From: Pseudorhodobacter antarcticus | Lineage (GTDB): Bacteria; Pseudomonadota; Alphaproteobacteria; Rhodobacterales; Rhodobacteraceae | Assembly: GCA_945860375.1 (NCBI GenBank) | Contig: CAMAQR010000001.1 | Span: 62,001-126,000, forward strand | DNA: 64,000 nt | Direction: 5' to 3' | Shown here: piece after piece, positions 1 to 64,000 of the stretch | Position numbering within the stretch: position 1 is the stretch's first letter | Layout: each line of letters opens with the position of its first letter | Translations under genes and position numbers: made by a program | The notes under the pieces: generated by a model | What the model was told of the DNA's origin: nothing | Database searches by the model: none | The model's input: the letters and a program-made list of their open reading frames with translations, nothing else

Positions 1-216
1 CGGGTCCAGCACCCGGATCAGACCCTCGTGAAACGCCAACCGGTCGGTGTCGCGCGTCAGCACCACCGGCTGATAGGCCAGCCGCAGCCGCTGGGTGTCA
101 ATTGCCGTCCGCACCATCGACATGGTTGCGCGATCCCCCTCCCGGATGGCAACACCCAACGGGCTGCCCAAGCCCGCCAGCCCTTCGATCCGCGGCTTTT
201 TGCGCTCCGGCATCAT
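1..216 (-). CDS. EAL-domain protein, N-terminal 72 codons (3' end outside window)
   Basis: Only the N-terminus is present; the gene runs off the left edge. Two ATG codons stand side by side at 216 and 213, preceded by a strong AAGGAGGTGG ribosome binding site. The visible part has a basic lead, then RLAYQPVV and HEGLIRVLDP. These match the opening of an EAL cyclic-di-GMP phosphodiesterase, where a LAYQPVV-type strand precedes the signature EAL loop. Here the signature reads EGL instead of EAL; the metal-binding Glu is kept and the Ala to Gly change is conservative. The rest of the active site is not visible, so activity cannot be judged. No GGDEF or transmembrane segment precedes the domain. 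It is divergent from tag. Confidence 0.75.
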   Translation of the reverse strand, partial: MMPERKKPRIEGLAGLGSPLGVAIREGDRATMSMVRTAIDTQRLRLAYQPVVLTRDTDRLAFHEGLIRVLDP

Positions 217-329
217 AGCGCCACCTCCTTGTCCTATGCCCGGCGGCCCCTGCCTGACTGCGAACAAACTGTGGCCATAAGAGTTAAGGGCGGGTAAATG
301 TTAGAATTGGAACCATCGAAGGCCCCGCC

Positions 330-908
330 ATGGAAACCCAAAAGCGCTGCCTTTGGTGCGGCACAGATCCGTTGTATGTCGCTTACCATGATACGGAATG
401 GGGCCGCCCCGAACACGACAGCCGCAGGCTGTGGGAATGTCTGGTTCTCGAAGGTTTTCAGGCCGGGTTGAACTGGATCACCATCTTGCGCAAACGCGAG
501 TCGTTTCGCGCGGCCTTTGCAGGCTTTGACCCTGAAATCATTGCACAATGGGGCGAACCCGAAGTGCTGCGCCTGCTGGCCGACACCGGCATCATCCGCC
601 ATCGCGGCAAGATAGAGGCCACCATTTCCGGCGCCCGCGCCTATCTGCGGATAGAGGCGCAGCAGGGGTTTTCCAAGTACCTGTGGGATCAGGTGAACGG
701 GGTGACACCAACCGACCACCTGCAAAATATGGGTCAGCCGCCAAACCAGACCCCTGCGTCTGTCGCGATGTCAAAATCGCTCAAATCCGAAGGGTTCAAG
801 TTTTGCGGTCCGACGATCACCTACGCCTTCATGCAGGCGGTGGGGATGGTGAATGACCATGTGGTCAGTTGTGACTGGCATCGAAGGATGAAAGCCAATG
901 ATGGGTGA
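330..908 (+). CDS. tag: DNA-3-methyladenine glycosylase I
   Basis: Base-excision repair enzyme that removes 3-methyladenine from alkylated DNA. The protein has 192 residues, the usual length. The structural zinc ligands are recognisable by spacing: Cys7 and His20 at the N-terminus, His177 and Cys181 near the C-terminus, matching Cys4/His17/His175/Cys179 of the E. coli enzyme. The segment LEGFQAGLNWITIL matches the substrate-pocket region of Tag. The ATG at 330 is the only start that keeps Cys7. The gene stands alone between the divergent EAL gene and the convergent tlpA gene. Confidence 0.95.
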   Translation: METQKRCLWCGTDPLYVAYHDTEWGRPEHDSRRLWECLVLEGFQAGLNWITILRKRESFRAAFAGFDPEIIAQWGEPEVLRLLADTGIIRHRGKIEATISGARAYLRIEAQQGFSKYLWDQVNGVTPTDHLQNMGQPPNQTPASVAMSKSLKSEGFKFCGPTITYAFMQAVGMVNDHVVSCDWHRRMKANDG

Positions 909-910
909 CA

Positions 911-945
911 AACCCACCCTGCCCCGATCCCGTCAGGGCGGGGTT
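911..945. terminator. Hairpin between convergent tag and tlpA
   Basis: Inverted repeat with arms AACCC-A-CCCTG (911-921) and CAGGG-CG-GGGTT (934-945): two 5-bp helices separated by a small internal loop. It fills the 36-bp gap between the tag stop and the tlpA stop, so it could end transcription from both sides. There is no long T run, so the call is tentative. Confidence 0.4.
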
Positions 946-1478
946 CACCCGGCAATCATCGCCCGCAACACTGCCTGAGCTGCGGCCGAATCCCATTCCG
1001 CGTCGCCGATCAGCCGTGCCACTTCCTGGCCTTCCGGGTTCAGAATCACCGTCACCGGCAGGCCCAGCACCCCCATGGCCCGCGCAAGTTCCGATTTCGG
1101 ATCGCGCAGCACCGGCAGGTTGACCACGCCCGCTTCGGCATAAAACTTCTCGATCTGGACCACCGCGTTGCGCCCCGTCGCCACCGGCACCACGGCGATT
1201 TCGGGCAGCGCCTGTGCCAGCCGGTCCAGCGACGGCATTTCCGCCCGGCAGGGCGCGCACCATGTCGCCCAGAAATTCAGCACCACCCATTTGCCCTTGT
1301 ACTCGGCCAGCGAACGCGGGGCCTCGGCACCGTCCAGCAGCATGACATCAGGCAAGGCCACGGGTTCCGACAGAGACAACTTCTTCATGTCACCGATCAG
1401 CAGCCCCTCAAGCCCGCCCGCATTTGCGGAAAAAGCAAAGGCCGTATACAGAACCACCAACAGCATCTTGCGCATCAT
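945..1478 (-). CDS. tlpA: TlpA-family periplasmic thiol-disulfide oxidoreductase
   Basis: Thioredoxin-fold protein that should act as a disulfide reductant in the periplasm, as in cytochrome c or cytochrome oxidase maturation. About 177 residues. An N-terminal hydrophobic signal or anchor (residues 4-20) ends with SANA. The redox motif WCAPC (Cys74 and Cys77) sits in the context [15 protein letters not shown], and the cis-Pro loop appears as [12 protein letters not shown] chose the paired ATGs at 1478/1475 because they give a clean signal sequence and have GGAAGG upstream; a longer reading frame to 1637 would add a non-signal extension inside argH. It is divergent from argH with only 15 bp between start codons. 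Confidence 0.9.
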
Positions 1479-1493
1479 GTCGAAGGCCCTTCC

Positions 1494-2891
1494 ATGACCA
1501 AACCCGAAAATTCCGCCAACCAGATGTGGGGCGGACGCTTTGCCTCTGGTCCTGATGCGATCATGACCGCCATCAATGCCTCTATCGGCTTTGACAAACG
1601 ACTTTACGCGCAAGACATCGCAGGCTCTCGCGCCCATGCCGCCATGTTGGCTGCGACGGGTATCCTGAGTTCTAGTGACGCAGAGGCCATCGGGGAAGGC
1701 CTGCTCACGGTGTTGTCAGAGATCGAGTCCGGGAATTTCGTCTTTTCCACCGCTCTGGAAGACATCCATATGAATGTCGAAAGCCGCCTGAAGGACATCA
1801 TCGGTGCGCCTGCGGGCCGTTTGCACACGGCGCGGTCGCGCAATGATCAGGTCGCCGTCGATTTCCGGCTGTGGGTGCGCGATCAATGCGACGCCGCAAT
1901 CATGGGCCTGAATGCGCTGATGAAAGCGTTTCTGGCGCAGGCCGAGCAGGGAACCGATTGGGTGATGCCCGGCTTCACCCATCTGCAAACCGCCCAACCG
2001 GTGACTTGGGGCCACCACATGCTGGCCTATGTCGAGATGCTGGCCCGCGACAAATCCCGCTTTGAAGACGCCCGCCGCCGGATGAACGAATGCCCGCTGG
2101 GGGCCGCAGCCTTGGCCGGAACCTCGTTCCCCATCGACCGCCACATGACCGCCAAAGCGCTTGGCTTCGACCGCCCCACCGCCAACAGCCTCGATTCCGT
2201 CTCCGACCGCGACTTCGCGCTCGAATTCCTAAGCGCCTCCAGCATCTGCGCCATGCACCTGTCGCGTTTCGCAGAAGAACTGGTGATCTGGTCCTCGGCG
2301 CAATTCCGTTTCGTCAAACTGTCCGACAAATGGACCACCGGCAGCAGCATCATGCCGCAAAAGAAAAACCCCGACGCCGCAGAACTTCTGCGCGCAAAAC
2401 TGGGGCGGATCTTGGGGGCAACCGTCGCTCTGTTCACCATCATGAAGGGTCTGGCGCTGACCTATTCCAAGGACATGCAGGAAGACAAAGAACAGGTCTT
2501 TGACGCCGCCGACACCCTGATGCTGGCCTTGGCGGCGATGACCGGCATGGTCGGCGACATGACGGCCAACCGCGATGTGCTGGCCGCATCCGCCGCCAGC
2601 GGCTTTTCCACCGCCACCGATCTTGCCGATTGGCTGGTGCGCGCCCTGAACCTGCCGTTCCGCGACGCGCATCACGTCACCGGAACGCTGGTCGCCCTGG
2701 CCGAATCCAAGGGCTGCGACCTGCCGGACCTGTCGATCACCGAGATGAAGTCGGTCCACGACGGCATCACCCAAGAGGTTTACTCTGTGCTGGGCGTTGA
2801 AAACTCGGTGCGCAGCCGCATGTCCTACGGCGGAACCTCGCCCACCCGTGTGGCCGAGCATGTGGCGCGTTGGAAAATCTTGTTAGGTTAA
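1494..2891 (+). CDS. argH: Argininosuccinate lyase
   Basis: Last step of arginine biosynthesis: argininosuccinate to arginine and fumarate. 465 residues, full length. It opens with MWGGRF as in the family, and the fumarase/aspartase-superfamily signature loop [12 protein letters not shown] is intact, including the flexible catalytic Ser region. Other conserved blocks are [10 protein letters not shown] and TVGFTHLQ-like [17 protein letters not shown]. The ATG at 1494 is 15 bp from the divergent tlpA start. It is followed by two small lipoprotein genes and lysA, an order I know from other Rhodobacterales. Confidence 0.97.
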
Positions 2892-2909
2892 GGCAGCCTA
2901 GGAGGGTCA

Positions 2910-3017
2910 ATGCCCCATGTTGCCCGCATTCTGCTTTGCGCCATTCTGCTTGTCACCGCCTGCCACATGTCGCCTGCTTTGACGAACCGAGGCCTCACGC
3001 TGACACATCGTTACTAA
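2910..3017 (+). CDS. Tiny putative lipoprotein (35 aa) between argH and lysA
   Basis: A 35-codon reading frame begins at the ATG at 2910, with AGGAGGG placed 4-10 bases upstream. The protein has a short basic lead, a hydrophobic core (ILLCAILLV) and a lipobox LVTAC with the candidate lipidated Cys at residue 18, then only 17 polar residues. The strong ribosome binding site, the lipobox and the 9-bp gap to the next lipoprotein gene support a real gene. Its role is unknown. It lacks the GxKGPL motif of LptM/YifL-type lipoproteins, so I do not assign that function. Confidence 0.6.
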   Translation: MPHVARILLCAILLVTACHMSPALTNRGLTLTHRY

Positions 3018-3026
3018 AGGACCACC

Positions 3027-3164
3027 ATGAAGCCGCTCTTGATCCTTGCCTTGCTGACCCTCACTGCCTGCGGTGCCGATGGTGCCCCGGAAAGCCCCGA
3101 GCCCGGCGTTTCTGTGTCCGGTAAGGTCAGCATCGGCATCAGCAGCGCGCCCAAGACCGAATAA
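3027..3164 (+). CDS. Small lipoprotein (45 aa) upstream of lysA
   Basis: 45 residues: a signal peptide, lipobox LTAC with the candidate lipidated Cys at residue 15, then a Pro/Glu-rich and Ser/Gly-rich tail with no recognisable domain. The start at 3027 follows AAGGACC. It lies 9 bp after the previous tiny lipoprotein and about 80 bp before lysA, so all four genes from argH to lysA may share a transcript. Small lipoproteins at this place are usual in the order as far as I recall, but I know of no experimental function. Confidence 0.75.
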   Translation: MKPLLILALLTLTACGADGAPESPEPGVSVSGKVSIGISSAPKTE

Positions 3165-3245
3165 ACGGCAAACCCGGCCCGCCCGAATTGCGAAGCCCTC
3201 CGCATCTGCTATAGCTGCGGGACTGTTCACAAAAGGTGCTGCCGC

Positions 3246-4511
3246 ATGGACCATTTTCTCTATAAATCCGGCAGCCTGCATGCCGAGGATGTGGCGATTT
3301 CCGAAATCGCGGCAACGGTCGGCACACCGTTCTATTGCTATTCCGCCGCCACCCTGACCCGGCATTACAACCTGTTCACCGAAGCGCTGTCACCGCTGCC
3401 GCATCTGGTGTGCTTTGCGATCAAATCACTGTCGAACATCGCCGTGCTGAAATTGCTGGGCGATCTGGGCGCAGGGATGGATGTGGTGTCGGGTGGCGAA
3501 TACCGCCGCGCGCTTGCCGCAGGCGTGCCCGGTTCGCGCATCGTGTTTTCCGGCGTGGGCAAGACGCGTGATGAAATGCGGCTGGCGCTGTCGGGCGGCA
3601 TTCGCCAGTTCAACGTCGAATCCGAACCCGAACTGCGGGCTTTGTCCGAGGTGGCCACTGCGATGGGCCTTGTCGCCCCGATCACCATCCGGGTGAACCC
3701 GGACGTCGACGCCCGCACCCATGAGAAAATCGCGACGGGCAAGAAAGACAACAAATTCGGCATCCCGATTGACCGCGCTTCTGCCGTTTACGCCGAGGCA
3801 GCGGCCCTGCCCGGCCTGCAGGTCATCGGCATCGACGTGCACATCGGCAGCCAGTTGACCGAACTTGAACCGTTTGAACAAGCCTATCTGAAGGTTGCCG
3901 ACCTGACGACGCGTCTGCGCTCCGAAGGCCACACCATCACCCGTCTTGATCTGGGCGGCGGTCTGGGCATCCCTTACACCCGCTCGAACGAGGCCCCGCC
4001 CCTGCCGATGGACTACGGCGCGTTGATCAAGCGCACGGTCGGCCATCTGGGCTGCGAGATTGAAATCGAACCCGGCCGCCTGATTTCCGGCAACGCAGGC
4101 ATTCTGGTGTCCAAGGTGATCTATGTGAAAGAGGGGCAATCCCGCGATTTCCTGATCCTTGACGCCGCGATGAACGACCTTGTGCGCCCGTCGATGTACG
4201 GCGCCCATCACGACATTGACCCGGTGATCGAACCCGCCCCCGCCACCGAACCCCACAACTATGACGTGGTCGGACCAGTCTGTGAAACCGGCGACACCTT
4301 TGCCAAGGCCCGCCCGCTGCCGCCCTTGAACGAGGGCGATCTGGTCGCTTTCCGCTCGGCCGGGGCCTATGGCGCGGTGATGGCATCGGAATACAACACC
4401 CGGCCCCTGATCCCCGAGGTGCTGGTGCGGGGTGATCAATTCGCCGTCATTCGCGCCCGTCCGACCTTTGAAGATATCCTGAACCGCGATACCATCCCCA
4501 CATGGTTGTGA
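3246..4511 (+). CDS. lysA: Diaminopimelate decarboxylase
   Basis: PLP enzyme that makes L-lysine from meso-diaminopimelate. 421 residues, the normal length. The PLP-binding Lys is Lys60 in CFAIKSL. Other family blocks are the glycine-rich phosphate loop LGGGLGIPY, EPGRLISGNAG for substrate binding across the dimer, and the VCETGD loop that carries the active-site Cys of the partner subunit. It is followed after 13 bp by the large membrane-protein gene at 4525. Confidence 0.97.
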   Translation: MDHFLYKSGSLHAEDVAISEIAATVGTPFYCYSAATLTRHYNLFTEALSPLPHLVCFAIKSLSNIAVLKLLGDLGAGMDVVSGGEYRRALAAGVPGSRIVFSGVGKTRDEMRLALSGGIRQFNVESEPELRALSEVATAMGLVAPITIRVNPDVDARTHEKIATGKKDNKFGIPIDRASAVYAEAAALPGLQVIGIDVHIGSQLTELEPFEQAYLKVADLTTRLRSEGHTITRLDLGGGLGIPYTRSNEAPPLPMDYGALIKRTVGHLGCEIEIEPGRLISGNAGILVSKVIYVKEGQSRDFLILDAAMNDLVRPSMYGAHHDIDPVIEPAPATEPHNYDVVGPVCETGDTFAKARPLPPLNEGDLVAFRSAGAYGAVMASEYNTRPLIPEVLVRGDQFAVIRARPTFEDILNRDTIPTWL

Positions 4512-4524
4512 ACTGGCCGAGGGT

Positions 4525-7005
4525 ATGACCGCCACAGCAGACCGCGCCTTGAAACGGATAGAGACGCCACTTCGGCTGACTCTGCTCGGCCTATGGGCCG
4601 AACGGCTGACCCTTGCGTTCTGGCCGTTGTGGACCATCACCATCGCAGCAATCGCCGCTGCCGCCTTTGGGGTGCAAGACCTCCTGCCGCTGGAGGCCGC
4701 ATGGGCCGGGATGGTCGCAACCGTGCTGGCGCTGGTCTGGGCCACGACCCACGGTCTGCGCGCGTTCCGACGCCCCAGCCGCACCGAGGCCTTGGTCCGC
4801 CTAGATGCCCGCCTGCCCGGCCAACCCATCGCGGCGCTGCTGGACAGCCAAGCCATCGGGGCCAACGACCCGGCCTCGCAAGCCGTCTGGGCGGCCCACC
4901 GCGCCCGCATGGCCGCCCGCGCCAGCGCCGCCCGCGCCGTGGAACCCAACCTGAAACTGGCGTCGCGCGATCCCTATGCCCTGCGGTATGTCGCCCTGAC
5001 CGCGCTGGTGATGGCCCTGATGTTCGGCTCGCTGTGGCGGATCACCTCTGTCGCGGGTCTGGCACCGGGGGCCGCAGCCGCCGCCGCTGGCCCTGCGTGG
5101 GAAGGTTGGGCGCAACCGCCGCTTTATACTGGCAAACCAACGCTTTACCTCAATGACCAAACCGCCGAGGCGCTGACGCTGCCCACCGGCACTCGCCTGC
5201 AGATCCGCCTTTACGGCGAGGCGGGCGCGTTGATCCTGTCCGAAACGGTGTCAGGCCGCACCGATCCTGCCGCCGCGTCGCAGCCCAACCACGACTTTCT
5301 GATCACCAAATCCGGCACCCTGTCGATCGAAGGCAGGGGTGGGCGTGACTGGAAAATCATCGCCACCCCCGACAAAGCCCCCACCGTCACCCCCGAGGCC
5401 AGCATCGGGCGCGAAGCCGATGGGCGCTTCAAACAGGCCTACACCGCAAGCGACGATTACGGCGTCACCAAGGGCCAGGTCATCATCGCGCTGGACCTTG
5501 CCGCCGTGGACCGCCGCTTTGGCCTGACGATCGAACCCGAGGCGACAGACCCCGTCACGCTGGACCTTTCGCTGCCCGTCAAAGGCAAGCGCGACGCGAT
5601 CAAATCGACCTTCATCGACGATCTGTCGCAGCATGTCTTCTCCAACCTTCCGGTCACGCTGACCTATTCGGTGACCGACGCCGCCGCGCAAACCGGCACC
5701 GCCGCGCCGATCAAAGTCACTCTGCCGGGTCGCCGTTTCTTCGACCCCCTCGCCGCTGCCCTGATCGAGATGCGCCGCGATCTGCTTTGGAACCGCGCCA
5801 ATGCCCCGCGCGCCGTGCAAATCCTCAAGGCAATCACCCACAAGCCCGAGGGCTTCATCCGCAACGAACGCGCCTATCTGCGCCTGCGCGTTGCCCTGAA
5901 ACGGCTGGAGGCCGAGGCCGCCACCCTGCCCACCGCCGCCCGCGATGAGATTGCCGAAGAGCTGTGGCAGGTGGCGCTGCTGGTCGAAGAGGGCGATCTG
6001 GCGTCGGCGCAAGAACGCCTGCGCCGCGCCCAGGATCGTCTGGACGAGGCCATCCGTCGCGGCGCCTCGCCCGAAGAAATTCAGGAACTGATGGACGAAA
6101 TGCGGTCCGCGCTGGACAATTACATGCGCGAAATGGCCGAGGAATCGCAGCGCAAAGGTGATCCGCAAACCTCTGAAAACGGGCCGTCGATCGAGATGTC
6201 GCAAGATCAGCTGCAGCAGATGCTGGACAAGCTGCAACAGCTGATGGAAGAGGGCAAGACCGCCGAAGCCGCTGAACTGATGGAACAATTGCGCCAGTTC
6301 ATGGAAAACATGCAGGTGACGCAGGGCGAAGGCACTGGCAAAGGCGGCCCCGGCCAGCAGGCAATGAAAGACCTGGGCGAAACGCTGCGCAATCAACAAA
6401 AGCTGTCGGATGATGCGTTCCGCGATCTGCAAGACGGGCAGGAAGGCAATCAGGGCGAACAGCCCGGCGAAGGTGAGCCGCAAGGTAAGGGCGAGGACGG
6501 CAAATCGCTGGCCGAACGTCAGCAGGACTTGCGCGATCGTCTGGAAGGCCTGAACAAGAACGGCAAACTGCCCGGCAAGGGCAGCGAACAGGGCGACGCG
6601 GGCCAGCAAGAGCTTGACCGCGCAGGCCGCGCCATGGACGACGCCGAACAGGCGCTGCGCGACGGCAACCTGCCCGAGGCGCTGGACAAACAGGCCGAGG
6701 CGATGGACGCCATGCGCGAAGGCATCAAAGACTTCGGCGCAGCGCTGGCGCAGGAAAATCAACGCGACGGCGAACCGGGGCAGCGGCAGGCCGAAGGACA
6801 GGAACAGCGCGATGGCAGCCGTGATCCTTTGGGCCGCAACACGGGCGAATCCTCTCGGATCGGGTCGGACAAGAACCTGTTGCAGGGCGAAGATGTGTAT
6901 CGGCGCGCCCAGGAACTGCTGGACGAGATCCGCAAACGCTCGGGCGAACAAGCTCGCCCGGAAGGTGAGCGCGATTATCTGAAACGGCTGCTGGACCTGT
7001 TTTAG
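4525..7005 (+). CDS. TIGR02302-family large membrane protein
   Basis: 826 residues. There are hydrophobic segments at roughly residues 30-50, 55-75 and 150-172, then a long soluble region. About residues 480-790 are very rich in Gln, Glu, Asp and Gly and read like a long helical or disordered stretch with GEGQ-type low complexity. I recognise it as the alphaproteobacterial family TIGR02302, which commonly follows lysA; its function is not known to me. The start at 4525 is close behind lysA, suggesting co-transcription. The gene ends about 70 bp before a convergent zinc-ribbon gene. Reverse-strand frames through the low-complexity part are artefacts of composition. Confidence 0.85.
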   Translation: MTATADRALKRIETPLRLTLLGLWAERLTLAFWPLWTITIAAIAAAAFGVQDLLPLEAAWAGMVATVLALVWATTHGLRAFRRPSRTEALVRLDARLPGQPIAALLDSQAIGANDPASQAVWAAHRARMAARASAARAVEPNLKLASRDPYALRYVALTALVMALMFGSLWRITSVAGLAPGAAAAAAGPAWEGWAQPPLYTGKPTLYLNDQTAEALTLPTGTRLQIRLYGEAGALILSETVSGRTDPAAASQPNHDFLITKSGTLSIEGRGGRDWKIIATPDKAPTVTPEASIGREADGRFKQAYTASDDYGVTKGQVIIALDLAAVDRRFGLTIEPEATDPVTLDLSLPVKGKRDAIKSTFIDDLSQHVFSNLPVTLTYSVTDAAAQTGTAAPIKVTLPGRRFFDPLAAALIEMRRDLLWNRANAPRAVQILKAITHKPEGFIRNERAYLRLRVALKRLEAEAATLPTAARDEIAEELWQVALLVEEGDLASAQERLRRAQDRLDEAIRRGASPEEIQELMDEMRSALDNYMREMAEESQRKGDPQTSENGPSIEMSQDQLQQMLDKLQQLMEEGKTAEAAELMEQLRQFMENMQVTQGEGTGKGGPGQQAMKDLGETLRNQQKLSDDAFRDLQDGQEGNQGEQPGEGEPQGKGEDGKSLAERQQDLRDRLEGLNKNGKLPGKGSEQGDAGQQELDRAGRAMDDAEQALRDGNLPEALDKQAEAMDAMREGIKDFGAALAQENQRDGEPGQRQAEGQEQRDGSRDPLGRNTGESSRIGSDKNLLQGEDVYRRAQELLDEIRKRSGEQARPEGERDYLKRLLDLF

Positions 7006-7072
7006 GCGCCGTCAAAACCCGCCACGTCGCCCCGGATTTGATCCGGCACGACGCGGTGCTTGGTGGCACAGA

Positions 7073-7825
7073 TCAGACGGCCCCGCCCGAAACACCGCGC
7101 AACCAGCCAATGGCGGATTTCATCAGCCCGTCCAGAAGCAGCCGGGCATGGTCGACGCTGGCGACATAAGTCTCCATCGCAGCCGCAGCCCCTGGAATTT
7201 GCTGCGCAATCCGCGGGGCCATCACATAGACCGTCACCAGAACAATCGCCAAGATCAGCATCAGCACAAAGCCGGAACGGAAACTGCCATTGGCTTTGGC
7301 AGCGGCCATGGTGTCGGCCACCGCCGCCGCATCGCCAGACCGCTTTTCGCTGCTGGCGCGCAGGGAAGAGTTGATTTCTTCAATCGCGGGCAGCATTTCA
7401 CGCCGGGTCTGCGGGCGTGCCATCGGGGGCGGGGCGATCTCAGCCTCGCCCCCCTTCATCCGCGCAATCCGCTGCGCCACTGAATTCGGCTGTGGGGCCA
7501 GACCCATTTCGGTCTGCGTTTCGATCACTTGCGGCGCATCCCCCCGGCGCGCCGCCGTCTCACGATCCGCCTCTTCGCGCAGCACCGCCAACACGCTTTC
7601 GTCTATGCCCCGCCGCGCCAATTTTTCTGGCACAACGGCAGGCGGCGACACGGGTGCCGGCGCATCATAAAGCGCCTCTTCGGCCTCCAACTCGGCCTCA
7701 ATTTCGGGGGGCAGTTGAAACCAGGCGTGGCCGCAATTGGAACATTGCACGTCACGACCGTTGTCTGGGATAACAGAGGCATCCACCTCGTATTCCGCAT
7801 CGCAGTTGGGGCAAAGTAGACGCAT
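7073..7825 (-). CDS. Zinc-ribbon (MJ0042-type) membrane protein
   Basis: About 250 residues. The N-terminus MRLLCPNC...CSNCGHAWF holds two CxxC pairs forming an MJ0042-type zinc ribbon. A long acidic, Pro-rich linker follows, then one transmembrane helix near residues 182-203 (FVLMLILAIVLVTVYV). The family is common next to ftsE in alphaproteobacteria; its role is not established to my knowledge. I chose the ATG at 7825 because it puts the ribbon at residue 1 as in relatives; an ATG at 7831 would add two residues. It is divergent from ftsE across 179 bp, so a link to division is suggested only by position. Confidence 0.85.
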   Translation of the reverse strand: MRLLCPNCDAEYEVDASVIPDNGRDVQCSNCGHAWFQLPPEIEAELEAEEALYDAPAPVSPPAVVPEKLARRGIDESVLAVLREEADRETAARRGDAPQVIETQTEMGLAPQPNSVAQRIARMKGGEAEIAPPPMARPQTRREMLPAIEEINSSLRASSEKRSGDAAAVADTMAAAKANGSFRSGFVLMLILAIVLVTVYVMAPRIAQQIPGAAAAMETYVASVDHARLLLDGLMKSAIGWLRGVSGGAV

Positions 7826-8004
7826 ATTCATCACGGTCCAGTTCGTTGGTCGCAGCACCACGCGGCCATTCTTAAACCACTTGTAGCAATGATAGAAACG
7901 TTCTGAAAGCCTTTGTGGTGAATGTTGCTGCACAGCCAATTGAATCCGCCGCGCCCATGGGTGATGGTGGCGCAAATGATCTGGACACTTAAGGAAACCG
8001 CCCG

Positions 8005-8676
8005 GTGATCGCCTTTGACAATGTCGCCTACAATTACGGCGGGGGCGAGCTTTTGTCCGACATCTCGCTGCGCCTTGCTCCGGGTTCGTTTCATTTTCTG
8101 ACCGGGCCGTCCGGGGCTGGCAAATCCACCTTCCTGAAACTGTGCTACGCCGAGTTGATGCCCACTGCAGGCCATCTCACCTTGTTTGACCGCGCGGTGC
8201 GCAGCCTGTCGCGCGATGACATTGCCCTGACCCGCCGCCGTATCGGGGTCGTGCATCAGGACTGTCAGTTTCTGGATCACCTGCCGCTCGCCGCCAACGT
8301 CGCCTTGCCGCTGACCGTTGCCGGTCGCCATGGCGAGGCGCGCGACATGACCGATCTGCTGGGCTGGGTCGGTCTTGGCCATCTGGCCGACGCCCTGCCG
8401 CCGTCCTTGTCTGGGGGGGAACGCCAACGCGCCGCCCTCGCCCGCGCCGTGATCATGGGGCCGGACGTCATCCTCGCCGATGAACCCACCGGCAATCTGG
8501 ATTGGGAGATGTCTTTGCGCCTGCTGACCTTGCTGGTCGAGTTGAACCGCATGGGCAAGACCGTGTTGATCGCCACCCATGATCTGAACCTGATCCGTCA
8601 GGCCAAATCGCAACTGGCCGCCCGCGTGCTGCGCATCTCGAAACGCCGCATTCAACTGGCGGGGGCGGATTTGTGA
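8005..8676 (+). CDS. ftsE: Cell division ATP-binding protein FtsE
   Basis: ATPase of the FtsEX complex, which couples divisome assembly to control of peptidoglycan hydrolases at the septum. 223 residues. All ABC motifs are present: Walker A GPSGAGKST (34-42), Q-loop VHQD, signature LSGGERQR, Walker B VILADEPTG and the switch His in ATHD. The start is a GTG at 8005, preceded by AAGGAAACC; no ATG upstream keeps the family N-terminus. It overlaps ftsX by 4 bp. Confidence 0.95.
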   Translation: MIAFDNVAYNYGGGELLSDISLRLAPGSFHFLTGPSGAGKSTFLKLCYAELMPTAGHLTLFDRAVRSLSRDDIALTRRRIGVVHQDCQFLDHLPLAANVALPLTVAGRHGEARDMTDLLGWVGLGHLADALPPSLSGGERQRAALARAVIMGPDVILADEPTGNLDWEMSLRLLTLLVELNRMGKTVLIATHDLNLIRQAKSQLAARVLRISKRRIQLAGADL

Positions 8677-9563
8677 ACCCGCTTTCCCTGCTCAAACCTG
8701 ACCGCCATGCCGACCGTGTCGTGCCGCCTTCGGGCCACACCGCTTGGCTCACGTCCTTCACCGCCGCCGCCATGGCCTTCCTTGCCGTCTTTGCGCTGGC
8801 CCTGTCCATCGCCGCCGGCCGCTTGGCCGACCGTTGGTCCGACGCGCTGGAGCGCACTGCCACCGTCCGCCTGTCCGCCCCCGAAGATCAGCTTGATCTG
8901 CAAACGCAGGCCATCCTGAACGTGCTGGCCACCACCCCCGGCATCGCCTCCGCCCGCGCCATGACCGACGACGAACAACGCGCCCTGCTGGAGCCTTGGT
9001 TCGGACCCGATCTGCCCGTCGACGCTTTGCCCCTGCCGCGCCTGATCGAACTGACCGAGGACGCAACCGGCTACGACGCCGAAGGCCTGCGCCAACGCCT
9101 GTCCGCCGAGGCACCCGGCGCGGTGCTGGACGATCACACCCGCTGGCGCCGCCCGCTGGCCGTGGCCGCGCAGCGCCTGCGCCTGCTGGGCCTGTTGTCC
9201 ATCGGCCTGATCGCCACCGCCACCGCCGCAATGATCACTCTGGCCGCCAATTCCGCTTTGTCCGCCAATGCCCAAGTCATCAAGGTGCTGCGGCTGGTCG
9301 GCGCGCGCGACAGCTACATCGCCCGCGCCTTTGTGCGCCGCTTTACCCTGCGCGCCCTGACCGGGGCCGCCGTCGGCACCGTGCTGGGCATGATCGGCGT
9401 GGCCTTGTTGCCCTCGACCGACAGCGCAGGCGGCTTCCTCACCGGGCTCGGCTTCCAAGGCGCAGGCTGGGTGCTGCCACTGACATTGCCACCGCTGACC
9501 GCCCTTGTGGCCTTCGCCGCCACCCGCGCCAGCGCCTTTCGCAAACTAAGGGAACTCACCTGA
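8673..9563 (+). CDS. ftsX: Cell division protein FtsX
   Basis: Membrane partner of FtsE. 296 residues. One transmembrane segment lies near residues 29-49, then a periplasmic domain of about 120 residues, then three C-terminal membrane segments (about 172-195, 226-247, 262-283), the standard FtsX topology. The start is a GTG inside the ftsE stop region (4-bp overlap), which implies translational coupling. The stop overlaps the next start by one base. Confidence 0.93.
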   Translation: MNPLSLLKPDRHADRVVPPSGHTAWLTSFTAAAMAFLAVFALALSIAAGRLADRWSDALERTATVRLSAPEDQLDLQTQAILNVLATTPGIASARAMTDDEQRALLEPWFGPDLPVDALPLPRLIELTEDATGYDAEGLRQRLSAEAPGAVLDDHTRWRRPLAVAAQRLRLLGLLSIGLIATATAAMITLAANSALSANAQVIKVLRLVGARDSYIARAFVRRFTLRALTGAAVGTVLGMIGVALLPSTDSAGGFLTGLGFQGAGWVLPLTLPPLTALVAFAATRASAFRKLRELT

Positions 9564-10291
9564 TGCGCTATGCAATGCAATGGCTTCGCTCACTGTTGTT
9601 CGTGGCGCAAATGTATGTGGCCATCGTGGTGATCATGCTGGCTTATACACCGCTGGCGCTGTTTGACCGCAGCGCGTCGCTGCGCTGGATCCAGCTTTAC
9701 GCCAGATGGGTGCGCTTCACCGCCCGCGTCATGGTTGGCCTGCACACCGAAGTGCGCGGCACCATTCCCGCCGACGCCGCGCTGATCGCATCCAAACACC
9801 AATCCATGCTGGATTCCGTGATCCTTGTCGCGGTCCTGCCCGCCCCGCGCTTCATCATGAAAAAGCAGTTGGCGTGGATTCCGGTGGCGGGTTGGCACGG
9901 TTTGCGCGCGGGCTTTGTGGCCGTTGATCGCGGCAAACGTGGCTCTGCCATCAAGAAAATGCTGGCCGACGTGCAGGCAGGCAGCGCCGGGCCGGGCCAG
10001 ATGATCATCTACCCGCAAGGTACCCGCACGGCGCCGGGCATATACCTGCCCTACAAAAAGGGCACCGCTGCGCTATACGCACAGTTGGAACAGCCTTGCA
10101 TTCCAGTCGCCACCAACGTCGGTGTGTTCTGGCCACGCCACGGCATCTACCGCAAACCGGGCACCGCCGTGATCGAATTTCTGCCCGCCATTCCGCCGGG
10201 CCTACCCAGCGACGCCTTCATGGCGCAACTGGAAACCGTGGTCGAAACCGCATCCAATCGCCTGATGCGCGAGGCAGGGTTCAATTCCTGA
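9563..10291 (+). CDS. plsC: 1-acyl-sn-glycerol-3-phosphate acyltransferase (PlsC family)
   Basis: Adds the second acyl chain to lysophosphatidic acid in phospholipid synthesis at the inner membrane. 242 residues. The catalytic HX4D motif is KHQSMLDS, and the second family block reads YPQGTR, with Gln where FPEGTR has Glu; this variant is seen in other alphaproteobacteria as I recall. An N-terminal membrane segment covers residues 10-34. The ATG at 9563 shares its A with the ftsX stop codon, so the genes are coupled. The family also contains acyltransferases for other lipids, so the exact substrate is inferred. Confidence 0.88.
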   Translation: MRYAMQWLRSLLFVAQMYVAIVVIMLAYTPLALFDRSASLRWIQLYARWVRFTARVMVGLHTEVRGTIPADAALIASKHQSMLDSVILVAVLPAPRFIMKKQLAWIPVAGWHGLRAGFVAVDRGKRGSAIKKMLADVQAGSAGPGQMIIYPQGTRTAPGIYLPYKKGTAALYAQLEQPCIPVATNVGVFWPRHGIYRKPGTAVIEFLPAIPPGLPSDAFMAQLETVVETASNRLMREAGFNS

Positions 10292-10617
10292 TGGCCACAA
10301 CGCCCGCCACCATCGCCCATATCATCGACACGCTGTCCGGCCTGCCGCTGACCAGTCGCAAGATGTTTGGCGAATACGCGCTTTATGCGGGCGGCGTCGT
10401 GGTGGCCTTTGTCTGCGATGACACCCTGTTCATCAAACCCACCCCCGGCGCGCTGGCGATGCTGCCCGATGCCGAACGCGGCCCGGCCTATCCCGGCAGC
10501 AAGGACTATATCATCGGGTCAGAGGCTTTGGACGACCCCGATCTCTGTATCCGCGCCCTGCGCGCCGTGGCGGCCGATGCCCCGCCGACCAAGCCCCGGA
10601 AATCAAAGGTGAAATGA
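10291..10617 (+). CDS. TfoX/Sxy N-terminal-domain protein
   Basis: 108 residues. The fold is recognisable from SRKMFGEYALYAGG and VAFVCDDTLFIKP, the core of the TfoX N-terminal domain. In gammaproteobacteria full-length TfoX/Sxy controls competence; single-domain forms like this are common in alphaproteobacteria and have no defined role that I know of. The C-terminal TfoX domain is absent. The ATG at 10291 shares one base with the plsC stop, so it belongs to the ftsE-ftsX-plsC transcript. Confidence 0.85.
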   Translation: MATTPATIAHIIDTLSGLPLTSRKMFGEYALYAGGVVVAFVCDDTLFIKPTPGALAMLPDAERGPAYPGSKDYIIGSEALDDPDLCIRALRAVAADAPPTKPRKSKVK

Positions 10618-11222
10618 TGCAAGCGATCACCAATCTGGAAACCCTGAACGCGCTTTATGGCACCCCCGCCACGCCCGCCATGGCCAAGGTTGCCCGGCAC
10701 CTGACCCCCGCCTACCGCGCCTTCCTTGACCGCGCCCGGTTCTGCATCCTGACCACTGTGGGGCCAGAGGGCACCGACGGCAGCCCGCGCGGCGATGAAG
10801 GTCCGGTGGTGACCGTGCTGGATGCACAAACCGTCGCCCTGCCCGACTGGAAGGGCAATGAGCGGATCGACAGCCTTCGCAACATCATCCGCGATGGCCG
10901 GGTGTCGCTGTATTTCCTGATCCCCGGATCAACGACCTCGTTGCGCCTCAACGGCACCGCCCGCCTGACCGCCGACGCCACCTTGCGCGCACAGTTTGAC
11001 CGGGGCGGCGTGCAGCCCCGCTCGGTCATCGTGATCCAGATCGCCGAGGTTTATTCCCAATGCGCCCGCGCCATCCAACGTTCGGCACTCTGGACCGCTG
11101 GCGATCAATCGGCAGGCCTGCCCACAGCGGGCCAGATGCTGCAAGATGCAAGCCACGGTGCGATTGACGGGGCCACCTATGACAGCGAACGCGCCACCCG
11201 CGCCCATCTGGGCATGTGGTGA
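10614..11222 (+). CDS. Pyridoxamine 5'-phosphate oxidase-like FMN-binding protein
   Basis: 202 residues of the PPOX-type split-barrel flavoprotein superfamily. The block CILTTVGPEGTDGSPRGDEG is the usual first strand and loop, and DWKGNERIDSLRNI with SLYFLIPG resembles the subfamily of short FMN-dependent PPOX proteins with an N-terminal helical extension. The substrate is unknown and no true pyridoxine-phosphate oxidase function is claimed. Tandem ATGs at 10614/10617 overlap the preceding stop by 4 or 1 bp. It is the last gene of the ftsE operon, and a hairpin follows about 70 bp later. Confidence 0.85.
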   Translation: MMQAITNLETLNALYGTPATPAMAKVARHLTPAYRAFLDRARFCILTTVGPEGTDGSPRGDEGPVVTVLDAQTVALPDWKGNERIDSLRNIIRDGRVSLYFLIPGSTTSLRLNGTARLTADATLRAQFDRGGVQPRSVIVIQIAEVYSQCARAIQRSALWTAGDQSAGLPTAGQMLQDASHGAIDGATYDSERATRAHLGMW

Positions 11223-11249
11223 ACCGCTAAAACTTACCTAAAATTTGCT

Positions 11250-11276
11250 TTCATCTTGGCTCAAATATCCACCGGG
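11250..11276 (+). repeat. Copy A of the CAAATATCC intergenic element
   Basis: The stretch CTTGGCTCAAATATCC followed by ACCGGG resembles an intergenic element I have seen repeatedly after genes in Rhodobacterales. A second clear copy is at 31713-31754 and a weaker inverted one at 12599-12626. It begins about 28 bases after the PPOX gene stop and is directly followed by a terminator-like hairpin. Confidence 0.5.
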
Positions 11277-11290
11277 ATGATGAGCGATCA

Positions 11291-11313
11291 AAAACCTTCC
11301 TCGGGAAGGTTTT
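11291..11313. terminator. Bidirectional terminator hairpin after the ftsE operon
   Basis: Perfect 10-bp inverted repeat AAAACCTTCC (11291-11300), loop TCG, GGAAGGTTTT (11304-11313). The A and T ends give a U tract for either strand, so it can stop both the ftsE operon and the facing accA gene. A GC-rich stretch of about 50 bp follows before the accA stop. Confidence 0.7.
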
Positions 11314-11458
11314 CGCGAAGAACGCCCGGCCCGTGGCTGGGCTGGGGGGCGTGCCCCCAAGTGCGCCGGGGAAAACGCTAACAAAACATTAAGATCGCAA
11401 CCCCAACCCATTGATTTCAAACACAATCAAAAAGGTCTCAACTCGGGACCGGCCAAAA

Positions 11459-12418
11459 TCAGGCTGCCAGCCCCTTGGCCCCCATGTCCAGAAACTTCTG
11501 CCGCCGATCCTTGATCAACGCCTCGGGCTTCTTGCCCGACAGTTCTTTCAGCATGACCTCAATCGCCTTACCGACCGCCTCGATCGTCTCTTTCCGCCCC
11601 CGCTGCGCGCCGCCCATGGGTTCCTTCACGATCCGATCAATCACACCCAAAGCCTGCAAATCCTGCGCCGTCAACCGCAACGCCTCGGCCGCCTCACGCA
11701 TTTTCTCGGCGTCCTTCCACAGGATCGACGCACATCCCTCGGGAGAGATCACCGAGTAAACCGAATGCTCCAGCATCGCGATCCGATTGGCCGTGGCAAA
11801 GGCCACCGCACCACCCGACCCGCCCTCACCGATGATGACCGAAATCAGTGGCACGCCAATCTGCAAACATTTCGCCGTTGACCGCGCAATTGCCTCGGCC
11901 TGCCCCCGCTCTTCCGCGCCCTTGCCCGGATAGGCGCCGGGGGTGTCGATCAGCGTGATCACCGGCAGGCGAAAACGGTCGGCCAGATCCATCAACCGCA
12001 CCGCCTTGCGATAGCCCTCGGGCCGCGCCATTCCAAAATTGCGCTCGATCCGCGACTTGGTGTCGTTGCCCTTTTCATGCCCGATCACCACCACCGGTGT
12101 GTCGTTGAACCGCGCCAACCCACCCATCACGGCGTGGTCGTCGGCAAAGCCGCGATCCCCGGCCAAAGCTGTGTAATCCGAGAACAACGCCTCAATGTAA
12201 TCCTTGGAATGCGGCCGATCCTGATGCCGGGCCACCTGACATTTCCGCCAGGGGGTCAGGTCTTTGTACATATCTTTCAACATCTGGTCCGCTTTGCGGT
12301 CCAACTGCTCGGCTTCACGCGTCACATCCATCCCGGAATTGCTCCGCGCCATCGCGCGCAGCTCTTCTGCCTTGCCTTCAATTTCGGCCAGCGGCTTTTC
12401 GAATTCCAGATAGTTCAT
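11459..12418 (-). CDS. accA: Acetyl-CoA carboxylase carboxyltransferase subunit alpha
   Basis: Alpha half of the carboxyltransferase that makes malonyl-CoA for fatty acid synthesis, working with AccD, which is not in this window. 319 residues from the ATG at 12418. Conserved blocks are [16 protein letters not shown] [23 protein letters not shown], the oxyanion-hole region IGEGGSGGA and [17 protein letters not shown] lies one codon upstream at 12421, but the ATG with GGGAGTG upstream is the better choice. It stands alone, facing the ftsE operon. Confidence 0.96.
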
Positions 12419-12529
12419 CAAGGCACTCCCTAAGCGGACCGCTTTCTATATGGCCGCAGCCCGGCCAAGATGCAACTGAGCAAGATTTGAAGCGGCGACC
12501 AAAGGCACGCAGGCCCTATAAACAGCACA

Positions 12530-12572
12530 GCCCCGTGGCCGGGCCACGGGGCGTGCATCCTCCCAAGGATGC
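12530..12572. repeat. Two tandem hairpins in the accA-mcl gap
   Basis: The first is GCCCCGTGGCC-G-GGCCACGGGGC (12530-12552), a near-perfect 11-bp palindrome. Two bases later comes GCATCCT-CCCA-AGGATGC (12555-12572), a 7-bp stem with a 4-base loop. Neither is followed by a T run, and the mcl stop is 120 bp away, so they are not a standard intrinsic terminator for that gene. The gap 12419-12691 holds no open frame that I accept. Confidence 0.6.
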
Positions 12573-12598
12573 GACGTCGGGCCTCCTCTCCCTTCGTC

Positions 12599-12626
12599 GC
12601 GCGGGTATCTTTTGGCAAGCTTGGCT
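12599..12626 (-). repeat. Weak inverted copy (B) of the CAAATATCC-like element
   Basis: Read on the minus strand this is GCTTGCCAAAAGATACCCGCGCG, which follows the pattern of copies A and C (TTGG.CCAAATATCC then G/C-rich) with several changes. It lies just after the tandem hairpins and before the mcl stop. The match is by eye only. Confidence 0.3.
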
Positions 12627-12691
12627 TCCCTCACGTCACTTTTGTCCAAGGACGGCGCGCGAGTCAACTCTGTCTGAACGAGGCTGAAACC

Positions 12692-13651
12692 TTAGGCAAA
12701 GGCGATCATCTCTGCCTGTTTCACGATCACTTCAGCCTGTTTGATCGAGGCGATATCGACGAGACGGCCCTTGAACACTGTCGCCCCTTCGCCGCGCGCT
12801 TTGGCGGCATCCATCGCGGCCAGAATCTCGCGCGCCTCGGCCACGGCGGTCTCTGACGGGGTGAAGACTTCGTTCGACAGCGCCACTTGCTTGGGATGGA
12901 TCGCCCATTTTCCAACCATGCCCAAAGTGGCCGACCGCCGGGCTTGCGCGCGAAAGCCCTCATCATCAGAAAAATCACCGAACGGGCCATCGACGGGCAG
13001 AACACCATGGGTTCGGCAAGCCGCGACAATCGCCACCTGCGCCCAATGCCAAGGGTCCGACCAATGCCGCACTCCGTCGCGCAGCATGTAGTAGTTTTCC
13101 TGCGTGCCACCGATGCCGGTGGTCTGCATGCCCATGCTGGCTGCGAAATCGGCAGCCCCCAGCGACATCGCCTGCAAGCGCGGCGAACTGGCGGCGATTT
13201 CCTCGACATGCGCGATACCGGCAGCCGATTCGATGATCACCTCAAAGCCGATTGGTATGGTGCGACCTTTGGCGCGTTCAATCGCCGTGACCAGCGCATC
13301 CACCGCATAGACATCCGCCGCGCAGCCAACCTTTGGGATCATGATCAGATCCAGCCGGTCGCCCGCCTGTTCCAGCAGGTCCACCACGTCGCGATACCAA
13401 TAGGGCGTGTCCAAGCCGTTGATCCGCACCGACAGGGTTTTCTTGCCCCAATCCACCGTGTTGATCGCAGAAATGACATTGGCGCGGGCCTGATCCTTGT
13501 CGGACGGGGCCACCGAATCCTCCAGATCAAGGTTGACCACATCCGCCTGCGACGCCGCCATCTTTTCGAACAAGGCGGGGCGCGAACCGGGGCCGAACAA
13601 TTGGCAGCGGTTGGGGCGGGCAGGAGGGGCGGGTTGCAAACGGAACGACAT
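12692..13651 (-). CDS. mcl1: L-malyl-CoA / beta-methylmalyl-CoA lyase
   Basis: Member of the HpcH/HpaI-CitE superfamily. In Rhodobacter the Mcl1 enzyme cleaves beta-methylmalyl-CoA to glyoxylate and propionyl-CoA in the ethylmalonyl-CoA pathway and also condenses or cleaves malyl-CoA. 319 residues. Diagnostic stretches are RPNRCQLFGPGSRPALFEKM, VNLDLEDSVAP (acidic metal ligand region), FEVIIESAAGIAHVEEIA, and GKWAIHPKQV, all very close to Rhodobacter Mcl1 as I remember it. I chose the ATG at 13651 (GCGAGG upstream) over a start four codons earlier. No other pathway gene is adjacent. Confidence 0.93.
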   Translation of the reverse strand: MSFRLQPAPPARPNRCQLFGPGSRPALFEKMAASQADVVNLDLEDSVAPSDKDQARANVISAINTVDWGKKTLSVRINGLDTPYWYRDVVDLLEQAGDRLDLIMIPKVGCAADVYAVDALVTAIERAKGRTIPIGFEVIIESAAGIAHVEEIAASSPRLQAMSLGAADFAASMGMQTTGIGGTQENYYMLRDGVRHWSDPWHWAQVAIVAACRTHGVLPVDGPFGDFSDDEGFRAQARRSATLGMVGKWAIHPKQVALSNEVFTPSETAVAEAREILAAMDAAKARGEGATVFKGRLVDIASIKQAEVIVKQAEMIAFA

Positions 13652-13826
13652 GAAGCCTCGCAATGATGTTTCGCAAACTGTCGTGGGTGGGTTAGATTAT
13701 TGCGCCCTTGTCGGCAAGGGCAATTCGCAAGCGCAGCAAATCTTGCCGCATCGCCGCAAGCAGATCGAATGACCGCGACAGCACCGCAGTTTTCGCCGAA
13801 CCATTGCCCAGCAGAAAGAGGCCGCC

Positions 13827-14789
13827 ATGATCACAGTCACCCCCGATACCTTTGCCCTTGCGCAAACCTTCACCATCTCTCGCGGGTCCAAAACCCATGC
13901 GCATGTGCTGACGGTGCGGGTGAGGCGGAATGGAGTCACGGGTTGGGGTGAATGCGTGCCCTATCCGCGCTATGGCGACAGTCTGGAATCTGTCACGGCG
14001 CAAATTGCCGCCCTGCCCGGGGGTATCAGCCGTGAGGCCTTGCAGACCGCCCTGCCAGCCGGGGCCGCGCGCAACGCGGTGGATGCGGCGCTGTGGGATC
14101 TTGCGGCCAAGGCGGCGGGGCTGCGGGTCTGGCAACTCGCGGGCCTCCCTGAGCCGCGCCCGGTGCCAGTGGCTTACACACTGTCGCTGAACACGCCCGA
14201 TGTGATGCGGACCGAGGCCGCAAAGCATGCCCACCGGCCCATTCTGAAGATCAAACTGGGCACGCCCGACGACATGCCTCGACTGGAGGCGGTACGCCAA
14301 GGCGCGCCAGAATCCACCCTGATCATCGACGCCAATGAGGGTTGGACACCCGAGGTTTACACCGACCTTGCGCCGCATCTGATCCGGTTGGGGGTGGCCT
14401 TGGTAGAGCAACCACTGCCACAGGGGGCAGATGACATGCTGTCAGAAATCGCACGGCCCTTGCCGGTTTGTGCCGACGAATCCGCCCATGATGCCGGGTC
14501 TTTGGCTGCGTTGAGGGGCAAATACGATGTGGTGAACCTGAAGCTGGACAAGACCGGCGGGCTGACCGAGGCTCTGCGCGCGCGCGATGAGGCGCGGCGT
14601 CTGGGCTTTGGGGTGATGGTCGGCTGTATGGTGGGCAGCTCGCTCGCCATGGCTCCGGCGGTGCTGATTGCACAAGGAACGGCCTTCTGCGATCTTGACG
14701 GCCCGCTTTTGTTTGCCCAAGACCGCGACACCCCGCTGCATTATGATGATGCAGGGGTGCATCCTTCCACCACCCAACTTTGGGGATAA
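13827..14789 (+). CDS. dgcA: Dipeptide epimerase family protein (DgcA-type N-acetyl-D-Glu racemase)
   Basis: Enolase-superfamily racemase/epimerase of 320 residues. Catalytic features are the KxK pair in ILKIKLG, the metal ligands in IIDANEGW, VEQPLP and CADESAH, and the opposite-face Lys in LKLDKTGG. This set defines the muconate-lactonizing/Ala-Glu epimerase group. Homologues in this order are named DgcA, acting on N-acetyl-D-glutamate, or L-Ala-D/L-Glu epimerase; the sequence alone does not separate the two. It is 3 bp from the D-amino-acid transaminase gene, which supports a role in D-amino-acid or murein-peptide use. The usual partner dgcN is not in view. Confidence 0.8.
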   Translation: MITVTPDTFALAQTFTISRGSKTHAHVLTVRVRRNGVTGWGECVPYPRYGDSLESVTAQIAALPGGISREALQTALPAGAARNAVDAALWDLAAKAAGLRVWQLAGLPEPRPVPVAYTLSLNTPDVMRTEAAKHAHRPILKIKLGTPDDMPRLEAVRQGAPESTLIIDANEGWTPEVYTDLAPHLIRLGVALVEQPLPQGADDMLSEIARPLPVCADESAHDAGSLAALRGKYDVVNLKLDKTGGLTEALRARDEARRLGFGVMVGCMVGSSLAMAPAVLIAQGTAFCDLDGPLLFAQDRDTPLHYDDAGVHPSTTQLWG

Positions 14790-14792
14790 GTC

Positions 14793-15653
14793 ATGACCCG
14801 CACCGTCTATCTGAACGGCAACTACCTGCCCGAAGCCGAAGCCCATGTGTCAATTTTTGACCGGGGCTTCCTGATGGCTGATGGCGTTTATGAAGTGACT
14901 TCGGTGCTGGGGGGCAAACTGATCGACTTTGGCGGCCATTGCGCGCGGCTGGGACGGTCTTTGGCCGAGCTGGAAATGGCGGCACCCTGCAGCGATGACG
15001 AATTGCTGGTGATCCACCGGGAACTGGTGCGGCTGAATGATCTCACCGATGGCATGATCTACCTGCAAGTCACCCGTGGCAATCCGGGCGACCGCGATTT
15101 CGCTTATCCGCCTGCCGATACCAAGCCAACTTTGGTGCTGTTCACGCAAGCGAAGCCCGGACTTGCCGACAATCCGCAGGCAAAAACCGGCTGGAAGGTG
15201 ATTTCGGTCGATGACATCCGCTGGGGCCGCCGCGACATCAAGACGGTGCAGCTGCTCTACCCGTCGATGGCCAAGATGATGGCGAAAAAAGCCGGGGTGG
15301 ACGACAGCTGGCTGGTTCAGGACGGCATGGTGACTGAGGGCACCTCAAACAACGCCTATATCATCAAGGACAACAAGATCATCACGCGGCAGCTGTCGTC
15401 GGACATTCTGCATGGGATCACCCGCGTCGCGGTGTTGCGCTTTGCGGCCGAGGCGCAGATGGAGGTCGAAGAGCGCAGCTTTTCCGTCGCCGAGGCGCAA
15501 AAGGCGGATGAGGCATTTGTCACCTCGGCCAGCGCCTTTGTGATGCCGGTGGTGGAAATTGACGGCGCGGCGATCGGCACCGGCAAGCCGGGCCATGTGG
15601 TGACGCGCCTGCGCGAGATTTATCTGGAAGAGATGCGCAAAGCCGCGATCTGA
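14793..15653 (+). CDS. dat: D-amino-acid transaminase (class IV)
   Basis: PLP-dependent fold-type IV aminotransferase, 286 residues. The N-terminal block AHVSIFDRGFLMADGVYEV, the PLP Lys in RRDIKTVQLL, and TEGTSNNAYI for phosphate binding are all present and read as D-alanine aminotransferase rather than IlvE. It would interconvert D-alanine, D-glutamate and their keto acids. It follows dgcA by 3 bp, so the two are almost surely co-translated. A terminator-like hairpin follows directly. Confidence 0.88.
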   Translation: MTRTVYLNGNYLPEAEAHVSIFDRGFLMADGVYEVTSVLGGKLIDFGGHCARLGRSLAELEMAAPCSDDELLVIHRELVRLNDLTDGMIYLQVTRGNPGDRDFAYPPADTKPTLVLFTQAKPGLADNPQAKTGWKVISVDDIRWGRRDIKTVQLLYPSMAKMMAKKAGVDDSWLVQDGMVTEGTSNNAYIIKDNKIITRQLSSDILHGITRVAVLRFAAEAQMEVEERSFSVAEAQKADEAFVTSASAFVMPVVEIDGAAIGTGKPGHVVTRLREIYLEEMRKAAI

Positions 15654-15655
15654 CG

Positions 15656-15690
15656 CAAAAGGCGCGCAACCGGGGTCGCGCCCCCTTTTG
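15656..15690 (+). terminator. Terminator after dat
   Basis: CAAAAGG-CGCG on the left and CGCG-CCCCC-TTTTG on the right form a stem of at least 9 paired bases, with a 10-base loop and a short run of T at the 3' side. It begins 3 bp after the dat stop. Confidence 0.55.
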
Positions 15691-15691
15691 A

Positions 15692-16152
15692 CTTTCGCGG
15701 GTCGTTCCGGCCAATCCGGGGCGTCTGCGCAACCGCAGAGACCGCCCGGGGCGAGAAAGGCTTGATCTGCGCGCAGCTTCGGGCAAAAATCCCGCCAATG
15801 GTGGGCCAGTTTGGGAATGTCGAGTAAGCAACAATAGTCTTTTCCGGCGTATTGCCTCAGCGTATGGTTTTGAACATTGGCAGCAGGGCCCGGAAAAAGC
15901 CACTGGCGCTCTGAAGGATCAGACGACCCGGCCAACTTTTTCTTATTGGGACTCCACCGACCTCAGCAAGATCGCCGCCTTCCGCGCCGCTTGGGCGTCA
16001 CTTCTGCCCAACCACAAAGTCCTGAACGACGCTGATGTGATTTTGCTGATTGAACGGCATTTCCCGGAGTGTCCCGAATATGCCGAAACCTATCCAGCGA
16101 TTGGCATCGCAGCTGCCAAATCCGATATCGCGCGCTACCTCGCGCTTTACGA
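15692..16152 (+). pseudogene. Decayed glycosyltransferase (DXD sugar-binding, GT32-like) remnant
   Basis: An uninterrupted frame runs from the in-frame stop at 15689 through this stretch, with no ATG, GTG or TTG before 16037, so it has no usable start. From 15941 it reads like the N-terminal part of a Gly_transf_sug glycosyltransferase: FSYWDSTD, AAWASLLPNHKVLNDADV, LLIERHFPE and AAAKSDIARYLALYE. In intact members the last block continues into GGxYxDxD, the metal- and sugar-binding DXD. Here the match ends at LYE, at 16152, exactly where the antisense amidohydrolase gene ends, so the catalytic half is missing. Upstream codons (15692-15860) may be further decayed coding sequence. Family assignment is from pattern memory. 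Confidence 0.6.
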
Positions 16153-16914
16153 GATGGATTGCCAATCGGCCAGTCCGGCCAAGACCTTTTGCAGAATCGG
16201 CGCAAGCCGGGCGGCCCACTGCGCCTGTTGTATTTCGGTGCTGATCAGATCATTTCGCAATTCAATCAAGGTGTTCAGCCGCCCCTTTTGCAAAGCGTGC
16301 CGATCAATCGCATCACCGGGCAGATGACCTGCGTAGGGTTCATTGTCACCGATGCACAGGTCAACTTCATCTTGCAGGCGTGCAATCAACGGGCGTGACA
16401 GTCTTTCGTCCAAGTGGCTGTACAGCACCCCCACATGCCACGGACGCGGCGCGCGACCTTTCAGGCAAGGCGTGAAGGAATGAATGGCCAAAATCACCGT
16501 GTCGGGCCGGCGCGCAGCCATCTGCGCATAGGCATCGTGGTAGGGACGATACAACGTGTCCAACCGCCGCTGCACCTCGGCGGGTGAAACGCCTCGATTT
16601 GCGGGTATGATGGTGCCATCATAAAGCTGCATCACCAGCGTCGGGTCTTGCTCTGCGCGGTTTGGGTCAACCACCAAGCGGCTGAAGTTGGAGCAGATCA
16701 CCGGGCTGTTCAGCGCCGCACCCAAAGCGCGGGTCAAACCGGCGGCCCCGATATCCCAAGCGATGTGGCGCGCCATATCCGCCGCAGCCATGCCCAAAGT
16801 GCCACCCAAATCTTCGGGCACGCGGTTGCTGGCGTGATCACAGGTCACAAGCCAAGGGCCGGGGCGATCCTGACCTTCGATGAGATAGGCGGCGATTTGG
16901 GACATCTGTGGCAT
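16147..16914 (-). CDS. N-formylglutamate amidohydrolase family protein
   Basis: 255 residues. The family core is visible as CDHASNRVPEDLG near the N-terminus, DIGAAGLTRALG, SRLVVDPNR, and HSFTPCLKG with a His that should help bind zinc. The name enzyme (HutG) ends one histidine-degradation route, but there is no hut gene nearby and many alphaproteobacterial paralogues are stand-alone with unknown substrates. Starts at 16914 or 16905 are both possible. Its 3' end overlaps the last codons of the glycosyltransferase remnant on the other strand. Confidence 0.8.
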   Translation of the reverse strand: MPQMSQIAAYLIEGQDRPGPWLVTCDHASNRVPEDLGGTLGMAAADMARHIAWDIGAAGLTRALGAALNSPVICSNFSRLVVDPNRAEQDPTLVMQLYDGTIIPANRGVSPAEVQRRLDTLYRPYHDAYAQMAARRPDTVILAIHSFTPCLKGRAPRPWHVGVLYSHLDERLSRPLIARLQDEVDLCIGDNEPYAGHLPGDAIDRHALQKGRLNTLIELRNDLISTEIQQAQWAARLAPILQKVLAGLADWQSIS

Positions 16915-17049
16915 CCGTCGGCTGTGGCAAAACCGGGCAGAGCGCCTAATTCTGCATCATGCCCAGGGAAGCAGGGCGCATTTGTGCCAGTCTTTTCCCA
17001 CTGGTATCAAAAGGACAACATCTAATCTGCGTGTCGCCGGAAACCGCAG

Positions 17050-17078
17050 TTGCCCCGCGCGGCAGTTTGGGCCATAAC
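17050..17078 (+). promoter_or_regulatory. Candidate sigma-70 promoter of pyk
   Basis: TTGCCC (17050-17055), a 17-base spacer and CATAAC (17073-17078) lie about 48 bases upstream of the pyk start. No gene lies in the 211-bp gap. The -10 is weak, so this is tentative. Confidence 0.35.
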
Positions 17079-17125
17079 ACGCCCGGCCCACCACGAATAA
17101 TGAACGCGACGAAAAGGAACAAGGC

Positions 17126-18574
17126 ATGAGACGCCTTCGGAACGTAAAGATCGTGGCCACTTTGGGCCCGGCTTCCAGTGACTACAAAATGATCCGTGCG
17201 CTGTTTGAGGCGGGGGCAGATGTGTTCCGGCTGAACATGAGCCATGGCTCCCATGCCGAGCAGGCCGCGCGCCATGCCATCATCCGCCAGATTGAGGTCG
17301 ATACCGGCCGCCCGATCGCCATTCTGGCCGATCTTCAGGGCCCCAAGCTGCGCGTTGGCGTGTTTGCCAATCCGGCGGGCGAAGAACTGGCCGAGGGCGC
17401 GGATTTCCGCATGGACCTGTCGGCCGAGCCCGGCACAGCCGCGCGCGTGCAACTGCCACACCCCGAGATTTTTGCAGCCCTTGAACCGGGTGCCAGCCTG
17501 CTGGTCAACGATGGCAAAATCCGCGTGCGGGTCAAGGATTGCGGCAAAGATTATGCCAATTGTGTCGTCGAAGTTGGTGGCACCATTTCCAACCGCAAGG
17601 GTGTGAACGTGCCCGACGTGGTGCTGCCCTTGGCGGCCCTGTCGGCCAAGGATCGCGAAGATCTGGAATTTGCTTGTGAGTTGGGTGTCGATTGGCTGGC
17701 TTTGTCCTTCGTCCAACGCCCCGAAGACGTGATCGAGGCCCGCCACCTTGCCAAAGGCCGCGCTTCAATCATGTCAAAGATCGAAAAGCCAGCCGCCGTG
17801 AAGGCCTATGACGCCATTCTTGCGGTGTCCGATGGCATCATGGTTGCCCGTGGCGATCTGGGCGTGGAACTGCCGGTGACTTCCGTGCCGCCGATCCAGA
17901 AACGTCTGGTGCGCGGCGCGCGGGCTGCCGCCAAGCCTGTGATCGTGGCGACACAAATGCTGGAATCGATGATCGAATCGCCGGTGCCGACGCGGGCAGA
18001 AGTGTCGGATGTTGCGACTGCGATTTATGAAGGTGCGGATGCAGTGATGCTGTCTGCCGAATCCGCTGCCGGCAAGTACCCCATCGAAGCCGTGACCACG
18101 ATGAACAATGTGGCGCTTTCGGTGGAAAAAGACCCGACCTATCGTCAGGTGATCGAAGCCTCCCGCGTGGTGCACCGCGAAACCATCGCCGATGGCATCG
18201 TGTCCGCCGCGCGCGAAATCGCCGAGGCCACCAATATCAGGGCCATCGCCTGTTTCTCGCAGACCGGTACCACCGCCTCGCTGGTGGCGCGGGAACGTCC
18301 GCGGGTGCCCATCATGGCACTGACACCGCTTATGTCCACGGCGCGACGCATGTCGCTGACCTGGGGCCTGCATTGCGCCATCACTGAACCGCAAGGCCGG
18401 TTCAAGGGCGCCGTTCTGGCGGCGGTAAAAGTTGCGCGCGACGATGGCTTTGCCACCGAAGAAGACATGATCGTCGTCACCGCCGGTGTGCCGTTCAACG
18501 TCAAAGGCACCACCAATATTCTGCGAGTCGCTCCTTGCGACGAGCGGTTGATTTCTTACGGTGAGCCAGAGTAA
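17126..18574 (+). CDS. pyk: Pyruvate kinase
   Basis: Last step of glycolysis: phosphoenolpyruvate plus ADP to pyruvate plus ATP. 482 residues, full length. Conserved elements are KIVATLGPAS at the N-terminus, FRLNMSHG, ILADLQGPKLR, the catalytic Lys block IMSKIEKPAAV, VARGDLGVE (metal-binding Glu/Asp) and ATQMLESM. The C-terminal regulatory domain is present with the SQTGTTA phosphate loop. The ATG at 17126 follows AAGGAACAAGGC. The small membrane protein gene begins 28 bp downstream. Confidence 0.97.
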   Translation: MRRLRNVKIVATLGPASSDYKMIRALFEAGADVFRLNMSHGSHAEQAARHAIIRQIEVDTGRPIAILADLQGPKLRVGVFANPAGEELAEGADFRMDLSAEPGTAARVQLPHPEIFAALEPGASLLVNDGKIRVRVKDCGKDYANCVVEVGGTISNRKGVNVPDVVLPLAALSAKDREDLEFACELGVDWLALSFVQRPEDVIEARHLAKGRASIMSKIEKPAAVKAYDAILAVSDGIMVARGDLGVELPVTSVPPIQKRLVRGARAAAKPVIVATQMLESMIESPVPTRAEVSDVATAIYEGADAVMLSAESAAGKYPIEAVTTMNNVALSVEKDPTYRQVIEASRVVHRETIADGIVSAAREIAEATNIRAIACFSQTGTTASLVARERPRVPIMALTPLMSTARRMSLTWGLHCAITEPQGRFKGAVLAAVKVARDDGFATEEDMIVVTAGVPFNVKGTTNILRVAPCDERLISYGEPE

Positions 18575-18602
18575 TCTGCCCAAACAAGTGGGGTGACCGT
18601 GC

Positions 18603-18827
18603 ATGACAACAGATATGATGCTTGTTCTTGGCCTCGTTATCTGTGCCCTGTCACTCCCCTCGTTGCTTTCTGCTTTTTCTGAAGGCCGTGCGCCGCGCGC
18701 AGGTGCGGTGTTGCTGCTGGTCGGCGGCCTCTTGCTGGTGATGGCGCTGACGCAGAAGCCATCCGGCTATACCTTTGCCGAAATTCCGCATGTGTTTGTC
18801 AGGGTCATCGCCGGGTTCCTGAACTAG
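18603..18827 (+). CDS. Small two-helix membrane protein (74 aa)
   Basis: 74 residues with two hydrophobic helices (about 5-24 and 33-50) joined by a short basic loop, EGRAPRAG. I do not recognise a family function. The start at 18603 is preceded by GTGGGGTGACC. It follows pyk in the same direction and ends just before a good promoter for rpmI, so it is probably the last gene of the pyk transcript. Confidence 0.65.
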   Translation: MTTDMMLVLGLVICALSLPSLLSAFSEGRAPRAGAVLLLVGGLLLVMALTQKPSGYTFAEIPHVFVRVIAGFLN

Positions 18828-18830
18828 GGC

Positions 18831-18859
18831 TTGCACCTTCGCCCGCGCCCCCCTATAGC
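18831..18859 (+). promoter_or_regulatory. Sigma-70 promoter of rpmI-rplT
   Basis: TTGCAC (18831-18836), a 17-base spacer and TATAGC (18854-18859). The -35 is one mismatch from consensus and the spacing is ideal. It lies about 70 bases before the rpmI start, leaving a short leader. infC, which often precedes rpmI, is not here, so a dedicated promoter makes sense. Confidence 0.65.
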
Positions 18860-18930
18860 GACCACTCGAATACCCCGCAGTGCTGGCCAACGTGGCATGC
18901 CAAGCACCGCCTGAAACCATGGAGATGGAA

Positions 18931-19131
18931 ATGCCCAAGATGAAGACCAAGTCGGCGGCGAAGAAGCGTTTCAGCTTCACGGCCTCCGGTCGGGTGAAAG
19001 CCGGCGTCGCCGGCAAACGCCACGGCATGATCAAACGTACGACGAAATTCATTCGCGACGCGTCCGGCACCATGTTGCTGAGCCCGTCCGACGCGAAGAT
19101 CGTCAAGAAATACATGCCCTACGACCGGTAA
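18931..19131 (+). CDS. rpmI: 50S ribosomal protein L35
   Basis: 66 residues, highly basic, starting [15 protein letters not shown] as in nearly all L35 proteins. An in-frame extension upstream to 18880 is open but is not part of the family; the ATG at 18931 has GGAGATGGAA in front. It is 12 bp before rplT, its usual partner. Confidence 0.97.
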
Positions 19132-19143
19132 GGAGAGCAACCG

Positions 19144-19506
19144 ATGTCCCGCGTTAAATCCGGCGTTGTAACGCACGCCCGTCACCGCAAGGTGATCAAG
19201 AAGGCGGCTGGCTATTACGCCGCCCGCTCCACGAACTTTCGCACAGCAACGCAGGCCGTTGATAAGGCCCAGCAGTATGCGACGCGCGACCGTAAGAACC
19301 GCAAGCGCAACTTCCGCGCCTTGTGGATCCAACGGATCAACGCCGCCGTGCGTCTGTTCGATATCGAATTCACCTACTCGCGCTTCATCAACGGCCTGAA
19401 CCTGGCCGGGATCGAAGTGGACCGCAAGGTTTTGGCCGATCTGGCCGTGCATGAGCCTGAGGCGTTCAACGCCATCGCAGCGCAGGCCAAGGCAGCTTTG
19501 GCGTAA
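19144..19506 (+). CDS. rplT: 50S ribosomal protein L20
   Basis: 120 residues, basic, with the L20 opening [17 protein letters not shown] and the core [15 protein letters not shown]20 is needed early in assembly of the large subunit and in some bacteria represses its own operon; no such leader structure was established here. It ends 18 bp before a strong intrinsic terminator. Confidence 0.97.
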
Positions 19507-19524
19507 GCCTGACGACATGACCGG

Positions 19525-19560
19525 AAAAGCCCTGCCCTTCGTGGTGGGGCTTTTTCTTTT
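19525..19560 (+). terminator. Intrinsic terminator after rplT
   Basis: AAAAGCCCTGCC (19525-19536) pairs with GGTGGGGCTTTT (19543-19554) over 12 positions including two G-U pairs; the loop is CTTCGT. The run TTTTTCTTTT follows immediately. This is a textbook Rho-independent terminator. Confidence 0.9.
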
Positions 19561-19628
19561 GGTGGTCCCGCTTGCAAATCCAACCCTTGCCCGCTAGCAC
19601 AAACCCCGCAGGAATACCGGAGAGTGCC

Positions 19629-20711
19629 ATGGACGCCGCAGACACGCTGAAGGCCAAATATCTGACCGCCATTGCCAATGTGGCAGACGAGGCTGGCCTT
19701 GAAGATCTGCGCGTGGCGGCTTTGGGCAAGAAGGGCGAAATTTCTGTCCTCATGGCCGGTCTGGGCAAGATGGAACCAGATCAGCGCAAGGTCATGGGCG
19801 CCATGCTCAACGTGCTGAAGGACGAAATCGACGCCGCTTTGCGCGCCAAGAAGGCGGCTTTGGGCGATGCCGCGTTGAACGAGCGCCTGCGCTCGGAATG
19901 GCTGGACGTCACGATGCCCGCGCGCCCGCGCCGTCAGGGCACCATTCATCCGGTCAGCCAAGTGATGGAAGAACTGACTGCCATTTTCGCCGACATGGGT
20001 TTCGCGGTGGCCGAAGGGCCGCAGGTGGAATCTGATTGGTACAATTTTGACGCCTTGAACATCCCACCGGAACACCCGGCGCGGCAGGAACATGACACGT
20101 TCTTCATGAACCGCGCTGACGGCGACGACCGCCCCCCGCATGTGCTGCGCACCCACACCAGCCCGGTGCAGATCCGCGCCATGACCGAACAGGGCGCGCC
20201 GATCCGGGTGATTGCCCCCGGTCGCGTCTACCGTATGGATATGGACCAGACGCATACCCCAATGTTCCATCAGGTTGAGGGTCTGGCGATTGATCGCGAT
20301 ATCAGCATGGCCAATCTGAAATGGGTGCTCGAGGAATTCTGCCGGGCGTTTTTTGAAGTGCCTTCAGTCGAACTGCGGTTCCGCGCCTCTCACTTTCCCT
20401 TTACCGAACCTTCTGCCGAGGTGGATATTCGTTGTTCTTGGGAAGGCGGTCAGCTGAAGATCGGTCAGGGCGACAAGTGGATGGAGATTCTGGGCTCGGG
20501 CATGGTGCATCCCAAGGTGCTGAAAGCCGCGGGCGTCAATCCCGATGAATGGCAGGGCTTTGCCTTTGGCATGGGGATCGACCGGATTGCTATGCTGAAA
20601 TACGGCATCCCCGACCTGCGGGCATTTTTCGAGTCTGACCTGCGTTGGCTGAAGCACTACGGCTTTGCAGCGCTGGACATGCCGGATCTGGCGGGCGGTC
20701 TTTCAACGTAA
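19629..20711 (+). CDS. pheS: Phenylalanine-tRNA ligase alpha subunit
   Basis: Catalytic alpha subunit of the alpha2beta2 synthetase that charges tRNA-Phe. 360 residues. N-terminal coiled-coil region, then class II aaRS motifs: [19 protein letters not shown], the Phe-binding region [11 protein letters not shown], and motif 3 [14 protein letters not shown]. The ATG at 19629 has CCGGAGAG upstream; a longer frame from 19572 enters the rplT terminator. It is separated from pheT by 345 bp that carry a small gene on the opposite strand. Confidence 0.96.
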
Positions 20712-20743
20712 GGCAGGACTTAACCAGCCTGTTTGCGATCCAG

Positions 20744-20899
20744 TCAACCAGCCGCGCCCGATGCCAAAATCTGCGCGGCCTGAACAAACTGCTGCGCGAC
20801 CATGATGAACAACATCAAGGTCAATCCCAGCAAGACGCAAAGGCGGCCTACATTCAGGCGCTTTCGGCCCTTGGGTATGTCAAACATGGGGTCCATCAT
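20744..20899 (-). CDS. Small single-helix membrane protein (51 aa) between pheS and pheT
   Basis: 51 residues: a charged N-terminus (PKGRKRLNVGR) and one transmembrane helix (about 20-40, VLLGLTLMLFIMVAQQF), then a short tail. Start codons at 20899 and 20896 (ATG ATG), or 20887, are possible. The codon use and the clear positive-inside helix make a real protein likely, but I do not recognise it. It lies antisense within the gap between the two Phe-tRNA synthetase genes. Confidence 0.6.
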   Translation of the reverse strand: MMDPMFDIPKGRKRLNVGRLCVLLGLTLMLFIMVAQQFVQAAQILASGAAG

Positions 20900-21056
20900 A
20901 TGTGACTCGATACACCATCGGAACGCGCAGAATGTGGCGAAAGCCCTGCTGAACTGGCGACAACCCGTTTCCAATTGCGAAACCGCCGCTGGGCGTCTTT
21001 CCCTTTGCCGCCCGATGCGCTACTCCCGCAAGCGACAATTCCCGAAGGGCCGCGCC

Positions 21057-23465
21057 ATGAAATTCACCCTGTCTTGGTTGAAAGATCACCTTGAAACCTC
21101 TGCCCCGCTGGAGGACATCCTTTATGCCCTCACCGACCTTGGGCTTGAGGTTGAAGAAGTGGTCAATCCGCTGGCAAAACTCGCGCCCTTCACCATTGCC
21201 AAAGTGTTGCACGCCGAGAAACACCCCGATGCCGACAAGCTGCGCGTCTGCCGGGTCCTGACGGATGAAGGTGAAAAGCAGATCGTTTGCGGCGCGCCCA
21301 ATGCCCGCGAAGGCATCATCGTGGTGCTGTGCAAACCGGGAGATTATGTTCCGGGCATCGACGTAACCCTTGGCATCGGCAAAATCCGTGGCGTTGAATC
21401 GCATGGCATGATGGCGTCGGAGCGCGAGTTGGAGCTTTCGGACGAACACAACGGCATCATCGAACTGCCGTCGGGTGAGGTTGGGCAGAAATTTGTCGAT
21501 TGGCTGACCACGAACCGTCCCGGCGTCGCCGACCCGATGATCCACGTCAAGATTACCCCGAACCGCCCCGACGCCTTGGGCGTGCGTGGCGTCGCACGCG
21601 ATCTGGCGGCGCGTGGCTTGGGCGCGTTGAAGCCTTTGCCGATCCCGGTGATCAAAGGCGGCTTTGCCAGCCCGGTTCAGGTGGAAATCTCGGCCGATCT
21701 GAGGGCCAAAGGCTGCCCACATTTTGCAGGCCGTACCATCCGCGGTGTGACCAACGGCCCCTCGCCCGACTGGTTGGCTAACCGGCTCAAGGCCATCGGT
21801 CTGCGTCCAATCTCAGCCTTGGTCGATATCACCAACTATTTCACCTATGGCCTGAACCGCCCGCTGCACGTCTTTGACGCGGCCAAGGTCCAAGGCAAAC
21901 TGCGCATTCACGCGGCGGTTGGTGGTGAGACCTTCGCCGCGTTGGACGGCAAGACCTACACTCTGCGCCTTGGCCAGATGCTGATTTCGGATGATCTGGG
22001 CGTGGAATCTCTGGCCGGGATCATGGGCGGTGAGGCGGCAGGCTGCACACCGGAAACCACTGATGTTTTCCTTGAATCCGCTTGGTGGGACCCGATCACC
22101 GTGGCCACCACGGGCCGTGCGCTGAAAATCAACTCGGACGCCCGCTATCGGTTTGAACGCGGCGTTGATCCGGCTTTCACCCTGCCGGGTCTGGATCTGG
22201 CGACCCAGATGATCCTCGATCTCTGCGGCGGCGAAGCTTCGGATGTCGCGCAGGACGGTGCCGCTATCGACACAACACGCGCCTATCGTCTGAACCCCGC
22301 CCGCGTGATCAGCCTTGTCGGCATGGACATCCCGGAGGGCGAGCAGCGCAAGACACTAGAATCGCTGGGTTTCACCCTGACCGGCGATATGGCGACGCCA
22401 CCAACATGGCGCCCGGACATTCTTGGCGAGGCCGATTTGGTCGAAGAGGTTGCGCGCGTGGCCTCGTTAACCAAACTGCAAGGCAGGCCGTTGATCCGCA
22501 GTCTGCCAGGTGTGCCGCGCCCGATTCTGACCCCGCTGCAGACCCGCGAGCGGCGTGCCCGCCGCACCCTGGCGGCTTTGGGCTACAACGAATGCGTCAC
22601 CTACAGCTTCATCGACCACTCTGCCGCCGCGCTGTTCGGTGGCGGGGCCGATGCGGTGCGCGTGGACAATCCGATTTCGTCAGAAATGACCCACCTGCGC
22701 CCCGACCTGCTGCCCGGCCTGCTGCGCGCCGCTGCACGCAATCAGGCACGCGGCTTCATGGACATGGCTTTGTTCGAGGTTGGCCCAGCCTTTGGCGGCG
22801 GTGAACCCGGTGAGCAGCACCTGCAAGCCGCCGGCCTTCTGATCGGTGCGACCGCGCCGCGCGACCCCCACGCCAGCCGCCGCGCCGTTGATGTGTTCGA
22901 CGCCAAAGCCGACGCCGAGGCGCTTCTCGCCGCAATTGGGGCGCCGTCGCGGGTGCAGATCAGCCGCAAAGTGGCAGGCTGGTGGCATCCCGGGCGATCA
23001 GGTGTGATCGGCTTGGGCCCAAACATGATGGCGACATTCGGCGAGGTTCACCCAAGGATTCTGGCCGCCCTTGATGTGAAAGGCCCGGCAGTGGCTTTCA
23101 CGATCCTGATCCAGAATGTGCCGATGCCAAAGGTAAAAACCCCGACCAAACCGGCACTTACCCTGTCAGACTTGCAGGCAGTTGACCGTGATTTCGCTTT
23201 TGTCGTGGACAAATCGGTTGAAGCGTTGACAGCGGTGAACGCCGTAGTAGGTGCGGACAAATTGCTGATCGAAAGCGTGCGACTGTTCGACCAGTTCACC
23301 GGGGACAAGGCCGAAACGCAAATGGGGGCTGGCAAAAAGTCCATCGCCTTGACGGTGCGTTTGCAGCCAACCGAAAAGACGCTGACAGAGGCGGATATCG
23401 AGGCGGTTTCAGCCAAAATCATCGACAAAGTCAGCAAAGCCACAGGCGGCATGCTGCGCAGCTAA
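21057..23465 (+). CDS. pheT: Phenylalanine-tRNA ligase beta subunit
   Basis: 802 residues, the full bacterial length. The order of domains is normal: N-terminal MKFTLSWLKDHL, a tRNA-binding OB domain (about 40-150, HPDADKLRVCRV), the B3/B4 editing domain, the B5 domain, a catalytic-like core (about 460-680), and the C-terminal anticodon-binding domain from about 710 (LTLSDLQAVDRDFAFVVD). The ATG at 21057 is the conserved start; the frame stays open upstream to 20802 but that part overlaps the antisense small gene and is not PheT-like. Confidence 0.96.
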   Translation: MKFTLSWLKDHLETSAPLEDILYALTDLGLEVEEVVNPLAKLAPFTIAKVLHAEKHPDADKLRVCRVLTDEGEKQIVCGAPNAREGIIVVLCKPGDYVPGIDVTLGIGKIRGVESHGMMASERELELSDEHNGIIELPSGEVGQKFVDWLTTNRPGVADPMIHVKITPNRPDALGVRGVARDLAARGLGALKPLPIPVIKGGFASPVQVEISADLRAKGCPHFAGRTIRGVTNGPSPDWLANRLKAIGLRPISALVDITNYFTYGLNRPLHVFDAAKVQGKLRIHAAVGGETFAALDGKTYTLRLGQMLISDDLGVESLAGIMGGEAAGCTPETTDVFLESAWWDPITVATTGRALKINSDARYRFERGVDPAFTLPGLDLATQMILDLCGGEASDVAQDGAAIDTTRAYRLNPARVISLVGMDIPEGEQRKTLESLGFTLTGDMATPPTWRPDILGEADLVEEVARVASLTKLQGRPLIRSLPGVPRPILTPLQTRERRARRTLAALGYNECVTYSFIDHSAAALFGGGADAVRVDNPISSEMTHLRPDLLPGLLRAAARNQARGFMDMALFEVGPAFGGGEPGEQHLQAAGLLIGATAPRDPHASRRAVDVFDAKADAEALLAAIGAPSRVQISRKVAGWWHPGRSGVIGLGPNMMATFGEVHPRILAALDVKGPAVAFTILIQNVPMPKVKTPTKPALTLSDLQAVDRDFAFVVDKSVEALTAVNAVVGADKLLIESVRLFDQFTGDKAETQMGAGKKSIALTVRLQPTEKTLTEADIEAVSAKIIDKVSKATGGMLRS

Positions 23466-23470
23466 ATGAA

Positions 23471-23494
23471 CCATGGCCCCTGCTGGGGCCATGG
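23471..23494. terminator. Palindromic hairpin between convergent pheT and the AAA operon
   Basis: Perfect 10-bp stem CCATGGCCCC (23471-23480), loop TGCT, GGGGCCATGG (23485-23494). It sits in the 35-bp gap between the pheT stop and the stop of the DUF1523 gene. It has no T run, so termination is likely from structure and position only. Confidence 0.6.
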
Positions 23495-23500
23495 ATCCGG

Positions 23501-24181
23501 TCAGGGCTTGGGCTTTTTGGTCCAAGTCCTCAGCCGCGCACCAAAGCGCCCAAGCGCACCCTTTGCCGACCCGGCAGCGGCGTCTGCGCGCGCCTCTACA
23601 TCATCCCAGGTTTCGCCGACGTCGGCAACGACAGGCTCAACCGAACGCTCCCAAAACTGCTGCCACATCCGCCGCAGCATGAAGACGCCGAAGGCCAACG
23701 CCAGCAAGACAACGATGTTCACGTAGGGAATGATGCGCACATCTGGCCCGGCAACTTCTTTTACCGAAACCGCGTTTGGGTAAATCGACAAGAACGGAAA
23801 CCTCCAGCCATAATGGGTCACGGACACCCATTTAGGTGTCACTTGGGTTGATTTCAGATTTCCCGCCTCAGCCTGCAAATTAGAACTGTCATATTTAAAA
23901 TAAGGTGGCCAAACCCAGCCCGTGTCTTCATTTCGATAAACGATAACCGTACCATCGTCAAAAGCAGCATCGACAAAGCGGATATCCCGCGTGGTCGCAC
24001 TTTCCGCTGTACCCGTATCAGGCGAGGCATAGGCCCAGGAATTTTCATTGCCAACTGTCGTCATGCGATTATAGGTGTTGGTGATCCTCACAATATCATG
24101 CTGTGGCAGCGTGTAATGCAGAAACCCTCCGACCAGCAAGATTGCAAGGATCCGAAAGGTCCACTTCAGAAATTTCCACAT
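23501..24181 (-). CDS. DUF1523-family membrane protein (AAA operon, gene 8)
   Basis: 226 residues. An N-terminal transmembrane helix (about 4-22) is followed by LPQHDIVRITNTYNRM, a signature I link with DUF1523. Then comes an extracytoplasmic domain of about 110 residues, a second helix (about 152-170) and an acidic/basic tail ending in Lys-Pro repeats. I chose the ATG at 24181, placed 7 bases after AGGAG; an ATG at 24187 is too close to that site. It is the last gene of the eight-gene minus-strand operon. Function unknown. Confidence 0.8.
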   Translation of the reverse strand: MWKFLKWTFRILAILLVGGFLHYTLPQHDIVRITNTYNRMTTVGNENSWAYASPDTGTAESATTRDIRFVDAAFDDGTVIVYRNEDTGWVWPPYFKYDSSNLQAEAGNLKSTQVTPKWVSVTHYGWRFPFLSIYPNAVSVKEVAGPDVRIIPYVNIVVLLALAFGVFMLRRMWQQFWERSVEPVVADVGETWDDVEARADAAAGSAKGALGRFGARLRTWTKKPKP

Positions 24182-24191
24182 CGCCATTCTC

Positions 24192-24458
24192 CTACTGATA
24201 GTTCACAAGATAGACAGTCACCGCCACAACGACCATCGGCACAATATACACCAGCCAGATCAGTTTACGCCGCAAACCCCGCTGATAGTCGATCATCCCG
24301 GCTTTGATATACTCATCCCGATCGCCTTCTATACCTCCAGCATCGAACTTCTTCTCAAGATTTTCCCGACGCACCGATTGTGAGTAAAGAGATACGAGAA
24401 TGTATATGACGCTCAGACCTAAAAAGCCGAAGACAATCAAGCGTATAATTGCGATCAT
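24192..24458 (-). CDS. Small membrane protein, two helices (AAA operon, gene 7)
   Basis: 88 residues from the ATG at 24458 (GGAGACC upstream). Transmembrane helices lie at about 2-25 and 63-85, with a charged loop between (RRENLEKKFDAGG). No family recognised. Its start overlaps the stop of the preceding gene by 4 bp (ATGA), and the DUF1523 gene starts 10 bp beyond its stop, so all three must be translated from one mRNA. Confidence 0.75.
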   Translation of the reverse strand: MIAIIRLIVFGFLGLSVIYILVSLYSQSVRRENLEKKFDAGGIEGDRDEYIKAGMIDYQRGLRRKLIWLVYIVPMVVVAVTVYLVNYQ

Positions 24459-25816
24459 TTGCGGTCTCCACTGACTGAACCCCAAGGGCCAACGACGTCG
24501 ATCAAATCCCGCGCAGGCTTTGGTGCCGGTTGGGCCCGAGTGTCCATTGATGGCTCTGGCCCAAACAGGGCCTCGCGCGCGCCCTGTGCGTCAACTTTGT
24601 ACTCGCGCTCCAGAAAGTCGGCAACATAGCGACGCTTTCTTTCTGACCAAGATGCGTAAGATGTGTAGAACAACTCTTTGTGCATTATGAACAACTGCCG
24701 CACATCCATGGGAGCCAATTCTGACAGCAACATATTGACCAAGTCGCGTTGTGGCCCAGCAGCGGCTCTGTGGGTGTAAAAATATGCCCGGTGCTCCGAA
24801 GTGATGCGCGGCCAATCACCCGCGCCTTCAACCCAACGCAGCAGAGCAGAAAGACCCAGAAACTCATCTGGAAGACCATCGCCAAGCCGATAAGCAATCT
24901 TCCGCAATTCAGTACGGCGCGCATCGCCAATTTCCAAGTTGAGGGAATCTGCAGCCTCGACAAGAATGAAGTCCATTTTCTGTCGCAGAACGCCAGCCGC
25001 ATCCATGCCGCGCGCTTGCACAATTGGCTCCACCAGGCCATTGCGCTCCAACCATTCGGCAATCTGATTGCGCTGTGAAATGTCCATGACCGGTGAGATT
25101 GCAAGTTTACCAAGACTGTCGCGCGGTCGTGAAGAAACAACTGCTGGGAGTTTAACATCACGAAAAACATAGACCCCACCAAAAAGAGAGGTCCAATAGC
25201 TAAGCTGCTCAAACCGCATGGAAGGCAAGTGGATTGACACGCGCGTGACATCCCCAGTCTTTTTCGCCAATTCAATCATCTCAGCAATCATGACATCGTC
25301 GCACCAACCATCCGGCTCTGCGCGAAACCGATCTATGAGCTTTGCCAGTTTGTCGGCATCTGCAACATGGCCACCGATTGTGTCCGCCTCGACCATTATC
25401 TGTCTTATATCCAACAGTTTAGCCGGTATTGAGACCTCATAGACAGAATTTTGCAGTTCACCGGCAACCGCGTCACGCGCCGTCAGAGCGAACAGCTGGC
25501 TTTCATTGACCTCGATAAACTGTTGAAGAATTCCCCGCGCCGTTGAGAATTTCATGTTCAACAGTGGCGCTGATTTCTGGCTGGTTGTGAGAAGAATAAA
25601 CTGACGATTGCATCCATTTGGGTTCAGATACAGAATATCGTCCAGTTCATCCCCTATTTCTGGCGAATATCCAGAAATATCAACATGGAAGTTTGAAAGA
25701 GCGGTCACCTTACCCGTCAGATGTTTCAGAGCCCTGTTATACCTTTCAACCAGCTGCGGAGAAGATACCTCGACCAGGTTGCCAAACATCAGGCCCTTTT
25801 CGATCAGACGCTTCAC
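24455..25816 (-). CDS. Soluble protein of unknown function, DUF6638-like (AAA operon, gene 6)
   Basis: 453 residues with no signal or membrane helix. It opens MKRLIEKGLMFGNLVEVSSP and contains DISGYSPEIGDEL and NRQFILLTT, which I associate from memory with the family catalogued as DUF6638. The tail is Pro-rich. The start is a GTG at 25816 overlapping the AAA stop by 4 bp (GTGA), so it is coupled to the ATPase. The GC content appears lower here than in the rest of the window. No enzymatic motif was found; an adaptor or substrate role for the ATPase is only inference. Confidence 0.75.
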   Translation of the reverse strand: MKRLIEKGLMFGNLVEVSSPQLVERYNRALKHLTGKVTALSNFHVDISGYSPEIGDELDDILYLNPNGCNRQFILLTTSQKSAPLLNMKFSTARGILQQFIEVNESQLFALTARDAVAGELQNSVYEVSIPAKLLDIRQIMVEADTIGGHVADADKLAKLIDRFRAEPDGWCDDVMIAEMIELAKKTGDVTRVSIHLPSMRFEQLSYWTSLFGGVYVFRDVKLPAVVSSRPRDSLGKLAISPVMDISQRNQIAEWLERNGLVEPIVQARGMDAAGVLRQKMDFILVEAADSLNLEIGDARRTELRKIAYRLGDGLPDEFLGLSALLRWVEGAGDWPRITSEHRAYFYTHRAAAGPQRDLVNMLLSELAPMDVRQLFIMHKELFYTSYASWSERKRRYVADFLEREYKVDAQGAREALFGPEPSMDTRAQPAPKPARDLIDVVGPWGSVSGDRK

Positions 25817-27741
25817 TTCTTGTTCTCCAGATACCGGCGTTTGGCTTCCTCTTGGCGACCAAAATCACGCACCATCGTTTCGATGGCCACTTCGTCAGAT
25901 TTGTCGGCATATCTGAATTCACTGTCCGCATAGCGGTTGATTTCCTGCACCACCATGTCGACAGAGATGGACTTCATCAGACCTTTGATCATCAGAAGTT
26001 TTTCATCATATCCCTTGAATAAGAACAGATCTGGATTTTCCATCCATTCATCTGGGAGCTCAAAATCCATGGCACGAACTTTGACCGCGTCCGTGATGTT
26101 CTTGATGGCGCGCCCCGTGAACCGTTCGTCTGCCTTCTGAATGGCCTTCAGATAGGTGCCAAGCTTGGCCAGCGTGTCCAACCTCCCCAAATCTTGGGAA
26201 ACCTGATCCCACACCTTGAGCAATCCTTCTTCATGTGGCTTGGCATAGCCTTCAAAGCTGGCCGAAACCGCCTTTTTGATTTCCTGTGCAGCAAAGAGAT
26301 TGTGCTCTCCCATCGGGATCGCATGACCTTTCCCCAAAAGCAGCGCCAAGATGTCGATATAATCTTCGCGGCTTTGGGGGCCATCAACCAAGAACCGTGC
26401 CCCGGCGCGCTGGCGCAGAGCATCATCCACATTTTCAGGATAGTTCGAGAACATGCCAAATGTGCAGTTCCCTCGAACCACCGTATTGGCCCCTGCAAAC
26501 GCGCCCATGAAAACTGCCGTGACCTCCTGTTGCCCCGCAGACGACTGGCGATCCCCCCGCTTGCCCGCCACCTGATCAATGTCATCAATCGTTCCAAAGC
26601 CAATGATGGCAGGGTCAATTACATTGTCTATGAACGCTTTGGCATTTTGACCGGATTTGCCTTGATAACTGTCGATCTGGTCAATTGAGAAGTTCTGATA
26701 GCGAAAAGGATAGCCCGCGACCTTGCAATAGCCGTCAAGCAGACCAGCCATCATTTGGATCAACGTGGTCTTGCCAGTTCCCGGCTTGCCATCCCCCATA
26801 AACGTAAAGATAAAGCCGCCCAGTTCCGCAAACGGGTTCAGCTTCCTGTCAAAATCATAAGCCATGAGCATTTTCGCCAACCGCAAACTTTGGTATTTTG
26901 CGATATGGTTGCCAACAACGTCGGTTGGCTTTTTGAACTGCATCGTCAAAGCGCCGCCTTTGGACGCGCGGGCGGGCTTGAACCCGGCGATGGCCAGATT
27001 GTCCGCCTCTACCCGCCACGCGCCCGAGGTAAACGCGTCCAACCGTGGCGCTGTTTGAGCACGCTGGGCCACCCGCTGCATCAGAGCTTCGCAAAAGGCA
27101 GCAATTGCGGCGATCAAACGGGGCTCATCCGTCGCAATCATGCCGATATCCTGATCCAGTTCCCACAAGGCACCCTGCAACGCGAGGGGGGCATTGTCGG
27201 TCAAAACCTCCTCGATCGCACCAACCTCAACCGTCATTGTTCCCAGTTGCGGAGCCAGCAGAAATGCGGTGGCACTGGCAAAAACAAACAGAGACAAAAG
27301 AGCCTCCGCTGCCAAGAGTTCCGTGAACTCGGAGCGCCTTGCTTCGGGCAGGCGCCCCTCCAGATTGCCCTTCTTCAGCTCAGCCAGCCCGGATTGGGCG
27401 GCAAATGTTTCCGCCATTGCCAGCGCAATCGCCACCCCGCGCCGCAGCGCTTGCAAGGCGCTGGCCTGCGTGGGTGACACCAATCCATCACCCAACCCTT
27501 CGACACGCTCTATCAACCGCACACCGCCCGGCCGCGCCGTGGACCGCGTCGCCATGCCCGGAACGGTAGAACGGAACCGGGGCCGCGTTCCAATTCCGGG
27601 CGAGCGCTCAACCAAAGCCACATCGACAGCTTTGGCAAGCCGCGGCGCGTGATCGAACCCGGTCAGCAGACCCAAAGCCGCTTCATACTGCGCCTTGATT
27701 GTGTCTTCCCGCAGTTCCATCGTGTCGCGCCCAGACGTCAT
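25813..27741 (-). CDS. AAA+ ATPase (AAA operon, gene 5)
   Basis: 642 residues from the ATG at 27741, which has AAGGGGG five bases upstream. Residues 1 to about 290 are a helical N-terminal region with no motif I know. The ATPase core follows: Walker A GDGKPGTGKTT (about 316-326), a Walker B-like stretch AIIGFGTIDDIDQ (Asp386/Asp387 in place of the usual Asp-Glu), and DDALRQRAGARF with candidate arginine fingers, resembling sensor/finger regions of MoxR-type and related AAA+ proteins. No protease domain is fused. It is embedded between genes for membrane and coiled-coil proteins, so it probably remodels a membrane-linked partner; that is inference. Confidence 0.85.
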   Translation of the reverse strand: MTSGRDTMELREDTIKAQYEAALGLLTGFDHAPRLAKAVDVALVERSPGIGTRPRFRSTVPGMATRSTARPGGVRLIERVEGLGDGLVSPTQASALQALRRGVAIALAMAETFAAQSGLAELKKGNLEGRLPEARRSEFTELLAAEALLSLFVFASATAFLLAPQLGTMTVEVGAIEEVLTDNAPLALQGALWELDQDIGMIATDEPRLIAAIAAFCEALMQRVAQRAQTAPRLDAFTSGAWRVEADNLAIAGFKPARASKGGALTMQFKKPTDVVGNHIAKYQSLRLAKMLMAYDFDRKLNPFAELGGFIFTFMGDGKPGTGKTTLIQMMAGLLDGYCKVAGYPFRYQNFSIDQIDSYQGKSGQNAKAFIDNVIDPAIIGFGTIDDIDQVAGKRGDRQSSAGQQEVTAVFMGAFAGANTVVRGNCTFGMFSNYPENVDDALRQRAGARFLVDGPQSREDYIDILALLLGKGHAIPMGEHNLFAAQEIKKAVSASFEGYAKPHEEGLLKVWDQVSQDLGRLDTLAKLGTYLKAIQKADERFTGRAIKNITDAVKVRAMDFELPDEWMENPDLFLFKGYDEKLLMIKGLMKSISVDMVVQEINRYADSEFRYADKSDEVAIETMVRDFGRQEEAKRRYLENKK

Positions 27742-27751
27742 TTTGGCCCCC

Positions 27752-27952
27752 TTACAGTTTGTCTGAGATCGGGCATTTCGCCAGATCACCGCCACAATTC
27801 AACGGCTTGCCCGATCCTTTGGGTGCAATGCTGTCGGTGTGAACGCAATAGGGCACCGCCACCCGGCGCGGCGCGAATTCTTTTGCGCCGGGGTAATGTG
27901 CGTTGCTACGTTCGACCTTCATTTCGGTGCGGTAAAACTGACATTTCGTCAT
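27752..27952 (-). CDS. Small Cys-containing protein (66 aa; AAA operon, gene 4)
   Basis: 66 residues with four Cys (4, 36, 53, 60) in the contexts CQFYR, PYCVH, LNCGG and AKCPI; they could bind a metal or form disulfides. No signal peptide. The ATG at 27952 has AAGGAC upstream. It sits 10 bp before the AAA gene and 15 bp after the gene before it. I do not recognise it. Its conserved-looking spacing and operon place make it real. Confidence 0.7.
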   Translation of the reverse strand: MTKCQFYRTEMKVERSNAHYPGAKEFAPRRVAVPYCVHTDSIAPKGSGKPLNCGGDLAKCPISDKL

Positions 27953-27967
27953 TGGACTGTCCTTTTG

Positions 27968-29104
27968 TTAGGCCGGAATGATCCGGCCGTCTGTTCCCAC
28001 GACAAATTTGCGCAAGTCGCGAAAGCCGGGCGGGTTCAGTTCTGCCAGAACCTGATAGGGCGTCTCGGGCAAGATCACCATGCGTTCCGTCTTGCTGGCT
28101 CCGGTTTCGGCGCCTTGGAACGGGTCCAGCCGGAAGATTTGCTGCGGACGCATCGAAAACCAGCCGTCCTTGATGTCTTCTTCGCGGTCGGAAATCAGAT
28201 CCTCGACCGTCCAGACCAAGGCCCAATCGCTGCCGTCCGGGGCCTGCGCATTGGCCAGCACCTCTGAGATCGGCCCCGATTGCAGGGTGAAATCGTGGCT
28301 GTACATCGGGCCAAGGGTGATCCGGCGCAGGCGTTTGGGGTGGGTTTCGGGGAAATCCTTGTCAAACCCCTGCGCAATCGTCAGCAATTTCAAACCGTTG
28401 AGTGACTGCGCCATCAGATGTGCCTGCACCATCGGCCAGCGCCGATCATCATTCGGCAGCGCCTTCTTGCCGCTGTCTTCAACATCCAGCAAATAGACCA
28501 CCGGAAGGTTGGCTTGTGCGTCATAGACCGCCCAGTGCACCAGATAGTGGCGGCGGTCGTTGCCGTTGTAGCTGACATCCTCGATCCACTGGCAATCGGG
28601 ATCATTGCGTGCCCAGAACAGGCCACCCTGCGCCAACGTCTCATAATAAAGCCGCTGCGACAGCGCGAATTGCAACTGCACCGGCACGGTCAGATCACGC
28701 ACGATCTGGCGCACCATACGGTCTTTCAACTCGGCCTCGGCGGCCATGCCGCCCAGATGTCTGGTGACTTGGGCGGCGTCCAGCGCCATCACCATCAATT
28801 CCTGCGCCACTGGAAAGCCGGATTCGTGGCGGTCAAAGGTGAGCTTGGGTGAGCCTTCCGCCCGCCCGGTCATCAAGTACTTGTGGGACAGCGCCTTGAA
28901 CGTCGCCGTCAGCGCCGTCAGATAGCGCCCCAGGGTCCGCGCCTCGGTCCGCGTCAGACGGCCCTCGGCCTCGACTTCACCTGCCACCCGCAACAGATGC
29001 CCGGTGATGCGTTCGAACTTGGCAAAATAGCGCCGCGCGACGAGGGTGTCGCACAGCTCCATATGGTCGTTGGTCAGTTGGTCTTTGATGGAACTATCCG
29101 ACAT
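27968..29104 (-). CDS. Soluble protein of unknown function (378 aa; AAA operon, gene 3)
   Basis: 378 residues, no membrane segment. The N-terminal third is mostly helical (MELCDTLVARRYFAKFERI) and the rest mixed. A central acidic stretch, YLLDVEDSGKK, and a C-terminal beta-rich part are visible. No catalytic motif recognised. Starts at 29104 or 29116 both overlap the preceding membrane-protein gene; 29104 gives an 11-bp overlap with GGGGCG in front. It probably works with the neighbouring ATPase. Confidence 0.75.
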   Translation of the reverse strand: MSDSSIKDQLTNDHMELCDTLVARRYFAKFERITGHLLRVAGEVEAEGRLTRTEARTLGRYLTALTATFKALSHKYLMTGRAEGSPKLTFDRHESGFPVAQELMVMALDAAQVTRHLGGMAAEAELKDRMVRQIVRDLTVPVQLQFALSQRLYYETLAQGGLFWARNDPDCQWIEDVSYNGNDRRHYLVHWAVYDAQANLPVVYLLDVEDSGKKALPNDDRRWPMVQAHLMAQSLNGLKLLTIAQGFDKDFPETHPKRLRRITLGPMYSHDFTLQSGPISEVLANAQAPDGSDWALVWTVEDLISDREEDIKDGWFSMRPQQIFRLDPFQGAETGASKTERMVILPETPYQVLAELNPPGFRDLRKFVVGTDGRIIPA

Positions 29105-29498
29105 TGTTCGCCCCATCTTGAGCGGCTGCATAAACCTTCGTTACCTTTCGGTAGACCCATCCATATGGCCCGCTTGGTGGCGCATTCTTGAGGAACCTAT
29201 CGTTCGCCATAACCTGGCCAACCCAGCTGCCAAAACGCAACCCGGTCAGAAACTGAATCAACTCCGCGTATTTCCAAAATACGAAATACCCGAATGCTCC
29301 AATATACCAAATAGTTACAACGCTGAATGCCACCCACAACGGCCAGAGCAGAATATACCCGGCAAGCTTGGTCAGCTGTAGCCAAGTTTGATCGTGGTGC
29401 CCACGTTGCGCGATCACTACAATAACTACGGCAATGGGTCCCATCAACGCGGCGTAGACAAAAGATGCCCACGCCCAATATCGTGTCCTAGCACTCAT
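29094..29498 (-). CDS. Membrane protein (134 aa; AAA operon, gene 2)
   Basis: 134 residues. One transmembrane helix at about 8-29, then a longer hydrophobic region at about 43-76 that could hold one or two helices, and a soluble C-terminal tail of about 55 residues. The ATG at 29498 overlaps the stop of the coiled-coil gene by 4 bp. No family recognised. It could anchor the complex at the membrane. Confidence 0.75.
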   Translation of the reverse strand: MSARTRYWAWASFVYAALMGPIAVVIVVIAQRGHHDQTWLQLTKLAGYILLWPLWVAFSVVTIWYIGAFGYFVFWKYAELIQFLTGLRFGSWVGQVMANDRFLKNAPPSGPYGWVYRKVTKVYAAAQDGANNVG

Positions 29499-30568
29499 TC
29501 CCCATACGCATTCTTGTCGTGCTTCTCGACAATCTTGGCAAAGCGCCGGGCAAAGCGTTCATCGGCCTTGGCTTTCTGCTCCAGCACCGCGCGGGCGAAG
29601 ACCATGTGCTGCTCATGGCTTTCCAGCATGTCGGCCATCTTGTCATTGGTGGCCGCCCCAATCGCCGCCATCGCCGCCTGCGCCTCTTGGTCGGTTTTGA
29701 CGCCGATTTCATTGATCCGGTGGGCCACATCCTGCTGTTGCGCGGTCTTCAGACTGCTGGTCAGCGCGTCATACAGTACCACGCGCTGCTTGGTGTCCGT
29801 CTGCAGTTTATTGATCAAAACCAACTGGGTAGCCGCCTGATTGGTCAGGCTGTCCACCCAGGTCTTGCCCTTTTCGATATAGCGCTCCAGCGTCTGCGAT
29901 TTTGCCAAATGCACCTGCTCGTCCTGCACCAGCGCGTTGTAGCGCCCATTCAGCCCGGCCAGTTCGGTTTCCAGTTTCGTCCGCGCCGCTGCATCCTGTT
30001 CGACCGATATCTTGTTTTCCAGCTCAATGATTTTCGGATCCATGGCCGAAATTTCGGCCCGCACCGATTCCAGATCGCCCACTGTCACCTCGCGTTCGGT
30101 CAGGGTGCTGCCAAGGTTCACCTCGACTTTGGTTTTCTGAGTGTTCAGCAAATCCAACTGACCCTGCAACAGCCGCACGATGATGTCGGACTTGGAAATC
30201 AGATCCTGCAACTTGCTGTCAATCGACGCCGTGCGCATCCGCTCTTGCCGCATCGACTCCGATTTGGCGTCCGAGAAAATGCCGATGAACGATTCCATCC
30301 CGGTTTTCGACCGCATCTCATCGAAGTCCTTGGAGAACCCCGCCGTCACGTCATCCAAGCCCATGATCAGTTCGGCGATGTTGGCGTTCATCAGGTCGGT
30401 GTGCTGATGCACATCCTCCAAGGTGGCATTTTCGATGTCGACCGCCACCTCGCCCGCGTCCAGCTTGGACCGCGCGGCCTCAATCTTGCCGGTGATCTCG
30501 GAAATCTTCGCCTGCGCTGCGGCCACCTGAGCCTGGCTTTCCTTGATCTGCGTGTCGAAATCGGCCAT
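29495..30568 (-). CDS. Long coiled-coil protein, TelA-like in layout (AAA operon, gene 1)
   Basis: 357 residues from the ATG at 30568, with GGAGGGTCCA directly upstream; a longer frame to 30619 has no good site. Almost all of it is predicted helix: heptad-like stretches at about 4-50 (AQVAAAQAKISEITGKIE), 115-235 and 290-357. The layout, LERYIEKGKTW then a long helical C-terminus, recalls TelA/KlaA toxic-anion-resistance proteins, but the TelA core motif is not visible, so this is only a resemblance. It is the promoter-proximal gene and so would be made in the largest amount, as expected of a scaffold. Confidence 0.75.
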   Translation of the reverse strand: MADFDTQIKESQAQVAAAQAKISEITGKIEAARSKLDAGEVAVDIENATLEDVHQHTDLMNANIAELIMGLDDVTAGFSKDFDEMRSKTGMESFIGIFSDAKSESMRQERMRTASIDSKLQDLISKSDIIVRLLQGQLDLLNTQKTKVEVNLGSTLTEREVTVGDLESVRAEISAMDPKIIELENKISVEQDAAARTKLETELAGLNGRYNALVQDEQVHLAKSQTLERYIEKGKTWVDSLTNQAATQLVLINKLQTDTKQRVVLYDALTSSLKTAQQQDVAHRINEIGVKTDQEAQAAMAAIGAATNDKMADMLESHEQHMVFARAVLEQKAKADERFARRFAKIVEKHDKNAYGE

Positions 30569-30678
30569 TGGACCCTCCGTTAGAATGACTTGCCTTGATA
30601 TAGGCATGTTAATTGACATTACATCTACAGGGCAATAAAATAGTTCCCCGCATCGGACCCCTGCGGGACTCTGCCCCT

Positions 30679-31708
30679 ATGACCGATGCAGCCATCCTTG
30701 CCCAAGTATCGGCCCGTCGCCAAGCGCTTATTGACCTGACCCAAAACCTTATCCGCATCCCAACGCTGAATCCATCGGGCGCGCCTGTTCCCACCTTCGG
30801 TGATGATCTGGCTGCGCGGTTGGAATCGCTCGGGTTCGTCACCCAATTCGTCCGCACCCATGGGCCCGCTGGCAATACCAACGCCTCCCCGCGCGGGAAT
30901 CTGATTGCGCGGATTGAAAACGGGCCGGTGACGCTTTGCATGTCAACAGCCATCAAGACGCGGTCAAGGTGGGCCATGGCCGAACCCGCGAACCGTTTGG
31001 GTGCACGTTGGAAGGGGGCCGGATTTACGGCCGCGGGGCCTGCGATGTGAAGGGTGGATCAACCGGCTGCATCGAGCTTTTCACCATGGCGGACGAGGAG
31101 TCGGGCGGCTACCACAGTGTCGCCCACCTTGCCGAACACCATCATTTCGCGCCGGCCGGCCATGTCATCATCCCCAACCCCGTGCACAAGGGCCGCATCT
31201 GTTCGGGCCACCGCGGAATGTGGTGGGCCAGGTTGGCAACTCATGGCCGCAGTGCCGGTGATGCCCGAAGGCGCGCGCCAATCCACGCTGAAAACCACCT
31301 CCGTCCACGGCGGCGCGGCGGATCTTTCCCCCAAAGACGCCTCCCTGCCACGCCTGCGGGGTAGACCGCTGCCGCATCGTGATTGACCCGCGCCCTATGA
31401 TTGAAAAGGGTGCGGCGGCGGTCAAACGGGCAATCACCGACGTGGCAACCCGCGCCCGTGACGCACCGATTGCCCGCTCTGACGCCGCAGCCATCGACCG
31501 AGTTCTGGCCTAAGCGGCGGATTATGGCGTCTTGCTTGGCACTTATGACCAAGAACCCATCGCCCCGCATCGGGCGGCTTCAAAACTGAATCGCCTTTGG
31601 GCCGGGTTTGCTGCATTTGGCGACCAGTCCGATGCATGGATTGACGTTCAGGACATGGAGGCCAGCGCCAAGAGGATGGCCTTGCTGCTGCAAGATCTGC
31701 TGGCCTGA
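30679..31708 (+). pseudogene. M20-family metallopeptidase (ArgE/DapE-like), eroded
   Basis: Pieces of one M20 deacylase lie in order but in different frames. An N-terminal part from the ATG at 30679 (LARRQALIDLTQNLIRIP-like) runs to about 30935. A shift follows to a frame with SHQDAVKVGHGRT and GRIYGRGACDVKGG (metal-binding His/Asp region). After an internal deletion come ADEESGG and GRICSGHRGMWW. Later fragments include PEGARQST, RCRIVIDPRP, a stop at 31511, and a final LLLQDLLA before the TGA at 31706. The metal-site sequence is present but the protein cannot be made as one chain. Confidence 0.85.
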
Positions 31709-31712
31709 TTCA

Positions 31713-31754
31713 CATTGGTCCAAATATCCCGGGGGTCCGGGGGCAGGCCCCCGG
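31713..31754 (+). repeat. Copy C of the CAAATATCC intergenic element with GC hairpin
   Basis: ATTGGTCCAAATATCCCGGGGGT is followed by the hairpin CCGGGGG-CAGG-CCCCCGG (31737-31754, 7-bp stem, 4-base loop). It fills the 55-bp gap between the peptidase pseudogene and the panC stop, and may act as a terminator for either strand. It shares its core with copy A at 11250-11276. Confidence 0.65.
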
Positions 31755-31763
31755 TATTTGCCG

Positions 31764-32603
31764 CTAAACCGGAATATTGTCGATCAGACGCACGCCGTCC
31801 AGCCAAGCTGCGGCCAGCATCCGGCGCGGTCTTTGGATGTCATCCGAGGGCATCAATGTTTCGGCATCACGCAGTTCGATGTACTCCACCCGCTCGAAAC
31901 CCGCATGTCGCAGCTTTTCGGCAGCTTCGCGGATCGCCATTCGGTCAGACTGGCCTGCACGTATATCGATGGCGGCACTGCTGATTGCGGCAAAAAGCAC
32001 GCCGGCAATCGCGCGTCCCTGCGACGTCAGGCGGATGTTGCGCGACGACATGGCCAGTCCATCGGACTCACGGATGGTTTCGCAGCCAACAATGGTGATG
32101 GGCAGGTTAAGATCACGCACCAAGCGCAAAACGACCTGCAACTGCTGCCAGTCTTTTTGACCGAAATAGCCTCGGTCGGCCATGGTCATGCCGAAAAGCT
32201 TTGTCACCACGGTTGCCACACCGTCGAAATGGCCCGGTCGCATCCGGCCTTCCAAAGGCTCCGACACCCCGCCAACCGAAACGGTGGAGCTGAAGCCTTC
32301 AGGATACACCGCTTCCGGCGAGGGCGCGAAAATCAAGTCGGCCCCGACCGTCCGCAACAGTGACGCATCGGCCGCTTCCGTGCGGGGATATTTCTTCAGA
32401 TCATCGGGGTTGTTGAACTGCTTGGGGTTGACAAAAATCGTCACGATCACCCGATCACAGTCCTTTTTCGCGGCGCGGGCCAGCGACAAATGCCCTTCAT
32501 GCAGCGCGCCCATGGTCGGAACCACGCCAACACTCTGCCCCAGAGCCTTCCATGCGCGCACTTGTGCGCGCAGGTCCGCCACCCGCCGGATGATCAGTGT
32601 CAA
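31764..32603 (-). CDS. panC: Pantoate-beta-alanine ligase
   Basis: Joins pantoate and beta-alanine with ATP to give pantothenate, the CoA precursor. 279 residues. The HIGH-type nucleotide loop [13 protein letters not shown], the FVNPKQF block, and the KMSKS-like MSSRN are intact. The start is a TTG at 32603 overlapping the panB stop by 3 bases (TTGA), with GAAGGGG upstream; the next ATG lies inside the ATP loop and would destroy it. It forms the panBC operon. Confidence 0.95.
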
Positions 32604-33436
32604 GACTTCGGCCCCTTCGCCAGCACATCGGCAAAGCCATGCTCGGGCCTTGGGAATGTGCGATTGCGGACTTCGGCGGCGTAATCGGCAATTGCAGCGT
32701 CGGCGGTTGCGCCCAATTCGGCGTAGCGTTTGACAAATTTGGGCCGGAACTCGGTGAAAAGGCCCAGCATGTCATCGACCACCAGCACTTGGCCATCACA
32801 TTGCGCACCCGCGCCAATACCGATCGTCGGGATTTCCAGTCCTTGCGTGATCCGCGCTGCAAGCCCGACCGGCACCTTTTCCAACACCACCGCAAAAGCC
32901 CCCGCCGCCTCTACCGCGCGGGCATCGGCCATCACGCCCTCGGCCTCATCATCGCGGCCCACCACTTTGTAACCACCAAGCGTGTTCACCGATTGCGGCG
33001 TCAGCCCGATGTGCGCCATCACCGGCACGCCGCGCTTGGTCAGGAACGCGATGGTCTCGGCCATATGCACGCCACCCTCCAGCTTTACGCAGGGGGCACC
33101 AGTTTCGGCCATCAGCCGCGCCGCGTTGCGGTAGGCTTGCTGTGGGCTTTCTTCATAGCTGCCAAAGGGCATGTCAATGATCGGCATCGCGCGGGTCAAA
33201 CCGCGCACCACCGACCGCCCGTGCAGGATCATCATCTCCATCGTCACTCCAAGCGTGCTTGGCATGCCGTGCAGCACCATTCCAACCGAATCGCCGACCA
33301 GCGCCATGTCGCAATGGGGATCGACCAGTCTCGCCATCGGGGTTGTGTAGGCGGTCAGCACCACAAGCGGCAGCTGACCTTTGCGCGCCCGGATGTCAGG
33401 GGGCAAAACCGCGCGAACGGGGGAGGTTGCGCTCAT
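32600..33436 (-). CDS. panB: 3-methyl-2-oxobutanoate hydroxymethyltransferase
   Basis: First committed step of pantothenate synthesis, adding a hydroxymethyl group from 5,10-methylene-THF to ketoisovalerate. 278 residues. Conserved parts are [13 protein letters not shown], the metal-binding LVGDSVGMV, the catalytic-Glu stretch VVLEKVP and IGIGAG. The ATG at 33436 has GGAGCC upstream; a frame to 33478 is open but not family-like. It is divergent from the cupin gene over 112 bp. Confidence 0.95.
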
Positions 33437-33548
33437 GATAGGCTCCGTGGATGATCGACCTGCACAGTATATGGGCACAGCTTTGCCGCAACAGCAAGAT
33501 TCTTACGCCGCGTTGCAGCGCTCGCTTGCCACCAAACAGGAGACTGCC

Positions 33549-33890
33549 ATGCCACAACTTCTGCGCGTCGACCAAAGCGCCGTCCCGGCTGAAATCACCC
33601 GGCCAGACCCGACAAAGGTTTTGTCAGGCGATCCGGTACATACAACCTGGAACATTGAGGACAGCGACGGGCTTTACTGTGGCTTGTGGCAATCCACCCC
33701 CGGAAAGTGGCGGGTGTCCTATGCCGAGTGGGAGTATGTCTACATCCATTCCGGCCATTCGATCCTGACCGATCAAATGGGAACGGCCACCCCCTTGCGT
33801 GCGGGTGACCGTTTCATCATTCGCCCCGGGTTTGAAGGCACTTGGGACGTGCTTGAAACAACCCTGAAAGACTATGTGATCCGCAGTTAG
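33549..33890 (+). CDS. Cupin-fold protein (DUF861/EutQ-like cupin)
   Basis: 113 residues, single-domain cupin. It reads TTWNIEDSDGLYCGLWQSTPGKWRVSY, then EWEYVYIHSGHSILTD and AGDRFIIRPGFEGTWDVLE, the usual cupin_3 pattern with a Glu/His metal-site region. Substrate unknown. The ATG at 33549 has AGGAGACTGCC upstream. Its stop (33888-33890) overlaps the stop of the convergent L,D-transpeptidase gene: the two stops share the bases TTAG. Confidence 0.85.
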   Translation: MPQLLRVDQSAVPAEITRPDPTKVLSGDPVHTTWNIEDSDGLYCGLWQSTPGKWRVSYAEWEYVYIHSGHSILTDQMGTATPLRAGDRFIIRPGFEGTWDVLETTLKDYVIRS

Positions 33891-34795
33891 CTGGCGTCTG
33901 CCACCTCGGCCACAGGCAGCGGCGGGCAATCTGCCGCGCCGATCCCCTTGCGTTTGCAGGCCGAAAGCCGCTTTTTGTCAGCTTTCACGGCCTCTTTGGC
34001 GGCCTTTTCGGCGGCCAAAGCGTCGGCTTCGACCCTCGCGGCCTCTTCGGCGATGATCGCGGCAGCGTCCACTTCCTTTTGCGCAATGTTCTCAGGCGTC
34101 TCTGGCACGGCTCGACCATAGGCGTCGTCCATATAGGGGCCTTCGATGGCAAGGCTTTCCTCCAGCGCGCGCACCTTCACGCGGGTGCCCATGTCGACAC
34201 GGTCGTACAATTCGATGGCGTCCTGATTGAACAACCGGATGCAGCCCGCCGAAGTGGCATGACCGATCGTTTCGTTCTGGATGGTGCCGTGAATGCGGAA
34301 CATCGAGTCGCGGCCCCCCCGGTACAGATACAAGGCCCGCGCGCCCAAGGGATTGTCCAAACCGCCAGCCCTACCGCCAGCGTATTCGGCGTAAAGATCA
34401 GGACGTGTCCGCACCATATTCGCGGTCGGCTGCCAGGACGGCCACTTCTCCTTGCGCCCAATCACCCCATTGCCGCGGAACGACAGACCTTCCCGGCCCA
34501 CCGCGATGCCGTACCGCATGGCACGGCCGTTTTCCAAAACGTGGTACAGCTTGCGCGAGAACGTATCGACGACAATGGTTCCGGGGGCCTCGTCGCCCTT
34601 GTAGTCCACCTCCGTGCGCGCGCGGTCTTCGGCCAGAAGATGCGCTTCCACCGGCTGGATGAAAAAGCCTTCATCTTCGACCCCTTCGTAACCCGGAACC
34701 ACTTGTGGCGGGGCATCGCTTTGTTTTGGCGCACCGCAGGCGGCAAGCGCGGACAGCGCCAGAACGGAAAGCAGGCGAAGGGCGTAATTGGTCAC
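33887..34795 (-). CDS. L,D-transpeptidase (YkuD) lipoprotein
   Basis: 302 residues. Signal peptide with lipobox LAAC (lipidated Cys20), so it should sit in the envelope. The YkuD catalytic signature runs from His169 (RIHGT) to Cys185 (SAGCIRL). Such enzymes form 3-3 peptidoglycan cross-links or attach proteins to the wall. After residue 230 there is an Ala/Glu/Lys-rich helical tail ending in CKRKG. A good promoter lies upstream at 34830-34858. Which substrate it uses cannot be told. Confidence 0.9.
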   Translation of the reverse strand: MTNYALRLLSVLALSALAACGAPKQSDAPPQVVPGYEGVEDEGFFIQPVEAHLLAEDRARTEVDYKGDEAPGTIVVDTFSRKLYHVLENGRAMRYGIAVGREGLSFRGNGVIGRKEKWPSWQPTANMVRTRPDLYAEYAGGRAGGLDNPLGARALYLYRGGRDSMFRIHGTIQNETIGHATSAGCIRLFNQDAIELYDRVDMGTRVKVRALEESLAIEGPYMDDAYGRAVPETPENIAQKEVDAAAIIAEEAARVEADALAAEKAAKEAVKADKKRLSACKRKGIGAADCPPLPVAEVADAS

Positions 34796-34829
34796 GGTTC
34801 AGACTCGACGGTTGGAAAAGTTCAGGGAA

Positions 34830-34858
34830 CCTAGCGCCAGCCCTGCCCTATCCGTCAA
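34830..34858 (-). promoter_or_regulatory. Sigma-70 promoter of the L,D-transpeptidase gene
   Basis: On the minus strand: TTGACG (34858-34853), 17-base spacer, GCTAGG (34835-34830), about 35 bases before the start codon at 34795. TTGACG with a GCTAGG-type -10 is typical of this order as I recall. The rest of the 289-bp gap to 35085 holds no accepted gene. Confidence 0.6.
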
Positions 34859-35084
34859 GCCCCACTGAAAAAGTTGAAAAAAGAAAAGCTGCAGGCGTTG
34901 TGCCAATGCGGCTTTTGATGCCCAAATATAGCACAGGCCGCGACGTAACGATCAATTCAGCGTTATCCTTGGCCGGCAGGCAGATCCCGAAATGAGCGGT
35001 CGATGCGGCTGTTGCGAATCGCAAAAAGAGTCGGGCCAAAATTCCGTGTCCCCCAGACAGCCCGTCCTTCAGTGGGTGTTGCGG

Positions 35085-36290
35085 TCAGCCCACCACGTTG
35101 AAATCAGGCCCATAAGGATATTTGGTAACGTTCTCGTTTCCGTCTTCGGTAATGAACAAAATGTCATGCTCGCGGTAGCCGCCTGCCCCCGGTTGCGCTT
35201 GGGGGATTGTCAGCATCGGCTCCATCGAGATCACCATGCCGGGCTCCAACACCGTGTCGATGTCTTCGCGCAGTTCCAGCCCCGCCTCACGTCCGTAATA
35301 GTGGCTGAGAACGCCGAAAGAGTGGCCGTAGCCAAAGGTGCGGTATTGCAGAACCTGATGCTCTTCGAAGAACGTGTTCAGCTTTTGCGTCACCTCGGCA
35401 CAGGATGCACCCGGTTTCAGAAGGCTGATGCCATATTCATGGGCGGCCACGTTGATGTCCCAAATCCGGCGGCTGGCAGTGTCAACTTCGCCCACAAACA
35501 TCGTGCGCTCCAGCGCGGTGTAATAGCCGCTGATCATCGGAAAGGTGTTCAGGCTTAGAATGTCGCCATGCCGCAATTTGCGGCTGGTAACTGGATTATG
35601 CGCGCCATCAGTGTTGATGCCAGACTGAAACCAAACCCAGGTGTCACGATATTCAGCATCCGGGAAGCGTTTTGCAATTTCCAGCTCCATCGCGTCACGC
35701 CCCGCCATGGCGATGTCAATTTCGCGCGCACCTTGTTTTACGGCCTCACGAATGGCAAAGCCGCCCACATCGGCCACCGCTGCGCCGTGCCGGATCAGTT
35801 CCAATTCCGCAGCCGATTTCATCATTCGCTGCTCCATGGTGCCGCGCGAGATGTCGACTCCACGCTTCGGCTTCAGGAAATGGTTCAGCTTTTCCGATTG
35901 CACCAGCGTCAGATGATCTGCCTCGCAGCCGATCACCCGGCCTTCTCCCACCACTGACAGGATCGCGCGCCAGTAATTATCGCGCTGCCAGTCGGTGTAT
36001 GTGATGTTGTCGCCATGACTGCGCCGCCAAGGCTGCCCCGCGTCGATGCCTGCCGAAATCGTAACACTTTGCGTCGGTGTGACCACCAAGCCATAAGGCC
36101 GACCAAACGAACAGAAAAGGAAGCCCGAGTAATAGGCAATGTTGTGCATCGAGGTGAAAACGCAGGCCTCTATCCCGTGGACTTCCATCAACTCGCGCAA
36201 ATCGACAAGTCGATCTGCATATTCTTCGGCGGCGAATGGCAGAACCCGGTCGCCTTGGTGAAAACGATATTGTTGCGGACGTTCCGTCAT
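35085..36290 (-). CDS. Creatinase (creatine amidinohydrolase)
   Basis: Hydrolyses creatine to sarcosine and urea. It has the M24 'pita-bread' fold but needs no metal. 401 residues against about 403 in the Pseudomonas enzyme, and large blocks match what I remember of it: YYSGFLFCSFGRPYGLVVT, QPWRR, YTDWQRDNYW, WFQSGINTDGAHNPVT with the catalytic His231, LQYRTFGYGHSFG and LEPGMVISMEP. The gene stands alone; no creatininase, sarcosine oxidase or creatine transporter is nearby, so any pathway partners must be elsewhere. Confidence 0.9.
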   Translation of the reverse strand: MTERPQQYRFHQGDRVLPFAAEEYADRLVDLRELMEVHGIEACVFTSMHNIAYYSGFLFCSFGRPYGLVVTPTQSVTISAGIDAGQPWRRSHGDNITYTDWQRDNYWRAILSVVGEGRVIGCEADHLTLVQSEKLNHFLKPKRGVDISRGTMEQRMMKSAAELELIRHGAAVADVGGFAIREAVKQGAREIDIAMAGRDAMELEIAKRFPDAEYRDTWVWFQSGINTDGAHNPVTSRKLRHGDILSLNTFPMISGYYTALERTMFVGEVDTASRRIWDINVAAHEYGISLLKPGASCAEVTQKLNTFFEEHQVLQYRTFGYGHSFGVLSHYYGREAGLELREDIDTVLEPGMVISMEPMLTIPQAQPGAGGYREHDILFITEDGNENVTKYPYGPDFNVVG

Positions 36291-36476
36291 AGCTGACCTC
36301 GTGCTTGGGATCTGGTTCCATCACCCGAACCCCGCAAGGTCCCCGCGTCAGGACGAAAACAGGTTTCGCGGCGACGCCATCGCCGCGCCTGAGCGTTTGA
36401 ATAGCGGTGGCCCGGTGTGCTGTCTATGGGTCTGTCGCGGGCAGGACGCTTGATTTCAAGTGCCCCGCCCGTGGCC

Positions 36477-37325
36477 TTAAACCGCCTTACCCACAAAATC
36501 CGCCGCCGAGTGGCGCTCCGGCACCTGTTCCGCCTCTTCCCCCCAGTTGCGGTTCACCAACCGCCCCCGCTTCACCCCCGGGCGCGCGTCAAGCTTTTCC
36601 GCCCAGGCAGTGACATTCCTATAGGACTGCACATCCAGAAATTCGGCCGCATTATAAGCGCGGCCCAGAACCAGCCCACCATACCACGGCCAGATCGCCA
36701 TATCGGCAATGGAATACGAGTCTCCAGCGACATATGGCACCTCTGCCAAACGACGATCCAGCACGTCCAGTTGGCGTTTGGTTTCCATCGCGTAGCGGTT
36801 GATCGGGTATTCAAACTTTTCCGGCGCATAGGCGTAGAAATGGCCAAAACCACCACCCACGAAGGGCGCAGACCCCATTTGCCAGAACAGCCAATTCATC
36901 ACCTCGGTCCGCTCTGGCCCGCTGGCGGGCAGGAAGGCACCGAACTTGTCCGCCAGATGCACCAGCATCGACCCGGATTCGAACAGCCGCAGCGGCGCGG
37001 CGCCCGTCAGGTCCAGCAGTGCCGGGATCTTGGAATTTGGGTTCACATCAACAAAGCCAGAGCCAAATTGATCGCCCTTGCCGATGTTGATCAGCCAAGC
37101 ATCATATTCTGCATCAAACCCCGCCTCCAGCAACTCTTCAAACAGGATCGACACTTTCTGACCATTTGGCGTTGCCAGTGAATACAGCTGAAATTTGTGC
37201 TGTCCGACCGGCAAAACCTTGTCATGCGTCGGTCCGGCGATGGGCCGATTGATGTTTGCGAACTGGCCCCCGTTGGCGGCGTCCCAGGTCCAGACCTTGG
37301 GCGGAACGTATGGCGTTGTGGTCAT
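36477..37325 (-). CDS. yghU: YghU-type glutathione S-transferase (disulfide-bond oxidoreductase)
   Basis: 282 residues, closely following E. coli YghU: WTWDAANGGQFANINRPIAGPTHDK near the N-terminus, LYSLATPNGQKVSILFEELL as the thioredoxin-like start, and VNPNSKIPAL plus FESGSM for glutathione binding. The family reduces disulfides with two glutathiones. The ATG at 37325 has AGGA seven bases upstream; a GTG two codons earlier is less likely. The gene is divergent from the zinc-finger gene. Confidence 0.93.
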   Translation of the reverse strand: MTTTPYVPPKVWTWDAANGGQFANINRPIAGPTHDKVLPVGQHKFQLYSLATPNGQKVSILFEELLEAGFDAEYDAWLINIGKGDQFGSGFVDVNPNSKIPALLDLTGAAPLRLFESGSMLVHLADKFGAFLPASGPERTEVMNWLFWQMGSAPFVGGGFGHFYAYAPEKFEYPINRYAMETKRQLDVLDRRLAEVPYVAGDSYSIADMAIWPWYGGLVLGRAYNAAEFLDVQSYRNVTAWAEKLDARPGVKRGRLVNRNWGEEAEQVPERHSAADFVGKAV

Positions 37326-37457
37326 CGGCACATCCTTTTGGGGCGGCTTGCCCCGGCTGGCAAACAGCTAAGCATGAATTTGTCGCCCTGCAATGCCCTA
37401 CCCTTGCACAGGCGGCGCGCGCGCCCATGTTATAGCTGCACAAGCTAGGAGAATAAC

Positions 37458-37769
37458 ATGCGCTGCCCCGTGGATAACGAAACTTTGGTGATGGCCGACC
37501 GCAACGGAGTGGAGATCGACTACTGCCCGAAATGCCGGGGGGTCTGGCTGGACCGAGGCGAGTTGGACAAGATCATTGAACGCGGAAGTCCCGCGCCCAC
37601 CGCGACGCCAGCGCGTGAGGCGGCCCCGGTCTACCAGCCCGAACCGGCCCGTGCCGCCACGACCGGCCGCGAAGAGCCGCGTCGCCGTCGCGACGAAGAC
37701 GATGATGACGACCGCCGCCACCCAAAAAAGCGTCGCGAAAGCTTTCTCAGCGATTTGTTTGATTTCTAA
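37458..37769 (+). CDS. TFIIB-type zinc-finger protein (zf-TFIIB)
   Basis: 103 residues. The N-terminus MRCPVDNETL...YCPKCRGVWLDRGEL has Cys3, Cys23 and Cys26 in the zf-TFIIB pattern, in which the fourth ligand is not a CxxC Cys. The rest is a Pro/Ala linker and a highly charged Arg/Asp/Lys tail ending in FLSDLFDF. The family is common and its role is not known. The ATG at 37458 has AGGAGAATAAC upstream. Confidence 0.85.
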   Translation: MRCPVDNETLVMADRNGVEIDYCPKCRGVWLDRGELDKIIERGSPAPTATPAREAAPVYQPEPARAATTGREEPRRRRDEDDDDDRRHPKKRRESFLSDLFDF

Positions 37770-37778
37770 GGCCAAAGC

Positions 37779-38207
37779 CTAACCCGCCAAGACCAAAGAA
37801 TCCTTGGTCTGGAAGGATGAGAACGGCCATGCCCCCGGCTCATCCACCAGACCATGCCGTACCGGGTCCATCTGACAGGCACGCATGTGCCTGTCATAAT
37901 CTGCAGCACTGGTCAAAGGCCGCGCCCAAAAGCGCGGTTGCCAGATCGGGCGGCCCTTGGCAAAACGCGCCTTGATCAGCCGCCAGCGGGCGGCGTGATC
38001 AGCGTCGGGCAGGGTCCAGATCGCATGAAGATGGTCAGGAAGCACCACCCAAGCATCGATCTGGAACGGCCTTTCCATTCGCGTCACCCGCACTGCGTGA
38101 CGCAATCGCTCGACCTCAAGGATCAGCAGATCCGCCCCCGGCTGCCGCAGCGAAACCGTGAAAAAAATCGGGCAATGGGACGGGGCGGGTGGGCTGAGAT
38201 GTTCCAT
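37779..38207 (-). CDS. REP-associated tyrosine transposase-like protein, catalytic Tyr missing
   Basis: 142 residues from the ATG at 38207. It is a Y1_Tnp/RAYT protein. The HUH metal motif is intact as PDHLHAIW (His59, His61), and WQPRFW and WPFSSF are typical. In RAYTs the catalytic Tyr lies in HxxYIHxNPVKHGLV; here the line reads HMRACQMDPVRHGLV, with Ala110 at the Tyr position and Asp for Asn. It therefore looks unable to cut DNA by the usual mechanism. No REP-like repeats flank it closely. It may be decaying or reused for binding. Confidence 0.8.
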   Translation of the reverse strand: MEHLSPPAPSHCPIFFTVSLRQPGADLLILEVERLRHAVRVTRMERPFQIDAWVVLPDHLHAIWTLPDADHAARWRLIKARFAKGRPIWQPRFWARPLTSAADYDRHMRACQMDPVRHGLVDEPGAWPFSSFQTKDSLVLAG

Positions 38208-38252
38208 GCCCACACGCTGGCACGGATTGCGTTAACGCCGCGTTACCAAGAC

Positions 38253-38954
38253 CTAAACCGAACGTGTGATCCCGCCATCCACACGCAAATTCTGCCCAGT
38301 GATGTAGCCCGCTGCGTCAGATGCCAGAAAGCTGACCGTGCCCGCGATTTCTTCAACCTGGCCATAGCGACCCATGGGGATGCGGGCGCGGAACTCTTCC
38401 TTCTCGGGCAAGCTGTTGATAAATCCGGGTAAAACGTTATTCATGCGGATGCCTTGAGGCGCATATTTGTCTGCATACAGCTTGGTGAATGCCGCCAAAC
38501 CAGCCCGCGCCACACCTGATGTGGGAAAGGCCGGATCGGGCTCGAACGTGGCAAAAGTGGTGATGTTGATGATCGAACCACCCGTTCCTTGCGTCTCGAA
38601 TATGGGCGTCACCAAGCGAATCGGGCGCACGGCTGACAGGAAATAGATATCAATGCCCTGATGCCAACCCTCATCCGTAATGTCGAGCAACGCCGCGCGC
38701 GGACCGTGCCCGGCGGAATTCACCAGCACATCTATGCGCCCGAACCTTGCCATTGTGGCATCAACAAGTCGCGCGACATCGTCGTTGTTCTGGTTCGATC
38801 CGGTCACACCAACGCCGCCCAATTCGGCAGCCAATGCTTCGCCCTTTCCTGAAGATGACAGGATCGCCACCGCGAACCCATCCGCCGCCAAACGCCGCGC
38901 CGCAGCCGCCCCCATGCCTGAGCCACCCGCCGTAATCACCGCTACTTTTTGCAT
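38253..38954 (-). CDS. Short-chain dehydrogenase-like protein with altered active site
   Basis: 233 residues from the ATG at 38954 (GGGGGATTGAG upstream). The Rossmann start TAGGSGMG, the strand VLVNSAGHG and the C-terminal LPGF and GQNLRVDGG are SDR-like. The catalytic Ser-Tyr-Lys triad is not: the Ser region is INITTFA (Thr), and the YxxxK motif is replaced by SGVAR (Ser146, Arg150). It may bind NAD(P) without normal redox catalysis or use another chemistry. It is divergent from a broken cupin gene. Substrate unknown. Confidence 0.8.
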   Translation of the reverse strand: MQKVAVITAGGSGMGAAAARRLAADGFAVAILSSSGKGEALAAELGGVGVTGSNQNNDDVARLVDATMARFGRIDVLVNSAGHGPRAALLDITDEGWHQGIDIYFLSAVRPIRLVTPIFETQGTGGSIINITTFATFEPDPAFPTSGVARAGLAAFTKLYADKYAPQGIRMNNVLPGFINSLPEKEEFRARIPMGRYGQVEEIAGTVSFLASDAAGYITGQNLRVDGGITRSV

Positions 38955-39039
38955 CTCAATCCCCCTGTTGGCCCAACTTTCCGGTTGCAGGCCGCGATTC
39001 GCAAAGCAAGACCGACACCGGCTGAACCAGAGGTCCAAC

Positions 39040-39390
39040 ATAAGCCCGGTCAACCTTGCCGACAAACTTTACCTGTTCACCACCCGCTGGTCATAGCGCA
39101 TCGTGGGCCAATTCAATGGCCCTGACCCAGTGGGGGTCAAGGTGTTGGGTGACTTTGTTTGGCATGGTCATCCTGATGCTGATGATTTTTTCATGGGACT
39201 GAACGGCGCGTCGATCACTGACCTGCCCGAGGGATCGGCCGCCCTGCATCCCGGTGAAATCTTTGTGGTGCCAAAAGGCATGCAACACCGCCCACGCGCA
39301 GCCATCGAAACCCACTTGCCACGGATCGAAGCCACCGGCATCCCCAACACAAGCGACCTTGCCACTGCAGTCCCAAAAGTCACGATCTGA
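39040..39390 (+). pseudogene. Cupin-domain gene with lost start codon and internal stop
   Basis: The frame from 39040 reads like a 116-residue cupin beginning SPVNLADKLYLF, but its first codon is ATA, and a TAG at 39094-39096 follows RWS where relatives continue with a residue before RIVGQFNG. The remainder (VWHGHPDADDFF, LHPGEIFVVPKGMQHRP) keeps the cupin His pair. A restart at the GTG at 39103 would give a 95-residue truncated cupin that keeps the metal-binding strands, so some product is possible. Confidence 0.7.
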
Positions 39391-39401
39391 CTCAAATCAA
39401 G

Positions 39402-39443
39402 CCAGTGCCCCGCGTTTTGCATGAGCCCAGCAGGGGGCACTGG
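39402..39443. terminator. Hairpin between the broken cupin gene and moaE
   Basis: CCAGTGCCCC (39402-39411) pairs perfectly with GGGGCACTGG (39434-39443) over 10 bp, with a 22-base loop. It lies in the 85-bp gap between convergent reading frames. No T run. Confidence 0.45.
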
Positions 39444-39475
39444 ACCCGTCGGTCAAAACTGCGTTGCCGCATCCC

Positions 39476-39916
39476 CTACCATCGCCCCAGAGCCGCTTCA
39501 TCTTCGTCCCGAGCCGCAACCCATTCCGCGCCATCCGGCCCCAGTTCTTTCTTCCAGAACGGCGCGCGGGATTTCAGGTAGTCCATCAGATATTCGGCCG
39601 CCGCAAAGGCGTCGGCCCGATGCCGCGCGGCAGTGGCAACCATCATGATCGGCTCCCCCCCGGTCAATCGACCATAGCGATGGATCACAAGGGCATCGAC
39701 CAAGGTCCAACGCGCAACCGCCTGCGCCAAGATCGCGGCGATCGCAGCTTCAGTCATGCCCGGATAATGCTCGATCTCCATTGCGGCCAAGGTGCCGCCA
39801 TTGTCGCGCACCAACCCGGTGAAGGTTACGACCGCCCCTGCCCCGCCGACAGCAGCGGCAAAGGCGTTGGACTCCGCCCCCAGATCAAACGGCTCTGGCT
39901 GCACAGAAAGCCGCAT
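39476..39916 (-). CDS. moaE: Molybdopterin synthase catalytic subunit
   Basis: Large subunit of the enzyme that adds the dithiolene sulfurs of molybdopterin, using thiocarboxylated MoaD. 146 residues. Conserved blocks are GAVVTFTGLVRDNG, LEIEHYPGMTE-like MEIEHYPGMTE, IHRYGRLTGGEPIMMV and the active-site Lys region FWKKE. The ATG at 39916 is one base from the moaD stop. It supplies cofactor for enzymes such as the formate dehydrogenase encoded in this window. Confidence 0.95.
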   Translation of the reverse strand: MRLSVQPEPFDLGAESNAFAAAVGGAGAVVTFTGLVRDNGGTLAAMEIEHYPGMTEAAIAAILAQAVARWTLVDALVIHRYGRLTGGEPIMMVATAARHRADAFAAAEYLMDYLKSRAPFWKKELGPDGAEWVAARDEDEAALGRW

Positions 39917-39917
39917 C

Positions 39918-40166
39918 CTAGCCCCCGGTCATGGGCGGAAAGAAAGCCACCTCGCGCACCCCGTCCAAGGACGCATCAAAGGATGAAAGCTGTTGATCCA
40001 GTGCCACCCGTAATGAGGCCAGATCAGAAAACGCCAGCGCATAGCGCTCTTCGCGCGCCGACAGTTCTGCAATCAAGTCCGCAACGGTGGCGGCCTGCGT
40101 GTCGATCCGCTCTCGCGGCAGCCCGATGCGTTCGCGCACCCAGGCAAAGTAAAGAACGTCAATCAT
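39918..40166 (-). CDS. moaD: Molybdopterin synthase sulfur-carrier subunit
   Basis: 82-residue ubiquitin-like carrier. It has the MoaD beta-grasp start DVLYFAWVRERIG and ends PPMTGG, the Gly-Gly tail that becomes a thiocarboxylate. ATGs at 40166 and 40172 are both possible and both overlap the pgsA stop, giving translational coupling. It lies between pgsA and moaE, a usual alphaproteobacterial order. Confidence 0.93.
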   Translation of the reverse strand: MIDVLYFAWVRERIGLPRERIDTQAATVADLIAELSAREERYALAFSDLASLRVALDQQLSSFDASLDGVREVAFFPPMTGG

Positions 40167-40827
40167 GGTCATCCCGCAGGAATGGCAGTGATTTGTTGAA
40201 ATAATCCAACCCCGTCAATGCCGTCAGCACCGCGGCAATCCACATCAGCGCCAAGCCGGCATAACCCGCCACACTGGCGCAATCGCTTTTGCCGCAGGCG
40301 CGGATCGGATCGGCAAGGCCTGCCGAAACCGCTTCGGAATACTGCGCAGGCGTCATGCCCTGCATGGCGACGCCGTTCAGATACTCCAACCCGGTGCCTA
40401 GAAACAGCACAGCAATCGCCACCATCTGCGCCGTGGTCTTCCACTTGGCCAGTTTGGTCACTTTCAGCAGACCCGCCTTGGCACCCAAAAATTCACGCAG
40501 ACCAGATACAAACACTTCGCGAAACATGATTATGGTGGCCGGCAGGATCAGCCACGGGTTCATGCCGGAATAGCCGGTCAGCACCATGATCGCGATCACC
40601 ACCATCGCCTTGTCGGCAATCGGGTCCATCATGGTGCCGAATTTGCTTTCCTGCTTCCACAGCCGGGCCAGATAGCCGTCAAACCAATCGGTAATGGCAG
40701 CGCCCACAAACAGGGTCAGCGCGAACCAATCCGCCCAAGGCCGGTGAAAATACAAGAACATCAAAGCGACGCCTGGCGCAGCCAGAAGGCGGATCACAGT
40801 CAGCGTGTTGGGAATGGACCATCTCAT
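40159..40827 (-). CDS. pgsA: CDP-diacylglycerol-glycerol-3-phosphate 3-phosphatidyltransferase
   Basis: First step of phosphatidylglycerol synthesis in the inner membrane. 222 residues with several hydrophobic helices. The CDP-alcohol phosphotransferase motif is complete: DGYLAR, then G and DPIAD at the right spacing. The ATG at 40827 starts MRWSIPNTLT as in relatives; a longer frame to 40875 is not family-like. It overlaps moaD by a few bases. uvrC, the usual upstream neighbour, lies more than 3 kb away here. Confidence 0.94.
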   Translation of the reverse strand: MRWSIPNTLTVIRLLAAPGVALMFLYFHRPWADWFALTLFVGAAITDWFDGYLARLWKQESKFGTMMDPIADKAMVVIAIMVLTGYSGMNPWLILPATIIMFREVFVSGLREFLGAKAGLLKVTKLAKWKTTAQMVAIAVLFLGTGLEYLNGVAMQGMTPAQYSEAVSAGLADPIRACGKSDCASVAGYAGLALMWIAAVLTALTGLDYFNKSLPFLRDDHD

Positions 40828-40887
40828 GGCCACAGTCGTACCCCATCGGTGCAGGCGGGTGAAGCACGATTTCAAGTGTCGCCACAG

Positions 40888-41940
40888 CTAGGCTTCGGGC
40901 ACCGGAGCCCAGATTACGTCATCAATCCGTGGGGCTCCGGTGGCCAGCATCACCACCCGGTCGAACCCCATCGCGCAACCGCTGGCCGCCGGCATCAGCG
41001 CCAGCGCGGCCAGAAAATCCTCGTCCACTGGATAGCTTTCGCCATAAACGCGGGCCTTTTCGTCCATCTCAAGCGCAAAGCGGCAGCGCTGTTCGTCGGG
41101 GTTGGTCAACTCGCCAAAGCCATTGGCCAATTCTACGCCGCAAGCGTAGACCTCAAACCGTTCCGCAACGCGCGCATCGCCCGGATGTTTGCGCGCCAAA
41201 GCCGCCTCTGCCGCCGGATACTCATCCAGAATGGTGATCCGACCCATCCCCAAATGGGGTTCGACCCGTTCACCCAACACCCGGGACAGCATATCCGACC
41301 AAGTGTCGTCAACAGCCACCCGCAAGCCAACACGGCGCAGTTCCGCCGCCAGGATTGCCGCATCCGGTTCGCCATCCGCGTCAATGCTCGACAGCAAATC
41401 CACCCCGGCATAGCGCATGAACGCCTGTGCCACGCTCAGCCGTTCCGGTTCCAGATACGGATCACAAACCTTGTCGCGAAACCGCAACCCCGCGCCGCCC
41501 ACATTTGCTGCCAGTCGGCAAAACGCCACGACATCCGTCATCAGCACATCGTAGCCCTCACCCACCCGATACCATTCCAGCATGGTAAATTCAGGCGAGT
41601 GTAACGCGCCCCGTTCCCGGTTGCGCCAGACATGGGCAAACGCGGCGATCCGCACCTCTCCCGCGGCCAACAGCTTTTTCATCGCAAATTCAGGGCTGGT
41701 GTGCAGATACATCGGCCGCCCCACCCCGTCATTGCCGATCGCCTGCGTGGCAAACCCGTGCAAATGTGCTTCATTGCCGGGGCTGGTTGCCAAAGCCGAA
41801 GGGTCCACCTCAACAAACTCCCGCTCGGCCAACCACCCCCGCAACCCGGCCTGAATCCGGTTGCGCGCCAGCAGCACCTCACGCCGGTCCGCGTGACGCA
41901 CCGGGTTCCACCACGCCATTTTCATATTTTCGGCTTTCAT
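40888..41940 (-). CDS. epmA: EF-P beta-lysine ligase (lysyl-tRNA synthetase paralogue)
   Basis: Attaches (R)-beta-lysine to a Lys of elongation factor P. 350 residues from the ATG at 41940 (GGGGAATC upstream). It is a class II synthetase core without an anticodon domain: EFVEVDPSALATSPGNEAHL, the motif 2 block VWRNRERGALHSPEFTMLEWY, and motif 3 GCAMGFDRVVML. It is divergent from efp by 88 bp, the expected partner. The aminomutase EpmB that makes beta-lysine is not in the window. Confidence 0.93.
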   Translation of the reverse strand: MKAENMKMAWWNPVRHADRREVLLARNRIQAGLRGWLAEREFVEVDPSALATSPGNEAHLHGFATQAIGNDGVGRPMYLHTSPEFAMKKLLAAGEVRIAAFAHVWRNRERGALHSPEFTMLEWYRVGEGYDVLMTDVVAFCRLAANVGGAGLRFRDKVCDPYLEPERLSVAQAFMRYAGVDLLSSIDADGEPDAAILAAELRRVGLRVAVDDTWSDMLSRVLGERVEPHLGMGRITILDEYPAAEAALARKHPGDARVAERFEVYACGVELANGFGELTNPDEQRCRFALEMDEKARVYGESYPVDEDFLAALALMPAASGCAMGFDRVVMLATGAPRIDDVIWAPVPEA

Positions 41941-42028
41941 CTGGAGATTCCCCGGCAAATAGTCTATTGCGACCCGATTATGCCGCGCCCCTTATCCTTG
42001 GGGCCACCCAAGAACAAGGAACTACGCT

Positions 42029-42595
42029 GTGAAAGTCATCGCCTCCTCCCTGCGCAAAGGCAATGTCGTCGAGATGGACGGCAAACTTTACGCGGTTCTC
42101 AAAGCCGAGAACTTCCACCCCGGCAAAGGGACGCCCACGACTTCGGTCGACATGCGCCGGATTTCCGACGGGGTGAAGGTGGCCGAACGCTGGCGCACCA
42201 CCGAAATGGTGGAAAAGGCCAATGTGGACGAACGCGAGTATGACTTCCTTTACGAAGACACCGAAGGCTTCCACTTCATGGAACCGACCACCTACGAACA
42301 ATTCGCCGTGCATCCCGATGTGGTCGGCGACGACAAGGCGTTTTTGTCCGATGGTATCAAGGTTTACCTGAAAACCTATGACGGCATTGCGATTGCGTTG
42401 GAACTGCCGCAACGTGTGACGGTGGAAGTCACCGAGACGGAGCCTGTGGTCAAAGGCCAGACCGCCTCGTCGTCCTATAAACCCGCAATTTGTTCAAACG
42501 GCATTCGCGTGATGGTGCCGCCGCACATTGGCCCGGGCACCCGTATTGTGATCAATACCGAAGATTACGCCTACTACGGTCGCGCTCAAGATTGA
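42029..42595 (+). CDS. efp: Elongation factor P
   Basis: Relieves ribosome stalling at polyproline stretches. 188 residues, three beta-barrel domains: KOW-like N-terminus, middle, and C-terminal IYTED-type tail. The modified loop reads HPGKGTP with Lys33 at the position E. coli modifies (Lys34), which agrees with the epmA gene next door. The start is a GTG at 42029 with AAGGAACTAC upstream. A strong intrinsic terminator follows. Confidence 0.97.
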
Positions 42596-42614
42596 TTGCT
42601 ACCGCTAACGCAGC

Positions 42615-42649
42615 CCCGCCTTGGCACCAGCCGGGGCGGGTTTTGTTTT
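42615..42649 (+). terminator. Intrinsic terminator after efp
   Basis: CCCGCCTTGG (42615-42624) pairs with CCGGGGCGGG (42631-42640) over 10 positions with two G-U pairs; the loop is CACCAG. TTTTGTTTT follows. It starts 19 bases after the efp stop. Confidence 0.9.
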
Positions 42650-42831
42650 GGCGGCCTGATTCTTTTGCCACCCCCTCTTGATTATTCGGCCAAATAGGCG
42701 CATGTATATCGGGCGAAAAACGATATCTATCGAAAAATCTGTCTCCTCTGGGCTTCAGTACTCGATTCTTACGTGACTGAGCCAAGCCATAGCACTCCGC
42801 GTATGGCACACCAAACTTAGGAGATCTCACG

Positions 42832-43038
42832 ATGGCTAATGGCACCGTGAAGTGGTTTAACGCAACCAAGGGCTTCGGCTTCATCGCACCGGCAAACGGC
42901 AACAAGGACGTTTTCGTCCACGTTTCCGCAATGGAACGCGCTGGCATCCGTCAGTTGAACGACGGTCAGGCAGTGACCTTCGACATCGAAGCTGGCCGTG
43001 ATGGCCGCGAGTCGGCGATCAACCTCGCACTGGCATAA
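42832..43038 (+). CDS. Cold-shock family protein
   Basis: 68-residue single OB-fold nucleic-acid chaperone. RNP1 reads KGFGFIAP and RNP2 reads DVFVHVS, both intact, after the usual NGTVKWFN. The start has TAGGAGATCTCACG upstream. There are about 180 bp between the efp terminator and the start, enough for a long untranslated leader like those that control cspA, though I could not verify a structure. Two hairpins follow the gene. Confidence 0.95.
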
Positions 43039-43074
43039 TGCGAGGGGCTGAATAAGCCCATCGCAAGAAATTTG

Positions 43075-43106
43075 AAACGGGGGCAGCGCAAGCTGTCCCC
43101 GTTTTG
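43075..43106 (+). terminator. Intrinsic terminator after the cold-shock gene
   Basis: AAACGGGGGCAGC (43075-43087), tetraloop GCAA, GCTGTCCCCGTTT (43092-43104): 13 paired positions with one G-U, followed by a short T tail. Confidence 0.85.
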
Positions 43107-43122
43107 CATCTGGCTCTGCCAC

Positions 43123-43158
43123 ATCAAAAAGCCCCAGGTTTCTCCGGGGCTTTTTGAT
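43123..43158. terminator. Bidirectional terminator hairpin before the azoR 3' end
   Basis: ATCAAAAAGCCCC (43123-43135) and GGGGCTTTTTGAT (43146-43158) form a perfect 13-bp stem around a 10-base loop, with A and T runs for both strands. It separates the cold-shock gene from convergent azoR, although azoR ends about 120 bp further on. Confidence 0.85.
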
Positions 43159-43279
43159 CAATTCAGACTGTGGCTTGCCTCAGTGTTTCCAAGTTTCCGG
43201 CGGGAGGTCTGGAGCAAGTATCTGATTCGCAAATACTTTGTGTGGTGTGGAACCCTCCAGCGTCCGCAACAAGGCCGCC

Positions 43280-43870
43280 TCAGGCCGCCAAAGCGTCCAC
43301 TTCTGCCTCGCCCTTGGCCACCGCGGCTTCAGCCCCAAAGGCCATGGCATCAGCGGCAACAAATTGCACATCAGTGATACCAAAAAAGCCCAGCATGTGG
43401 CGCACATACCCCGAAGCAAAGTCAATCTCGGACCCGATCTTGGTGCCATCCGACGTGAACGCCACAATCGCGCGCTTGCCGGTCAACAGCCCAACCGGCC
43501 CGGTTTCGGTGTAGTTGAAGGTCTCACCTTTGCGGGCCAACTGATCAATCCAAGATTTCAGCTGCGCGGGAACGCCAAAGTTATAAACCGGCAGCGCGAT
43601 GACCAGCACATCAGCGGCGTTCACTTCGGCCAGATAGGCGTCTGCAGTCGCAGCAATTGTCTTTTGGGCGTCGTTGCGCACTTCGGCAGGCGAGAAAACC
43701 GCGCCCAGCCAGTTGCCATCGATCTGTGGCACGCCACCCGACAGATCTCTTGTGACAACATTTGCACCGGGATGAGCGGCCAAAAGGCGCGCGATGATCC
43801 GGTCGGTCAGCTTGCGAGACACAGCAGCCGGGCCTTTGATTGATGATTCAATGCGGAGAATGTTTGTCAT
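43280..43870 (-). CDS. azoR: FMN-dependent NADH-azoreductase
   Basis: Flavodoxin-like quinone/azo reductase, 196 residues. The FMN phosphate loop region is RIESSIKGPAAVSRKLTD, and ALPVYNFGVPAQLKSWIDQL and the C-terminal FGITDVQFV blocks are typical of AzoR. It carries out two-electron reduction of quinones and azo compounds. The ATG at 43870 has AGGACC upstream. The 148-bp gap to uvrC shows no other gene. Confidence 0.9.
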   Translation of the reverse strand: MTNILRIESSIKGPAAVSRKLTDRIIARLLAAHPGANVVTRDLSGGVPQIDGNWLGAVFSPAEVRNDAQKTIAATADAYLAEVNAADVLVIALPVYNFGVPAQLKSWIDQLARKGETFNYTETGPVGLLTGKRAIVAFTSDGTKIGSEIDFASGYVRHMLGFFGITDVQFVAADAMAFGAEAAVAKGEAEVDALAA

Positions 43871-44018
43871 AGCTTTGGTCCTGTCAGTGATTCGATTGTT
43901 CCTTAAATGGTTCAGCGATCACCTGTGCGCAATTTCTATAGCCGCACCAGATGTGTGCGAAAATGCGACAGCTAGGGGCACATCCGTCGCTTGATGGGGG
44001 TGAAGAACACCGGGCCCT

Positions 44019-45875
44019 TCAGCTCTTGGCGCTGAAATAATCGCTGATCACTTTTGCCATTGCCTCGGAAATTCCAGCAACAGCCAACAAGTCCGGCACT
44101 CCGGCCCGCGCCACGGCTTTGGCCGAGCCGAAATGCGCCAAAAGCGCGCGTTTGCGTGTGGCACCCACGCCGGGAATATCGTCCAACGGCGTGATTGAAA
44201 CCTGCTTTGCACGCTTGGCCCGGTGCGCGCCATTGGCCCAGCGATGGGCCTCATCCCGCAAACGCTGGATGAAATACAGCACCGGATCATTGCGCGGCAG
44301 GGCCATCACCGGCATGCCAGTGCGGTAGAATTCCTCTTTGCCCGCATCGCGGTCGATGCCTTTGGCCACCCCGACCATGGCGATGTCATCCACACCCAAT
44401 TCGGCCAAAATCCCAGCCACCGCCGAAACCTGCCCCGCGCCACCATCAATCAGCAAGAGGTCCGGCCAGCTGCCCGAGGTGCGGCCGGGGTCTTCTTTCA
44501 GCAGCCGCTCAAAGCGCCGAGTCATCACTTCGCGCATCATGCCAAAATCGTCGCTGTTCTTGCCCGCGTCAGATTTGATGTTGAATTTGCGATATTGCGA
44601 CTTCAGGAAGCCCTCCGCGCCGGCGACGATCATGCCGCCCACGGCGTCCGACCCCTGAATATGCGCGTTGTCGTAAACCTCAATCCGCGTTGGCGGGGCG
44701 TCCAGATCAAAGGTCTCGGCCAGACCCGCCAGCAGCTTGTTCTGGGTTGAGCTTTCCGACATCTTGCGCGCCAGGCTTTCGCGGGCATTGCGCGCGGCGT
44801 TTTCAACCAGTTCCGCCTTTTCACCCCGCTGCGGCACCGCCAATTCGACACGGCGGCCTGCGCGCTCGGACAGCAAATCGACCAACAGATCCGCATTCTC
44901 AACCGGGTGCGACAACAAGATCAGCCGCGGTGGCTCCTTATCATCGTAGAATTGCGCCACGAACGCCTCAAGGATTTCGGCCTCGTCCGCGCCCGCGCCA
45001 GTGCGTGGATAAAAGTCGCGATTGCCCCAGGACTGATTGGCGCGGATGAAAAACACCTGCACGCAAGCCTGCCCGCTGTCCAGATACAGTGCAATCACAT
45101 CCGCCTCGGGCACCGATGCCGGGTTGATGCCTTGGCTTTGCTGTACTTGCGTCAGTGCCTTGATGCGGTCACGCAGTGCCGCAGCGCGTTCAAACTCCAT
45201 CGCCTCGGATGCTACGGCCATTTCCGCCGCCAGATTGGCCTGCACCGCCGTGGTTTTGCCTTGCAAGAACCGCTCTGCGTCAGCCACCAATGTCGCATAT
45301 CCTGGGCCATCTATGCGACCTGTGCACGGAGCGGCGCAGCGTTTGATCTGGTATTGCAAGCAGGGACGGGTGCGGGATTCAAACATCGCATCCGTGCAAT
45401 TGCGCAGCAAAAACACCTTTTGCAACTGATTCAAGGTCCGGTTCACCGCGCCTGCCGACGCAAATGGCCCGAAATAGCTCCCCTTTTCGCTGCGCTTCCC
45501 CCTGTGTTTTTTCAGTTGCGGAAACGCATGTTCCCGCGAGATCAGGATATTGGGGAAAGATTTATCATCCCTTAACAGCACATTGTAGCGCGGCTTCAAT
45601 TGCTTGATCAGGTTCTGCTCCAGCAGCAGAGCCTCAAGTTCGGTCCGCGTGGACAGGAACATCATCGAGCAGGTTTCCGAGATCATCCGCGCGATGCGCC
45701 CAGAATGCCCCGAAATCCGCGCATAATTCGACACCCGCGCGCGCAGATTGCGCGCTTTGCCAACGTAAAGCACCTCTGACGCCGCGTTCAGCATGCGGTA
45801 AACGCCGGGACTGCCGTCCAGCGTTTTCAGGTAATCCTGAATAAGGTCATGTCCTGTCAGATTGATCTCGGTCAT
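44019..45875 (-). CDS. uvrC: Excinuclease ABC subunit C
   Basis: Incision nuclease of nucleotide excision repair. 618 residues. GIY-YIG domain at the N-terminus ([17 protein letters not shown]), a Cys-rich stretch (NCTDAMF ... [13 protein letters not shown]) of the type now linked to an iron-sulfur cluster, a UVR segment near 200-235, the RNase H-like nuclease ([22 protein letters not shown]), and C-terminal helix-hairpin-helix motifs ([13 protein letters not shown]). All parts are present. It starts with the ATG at 45875; upstream is a 313-bp AT-rich gap. Confidence 0.97.
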
Positions 45876-46188
45876 GCAGAAATACCGGCTCCAGATTCAT
45901 TGATTCTTCAAGTCTGCTGCAACGATCCCCAAATCGGGGCAAGAGCAAATCTATCCACGCATTCTGTGGATAACATTGCGGAAAAGATTTCGGAACGGCC
46001 CAATTCTCCTTGTTTTTAGCCCCAATCTTGCGTTTGCCTAAATTTTAAGCTTTTTTTTGCAAACCACTGAAAAGAATAAAGAAATTTTCTTTCCCTAGTC
46101 AAATCACTGATAAGTCAGAACATTTTGTAACGGGTATGTGAAGGCAATGCCAAAAGTGGACAACTTGACGCTGAGTCTTCGCAAAGAC
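45876..46188. other. AT-rich intergenic region with a DnaA-box-like site
   Basis: No gene seen. TGTGGATAA at 45965-45973 is a perfect match to the DnaA box (TTATCCACA) on the minus strand, with a weaker CTATCCACG at 45951-45959. A strongly AT-rich stretch follows (about 46040-46110), unusual for this window. An 8-bp hairpin TGAGTCTT-CGCA-AAGACTCA (46172-46191) overlaps the stop of the FolM-like gene. The region should contain the uvrC promoter. One good box is not enough to call an origin. Confidence 0.5.
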
Positions 46189-46965
46189 TCACTCGACACC
46201 GATGACATCGGGCGTTTGCCATGCCAGATGTTGCCCACCATCCACCGCGATCATCTGGCCAGTGACACCGGGCGAATCGAGGAAAAAACCCAGAGCCGCC
46301 GTGATATCGGCGGGATTCGCTCCACGTTTCAGTATCGTTGCGGCACGTTGTCGCGCGAAATGGCTGTCACTTTGCCGCCCACCCTGCAGGGTTGGCCCCG
46401 GCCCAATCGCGTTCACCCGCACGTTGGGCGCCAAAGCCTGTGCCGCCGTTTGGGTCAGCGCCCATAGCCCCATTTTGGCCAAAGTATAGCTCATGAATTC
46501 GGGCGTCAGTTTGTGCACGCGCTGGTCGATCATGTTCACCACCAGCCCGCGCGCCACTGGTTCACCCACTGCATCCATGCCCAACACTGGCACCTGCGCC
46601 GCAAAGCCTTGGGTCAGGACGAACGGCGCGCGCAGATTGCTTTCCATGTGGCGATCCCAGCTTTTGCGGGTCGCAGTCTGCAAGGTATCATATTCAAAGA
46701 TCGACGCGTTGTTGACCAGAACGGTCAGCGGCCCACCAAGACCTTGCACCGCCATCGCGATCAGCTTTTCGACCTGACTTTCGATCAGCAAATCAGCTCG
46801 CAACGACACCGCGCGGCGACCCATCGCGTTGATCTCGGCCACCGTCGCCTCTGCCTCTTTGCGCGACGATGCAAAATGCACGGCAACATCATAGCCCCGA
46901 CCTGCCAGGTACAGGGCCATCGCCCGGCCCAGCCGCTTACCAGCCCCCGTCACCAAAGCCCGCAT
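46189..46965 (-). CDS. FolM/pteridine-reductase-like SDR
   Basis: 258 residues. Rossmann motif VTGAGKRLGRAMA, NNAS, and YTLAK (Tyr and Lys of the active site). In place of the usual Ser there is Asp in VVNMIDQR, as in pteridine reductases and dihydromonapterin reductase FolM. It may reduce dihydropterin-type substrates. The ATG at 46965 has AAAGGGTTGAAG upstream, two bases after the stop of the small zinc-ribbon gene, so they share an mRNA. Its C-terminus ends in a hairpin next to the uvrC gap. Confidence 0.82.
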   Translation of the reverse strand: MRALVTGAGKRLGRAMALYLAGRGYDVAVHFASSRKEAEATVAEINAMGRRAVSLRADLLIESQVEKLIAMAVQGLGGPLTVLVNNASIFEYDTLQTATRKSWDRHMESNLRAPFVLTQGFAAQVPVLGMDAVGEPVARGLVVNMIDQRVHKLTPEFMSYTLAKMGLWALTQTAAQALAPNVRVNAIGPGPTLQGGRQSDSHFARQRAATILKRGANPADITAALGFFLDSPGVTGQMIAVDGGQHLAWQTPDVIGVE

Positions 46966-46967
46966 CT

Positions 46968-47153
46968 TCAACCCTTTTTACAACCACAGCCTGCCACGCC
47001 GATCACATAGCGCCCACAGCGCGGGCAACGAGCCACTTTGGCACGACCAAAGCGTTTTTTCACCGAACGCCCGACAGAACCGGGGGACAGCGCGTTGCCG
47101 ATCATGGCGATCGCCAGCATGACCAACAAAAATACGATAACGCCCTTGACCAT
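46968..47153 (-). CDS. Small membrane protein with zinc-ribbon tail (61 aa)
   Basis: 61 residues: one transmembrane helix (about 4-23, VIVFLLVMLAIAMIG), a basic linker (VGRSVKKRFGRAKVA), then CPRC and CGC, which could bind zinc. No family recognised. The stop is two bases before the FolM-like gene start and its ATG is one base after the S49 stop, so it sits in a three-gene operon. Confidence 0.7.
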   Translation of the reverse strand: MVKGVIVFLLVMLAIAMIGNALSPGSVGRSVKKRFGRAKVARCPRCGRYVIGVAGCGCKKG

Positions 47154-47154
47154 T

Positions 47155-47940
47155 CTACAACCCGTAACGCGCCCAAAGCGCCCGGTCCTCTACCGCCGAA
47201 AACGTGTCCTCTGCAATGGCCAACCCGAACCGTGATAACAAGCTGTGGCGTTGACCGAGCCGCGCCAGCCGAACTTTATCACCGTGCAGGGACTTCATTT
47301 TTGGCACCAGATGCGCCAGCCCGTCCGCCAAACCCATATCAACCGCGCCTTGCCCCACCCAAATGTCGGCGTTGAACAGGTCAGCGTCCGCCAACCGATT
47401 GCCCCGCCGCGCCTTCACATGGGCGATGAACGCCTGATGAATGGGGTCTTGCAGCGCGCGCAGGCGGTCCACATCTTCGGCCTTTTGCGGCAGAAACGGG
47501 TCAGCGAAGCTTTTCGACCGTCCCGCAGTCACCACCCGCCGTTCAATTCCCTGTTTCGCCAACAGGTCTGGAAATCCAAACGAGGCGAATATCACCCCGA
47601 TCGATCCGACAATCGACGAGGCATCCACCCAAATGTGATCCGCAGCACAGGCCAGCCAATAGCCGCCCGACGCCGCGACATCTTCGACAAAGGCATGCAC
47701 CGGCACGCCTTTTTCATCGGCCAGCCGCCTGATACGCGCGGCAATCAGACTGGACTGCACCGCAGAGCCACCCGGCGAGTTGATAACCAAAGCCACCGCG
47801 GCAGGCTTCATCCGAAACGCCTTTTCGATCACGGGGGCAAGCCCCGCATCACTTAACGCGTTGCGACCGCTGCCAATAGATCCGGCCAACCGAATTACCG
47901 GAACCAGTGGCGGACGGTTCAGAAAAGGGATGTAATTCAT
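47155..47940 (-). CDS. S49-family peptidase (SppA/SohB-like)
   Basis: 261 residues. The signal-peptide-peptidase fold is shown by ALVINSPGGS, the catalytic Ser91 in DVAASGGYW and the Lys143 in GRSKSFADPF, the Ser/Lys dyad of the family. It lacks an obvious long N-terminal membrane anchor, so it is a short cytoplasmic or peripheral form. ATGs at 47943 and 47940 are adjacent. It is the first gene of a group with the zinc-ribbon and FolM-like genes and is divergent from the LysR gene. Confidence 0.88.
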   Translation of the reverse strand: MNYIPFLNRPPLVPVIRLAGSIGSGRNALSDAGLAPVIEKAFRMKPAAVALVINSPGGSAVQSSLIAARIRRLADEKGVPVHAFVEDVAASGGYWLACAADHIWVDASSIVGSIGVIFASFGFPDLLAKQGIERRVVTAGRSKSFADPFLPQKAEDVDRLRALQDPIHQAFIAHVKARRGNRLADADLFNADIWVGQGAVDMGLADGLAHLVPKMKSLHGDKVRLARLGQRHSLLSRFGLAIAEDTFSAVEDRALWARYGL

Positions 47941-48066
47941 CATGGTTTGAAAATAGGACGTCCACCCACCCCGTGCAACCTGCGCCTTGCGCGCCAACCC
48001 AAATATCAAGCCGCAGGCCGCAACCTGCCCTTGCAACACCCCAGATTCCCCGCCACCCTATGCGCC

Positions 48067-48954
48067 ATGATCGACAAACTTGAAATGTTCATCGCCCTCG
48101 CCAATGAGCGTCACTTCGGCCGCGCGGCCGTGGCCTGTGGGGTTACGCAGCCCAGTTTGTCTTCGGCCATCCGCCAGTTGGAAGATCAGCTTGGCGTGCA
48201 ACTGGTCTTTCGAGGCTCACGTTTTCAAGGCCTTACGCCAGAAGGCCAACGCGTTCTGGATTGGGCACGCCGCATTGTCGGCGACATGCGCATCCTGAAG
48301 GAGGAGATGCGGTCGGTGCATGCTGGTCTTTCTGGCAACCTGCGCATTGGCGTCATTCCAACCGCATTGCCTATGGTGGCTGAACTGACCGCACCATTCA
48401 CCGCGCGCCATCCGAATATGCGTGTCACGATTTTGTCGCGCACCTCCGCCGAAATATTGGCCGGAATCGAAAGCCTGGAACTGGACGCAGGGATAACTTA
48501 CCTCGACAACGAACCCTTGGGCAGGGTCAACCAGACCCCCTTGTACACTGAATTTTACCGGTTTCTCTGCGCGCCATCGTCACCTTTGGCCAACCGCAGT
48601 CGTGTCACTTGGGCAGAACTGGCCCAAGAACCCCTGTGCCTGCTGACCGCTGACATGCAAAACCGCCGCATCGTCAACCAGCATCTTGCCGAAGTCGGGG
48701 CTCGAATTTCTCCGACGGTGGAATCAAATTCCACCATCGCGCTTGTGGCCCATGTGAAGTCGGGTTTGTGGGCCTCGGTCGTGCCGATGAAGCTGGCTGA
48801 AATGTTTGTAGGCCAAGGTCTGACCGCGATTCCAATTGTCGATCCCGAGGCCGAGCATCTGGTCGGACTGATCACCGCCAAACGCGACCCGCAAACACCG
48901 GTTCTGCAAGCCTTGATGGACGCCGCCTCCCGTTTGGCTGCAAAGCGACAGTGA
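48067..48954 (+). CDS. LysR-type regulator of the formate dehydrogenase operon
   Basis: 295 residues. N-terminal winged helix-turn-helix (GRAAVACGVTQPSLSSAIRQLE) and a C-terminal substrate-binding domain. It lies directly upstream of fdsG in the same direction, with an inverted repeat between them, so it most likely controls fdsGBA-fdhD-fdsD, as LysR proteins next to fds genes do elsewhere. Start at 48067 is the only one that keeps the HTH at the N-terminus. The inducer, perhaps formate, is inferred. Confidence 0.88.
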   Translation: MIDKLEMFIALANERHFGRAAVACGVTQPSLSSAIRQLEDQLGVQLVFRGSRFQGLTPEGQRVLDWARRIVGDMRILKEEMRSVHAGLSGNLRIGVIPTALPMVAELTAPFTARHPNMRVTILSRTSAEILAGIESLELDAGITYLDNEPLGRVNQTPLYTEFYRFLCAPSSPLANRSRVTWAELAQEPLCLLTADMQNRRIVNQHLAEVGARISPTVESNSTIALVAHVKSGLWASVVPMKLAEMFVGQGLTAIPIVDPEAEHLVGLITAKRDPQTPVLQALMDAASRLAAKRQ

Positions 48955-48987
48955 TAGCCTGTACCTATTGAACAACGATTATTCCAT

Positions 48988-49005
48988 ATTGATTTCGATA
49001 TCAAT
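48988..49005. promoter_or_regulatory. Inverted repeat, likely LysR operator before fdsG
   Basis: ATTGAT-TTCGAT-ATCAAT, a perfect 6-bp inverted repeat with a 6-base centre, 39 bases upstream of the fdsG start. LysR proteins bind such dyads. The gap between the regulator and fdsG is 90 bp, so the operon could have its own promoter here. Confidence 0.55.
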
Positions 49006-49044
49006 CTGCGTATCACAGGGCCATGATCACAAAAGGCCGCTGCC

Positions 49045-49512
49045 ATGCTTGATTCCGTTGACGTCACGGCCCGGGTTGGGGAAATTCTGAACGCCCACAA
49101 AGCGATGGAGGGTCCGCTCCTGCCCATCCTGCATGCCATTCAGGTAGAATTCGGCTATATTCCGCAAGCGGCCCTGCCGGTGATAGCCAAAGGGCTGAAC
49201 ATTTCGCGTGCCGAGGTTCACGGCGTCGTAACTTTCTATCACGACTTCCGCGAAACCCCGGCTGGCGCGCATGTGATGAAGCTTTGCCGCGGCGAGGCCT
49301 GTCAATCGGTGGGTGCCGATCACGTCGCAGCATATGCCCAAAAGGCGCTGGGGGTCAGTTGGCACGACACCTCCAAGGATGGCCTTGTGACGTTTGAACC
49401 CGTGTTTTGTCTTGGTTTATGCGCCTGTGGCCCGGCGGCGATGGTTGATGGCAAATTGATTGGCCGCGTTGATGAGGCCCGGATTGATGCGATCATCGGA
49501 GAGTTGAAATGA
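49045..49512 (+). CDS. fdsG: NAD-dependent formate dehydrogenase gamma subunit
   Basis: 155 residues, a NuoE-like thioredoxin-fold protein. Its [2Fe-2S] ligands are two Cys in LCRGEACQS and two in CLGLCACGPA. It passes electrons within the soluble Mo-FDH complex. It is the first gene of the operon; its stop overlaps the next start by 4 bp. Confidence 0.94.
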   Translation: MLDSVDVTARVGEILNAHKAMEGPLLPILHAIQVEFGYIPQAALPVIAKGLNISRAEVHGVVTFYHDFRETPAGAHVMKLCRGEACQSVGADHVAAYAQKALGVSWHDTSKDGLVTFEPVFCLGLCACGPAAMVDGKLIGRVDEARIDAIIGELK

Positions 49513-51035
49513 AGATTTACCTCCCGCTCGACAGTGCTGCAGTCGCCCTTGGTGCCGATGAAATCGCCGACGCCATCATAGCAGAAGCCGCATCCAAAGG
49601 CCTTAGCCTGACACTCGTTCGCAATGGATCACGCGGTATGGTCTGGCTGGAACCGCTGGCCGAAGTGGAAACTCCCGAAGGCCGCGTTGCATTCGGCCCG
49701 ATGACGCTCGCGGATGTATCTGGCCTGTTTGGCGATCTGACACAGCACCCCAAAGCCTTGGGATTGACAGAAAATCTGCCGTGGCTCCGTGCCCAGACCC
49801 GGCTGACTTTTGCCCGCGTTGGCGTCATTGATCCGCTTTCCTTAAGTGAATACAAAGCACAAGGCGGCTTGTCGGGTCTTTCCCGCGCTTTGACCATGGA
49901 CAAGGCCGCCATTGTCGCCGAAGTCACCGCCTCTGGCCTGCGCGGTCGTGGCGGCGCTGGATTTCCGACGGGCATCAAATGGAAAACCGTGTCCGAGGCG
50001 CCAGCAGACCGCAAATACATCGTCTGCAACGCCGATGAAGGCGATAGCGCCACCTTTGCCGACCGTATGTTGATGGAGGGCGACCCTTTCACACTGATCG
50101 AGGGCATGGTGATCGCAGGGCTTGCGACTGGGGCCACGAAAGGATTTGTGTACATCCGTTCAGAATACCCAATCGCGATTGAGGTGATGCAAAAAGCTGT
50201 GGCATTGGCCAAAATCGATGGATTGCTCGGTGCGTCTGTTTTGGGCATCGGCCCTGCCTTTGACATCGAAATCCGTGTCGGTGCGGGGGCCTATGTTTGT
50301 GGGGAAGAAACCAGCCTTCTCAACAGCTTGGAGGGCAAGCGCGGTGTGGTTCGCGCAAAGCCGCCTTTGCCCGCGCTGGAAGGCTTTATGGGCAAGCCGA
50401 CCGTGGTCAATAACGTCATTTCTCTGGCGTCGGTGCCCGTTATTTTTGAAAAGGGCGCCGAACATCACCAGAATTTCGGCCATCGCCGCTCACGCGGCAC
50501 GATCCCGCTGCAGATCGCTGGGAACGTCAAGTACGGTGGCCTGTTCGAGGTGGCCTTCGGCCTCAGCCTCGCTGAAATCGTTGATAGAATTGCCGGAGGC
50601 ACTGCATCCGGTCGCCCGGTGAAGGCCGTGCAAGTTGGTGGACCGCTTGGCGCCTATTTTCCACGGTCTTTGTTCGATACGCCATTTTGTTACGAAGAAT
50701 TCGCGGCGAAGGACGGTATCGTCGGCCACGCTGGGCTGACAGTCTTCGACGATAGCGCTGATATGCTGAAGCAAGCCCGTTTTGCGATGGAGTTTTGTGC
50801 GATCGAGTCTTGCGGGAAGTGCACTCCCTGCCGGATTGGGGCCGTGCGCGGTGTCGAAACCGTGGATCGAATCGCAAAAGGTGATGCATCAGCAATTCCG
50901 CTTTTGACCGATCTTTGCGCCACCATGAAAAGTGGATCGCTGTGCGCCTTGGGTGGCTTCACACCCTATCCTGTGATGTCCGCGCTGACACACTTCCCTG
51001 ACGACTTTAATACGACAAAGGAAGCTGCCGAATGA
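49509..51035 (+). CDS. fdsB: NAD-dependent formate dehydrogenase beta subunit (diaphorase)
   Basis: 508 residues, NuoF-like with an N-terminal thioredoxin-like extension. FMN/NADH site GRGGAGFPTGIKWK, YVCGEETSLLNSLEG, and the [4Fe-4S] motif SCGKCTPCRIG are intact. It transfers electrons from formate oxidation to NAD+. It overlaps fdsA by 4 bp. Confidence 0.95.
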   Translation: MKIYLPLDSAAVALGADEIADAIIAEAASKGLSLTLVRNGSRGMVWLEPLAEVETPEGRVAFGPMTLADVSGLFGDLTQHPKALGLTENLPWLRAQTRLTFARVGVIDPLSLSEYKAQGGLSGLSRALTMDKAAIVAEVTASGLRGRGGAGFPTGIKWKTVSEAPADRKYIVCNADEGDSATFADRMLMEGDPFTLIEGMVIAGLATGATKGFVYIRSEYPIAIEVMQKAVALAKIDGLLGASVLGIGPAFDIEIRVGAGAYVCGEETSLLNSLEGKRGVVRAKPPLPALEGFMGKPTVVNNVISLASVPVIFEKGAEHHQNFGHRRSRGTIPLQIAGNVKYGGLFEVAFGLSLAEIVDRIAGGTASGRPVKAVQVGGPLGAYFPRSLFDTPFCYEEFAAKDGIVGHAGLTVFDDSADMLKQARFAMEFCAIESCGKCTPCRIGAVRGVETVDRIAKGDASAIPLLTDLCATMKSGSLCALGGFTPYPVMSALTHFPDDFNTTKEAAE

Positions 51036-53908
51036 AAGATTTCATCATTCCCGATCGCGATTTCGGCACTCCTGCTGCCAAATCCAAACAAATGGTCACC
51101 TTGACCATCGACGGCTTCAACATCACCGTGCCAGAGGGCACATCGATCATGCGTGCGGCGGCTGAGATCGGGATTTCCGTACCAAAACTATGCGCCACAG
51201 ACAGCATTGACGCCTTTGGATCCTGCCGCCTATGCCTTGTCGAAATTGAAGGGCGCAATGGTACCCCAGCCTCCTGCACCACTCCCGTTGCGCCAGGGCT
51301 TAAGGTCCACACCCAGAATGCAAAACTGAAGCAACTTCGTCGCGGCGTGATGGAGCTTTACATCAGCGATCATCCACTTGATTGCCTGACCTGTAGCGCC
51401 AATGGAGATTGCGAACTGCAAGATATGGCGGGCGCGGTAGGTCTGCGCGACGTGCGATACGAGGCTGTCGAAACCCATTTCAAGGCCAAGGACACTTCGG
51501 GTATTGCCAATCCGCACTACATTCCCCGCGATGATTCAAACCCCTATTTCAGCTACGATCCGCAGAAATGTATTGTTTGTTCCCGGTGTGTCAGGGCCTG
51601 CGAAGAGGTTCAGGGCACATTTGCTCTGACCATCGAGGGTCGCGGTTTCGAGAGCCGAGTGTCGTTCGGGGCCAAGACGGACACCGCCTTGACATCCGAC
51701 TGTGTGTCCTGCGGTGCCTGCGTACAAGCCTGCCCCACCGCAACGCTGCAGGAAAAGTCGATCATCGAAATTGGCACCCCAGAACGCTCTGTCATCACAA
51801 CCTGCGCCTATTGCGGTGTCGGCTGCAGCTTCAAAGCCGAAATGCGCGGCGATGAACTGGTGCGAATGGTGCCCTACAAGCACGGCAAGGCAAACAGGGG
51901 CCATTCTTGCGTGAAGGGCCGGTTTGCCTACGGTTATGCCAGCCACAAAGATCGCATCCTGAATCCAATGATCCGCGACAACATCAACGACCCGTGGCAG
52001 GAAGTGTCATGGGACGAAGCGATGGCGTTCACAGCCAACCGGATGAAAGGCATCATAGCAAAGCACGGCCGGCATTCGGTGGGCGTTATTACGTCGTCGC
52101 GCTGCACGAATGAAGAGGCCTATCTTGTGCAGAAGCTGACCCGTGCGGTGTTTATGAACAATAATACAGATACCTGCGCCCGCGTGTGTCATTCGCCCAC
52201 CGGCTATGGGTTGGGCCAAACGCTGGGCACTTCGGCAGGGACGCAAGATTTTGATTCTGTTGAGCAAACGGATGTCGTGATCGTCATAGGTGCCAATCCG
52301 ACTGACGGCCACCCAGTGTTTGCAAGCCGTTTGAAGAAGCGTCTGCGCAAGGGAGCGAAGCTGATCGTCATTGACCCACGCCGCACTGACATCGTGGAAA
52401 GCCCGCACATCAAAGCAGCGCATCATCTGGCTTTGACCCCGGGCACGAACGTGGCGATTGTGACAGCACTGGCGCATGTAATTGTGACCGAAGGTTTGTA
52501 CAATCAGACTTTCATCCAGGAACGCTGTGATTGGGATGAATTTCAGGACTATGCCGAATTTGTCAGCCAAGCTCAAAACTCCCCCGAAGCGGTGGAATTT
52601 CTGACCGGAGTCAAAGCGGACGAGGTGCGCGCCGCGGCCCGGCTCTACGCGTTGGGCGGCAATGGCGCCATCTACTACGGTCTTGGCGTTACAGAGCATT
52701 CTCAGGGCTCGACGACAGTGATCGGTATCGCAAACCTGGCGATGTTGACTGGTAATATTGGCCGCCCCGGCGTCGGCGTGAACCCGTTGCGCGGGCAGAA
52801 CAACGTGCAGGGGTCTTGCGACATGGGCTCTTTCCCCCACGAGTTGCCAGGCTATCGACACGTCAAAGGCGCAGAAGTGCGTGAGATCTTTGAGTCTGTC
52901 TGGGGCGTGAAGATTGACAACGAACCTGGCTTGCGCATCCCAAACATGTTGGATGCCGCGGTTGAGGGCACGTTCAAGGCGCTCTATTGTCAAGGTGAAG
53001 ACATCCTGCAATCGGACCCTGACACCAAACACGTCGCAGCTGGTTTGGCCGCGATGGACTGCGTGATTGTCCACGATCTCTTCCTGAACGAGACGGCAAA
53101 TTACGCGCATGTGTTCCTGCCCGGCTCCACCTTTCTTGAAAAGGAAGGAACGTTCACAAATGCTGAGCGCCGCATCAACAGAGTGCGCAAAGTGATGGCG
53201 CCGAGAAATGGTTACGCTGATTGGGAAGTGACGCAGTTGCTGGCAAACGCTATGGGCGCGGGTTGGACCTACACGCACCCATCGCAGATCATGGATGAAA
53301 TCGCTATGACAACGCCGTCATTCGCGGGTGTTACCTATGATTTGCTGGAGGAAAAAGGGTCTGTTCAATGGCCCTGCAATGCATCGGCTCCGAATGGTAC
53401 GCCATTGATGCACGTCGATGCCTTCGTCCGTGGCAAGGGCAAGTTCATCAACACTGAATATATCGCGACGGACGAACGGACTGGCCCGCGCTTTCCACTT
53501 TTGCTGACCACCGGGCGAATTTTGTCGCAGTACAACGTCGGAGCACAGACCAGGCGCACCGAGAACGTCGTATGGCATGACGAGGACCTGTTGGAAATTC
53601 ACCCTCACGATGCCGAAGTGCGTGGCGTCAAAGATGGCGACTTTGTGCGACTCGCGAGCCGGTCCGGTGACACCTCGCTGCGGGCCACGATCACTGATCG
53701 TGTCAATCCAGGCGTGGTTTACACCACATTCCATCACCCCGACACGCAGGCAAACGTGATTACGACTGATTATTCGGATTGGGCCACCAACTGCCCCGAG
53801 TATAAAGTAACGGCCGTTCAGGTTTCCCCCAGCAATGGGCCTTCGGAATGGCAATCCGAGTACTCAGCGCAAGCCACAAAGTCTCGCCGGATCGCGGCAG
53901 CCGAGTGA
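51032..53908 (+). CDS. fdsA: NAD-dependent formate dehydrogenase alpha subunit (Mo-bis-MGD, Cys type)
   Basis: Catalytic subunit oxidising formate to CO2. 958 residues. In order: an N-terminal ferredoxin-like [2Fe-2S] domain (KLCATD, GSCRLCLVE), a NuoG-like Cys/His cluster segment, a two-cluster ferredoxin pair (CIVCSRCVRACEE, CVSCGACVQACPT), the [4Fe-4S] CAYCGVGC, and the large MGD domains. The molybdenum ligand is Cys, not selenocysteine: ARVCHSPTGYGLG, with no in-frame TGA. The His next to it is the usual proton acceptor. Codon use looks a little lower in GC than nearby core genes. Confidence 0.96.
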   Translation: MKDFIIPDRDFGTPAAKSKQMVTLTIDGFNITVPEGTSIMRAAAEIGISVPKLCATDSIDAFGSCRLCLVEIEGRNGTPASCTTPVAPGLKVHTQNAKLKQLRRGVMELYISDHPLDCLTCSANGDCELQDMAGAVGLRDVRYEAVETHFKAKDTSGIANPHYIPRDDSNPYFSYDPQKCIVCSRCVRACEEVQGTFALTIEGRGFESRVSFGAKTDTALTSDCVSCGACVQACPTATLQEKSIIEIGTPERSVITTCAYCGVGCSFKAEMRGDELVRMVPYKHGKANRGHSCVKGRFAYGYASHKDRILNPMIRDNINDPWQEVSWDEAMAFTANRMKGIIAKHGRHSVGVITSSRCTNEEAYLVQKLTRAVFMNNNTDTCARVCHSPTGYGLGQTLGTSAGTQDFDSVEQTDVVIVIGANPTDGHPVFASRLKKRLRKGAKLIVIDPRRTDIVESPHIKAAHHLALTPGTNVAIVTALAHVIVTEGLYNQTFIQERCDWDEFQDYAEFVSQAQNSPEAVEFLTGVKADEVRAAARLYALGGNGAIYYGLGVTEHSQGSTTVIGIANLAMLTGNIGRPGVGVNPLRGQNNVQGSCDMGSFPHELPGYRHVKGAEVREIFESVWGVKIDNEPGLRIPNMLDAAVEGTFKALYCQGEDILQSDPDTKHVAAGLAAMDCVIVHDLFLNETANYAHVFLPGSTFLEKEGTFTNAERRINRVRKVMAPRNGYADWEVTQLLANAMGAGWTYTHPSQIMDEIAMTTPSFAGVTYDLLEEKGSVQWPCNASAPNGTPLMHVDAFVRGKGKFINTEYIATDERTGPRFPLLLTTGRILSQYNVGAQTRRTENVVWHDEDLLEIHPHDAEVRGVKDGDFVRLASRSGDTSLRATITDRVNPGVVYTTFHHPDTQANVITTDYSDWATNCPEYKVTAVQVSPSNGPSEWQSEYSAQATKSRRIAAAE

Positions 53909-54708
53909 TGCAAGCCCACCGCCTTTTTCCGCGCCTGTCTTTTGGAACCGGCGCGGAACAGTCTGGCAGCCGTGCATTGCCAGAAGAAGTGGCGATCGCA
54001 TTGTCGTTCAATGGCAGCACGCAGGCGGTGATGATGGCCACGCCCACTGATCTGAGCGATTTTGCATATGGCTTTGCCCTGACCGAGGGCATCGCAAATC
54101 CGGGTGAAATTCAAAGCGTTGACGTTGTTGAAACCTCTTGCGGTCTTGACGTGCAAATCTGGTTGGACTCGTCTGCGGAAGCACGGCTTTCAAAGCGCCG
54201 ACGCACAATGGCGGGGCCGGTTGGCTGTGGGCTGTGCGGGATCGACAGCCTGGAAGAGGCCACGCGCAACCTTCCACCGGTACCCAAAAGTGCTTTCCGA
54301 ATGACTGCCCGCGACATCATGGCGACCATTGCATCGCTTCCCGGCTCACAACCCATGCACGATATCACGCGTGCGGTCCATGCTGCGGGGTTTTGGTCTG
54401 GCGCGCGGCTGACAACCCGAGAAGATGTTGGCCGTCACAACGCATTGGATAAACTGGCTGGCCATCTGATCCGAAACCCCCATCCGACCGGGGCGGTTTT
54501 GCTGACCAGCCGGGTGTCAATCGACATGGTGCAGAAGGTCGCGGTGCTTGGCCTGCCGATGATTATCGCCGTCTCTGCACCAACGGCGCATGCGGTTGAA
54601 ATGGCCGACGCAGCTGGAATAACGCTGATCGCCCAAGCCCGCGCTGACCGCTTTGAGGCCTACACCCACACCGACCGCATTGCCAAGGAGAGCGCCCATG
54701 TCGCATGA
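53908..54708 (+). CDS. fdhD: Formate dehydrogenase sulfurtransferase FdhD/FdsC
   Basis: 266 residues. Supplies the sulfur ligand on the Mo cofactor that formate dehydrogenase needs. The catalytic CxxC loop is GCGLCGID. Other family parts are DLSDFAYGFALTEGI and TREDVGRHNALDK. The ATG at 53908 overlaps the fdsA stop by one base. In fds operons this gene is often called fdsC. It overlaps fdsD. Confidence 0.93.
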   Translation: MQAHRLFPRLSFGTGAEQSGSRALPEEVAIALSFNGSTQAVMMATPTDLSDFAYGFALTEGIANPGEIQSVDVVETSCGLDVQIWLDSSAEARLSKRRRTMAGPVGCGLCGIDSLEEATRNLPPVPKSAFRMTARDIMATIASLPGSQPMHDITRAVHAAGFWSGARLTTREDVGRHNALDKLAGHLIRNPHPTGAVLLTSRVSIDMVQKVAVLGLPMIIAVSAPTAHAVEMADAAGITLIAQARADRFEAYTHTDRIAKESAHVA

Positions 54709-54934
54709 CGACCCGCACACCAAACTGATTTACATGGCCAATCAGATTGCAAAATTTATGGAGTCAAAGCCCCATGAAGAAGGCGTTAGTCTTTTAGCGT
54801 CTCATATCAATGACTTCTGGGAGCCTCGGATGCGCAACCATCTTTTTGAAGTGCTGGACACTGGCGGCGCGGGTCTGCGCCCTTTGGTGCTGGAAGCGGC
54901 TACTTTGATCAAGCGCCCAACTCTGGCCGCCTAA
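54698..54934 (+). CDS. fdsD: Formate dehydrogenase delta subunit
   Basis: 78 residues, FdsD family: KLIYMANQIAKFMESKP, then HINDFWEPRMRNHLFEVL, and a C-terminal LRPLVLEAA. It takes part in complex assembly or stability. The ATG at 54698 overlaps fdhD by 11 bp. It ends the operon. Confidence 0.93.
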   Translation: MSHDDPHTKLIYMANQIAKFMESKPHEEGVSLLASHINDFWEPRMRNHLFEVLDTGGAGLRPLVLEAATLIKRPTLAA

Positions 54935-55291
54935 GGTTGGCGTCTTGCGCACGCAAGGTAAGTGACCATACCGGTCAAGAAACCGAAGGCGGCCACCGAT
55001 GTGTCAATCGCTTACTGTCAGCCTCGCTGACTGACGCGGCTCCCATACCTGACGCCCCAAATCGTGACCAACTGACAACACAAGTCAAGGCAACCGCTTT
55101 CAGCGACAGGCTTTCCTCCCAAGCCAATCTGCCTGTCACAATAGCACTTCGATCACCCGGTTCCGGGAAACCTTGGCCGCGACGCAGCGCCCGAAACGAG
55201 GACTTGAGCGAGTGTTCGGTTTGGCTTACGATTTCGAGATAGGATTTCGACTGCCATTTTTTAGACAATACTTTTTGGTGGGAAGCGTTTG
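54935..55291. other. Intergenic region after fdsD
   Basis: About 357 bp without a gene I accept. A short hairpin CTTGCG-CA-CGCAAG (54944-54957) lies just after fdsD. Near the right end TTGAGC (55204-55209), 17 bases, TACGAT (55227-55232) make a plausible promoter for the peptidase gene at 55292. A minus-strand frame (54975-55268) is open but has no family features. Confidence 0.45.
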
Positions 55292-56026
55292 ATGCGGAAT
55301 GTTGTTTTGCGCCCCGGTTCCTCGGGCCCTTTTGTTAGGGACATGCAACTGGCGCTGAACAGTCGGCTGAACCCAAGTCCAAATCTGGTTGTAAACGGCA
55401 TGATGACGGCCCAAACCCAGCAGGCGGTGCGTGCGTTTCAGCGCGCAAACTGGCTTGAGGAGGATGGTATCGCGGGTCCCTGTACCTTGGATGCGATCTA
55501 TAACACAGAAGCCGCTGCGCCCATCTTGCACAACGTTCCCTATTTCCCGCAGCCAACCGCGACAACCTGCTGGGCGGCGGCAACTGCCATGTTGAAAAGC
55601 TCAAGCGTCGGCTTGATCCGCATGGGAACGCCGCTGCGGCTCTTGAACGCGCAAGGGGCCTTGATCAATGAAAGTGAGCGTAGTGAAGGGCTTGCAGTGC
55701 ACCGCGCTTTCGCATTGATCCACGGCCTAACCTACCGGGCACCGCAATCCTGGCCCGTGGCGGATTTGATTGCGTTGCTGCAACGTGGTCCCGTGATGAT
55801 GGAATTGCTTTGGAATCCCAGCGCCTTTCGACGGGGGAGCGGCTCACCTGGACATTACGTTGTGATAGTAGGAGCCCGCGGGTCACATGCCCCCGATGGC
55901 AGCAGCACGACATTACGCATTTATGATCCCTTGCCAGACGATCAGGGCGTTGGGATGTACTCGGCCACATATTCAGCCATGCTGCGACGCGTCCCCTTGG
56001 CGACCTACGGCATCTTTTCGCGCTGA
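55292..56026 (+). CDS. Peptidoglycan-binding, papain-like (C70/AvrRpt2-type) cysteine peptidase
   Basis: 244 residues, no obvious signal peptide. Residues 1-70 form a PG_binding_1 domain (RPGSSGPFVRDMQLALN, QQAVRAFQRANWLEEDGIAG). The rest reads as a papain-like domain with a Cys93/His188/Asp212 triad in TTCWAAATAML, PGHYVVIVG and YDPLP, the pattern of the AvrRpt2-type C70 family. The start is the ATG at 55292, after a candidate promoter. It faces the NRPS gene across 42 bp. Whether it acts on peptidoglycan, on host proteins or on the cluster product is unknown. Confidence 0.8.
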   Translation: MRNVVLRPGSSGPFVRDMQLALNSRLNPSPNLVVNGMMTAQTQQAVRAFQRANWLEEDGIAGPCTLDAIYNTEAAAPILHNVPYFPQPTATTCWAAATAMLKSSSVGLIRMGTPLRLLNAQGALINESERSEGLAVHRAFALIHGLTYRAPQSWPVADLIALLQRGPVMMELLWNPSAFRRGSGSPGHYVVIVGARGSHAPDGSSTTLRIYDPLPDDQGVGMYSATYSAMLRRVPLATYGIFSR

Positions 56027-56068
56027 ACTTTCCACAATCGGTGGAGAAACTCGCCCTGGGCCACCGGC

Positions 56069-59000
56069 TCAGGCATCTGACCGGCCTGACCGCATCGCGC
56101 GACGCCGTGCCATAGCGTCAACGCGCGCGTCCGCCCGATCTGACATCATTGTGCTGGCAGCCATACCTTTGGGCCGGTCATCCAGATGAGCGGCCAATGC
56201 TCGCAGGGTCGGAAAGCGGAAGATATCGGTGATCGACAGTTTCGCCGCCCCAAGGCTGTCCCTGATCTCGCGATGCGCCTGCACTGCCAACAGGGAATGT
56301 CCGCCCAAGGCAAAGAAGTTGTCAGAGGCACCCACTTTTGAAACCCCCAAAACCCGGGCCCAAATCGCTGCAATCTGACTCTCAACATCAGAGGCAGTGG
56401 CAATAAATTCTTTCGTCTCCAACGAGGTGACAGACGGCGCGGGCAAGGCTTTGCGGTCCACCTTGCGGTTTGGGGTCAGCGGGAACACATCCAGCGTCAC
56501 AAAATGCGCAGGCAGCATATGGTCGGGCAAAGCTTTGGATAAGACGGCCCTCAGCCCAGTCTCATCTGCGGTTCCGGTCAGATAGGCCACCAGTCGAACA
56601 TCGCCCGGCACGTCTTCACGCGCCAAAACCACCGCCTGTTTTACGCCGGGCTGCTGTTCCAGCACGGCTTCAATCTCGCCCAACTCGATCCGATAGCCGC
56701 GCAGTTTGACCTGATGGTCCCTGCGCCCCAGAAAATCAATCCTGCCATCCGCCCGCCAACGCACCAAATCTCCGGTCCGGTACATGCGCGCACCCCAAGA
56801 CGCGGCTTGATCGTGTTTGACAAACGGATCATTCACAAACCGTTCCGCCGTCAAATCTGGCCGTTGCCAATAACCGCGGGTTACACTATGTCCCCCGATC
56901 CACAGCTCACCCGGCACGCCAGTTGCAACCGGATTCATCCTGTCATCGAGAACATACATTTGTTGGTTGGCCAATGGCTTACCGACGCTGACCGTGCCTT
57001 TCGGATCAGTCCCAACCTCTTCTGTGGATGACCAAATCGTCGTCTCGGTCGGCCCGTACATATTCGTAATGCGTGCTGCCGTTGCGACGCGGAGGTCCGA
57101 AACCAAAGCTGACGGCAGCGCCTCGCCGCCCAGCATGATGGCTTTCAGGTTCGCCAACGCCATTCGTGACTCATCATTCATTATGATCATTCGCGCCATC
57201 GACGGTGTGCATTGCAGATGGGTCACCTTGTGCCGAATGATCTGCGCCGCGATAGAGAAATCGTCCTCTGCGACACCGCCCCCCGCATTGGCGCGCTTGA
57301 CCACTTCGGCCAACGGATACAGCCCCTCCAGCACCTTTTCAGGTGCTATTCCGTAGTCAACCAGACAGGCAACCTCGGTGACGCCTATGCGTTTCAGTTG
57401 CTCAACGCGTGCCAAGGCATCCTCAACGGTGCCAAACAAGCCAGAGTCTTCAAAATAGCGCTGAAAGGCAAAGTCGAGGATCGCCGCAGTGTCCTCGACC
57501 GACAAATCGCGCGTGTCGATGTCCATGGGATTGGTGACGCCCGGCGGTTTTTTGAATGCCGGGAAGGCCCAGGCATATTGTTTGACCAAGGCCGTCGCAG
57601 CCCCCAAATAGGCCTTCATCGGCCCTTCGGCAGTCCGGCGCGCTTGTTCGCGATCTCGACCCACAAATGTGTGCAGCATCAAGGTCACAGTGAAGCGGGC
57701 GGGATCATGTCCGGCATCCACAAGTGATTGATGATAAATCTTTATCTTGCCAGCAACCTCGCCCATCGTTTGGCCCAAAAGATGTGTCAACACGTTGGCA
57801 CCGATCGCCCCGGCCTCGCGCCATGTCTCGGGATTTCCTGCCGTTGTCACCCAGATCGGCAGTTCTTTCGACACCGGACGCGGCTGCGTCACGACAGACA
57901 GCGTGCCATCTGCTGTCAGAAATTCAACCGCCTCTCCCCGCCACAGACGACGGATTTGCTCGGTCGCCGCAAACATCGCCTTCTTGTTGTTCGGCGGTGT
58001 ATTTTCTGGCCGCAGCACGAAGTCATCCGGGTGCCAGCCGGAGGCCACAGCCATTCCCGCACGACCGTTCGTTAAATTGTCGATCACCGCCCAATCCTCG
58101 GCGATCCGCGCGGGATGATGCAGCGGGACCACACAGGATCCGGCCCGCACCCCGATATTTTTCGTGACCGCCGCCACTGCAGCCCCCGTCACCGAAGGGT
58201 TCGGATAGGGACCACCAAAGGCGTGAAAGTGCCGCTCGGGCGTCCAGACTGCGCAGAACCCATGGGTGTCCGCAAACTTCGCACCTTCCAACAACAGTTC
58301 ATATTTCTTGGGTCCGACACCGTCGTCATTGCCCCAATAATACAGCGAAAACTCCATTTTCCGGGCAGAAGCGATCGGCCCGGCAGAAACGACCGCCCGG
58401 TTTTCATCGCTGGTCAGCACGACTTTGAATCCGCGGGCCAGTGTCCAGAACAACTCCAGCACTGAAATATCAAAGGACAGCGATGTCAGGGCCAGCCATA
58501 CCCCACCATCCGCACCAAGCCGCTGATCCATGCCAGCAAAGAAATTTGCCACATTGCGATGTTCAACCATGACACCTTTCGGTCGCCCAGTAGAGCCAGA
58601 AGTGTAGATCATGTAGGCCAGATCGGCGGGCGTGACTCCAGTGTCGGGATTGGCGCCGCTTGCCTCTGGTGGGCGGCCATCGGTGTCCAGGCACAGCATT
58701 TGGGCATTGTGCGCAGGCAAGGTTGTCGCAATACCAGATTGGGTCAATATCACCGCACAGGCGGAATCTTCGATGTAAAGCGCAATACGATCAATGGGAT
58801 AGGCCGGGTCCATAGGAACATAGGCACCACCTGCCTTTTGAACACCCAAAGCTCCGATGACCATTTCCAGACCGCGGTGAACGCAAAGACCCACCAGTGT
58901 TCCCGGGCGCACGCCCATGCCGACCAACACATGCGCAACCTTGTTGGCGCGGATGTTCAATTGCGCGTAGGTCAACGAAGCCTGTTCACAAACCAAGGCA

Positions 59001-60562
59001 ACAGCATCCGGGGTGCGCGCCACCTGCTCTTCAAACGCGGTATGTACACATGTATTCACAAATGGCGCGTTGGTTTGGTTGAAGCCATGCAGAACCAGTT
59101 CCCGCTCGGCATCCATCAACGTTGGCACAGTTGCCAGATCAGCCTCGAGCGGCAAATCCTGCATCCGGGCCGCAATATGTGCAATCCGAGTGGCGAGGGT
59201 CTGCGCTTCAACAACCGCCATCTTCGCGGCATCGTAGTGCAAAGCTGTCGGCGTCAGTGTCACCACGCTTCCCGGCAGCGGCCCGTCCTGCGACAGGCCC
59301 AGTTGCGGCATTTGCATCCCGGTCAGACCAACATCGCGGGTCATCAGATCAAGCGGAAATCCCGGCCCGGCTTTGTCCAGCGCAACGGCTGTGCGCGCAG
59401 CAGCCAAAGTGCCCGAGGCATCAACGCGCACGGGCACCCAAGCGCTGATATAACCCGGCAGCCCATGTCGTGACAGGGCCATATCCACCTGTCCCAGCCC
59501 CAAAGCCCGCACGCAGGCCAGCGCCAGAATGTCCAACTCCCCCAGCAGCGGCACAGAAGCCCAGCCCGTGCCCTGCCCCGAGGTAGCCTCGACGACGACG
59601 GGTTGCAACGCCAACAACGCCCGACGCAAGCCCGCCTCAAACGGCACAACGGCCGCCAAAGCTGCGGTCAAACCGGCGTCGATTTCCGGCAACATCTTTT
59701 GCGTCACTGTGCCCGGATGCACGGGCAAGCCTTTGATCTGGCATGTCAATTGCATCAGTCTTACGGCGCCATCGCCGCATGCGACAACCAAACCCGCGGC
59801 GTCCGCTGCCAAAACCGCACCCGGCGCCCCAGTGCCAGTCACCCGCTCCGCCGCACCCACATTCAAGACGCGATCCCCCGTCGCAATCTTGGCCGTACAC
59901 AGCGGATTCCAGTAGCGGCCATGGTCAAGCGCCCGCACCAACCGCAGCACTGCATCGACACCCGCTGCGAAATCGATCCGGCCCATCGCAGGCGGGCGAT
60001 CATGGCGCAAATACAGGCTACGCTGGGTCAAATCCTGCGGTTTGCGGGCCAGAACACCGCTTTCCAACTGGGTCAGCAGGGCCGGAAAGCTGTCAATCGC
60101 CGCCTCAAAGCAGCGCGTGTTCAGGGTCAGAGCGGTGTCATTGGGAGCAATGGCGAACAGGCGTTGCTCGAGAATATCCCCCGCGTCGATGCCCCCCGAC
60201 ATGATGTGCCAAGTGATTCCATGCCGGATCTCGCCGCTCAGAATTGCCCAAACCGGCGCGTTCAGACCGGCATAGCGCGGCAATGGGCCGTCATGAAAAT
60301 TCACCGCGCCTTTGCGGGCGCAGGCCAGAATCGCTTTGGGAATCACCGAAAGGTTCGCCACGGACAGCAGCCAATCGACCGAAAGCCCCGCCAGATCTGC
60401 ACCCGGGGCCTCAACACGCAGGCCCAGTGCCAACGCCCATTTGCGCACATCAACGTTGCGCGTGACCACGCAGGTCAGCCGATGGCCACGCGCCAAAACC
60501 ATATCGCCGCAGTGTTGCGTCAGGGATTCATTGCCGATCAGGATGGCGGAAAACTGGGTCAT
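56069..60562 (-). CDS. NRPS: formyltransferase - A domain with inserted luciferase-like monooxygenase - PCP
   Basis: 1497 residues. 1-300 is a methionyl-tRNA-formyltransferase-like domain with the catalytic Asn88/His90 in NFHDGPLPRYAG and Asp126 in GGIDAGDI. About 330-480 resembles a degenerate condensation-domain tail. An adenylation domain follows: A3 YTSGSTGRPKG (653-663) and the FDIS of A4 (697-700). Residues 734-1090 are an FMN-dependent luciferase-like monooxygenase (FSLYYWGNDD, VWTPERHFHAFGG) of the MupA/Atu3671 type. The A domain resumes with A5 YGPTET, YRTGDLVR and RGYRIELGEIE. A PCP ends the protein with Ser1423 in LGGHSLL. There is no C domain with HHxxxDG and no thioesterase. Confidence 0.9.
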   Translation of the reverse strand: MTQFSAILIGNESLTQHCGDMVLARGHRLTCVVTRNVDVRKWALALGLRVEAPGADLAGLSVDWLLSVANLSVIPKAILACARKGAVNFHDGPLPRYAGLNAPVWAILSGEIRHGITWHIMSGGIDAGDILEQRLFAIAPNDTALTLNTRCFEAAIDSFPALLTQLESGVLARKPQDLTQRSLYLRHDRPPAMGRIDFAAGVDAVLRLVRALDHGRYWNPLCTAKIATGDRVLNVGAAERVTGTGAPGAVLAADAAGLVVACGDGAVRLMQLTCQIKGLPVHPGTVTQKMLPEIDAGLTAALAAVVPFEAGLRRALLALQPVVVEATSGQGTGWASVPLLGELDILALACVRALGLGQVDMALSRHGLPGYISAWVPVRVDASGTLAAARTAVALDKAGPGFPLDLMTRDVGLTGMQMPQLGLSQDGPLPGSVVTLTPTALHYDAAKMAVVEAQTLATRIAHIAARMQDLPLEADLATVPTLMDAERELVLHGFNQTNAPFVNTCVHTAFEEQVARTPDAVALVCEQASLTYAQLNIRANKVAHVLVGMGVRPGTLVGLCVHRGLEMVIGALGVQKAGGAYVPMDPAYPIDRIALYIEDSACAVILTQSGIATTLPAHNAQMLCLDTDGRPPEASGANPDTGVTPADLAYMIYTSGSTGRPKGVMVEHRNVANFFAGMDQRLGADGGVWLALTSLSFDISVLELFWTLARGFKVVLTSDENRAVVSAGPIASARKMEFSLYYWGNDDGVGPKKYELLLEGAKFADTHGFCAVWTPERHFHAFGGPYPNPSVTGAAVAAVTKNIGVRAGSCVVPLHHPARIAEDWAVIDNLTNGRAGMAVASGWHPDDFVLRPENTPPNNKKAMFAATEQIRRLWRGEAVEFLTADGTLSVVTQPRPVSKELPIWVTTAGNPETWREAGAIGANVLTHLLGQTMGEVAGKIKIYHQSLVDAGHDPARFTVTLMLHTFVGRDREQARRTAEGPMKAYLGAATALVKQYAWAFPAFKKPPGVTNPMDIDTRDLSVEDTAAILDFAFQRYFEDSGLFGTVEDALARVEQLKRIGVTEVACLVDYGIAPEKVLEGLYPLAEVVKRANAGGGVAEDDFSIAAQIIRHKVTHLQCTPSMARMIIMNDESRMALANLKAIMLGGEALPSALVSDLRVATAARITNMYGPTETTIWSSTEEVGTDPKGTVSVGKPLANQQMYVLDDRMNPVATGVPGELWIGGHSVTRGYWQRPDLTAERFVNDPFVKHDQAASWGARMYRTGDLVRWRADGRIDFLGRRDHQVKLRGYRIELGEIEAVLEQQPGVKQAVVLAREDVPGDVRLVAYLTGTADETGLRAVLSKALPDHMLPAHFVTLDVFPLTPNRKVDRKALPAPSVTSLETKEFIATASDVESQIAAIWARVLGVSKVGASDNFFALGGHSLLAVQAHREIRDSLGAAKLSITDIFRFPTLRALAAHLDDRPKGMAASTMMSDRADARVDAMARRRAMRSGRSDA

Positions 60563-60577
60563 GTTACGCTCTTGCCC

Positions 60578-61576
60578 CTAAATTGGGCGGGTTTTGCCGG
60601 GGACAGCGCGCCCTCGGAACAGAGATTTCATCCCGGCGCGCAGGCCGTGCACCGTCAAGTCCAGCAAATAGCGGGGCGGATCACCCCGGTCTTTGTGCTG
60701 GATCAGCAGCCGGGCGCGCCACAAAAGACCACCCGCAATATGCGACAAAGTCGCCACGCAAGCATAAGCCCTGCCATGGTTTTTCACAAAATAGTGCAAG
60801 CGGCTGTCCAGCCAAAAGTTCGGAATCCGCTGCCATTCCTTCATCCCCGTGCTGGCCGAGCCGATGTGCACGACGCGGCTTTCCAGCACGTAATCGGTGG
60901 CCCAACCGGCCAGTGCGGCCCGCCGACAGAGATCTGTTTCCTCAAAATAAAGAAAAAATGTCTCGTCGAACAAACCGATTTGATCCAGCACCGTTTGCCG
61001 CATCATCAGGCTGGCCCCGGCCAACCAATCGACCGGCCCTGTCGCCTGTGGAATGGGCTGGGCGACGATTGATTTGTGCAAAACTCGGCTGACGGGGCCA
61101 AAACGGATTTGCGCTTCGAACTCGGCTGCGATCGACGGAAACCGGAACGCCGTGCGGTGCGCCTCGCCGTCCACGCCGCGAATACAACTGCCGGCAAACC
61201 CGGTTTTCGGATGCAGTTGCAGGTGCACCAGCAGGGCCGCGATCGCTTGCGGTTCGGGGAAAGCATCCGGGTTCAGGACATAGATGAAATCGGGTTTTGT
61301 CTCATCCGGCATCCCAGCACGGATACCAAAGTTGTTGCCTGCGCCAAAACCACCATTGCGTCCCGATTGCAGCACCCGTACCGCTTGCGGACCGGCGTCC
61401 CAACCGCGCGCCTGCACTTGGGTGAACATCCGTTCATACGACCCGTCGCCCGAGTCATTGTCCACAATCACCAGCGCACCTTCGATGCCGTCCAACGCCC
61501 GCAAGGCTGCCTCGGCCGCCTGCAGCGTCATCTCGGGTGAACGCCAGTTCAGAATGACCGTCAACAACCGCATCAT
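60578..61576 (-). CDS. Glycosyltransferase family 2
   Basis: 332 residues. GT-A fold with TVILNWRSPE at the start, VIVDNDSGDGS, the NGGFGAGNNFGIR block, YVLNPDA (DXD-like region), and EETDLCRRAALAGW. Most like GT2 rhamnosyl/mannosyl transferases. The ATG at 61576 overlaps the PKS stop by 4 bp and the stop is about 15 bp from the NRPS start, so it is part of the cluster operon and may glycosylate its product. Confidence 0.88.
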   Translation of the reverse strand: MMRLLTVILNWRSPEMTLQAAEAALRALDGIEGALVIVDNDSGDGSYERMFTQVQARGWDAGPQAVRVLQSGRNGGFGAGNNFGIRAGMPDETKPDFIYVLNPDAFPEPQAIAALLVHLQLHPKTGFAGSCIRGVDGEAHRTAFRFPSIAAEFEAQIRFGPVSRVLHKSIVAQPIPQATGPVDWLAGASLMMRQTVLDQIGLFDETFFLYFEETDLCRRAALAGWATDYVLESRVVHIGSASTGMKEWQRIPNFWLDSRLHYFVKNHGRAYACVATLSHIAGGLLWRARLLIQHKDRGDPPRYLLDLTVHGLRAGMKSLFRGRAVPGKTRPI

Positions 61577-64000
61577 TCTGCCGCCGTCGCAAAAGGAACC
61601 ACGCGCCCAAGTCCCTGCCCCGCGCCGCCTGCTTCGGCCAGCGTGATCACCGCACGCATCCGCGCGGCCAGCACCCGCACATTGGGTTCCAGCACCATCG
61701 AGTCGTGATCTCCGGGCACTTCGATCACCTCCAGCGCGGGCGCAAACTCTGTCAGGTCGTTGTCATCAAATACATATTCCCTGGCCCGGCTGACCCAACG
61801 GCCCCCCGTCACCGGCCAAGCCCGATCCAGGGGCGGGCGGAACAGCACCGTTGTGCCGGACCGCAGCGTCATCTGATACCCCGGCAAGGCCGCGCGGAAC
61901 GCCGCCTCAATCTCGGCATTGTGGAACTGCGCGTCGCCGGCATCGGCCACTTTGGGCGCACGCTTTTGCATCTCCCAAGCCCAACGCGCCTGCGCCCAAT
62001 TGAGCAGATAGCGCGGGCCGCGCGCGCGCAATTCGGCCCATTTGATCAGCGCCTTGTCCATCCGGGACAACGCAGGCCGCAGGGGCAGCGGCGTGTCCAG
62101 CAGCACCAGCACCGACACCACTTCGCCCACCGCCTCCAACTGCCGCGCCATTTCCCACGCGGTCAGACCGCCACCAGAAAAGCCGCCCAGCATATAGGGG
62201 CCTTGCGGCTGCACCTGCCGCAGTTCGGAAATGTAATCCTGCGCTGCCTCGGGCAAAGTCTTGTGAGGGGCTGCATCGCCATAAAGCCCGCGTGCCTGCA
62301 GCCCGTAGAAGGGCCGGTCGCCGCCCAAAAGCTGTGCCAGATGCCGCAGGTTCAAGACGTTGCCGAACATCCCTGCGACAAGGAAGAAGGGCTGACGCGC
62401 CCCACCCTCACCCTGATGCATCGGCACCAGATGGGTGAACCGCCGCACCGGAGCCTTGACGGGCGCATCCGCCATTGCGCCGATCTGCTCGACGATCAGC
62501 GCCGCACAACGGGCAATCGTCGGGGCCTCAAACAGCACCGAGATCGGGAAATCAACGCGGAACGCTTTTTTCACCATCGCAAACAGCCTTACAGCGATCA
62601 GACTGTGGCCGCCCAGATCGAAAAAGCTGTCCTCAACCCCCACCTGCGATACGCCCAGCAAATCTTGCCAAAAGCCAACCAGCGAACGCTCAATATCATT
62701 GCGCGGCTCGACATAATCCGTGTCCAGATCGGGGCGCGCAAAGCTTTGCCCTTCGGACCGCGCGGCCTCGGCCTCGGCGGTCTGGCGGATCAGGGCGGGC
62801 AGATCGAGCGACGACACGATCACCTGACTGCCGCCCACCGCCACCGCACGCGCAAAGGCTGCCGCCCCCTCGTCTGGCCGGATGCCCATGCTGAAGGCGT
62901 GCAAAAGCCGGTCCTCGGCGGCGGAGGTCGGCTTTGGGGCTGCGCCTTCGTCAAACGCCAACTCGCGCACTTCCGGTTTGGCAAAGGCCAAGGCCCCATC
63001 CAGCCGCCGGATCGAAAATCCCTCAATTTCCACGCAAACCGCGCCATCCGGTGTGGCAAGCGTCACGTCAAAGCGCGCAGTTGGATCGCTTGCCCGGTTC
63101 GGGCCAGCATTGCGCACCCATGAGACGACGGTCGCAGGCAGCCCCTGCAGCACGCGGAGGCGCGCGTATGACACCGGCACCCACAGATGATCAGGGCGGT
63201 AGCCCTCGATCAGCCCCATCGCCCAGCCCGTCGCCATATCCATCAGGGCCGGGTGCAAAATCCAACGCCCAGCCTCGGCAGCAAAGGCATCGGGCAGGCT
63301 TAACGTCGCCAACCCCTCTTGCGCCGCCAAAGCCCGCGACCGGATCACCCGCCAACGTGGTCCAAAGGTCAGATGCGCCTCTTGCGGACTGACCAAGCCG
63401 TCGCCGCGTTCGGGCACCGGCAAGCGCGAGGCTATCGCCGCCAGATCAATCCGACCCGCCCCGGCAACAGGCAAAATCCGTGCCTGTGCGTGCAATTGCC
63501 ATCCTTGTCGGCCCGCCACCGTCACGCCAGAGCGCAGTTCAAATTCATACCCTTCATCGCTGCGGACCAGACTCGCGCGAATATCACGCAGCTCCGTTTC
63601 CGCAATGTCCAAGGGCCGTAAAAAATACAGGTCCCACAGCTCAAATGCCCCGACCTCACCCTGCGTCCGCATCGCTTCGGCGGCGATTTCCACAATGCCC
63701 GTGCCCGGGATCAAGGCCTGTCCCGCCTTGGTGCGGTGCCCGTCCAGAACCCAGCGGTCGATGCCATAGCGCGCGATGAACACGCGGTTTCCGCTGGCAT
63801 CAAAGGTCGCCTCGTCCAGCATCGGCTGATCAAGCGGCAGGCGCGGCGCTGGCGGTCTGTCACCGATGCGGTCGGCCAAAGCCTCGGCGGCCATGCCAAC
63901 GCCCGTCCAAATTCCCCAGTTCAGCGCCAAAACCCGCGTCTGGCCCCCCGCCCGCGATTTGGCAAAAGCGTTCAGGAACTCATTCGCCGCCACATAGTCG
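61573..64000 (-). CDS. Polyketide synthase, C-terminal part (KR-DH-ACP-TE), 5' end outside window
   Basis: The last 809 or so codons of a modular PKS. The first visible residues DYVAANEFLNAF are the Tyr and Asn of a KR domain. A DH domain follows with LDGHRTKAGQALIPG and HPALMDMATG. An ACP carries the phosphopantetheine Ser in LGGHSLIAV, and a type I thioesterase ends the protein with GFSGGGLTAWE (Ser nucleophile) and a His near EVPGDHDSM. KS and AT domains, if present, lie beyond the right edge. The stop overlaps the GT2 start. Confidence 0.9.
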   Translation of the reverse strand, partial: DYVAANEFLNAFAKSRAGGQTRVLALNWGIWTGVGMAAEALADRIGDRPPAPRLPLDQPMLDEATFDASGNRVFIARYGIDRWVLDGHRTKAGQALIPGTGIVEIAAEAMRTQGEVGAFELWDLYFLRPLDIAETELRDIRASLVRSDEGYEFELRSGVTVAGRQGWQLHAQARILPVAGAGRIDLAAIASRLPVPERGDGLVSPQEAHLTFGPRWRVIRSRALAAQEGLATLSLPDAFAAEAGRWILHPALMDMATGWAMGLIEGYRPDHLWVPVSYARLRVLQGLPATVVSWVRNAGPNRASDPTARFDVTLATPDGAVCVEIEGFSIRRLDGALAFAKPEVRELAFDEGAAPKPTSAAEDRLLHAFSMGIRPDEGAAAFARAVAVGGSQVIVSSLDLPALIRQTAEAEAARSEGQSFARPDLDTDYVEPRNDIERSLVGFWQDLLGVSQVGVEDSFFDLGGHSLIAVRLFAMVKKAFRVDFPISVLFEAPTIARCAALIVEQIGAMADAPVKAPVRRFTHLVPMHQGEGGARQPFFLVAGMFGNVLNLRHLAQLLGGDRPFYGLQARGLYGDAAPHKTLPEAAQDYISELRQVQPQGPYMLGGFSGGGLTAWEMARQLEAVGEVVSVLVLLDTPLPLRPALSRMDKALIKWAELRARGPRYLLNWAQARWAWEMQKRAPKVADAGDAQFHNAEIEAAFRAALPGYQMTLRSGTTVLFRPPLDRAWPVTGGRWVSRAREYVFDDNDLTEFAPALEVIEVPGDHDSMVLEPNVRVLAARMRAVITLAEAGGAGQGLGRVVPFATAAE

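Follow-up and report, generated by a model that had tools for sequence, protein, structure and literature searches.

Genes and domains at the locus

The window, i.e., the whole 64,000-nucleotide stretch of Pseudorhodobacter antarcticus DNA that was analysed, carries an NRPS gene, a glycosyltransferase gene and the C-terminal part of a PKS gene on the minus strand (Table 1). Translation of the NRPS reading frame starts at an ATG and meets no internal stops. Pfam places Formyl_trans_N at residues 55-157 and Formyl_trans_C at 192-273. AMP-binding is split over two stretches, the best at 510-722, while Bac_luciferase falls at 752-1062 and PP-binding at 1396-1460.

Table 1. Features of the NRPS locus (positions in the window)
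Feature	Position	Strand	Residues and details	Evidence
FT - C-lobe - A(MO) - PCP NRPS	56069..60562	-	1497 aa	ORF scan, Pfam, TIGR04020
Formyltransferase (FT) domain	59687..60562	-	1-292, triad N88/H90/D126	Pfam, ArnA/FMT fold match
Condensation-domain C-lobe remnant	59069..59650	-	about 305-498, without HHxxxDG half	hhalign
Adenylation (A) domain, N-terminal part (A1-A4)	58361..59065	-	500-734	Pfam, motif positions
MupA/Atu3671-type luciferase-like monooxygenase (MO), between A4 and A5	57293..58360	-	735-1090	TIGR04020, PuwE 6ket
A domain, C-terminal part (A5-A10)	56438..57292	-	1091-1375	code DILQMGMIWK
Peptidyl carrier protein (PCP)	56183..56377	-	1396-1460	GGHSL, Ser1423
Family 2 glycosyltransferase	60578..61576	-		Pfam
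Type I PKS, C-terminal part (KR end, DH, ACP, TE), cut at window end	61573..63999	-		Pfam

The first-pass annotation had described an NRPS with a formyltransferase at its N-terminus and a monooxygenase within its A domain, and this domain order is borne out by Pfam, TIGR04020 and motif positions. Motif A4 (FDISVLE) begins at residue 697, the MO at about 736 and A5 (NMYGPTETT) at 1167, so the MO indeed splits the A domain between A4 and A5, and the limits proposed for it, 734-1090, agree with a match to 6ket at 735-1084. The Asn/His/Asp set of the FT, also called intact, was found as N88, H90 and D126.

A frame artefact or chance was set aside, since the Pfam set of FT, A, luciferase and PP-binding recurs in all 120 listed homologues, the window protein counted. 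These are the 120 listed of 1689 proteins with E≤1e-3 among 7988 scored candidates, and the search favours FT-bearing proteins because its words were taken from the first 500 residues of the NRPS.

Formyltransferase and condensation remnant

The FT domain has the formyltransferase fold and matches ArnA and FMT. Fused to A-PCP and bearing the N/H/D triad, it has the make-up of an NRPS formylation domain, and would be predicted to formylate the aminoacyl-PCP. The motif with D126 is found in 158 of 161 aligned rows; the three exceptions (L039, L050, L061) have no FT at that place. A related system is LgrA of linear gramicidin synthesis, which likewise joins an FT to an initiation module of A and PCP. 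LgrA is the best PDB match of the whole protein and among the first fold rows for the A-MO-PCP part. It lacks an MO, and the FT of the present NRPS gives better scores with FMT and ArnA than with LgrA. The substrate of LgrA is valine.

A match to the C-lobe of condensation domains at residues about 305-498 had gone unnoticed in the first-pass annotation (hhalign probability 98.6, E 5e-16, 13% identity). The HHxxxDG lobe is missing from the NRPS, leaving the C-lobe remnant as the sole representative of a condensation domain. The C-lobe call comes from hhalign only, since in the fold comparison no model residues beyond 1-292 were covered by at least one fifth of the rows.

Substrate code of the adenylation domain

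The first-pass annotation had proposed a specificity prediction for the A domain as a check. Mapped on GrsA (1amu), the code reads DILQMGMIWK, which is of the glycine type. It is identical in 130 of 161 aligned rows and DILQLGMIWK in 23, although these rows are not independent, as an L row and a P row can be one and the same protein. According to PMC12283262, four glycine domains with MOX all share DILQLGMIWK; nine of the ten letters are equal to the code found here. The similarity suggests that the A domain activates glycine. The same code type occurs in eight MO-bearing A domains in ORFs without an aligned FT, two of which (L041, L047) begin at a contig end. The code argues for glycine and not for hydroxylation, because five ORFs without an aligned MO (L053-L057) also have a glycine-type code and L059 combines an FT and a similar code without an MO.

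The inserted monooxygenase

The inserted domain belongs to the MupA/Atu3671 luciferase-like monooxygenases: TIGR04020 matches residues 738-1087 with 463 bits against a curated cutoff of 244, covering model positions 1-340 of 341. All 31 members of alignment A2 match this model at E≤1e-20, and many MO positions are invariant across 31 aligned rows. MupA and the OX domain of PuwE are members of the same family; the latter (6ket) shares 44% identity with the MO and superimposes with a TM score of 0.90 by target length. The settings differ: MupA acts in trans on a polyketide and PuwE OX adjoins an aminotransferase in the region that separates a PKS from an NRPS module, whereas the MO described here is embedded in an A domain. 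Hydroxylation of an alpha carbon has been demonstrated for MupA, and SolF is assigned as an alpha-carbon hydroxylase. By analogy, the MO is predicted to be a flavin-dependent alpha-hydroxylase.

These precedents bear on the first-pass proposal that the enzyme activates, hydroxylates and formylates an amino acid, perhaps at nitrogen, to give an N-formyl-N-hydroxy hydroxamate as in siderophores. That proposal is partly supported. An N-hydroxylation giving N-formyl-N-hydroxyglycine as an iron ligand would be compatible with an FT and a monooxygenase sharing one protein, but the alpha carbon and not nitrogen is the target shown for MupA and assigned for SolF. Furthermore, the glycine code does not fit a hydroxamate siderophore synthetase, which would handle N-hydroxy-N-formyl ornithine or similar. 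Nothing siderophore-like was seen; no siderophore receptor was present among the 28 and 27 features listed for the annotated plasmid stretches L070 and L071, whose gene tables are incomplete. We therefore set the hydroxamate siderophore aside as highly improbable and regard N-formyl-alpha-hydroxyglycyl-S-PCP, or a breakdown product, as the likelier product.

A further option is that a single catalytic part does no work in this family, the module loading plain formylglycine or hydroxyglycine. Activity is predicted here from sequence, which leaves room for this, but relatives retain the active-site motifs, with the FT motif conserved in 158 rows and many MO positions invariant in 31, and we consider it very unlikely.

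Comparison with known glycine modules

The F-A(Gly)-PCP loading modules of CongA (conglobatin) and OzmO (oxazolomycin), as described in the source excerpts, feed a PKS. The NRPS studied here shares with them the FT, a glycine-type A domain, the PCP, a PKS predicted to act downstream and the lack of an intact condensation domain; an inserted MO, present here, is not mentioned for CongA and OzmO in those excerpts. The resemblance raises the option that N-formylglycine is cyclised to an oxazole starter as in conglobatin and oxazolomycin, with the MO acting elsewhere, e.g., on the PKS chain. An F-A(Gly)-PCP module that feeds a PKS is how conglobatin synthesis is arranged, and MupA and PuwE do work on acyl chains. 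Still, the MO lies within the glycine A domain across the aligned FT rows, which fits action on that PCP, and makes the oxazole starter unlikely.

The glycine modules of myxothiazol and melithiazol synthesis are named MtaG and MelG. Like SolF of solanimycin, they are described as pairing a glycine A domain with a flavin monooxygenase that acts on the glycine alpha carbon, as predicted here. These modules act on peptidyl- or acyl-glycine, whereas the present NRPS has a predicted formyl cap and no intact condensation domain. A glycine-type code and an MO in the A domain are present, but a condensation domain that could acylate glycine is not. The NRPS is excluded from the glycine-MOX modules because the HHxxxDG lobe is missing and only the C-lobe remnant is left, but it may work like one.

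Alpha-hydroxylated N-acylglycine may be unstable and break down. In myxothiazol and melithiazol synthesis N-acylated glycine is reported to be hydroxylated, after which the carbinolamide collapses. Similarly, the carbinolamide of hydroxylated N-formylglycine could collapse with loss of formamide, leaving glyoxylyl-S-PCP to start the PKS; the role of the FT would then be to turn the nitrogen into a leaving amide. The glycine-MO pairing is shared, and the code is one letter off that of MOX modules said to cleave the glycine backbone. On the other hand, solanimycin B retains hydroxyglycine, and spending formyl-tetrahydrofolate merely to shed formamide would be costly. We regard a glyoxylyl starter as doubtful.

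Genomic context

There is a 4-base overlap between the PKS stop and the glycosyltransferase start, and the glycosyltransferase gene lies 15 bases from the NRPS start. A whole PKS relative (L030) reads KS-AT-KR-DH-ACP-TE; the AT motif position reads AAHS, from which no confident AT specificity follows. The upstream genes of the locus, which lie outside the window on its 257-kb contig, were judged from relatives (L001, L004, L009 and extensions L067-L069). A PKS lies in the fetched flank of 31 of 39 full-length loci, on the NRPS strand in 30 of the 31; it precedes the NRPS in 24 and follows it in 6, L050 among them. Beyond the NRPS, the window has a PG-binding/C70 peptidase-type ORF on the opposite strand. 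PPTase-cluster ORFs occur in 23 of the 39 full-length loci. In relatives from Leisingera (L012, L051) and Epibacterium (L029) such an ORF follows the NRPS, with none beside the NRPS in L001 or L004. No Pfam match above cutoff was obtained for conserved neighbour families 5, 7 and 12, and the window yielded no matches to Rfam at gathering scores or in tRNA scans.

A conserved Roseobacter cluster of NRPS, PKS, glycosyltransferase and PPTase genes was reported in 28 of 57 genomes, and its product was uncharacterised as of 2015, according to PMC4337385 (citing Martens et al.). The window likewise has NRPS, PKS and glycosyltransferase genes side by side, a match by gene content and not by accession, whereas the window gene flanking the NRPS belongs to another family than the PPTase. 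Among the openly licensed PMC papers listed, we recognised none that joins an FT, a luciferase-like monooxygenase and such a cluster. The NRPS is a variant combination of known parts.

At least two polysaccharide-type gene classes, generic glycosyltransferases counted, lie near 21 of 41 FT loci and near none of 25 other loci, a control from other taxa, often on short contigs, that includes three FT-family pieces (L026, L031, L052). By cluster labels, no polysaccharide class is present in the flank of 16 of the 41, three of which (L001, L004, L009) gained polysaccharide-type genes on extension. Several neighbour names are based on scores below the curated cutoff, with 70.5 bits against 278.85 for the chain-length determinant, 69.1 against 230.65 for the autokinase and 276.8 against 324.5 for the XrtA ATPase. 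TIGR03007 matched in 10 of 10 genomes, above cutoff in one, and also matched in 8 of 14 controls. An acyl group that is synthesised along with extracellular polysaccharide, and perhaps attached to it, is the probable product.

Proposed pathway and significance

With somewhat better than even confidence, we propose an F-A(Gly)-MO-PCP loading module that primes the PKS, leading to an acyl group that is synthesised along with extracellular polysaccharide and perhaps bound to it. Glycine would be activated by the A domain, as its code suggests, and loaded on the PCP. The FT would use formyl-tetrahydrofolate to formylate the glycyl amine, judging by its fold and triad and by what is known for linear gramicidin and conglobatin. 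The MO would hydroxylate the PCP-bound glycine at its alpha carbon, as suggested by MupA, SolF and MtaG/MelG, using reduced FMN that a separate reductase supplies. The N-formyl-alpha-hydroxyglycyl thioester would serve as starter for the PKS whose gene lies just upstream, entering at the KS. Extension would include beta-carbon reduction and dehydration, and the TE would release the chain.

The loading-module reading is favoured by the reduction of the condensation domain to its C-lobe and by the PKS in most flanks. Against it count the substrates of MupA and PuwE, which are acyl chains and not glycine, and the position of the PKS before the NRPS in most loci, unexpected for a starter, although gene order need not follow chemistry.

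More tentatively, a polyketide acyl group derived from N-formyl-alpha-hydroxyglycine, or from glyoxylate if formamide is lost, could be delivered to extracellular polysaccharide in numerous Rhodobacteraceae and in scattered groups beyond them, its masked-aldehyde or N-acyl-hemiaminal head serving in cross-linking. The polysaccharide setting suggests that the product be sought in the exopolysaccharide fraction and not among free small molecules. For the Roseobacter NRPS/PKS cluster, the glycine-type code, formyl cap and inserted alpha-hydroxylase point to a definite first intermediate that can be sought. If true, the pathway would add a type of starter unit, in which formylation and alpha-hydroxylation take place on one tethered glycine.

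Domain architecture and substrate code

The NRPS is real, apparently intact and widespread. Pfam and NCBIfam profiles place the N and C parts of a formyltransferase (FT) domain first, followed by a split AMP-binding domain that holds a luciferase-like monooxygenase (MO), and then a carrier domain. Motif A4 starts at residue 697, the MO begins near 736, and A5 lies at 1167. The fusion of an N-terminal FT and the insertion of the MO between A4 and A5, both proposed in a first-pass annotation, are thus borne out.

Features of the window and of related loci
Feature	Position	Strand	Remarks
NRPS	56069-60562	minus	1497 aa, no internal stops
Family 2 glycosyltransferase			precedes NRPS, 15 bases between; start overlaps PKS stop
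PKS			ahead of glycosyltransferase; cut off by window end
Peptidoglycan-binding and papain-like C70 peptidase domain ORF	55289-56026	plus	directly adjoins NRPS
Formate dehydrogenase operon	49509-54708	plus	alpha, beta subunits named by eye; FdhD by Pfam
NRPS with HHxxxDG	L050:8825-13147		FT motif absent
FT-bearing NRPS	L061:8360-11932		no MO aligned; code DLTKIGEVGK, non-glycine
Second NRPS (Hydrogenophaga)	L005:17946-24014		near cluster; starts with fatty acyl-AMP ligase-like domain
Conserved neighbour, cluster 5	L030:3014-4507		in 15 loci
Conserved neighbour, cluster 7	L030:17361-18317		in 13 loci
Conserved neighbour, cluster 12	L030:18272-20869		in 10 loci

Pfam gave no assignment for residues about 305-497, which hhalign matched to the C-terminal lobe of a condensation domain (probability 98.6, E 5e-16, 13% identity; template columns 199-465 of 539). 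The lobe that bears HHxxxDG is absent, and FT occupies its place. The L050 enzyme is apparently a C-A(MO)-PCP version, and because this FT-less relative with HHxxxDG is found beside the same kind of PKS, the two forms fit a swap of FT and the HHxxxDG lobe.

A specificity prediction, suggested as a check in the first-pass annotation, was run and gave a glycine-type code, DILQMGMIWK (residues mapped on GrsA). This code was exact in 130 of the 161 aligned rows, which are not independent, and DILQLGMIWK occurred in 23. Minor codes were DILQFGMIWK (3), DILQLGMVWK (2), DILQMGMVWK (1) and DILQAGMIWK (1); in the remaining row, the L061 protein without FT, the code is unrelated. PMC12283262 gives DILQLGMIWK as the code shared by four MOX-bearing domains that activate glycine. 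The same code type is present in eight MO-bearing A domains from ORFs without aligned FT (L039, L040, L041, L044, L045, L046, L047 and L050), where the ORFs of L041 and L047 start at a contig end and FT absence refers to the preserved sequence. Further A domains of L039, L040 and L046, which lack the MO, have codes different from the glycine type. Judged from sequence, the code speaks for glycine and not for the MO insert, because five ORFs (L053-L057) carry the code type with no MO aligned, and none is aligned in L059, which has FT and a similar code.

Predicted chemistry on the carrier

MupA adds its hydroxyl group at the alpha position of an ACP thioester; the substrate must be carrier-bound, and an FMN reductase is also needed (PMC10953402). 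For solanimycin, alpha-hydroxyglycine was assigned to a glycine A domain that comes with a flavin monooxygenase, and for myxothiazol and melithiazol the same paper recounts glycine alpha-hydroxylation, then a cleavage that yields an amide plus a glyoxyl thioester (PMC10204066). The PuwE monooxygenase was assigned to a 2-hydroxy group (PMC4219810), and an F-A(Gly)-PCP module was proposed as PKS starter for conglobatin (PMC4504003). On these precedents as a whole, N-formyl-alpha-hydroxyglycine would be the likeliest carrier-bound product. The first-pass annotation had suggested that hydroxylation was perhaps at nitrogen, which could give a siderophore-like N-formyl-N-hydroxy hydroxamate. This now seems very improbable, and the papers cited here offer no precedent for it.

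Partner genes and genomic surroundings

A whole PKS relative in L030 reads KS-AT-KR-DH-ACP-TE, and the KS, AT, DH and TE motifs are largely conserved among aligned relatives. A full-length NRPS was present in 39 loci, namely L050 and 38 others that have the FT motif; the fetched flank contained a PKS in 31 of them and a PPTase-cluster ORF in 23. The PKS comes first in 24 of the 31 PKS-bearing loci and the NRPS in 6 (including L050), with opposite strands in one.

Two or more polysaccharide-type classes were found in 21 of 41 FT loci, and one or more in 25 of them; the corresponding numbers for the 25 other fetched loci were 0 and 1. These counts follow ORF-cluster labels and include generic glycosyltransferases, and the control is imperfect, covering other taxa, often on short contigs, and taking in L026 and L031 (FT-family fragments) and L052 (an NRPS missed by the ORF filter). 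The L030 flanks encode a WecG-type glycosyltransferase over cutoff and a flippase over the Pfam cutoff. Other ORFs there look like a chain-length determinant and a tyrosine autokinase, with scores far below the NCBIfam cutoffs. In Devosia locus L024, genes of the export, chain-length and WcaJ types occur, of which the WcaJ-type alone exceeds its cutoff. Three Rhodobacteraceae loci scored as having none (L001, L004, L009) were extended, and all three have a chain-length-cluster ORF just outside the flank; in L001 there is in addition a WecG-cluster-like ORF, overlooked by the labels. On named plasmids of Ruegeria and Paracoccus marcusii, the same PKS-glycosyltransferase-NRPS run lies among glycosyltransferases, in the latter also near a flippase, EpsE and a PPTase. 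A Pfam search with clusters 5, 7 and 12 gave no match over cutoff.

The formate dehydrogenase operon lies past the NRPS, and same-family clustered ORFs occur at that position in L001, L004 and L027. The adjacency may reflect no more than shared synteny, but formate can also serve as a formyl source or sink. L014, from a record titled Nocardioides marinus, has a gene order identical to the Leisingera loci; the contig may be mislabelled or contaminated.

Relation to a known Roseobacter cluster

A cluster of NRPS, PKS, glycosyltransferase and PPTase, with an uncharacterised product, was reported in 28 of 57 Roseobacter genomes (PMC4337385). We take it to be the cluster of the window NRPS because of its gene content and the Leisingera and Epibacterium relatives, the two being equated by content and not by accession. 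The passages on the cluster in that paper mention neither FT, inserted MO nor polysaccharide genes, and no later account was recognised among openly licensed papers. The parts are individually known; new is the union of a glycine-type A domain, a formyl cap and an alpha-hydroxylase in one predicted loading module, and many relatives have this NRPS combination beside polysaccharide genes.
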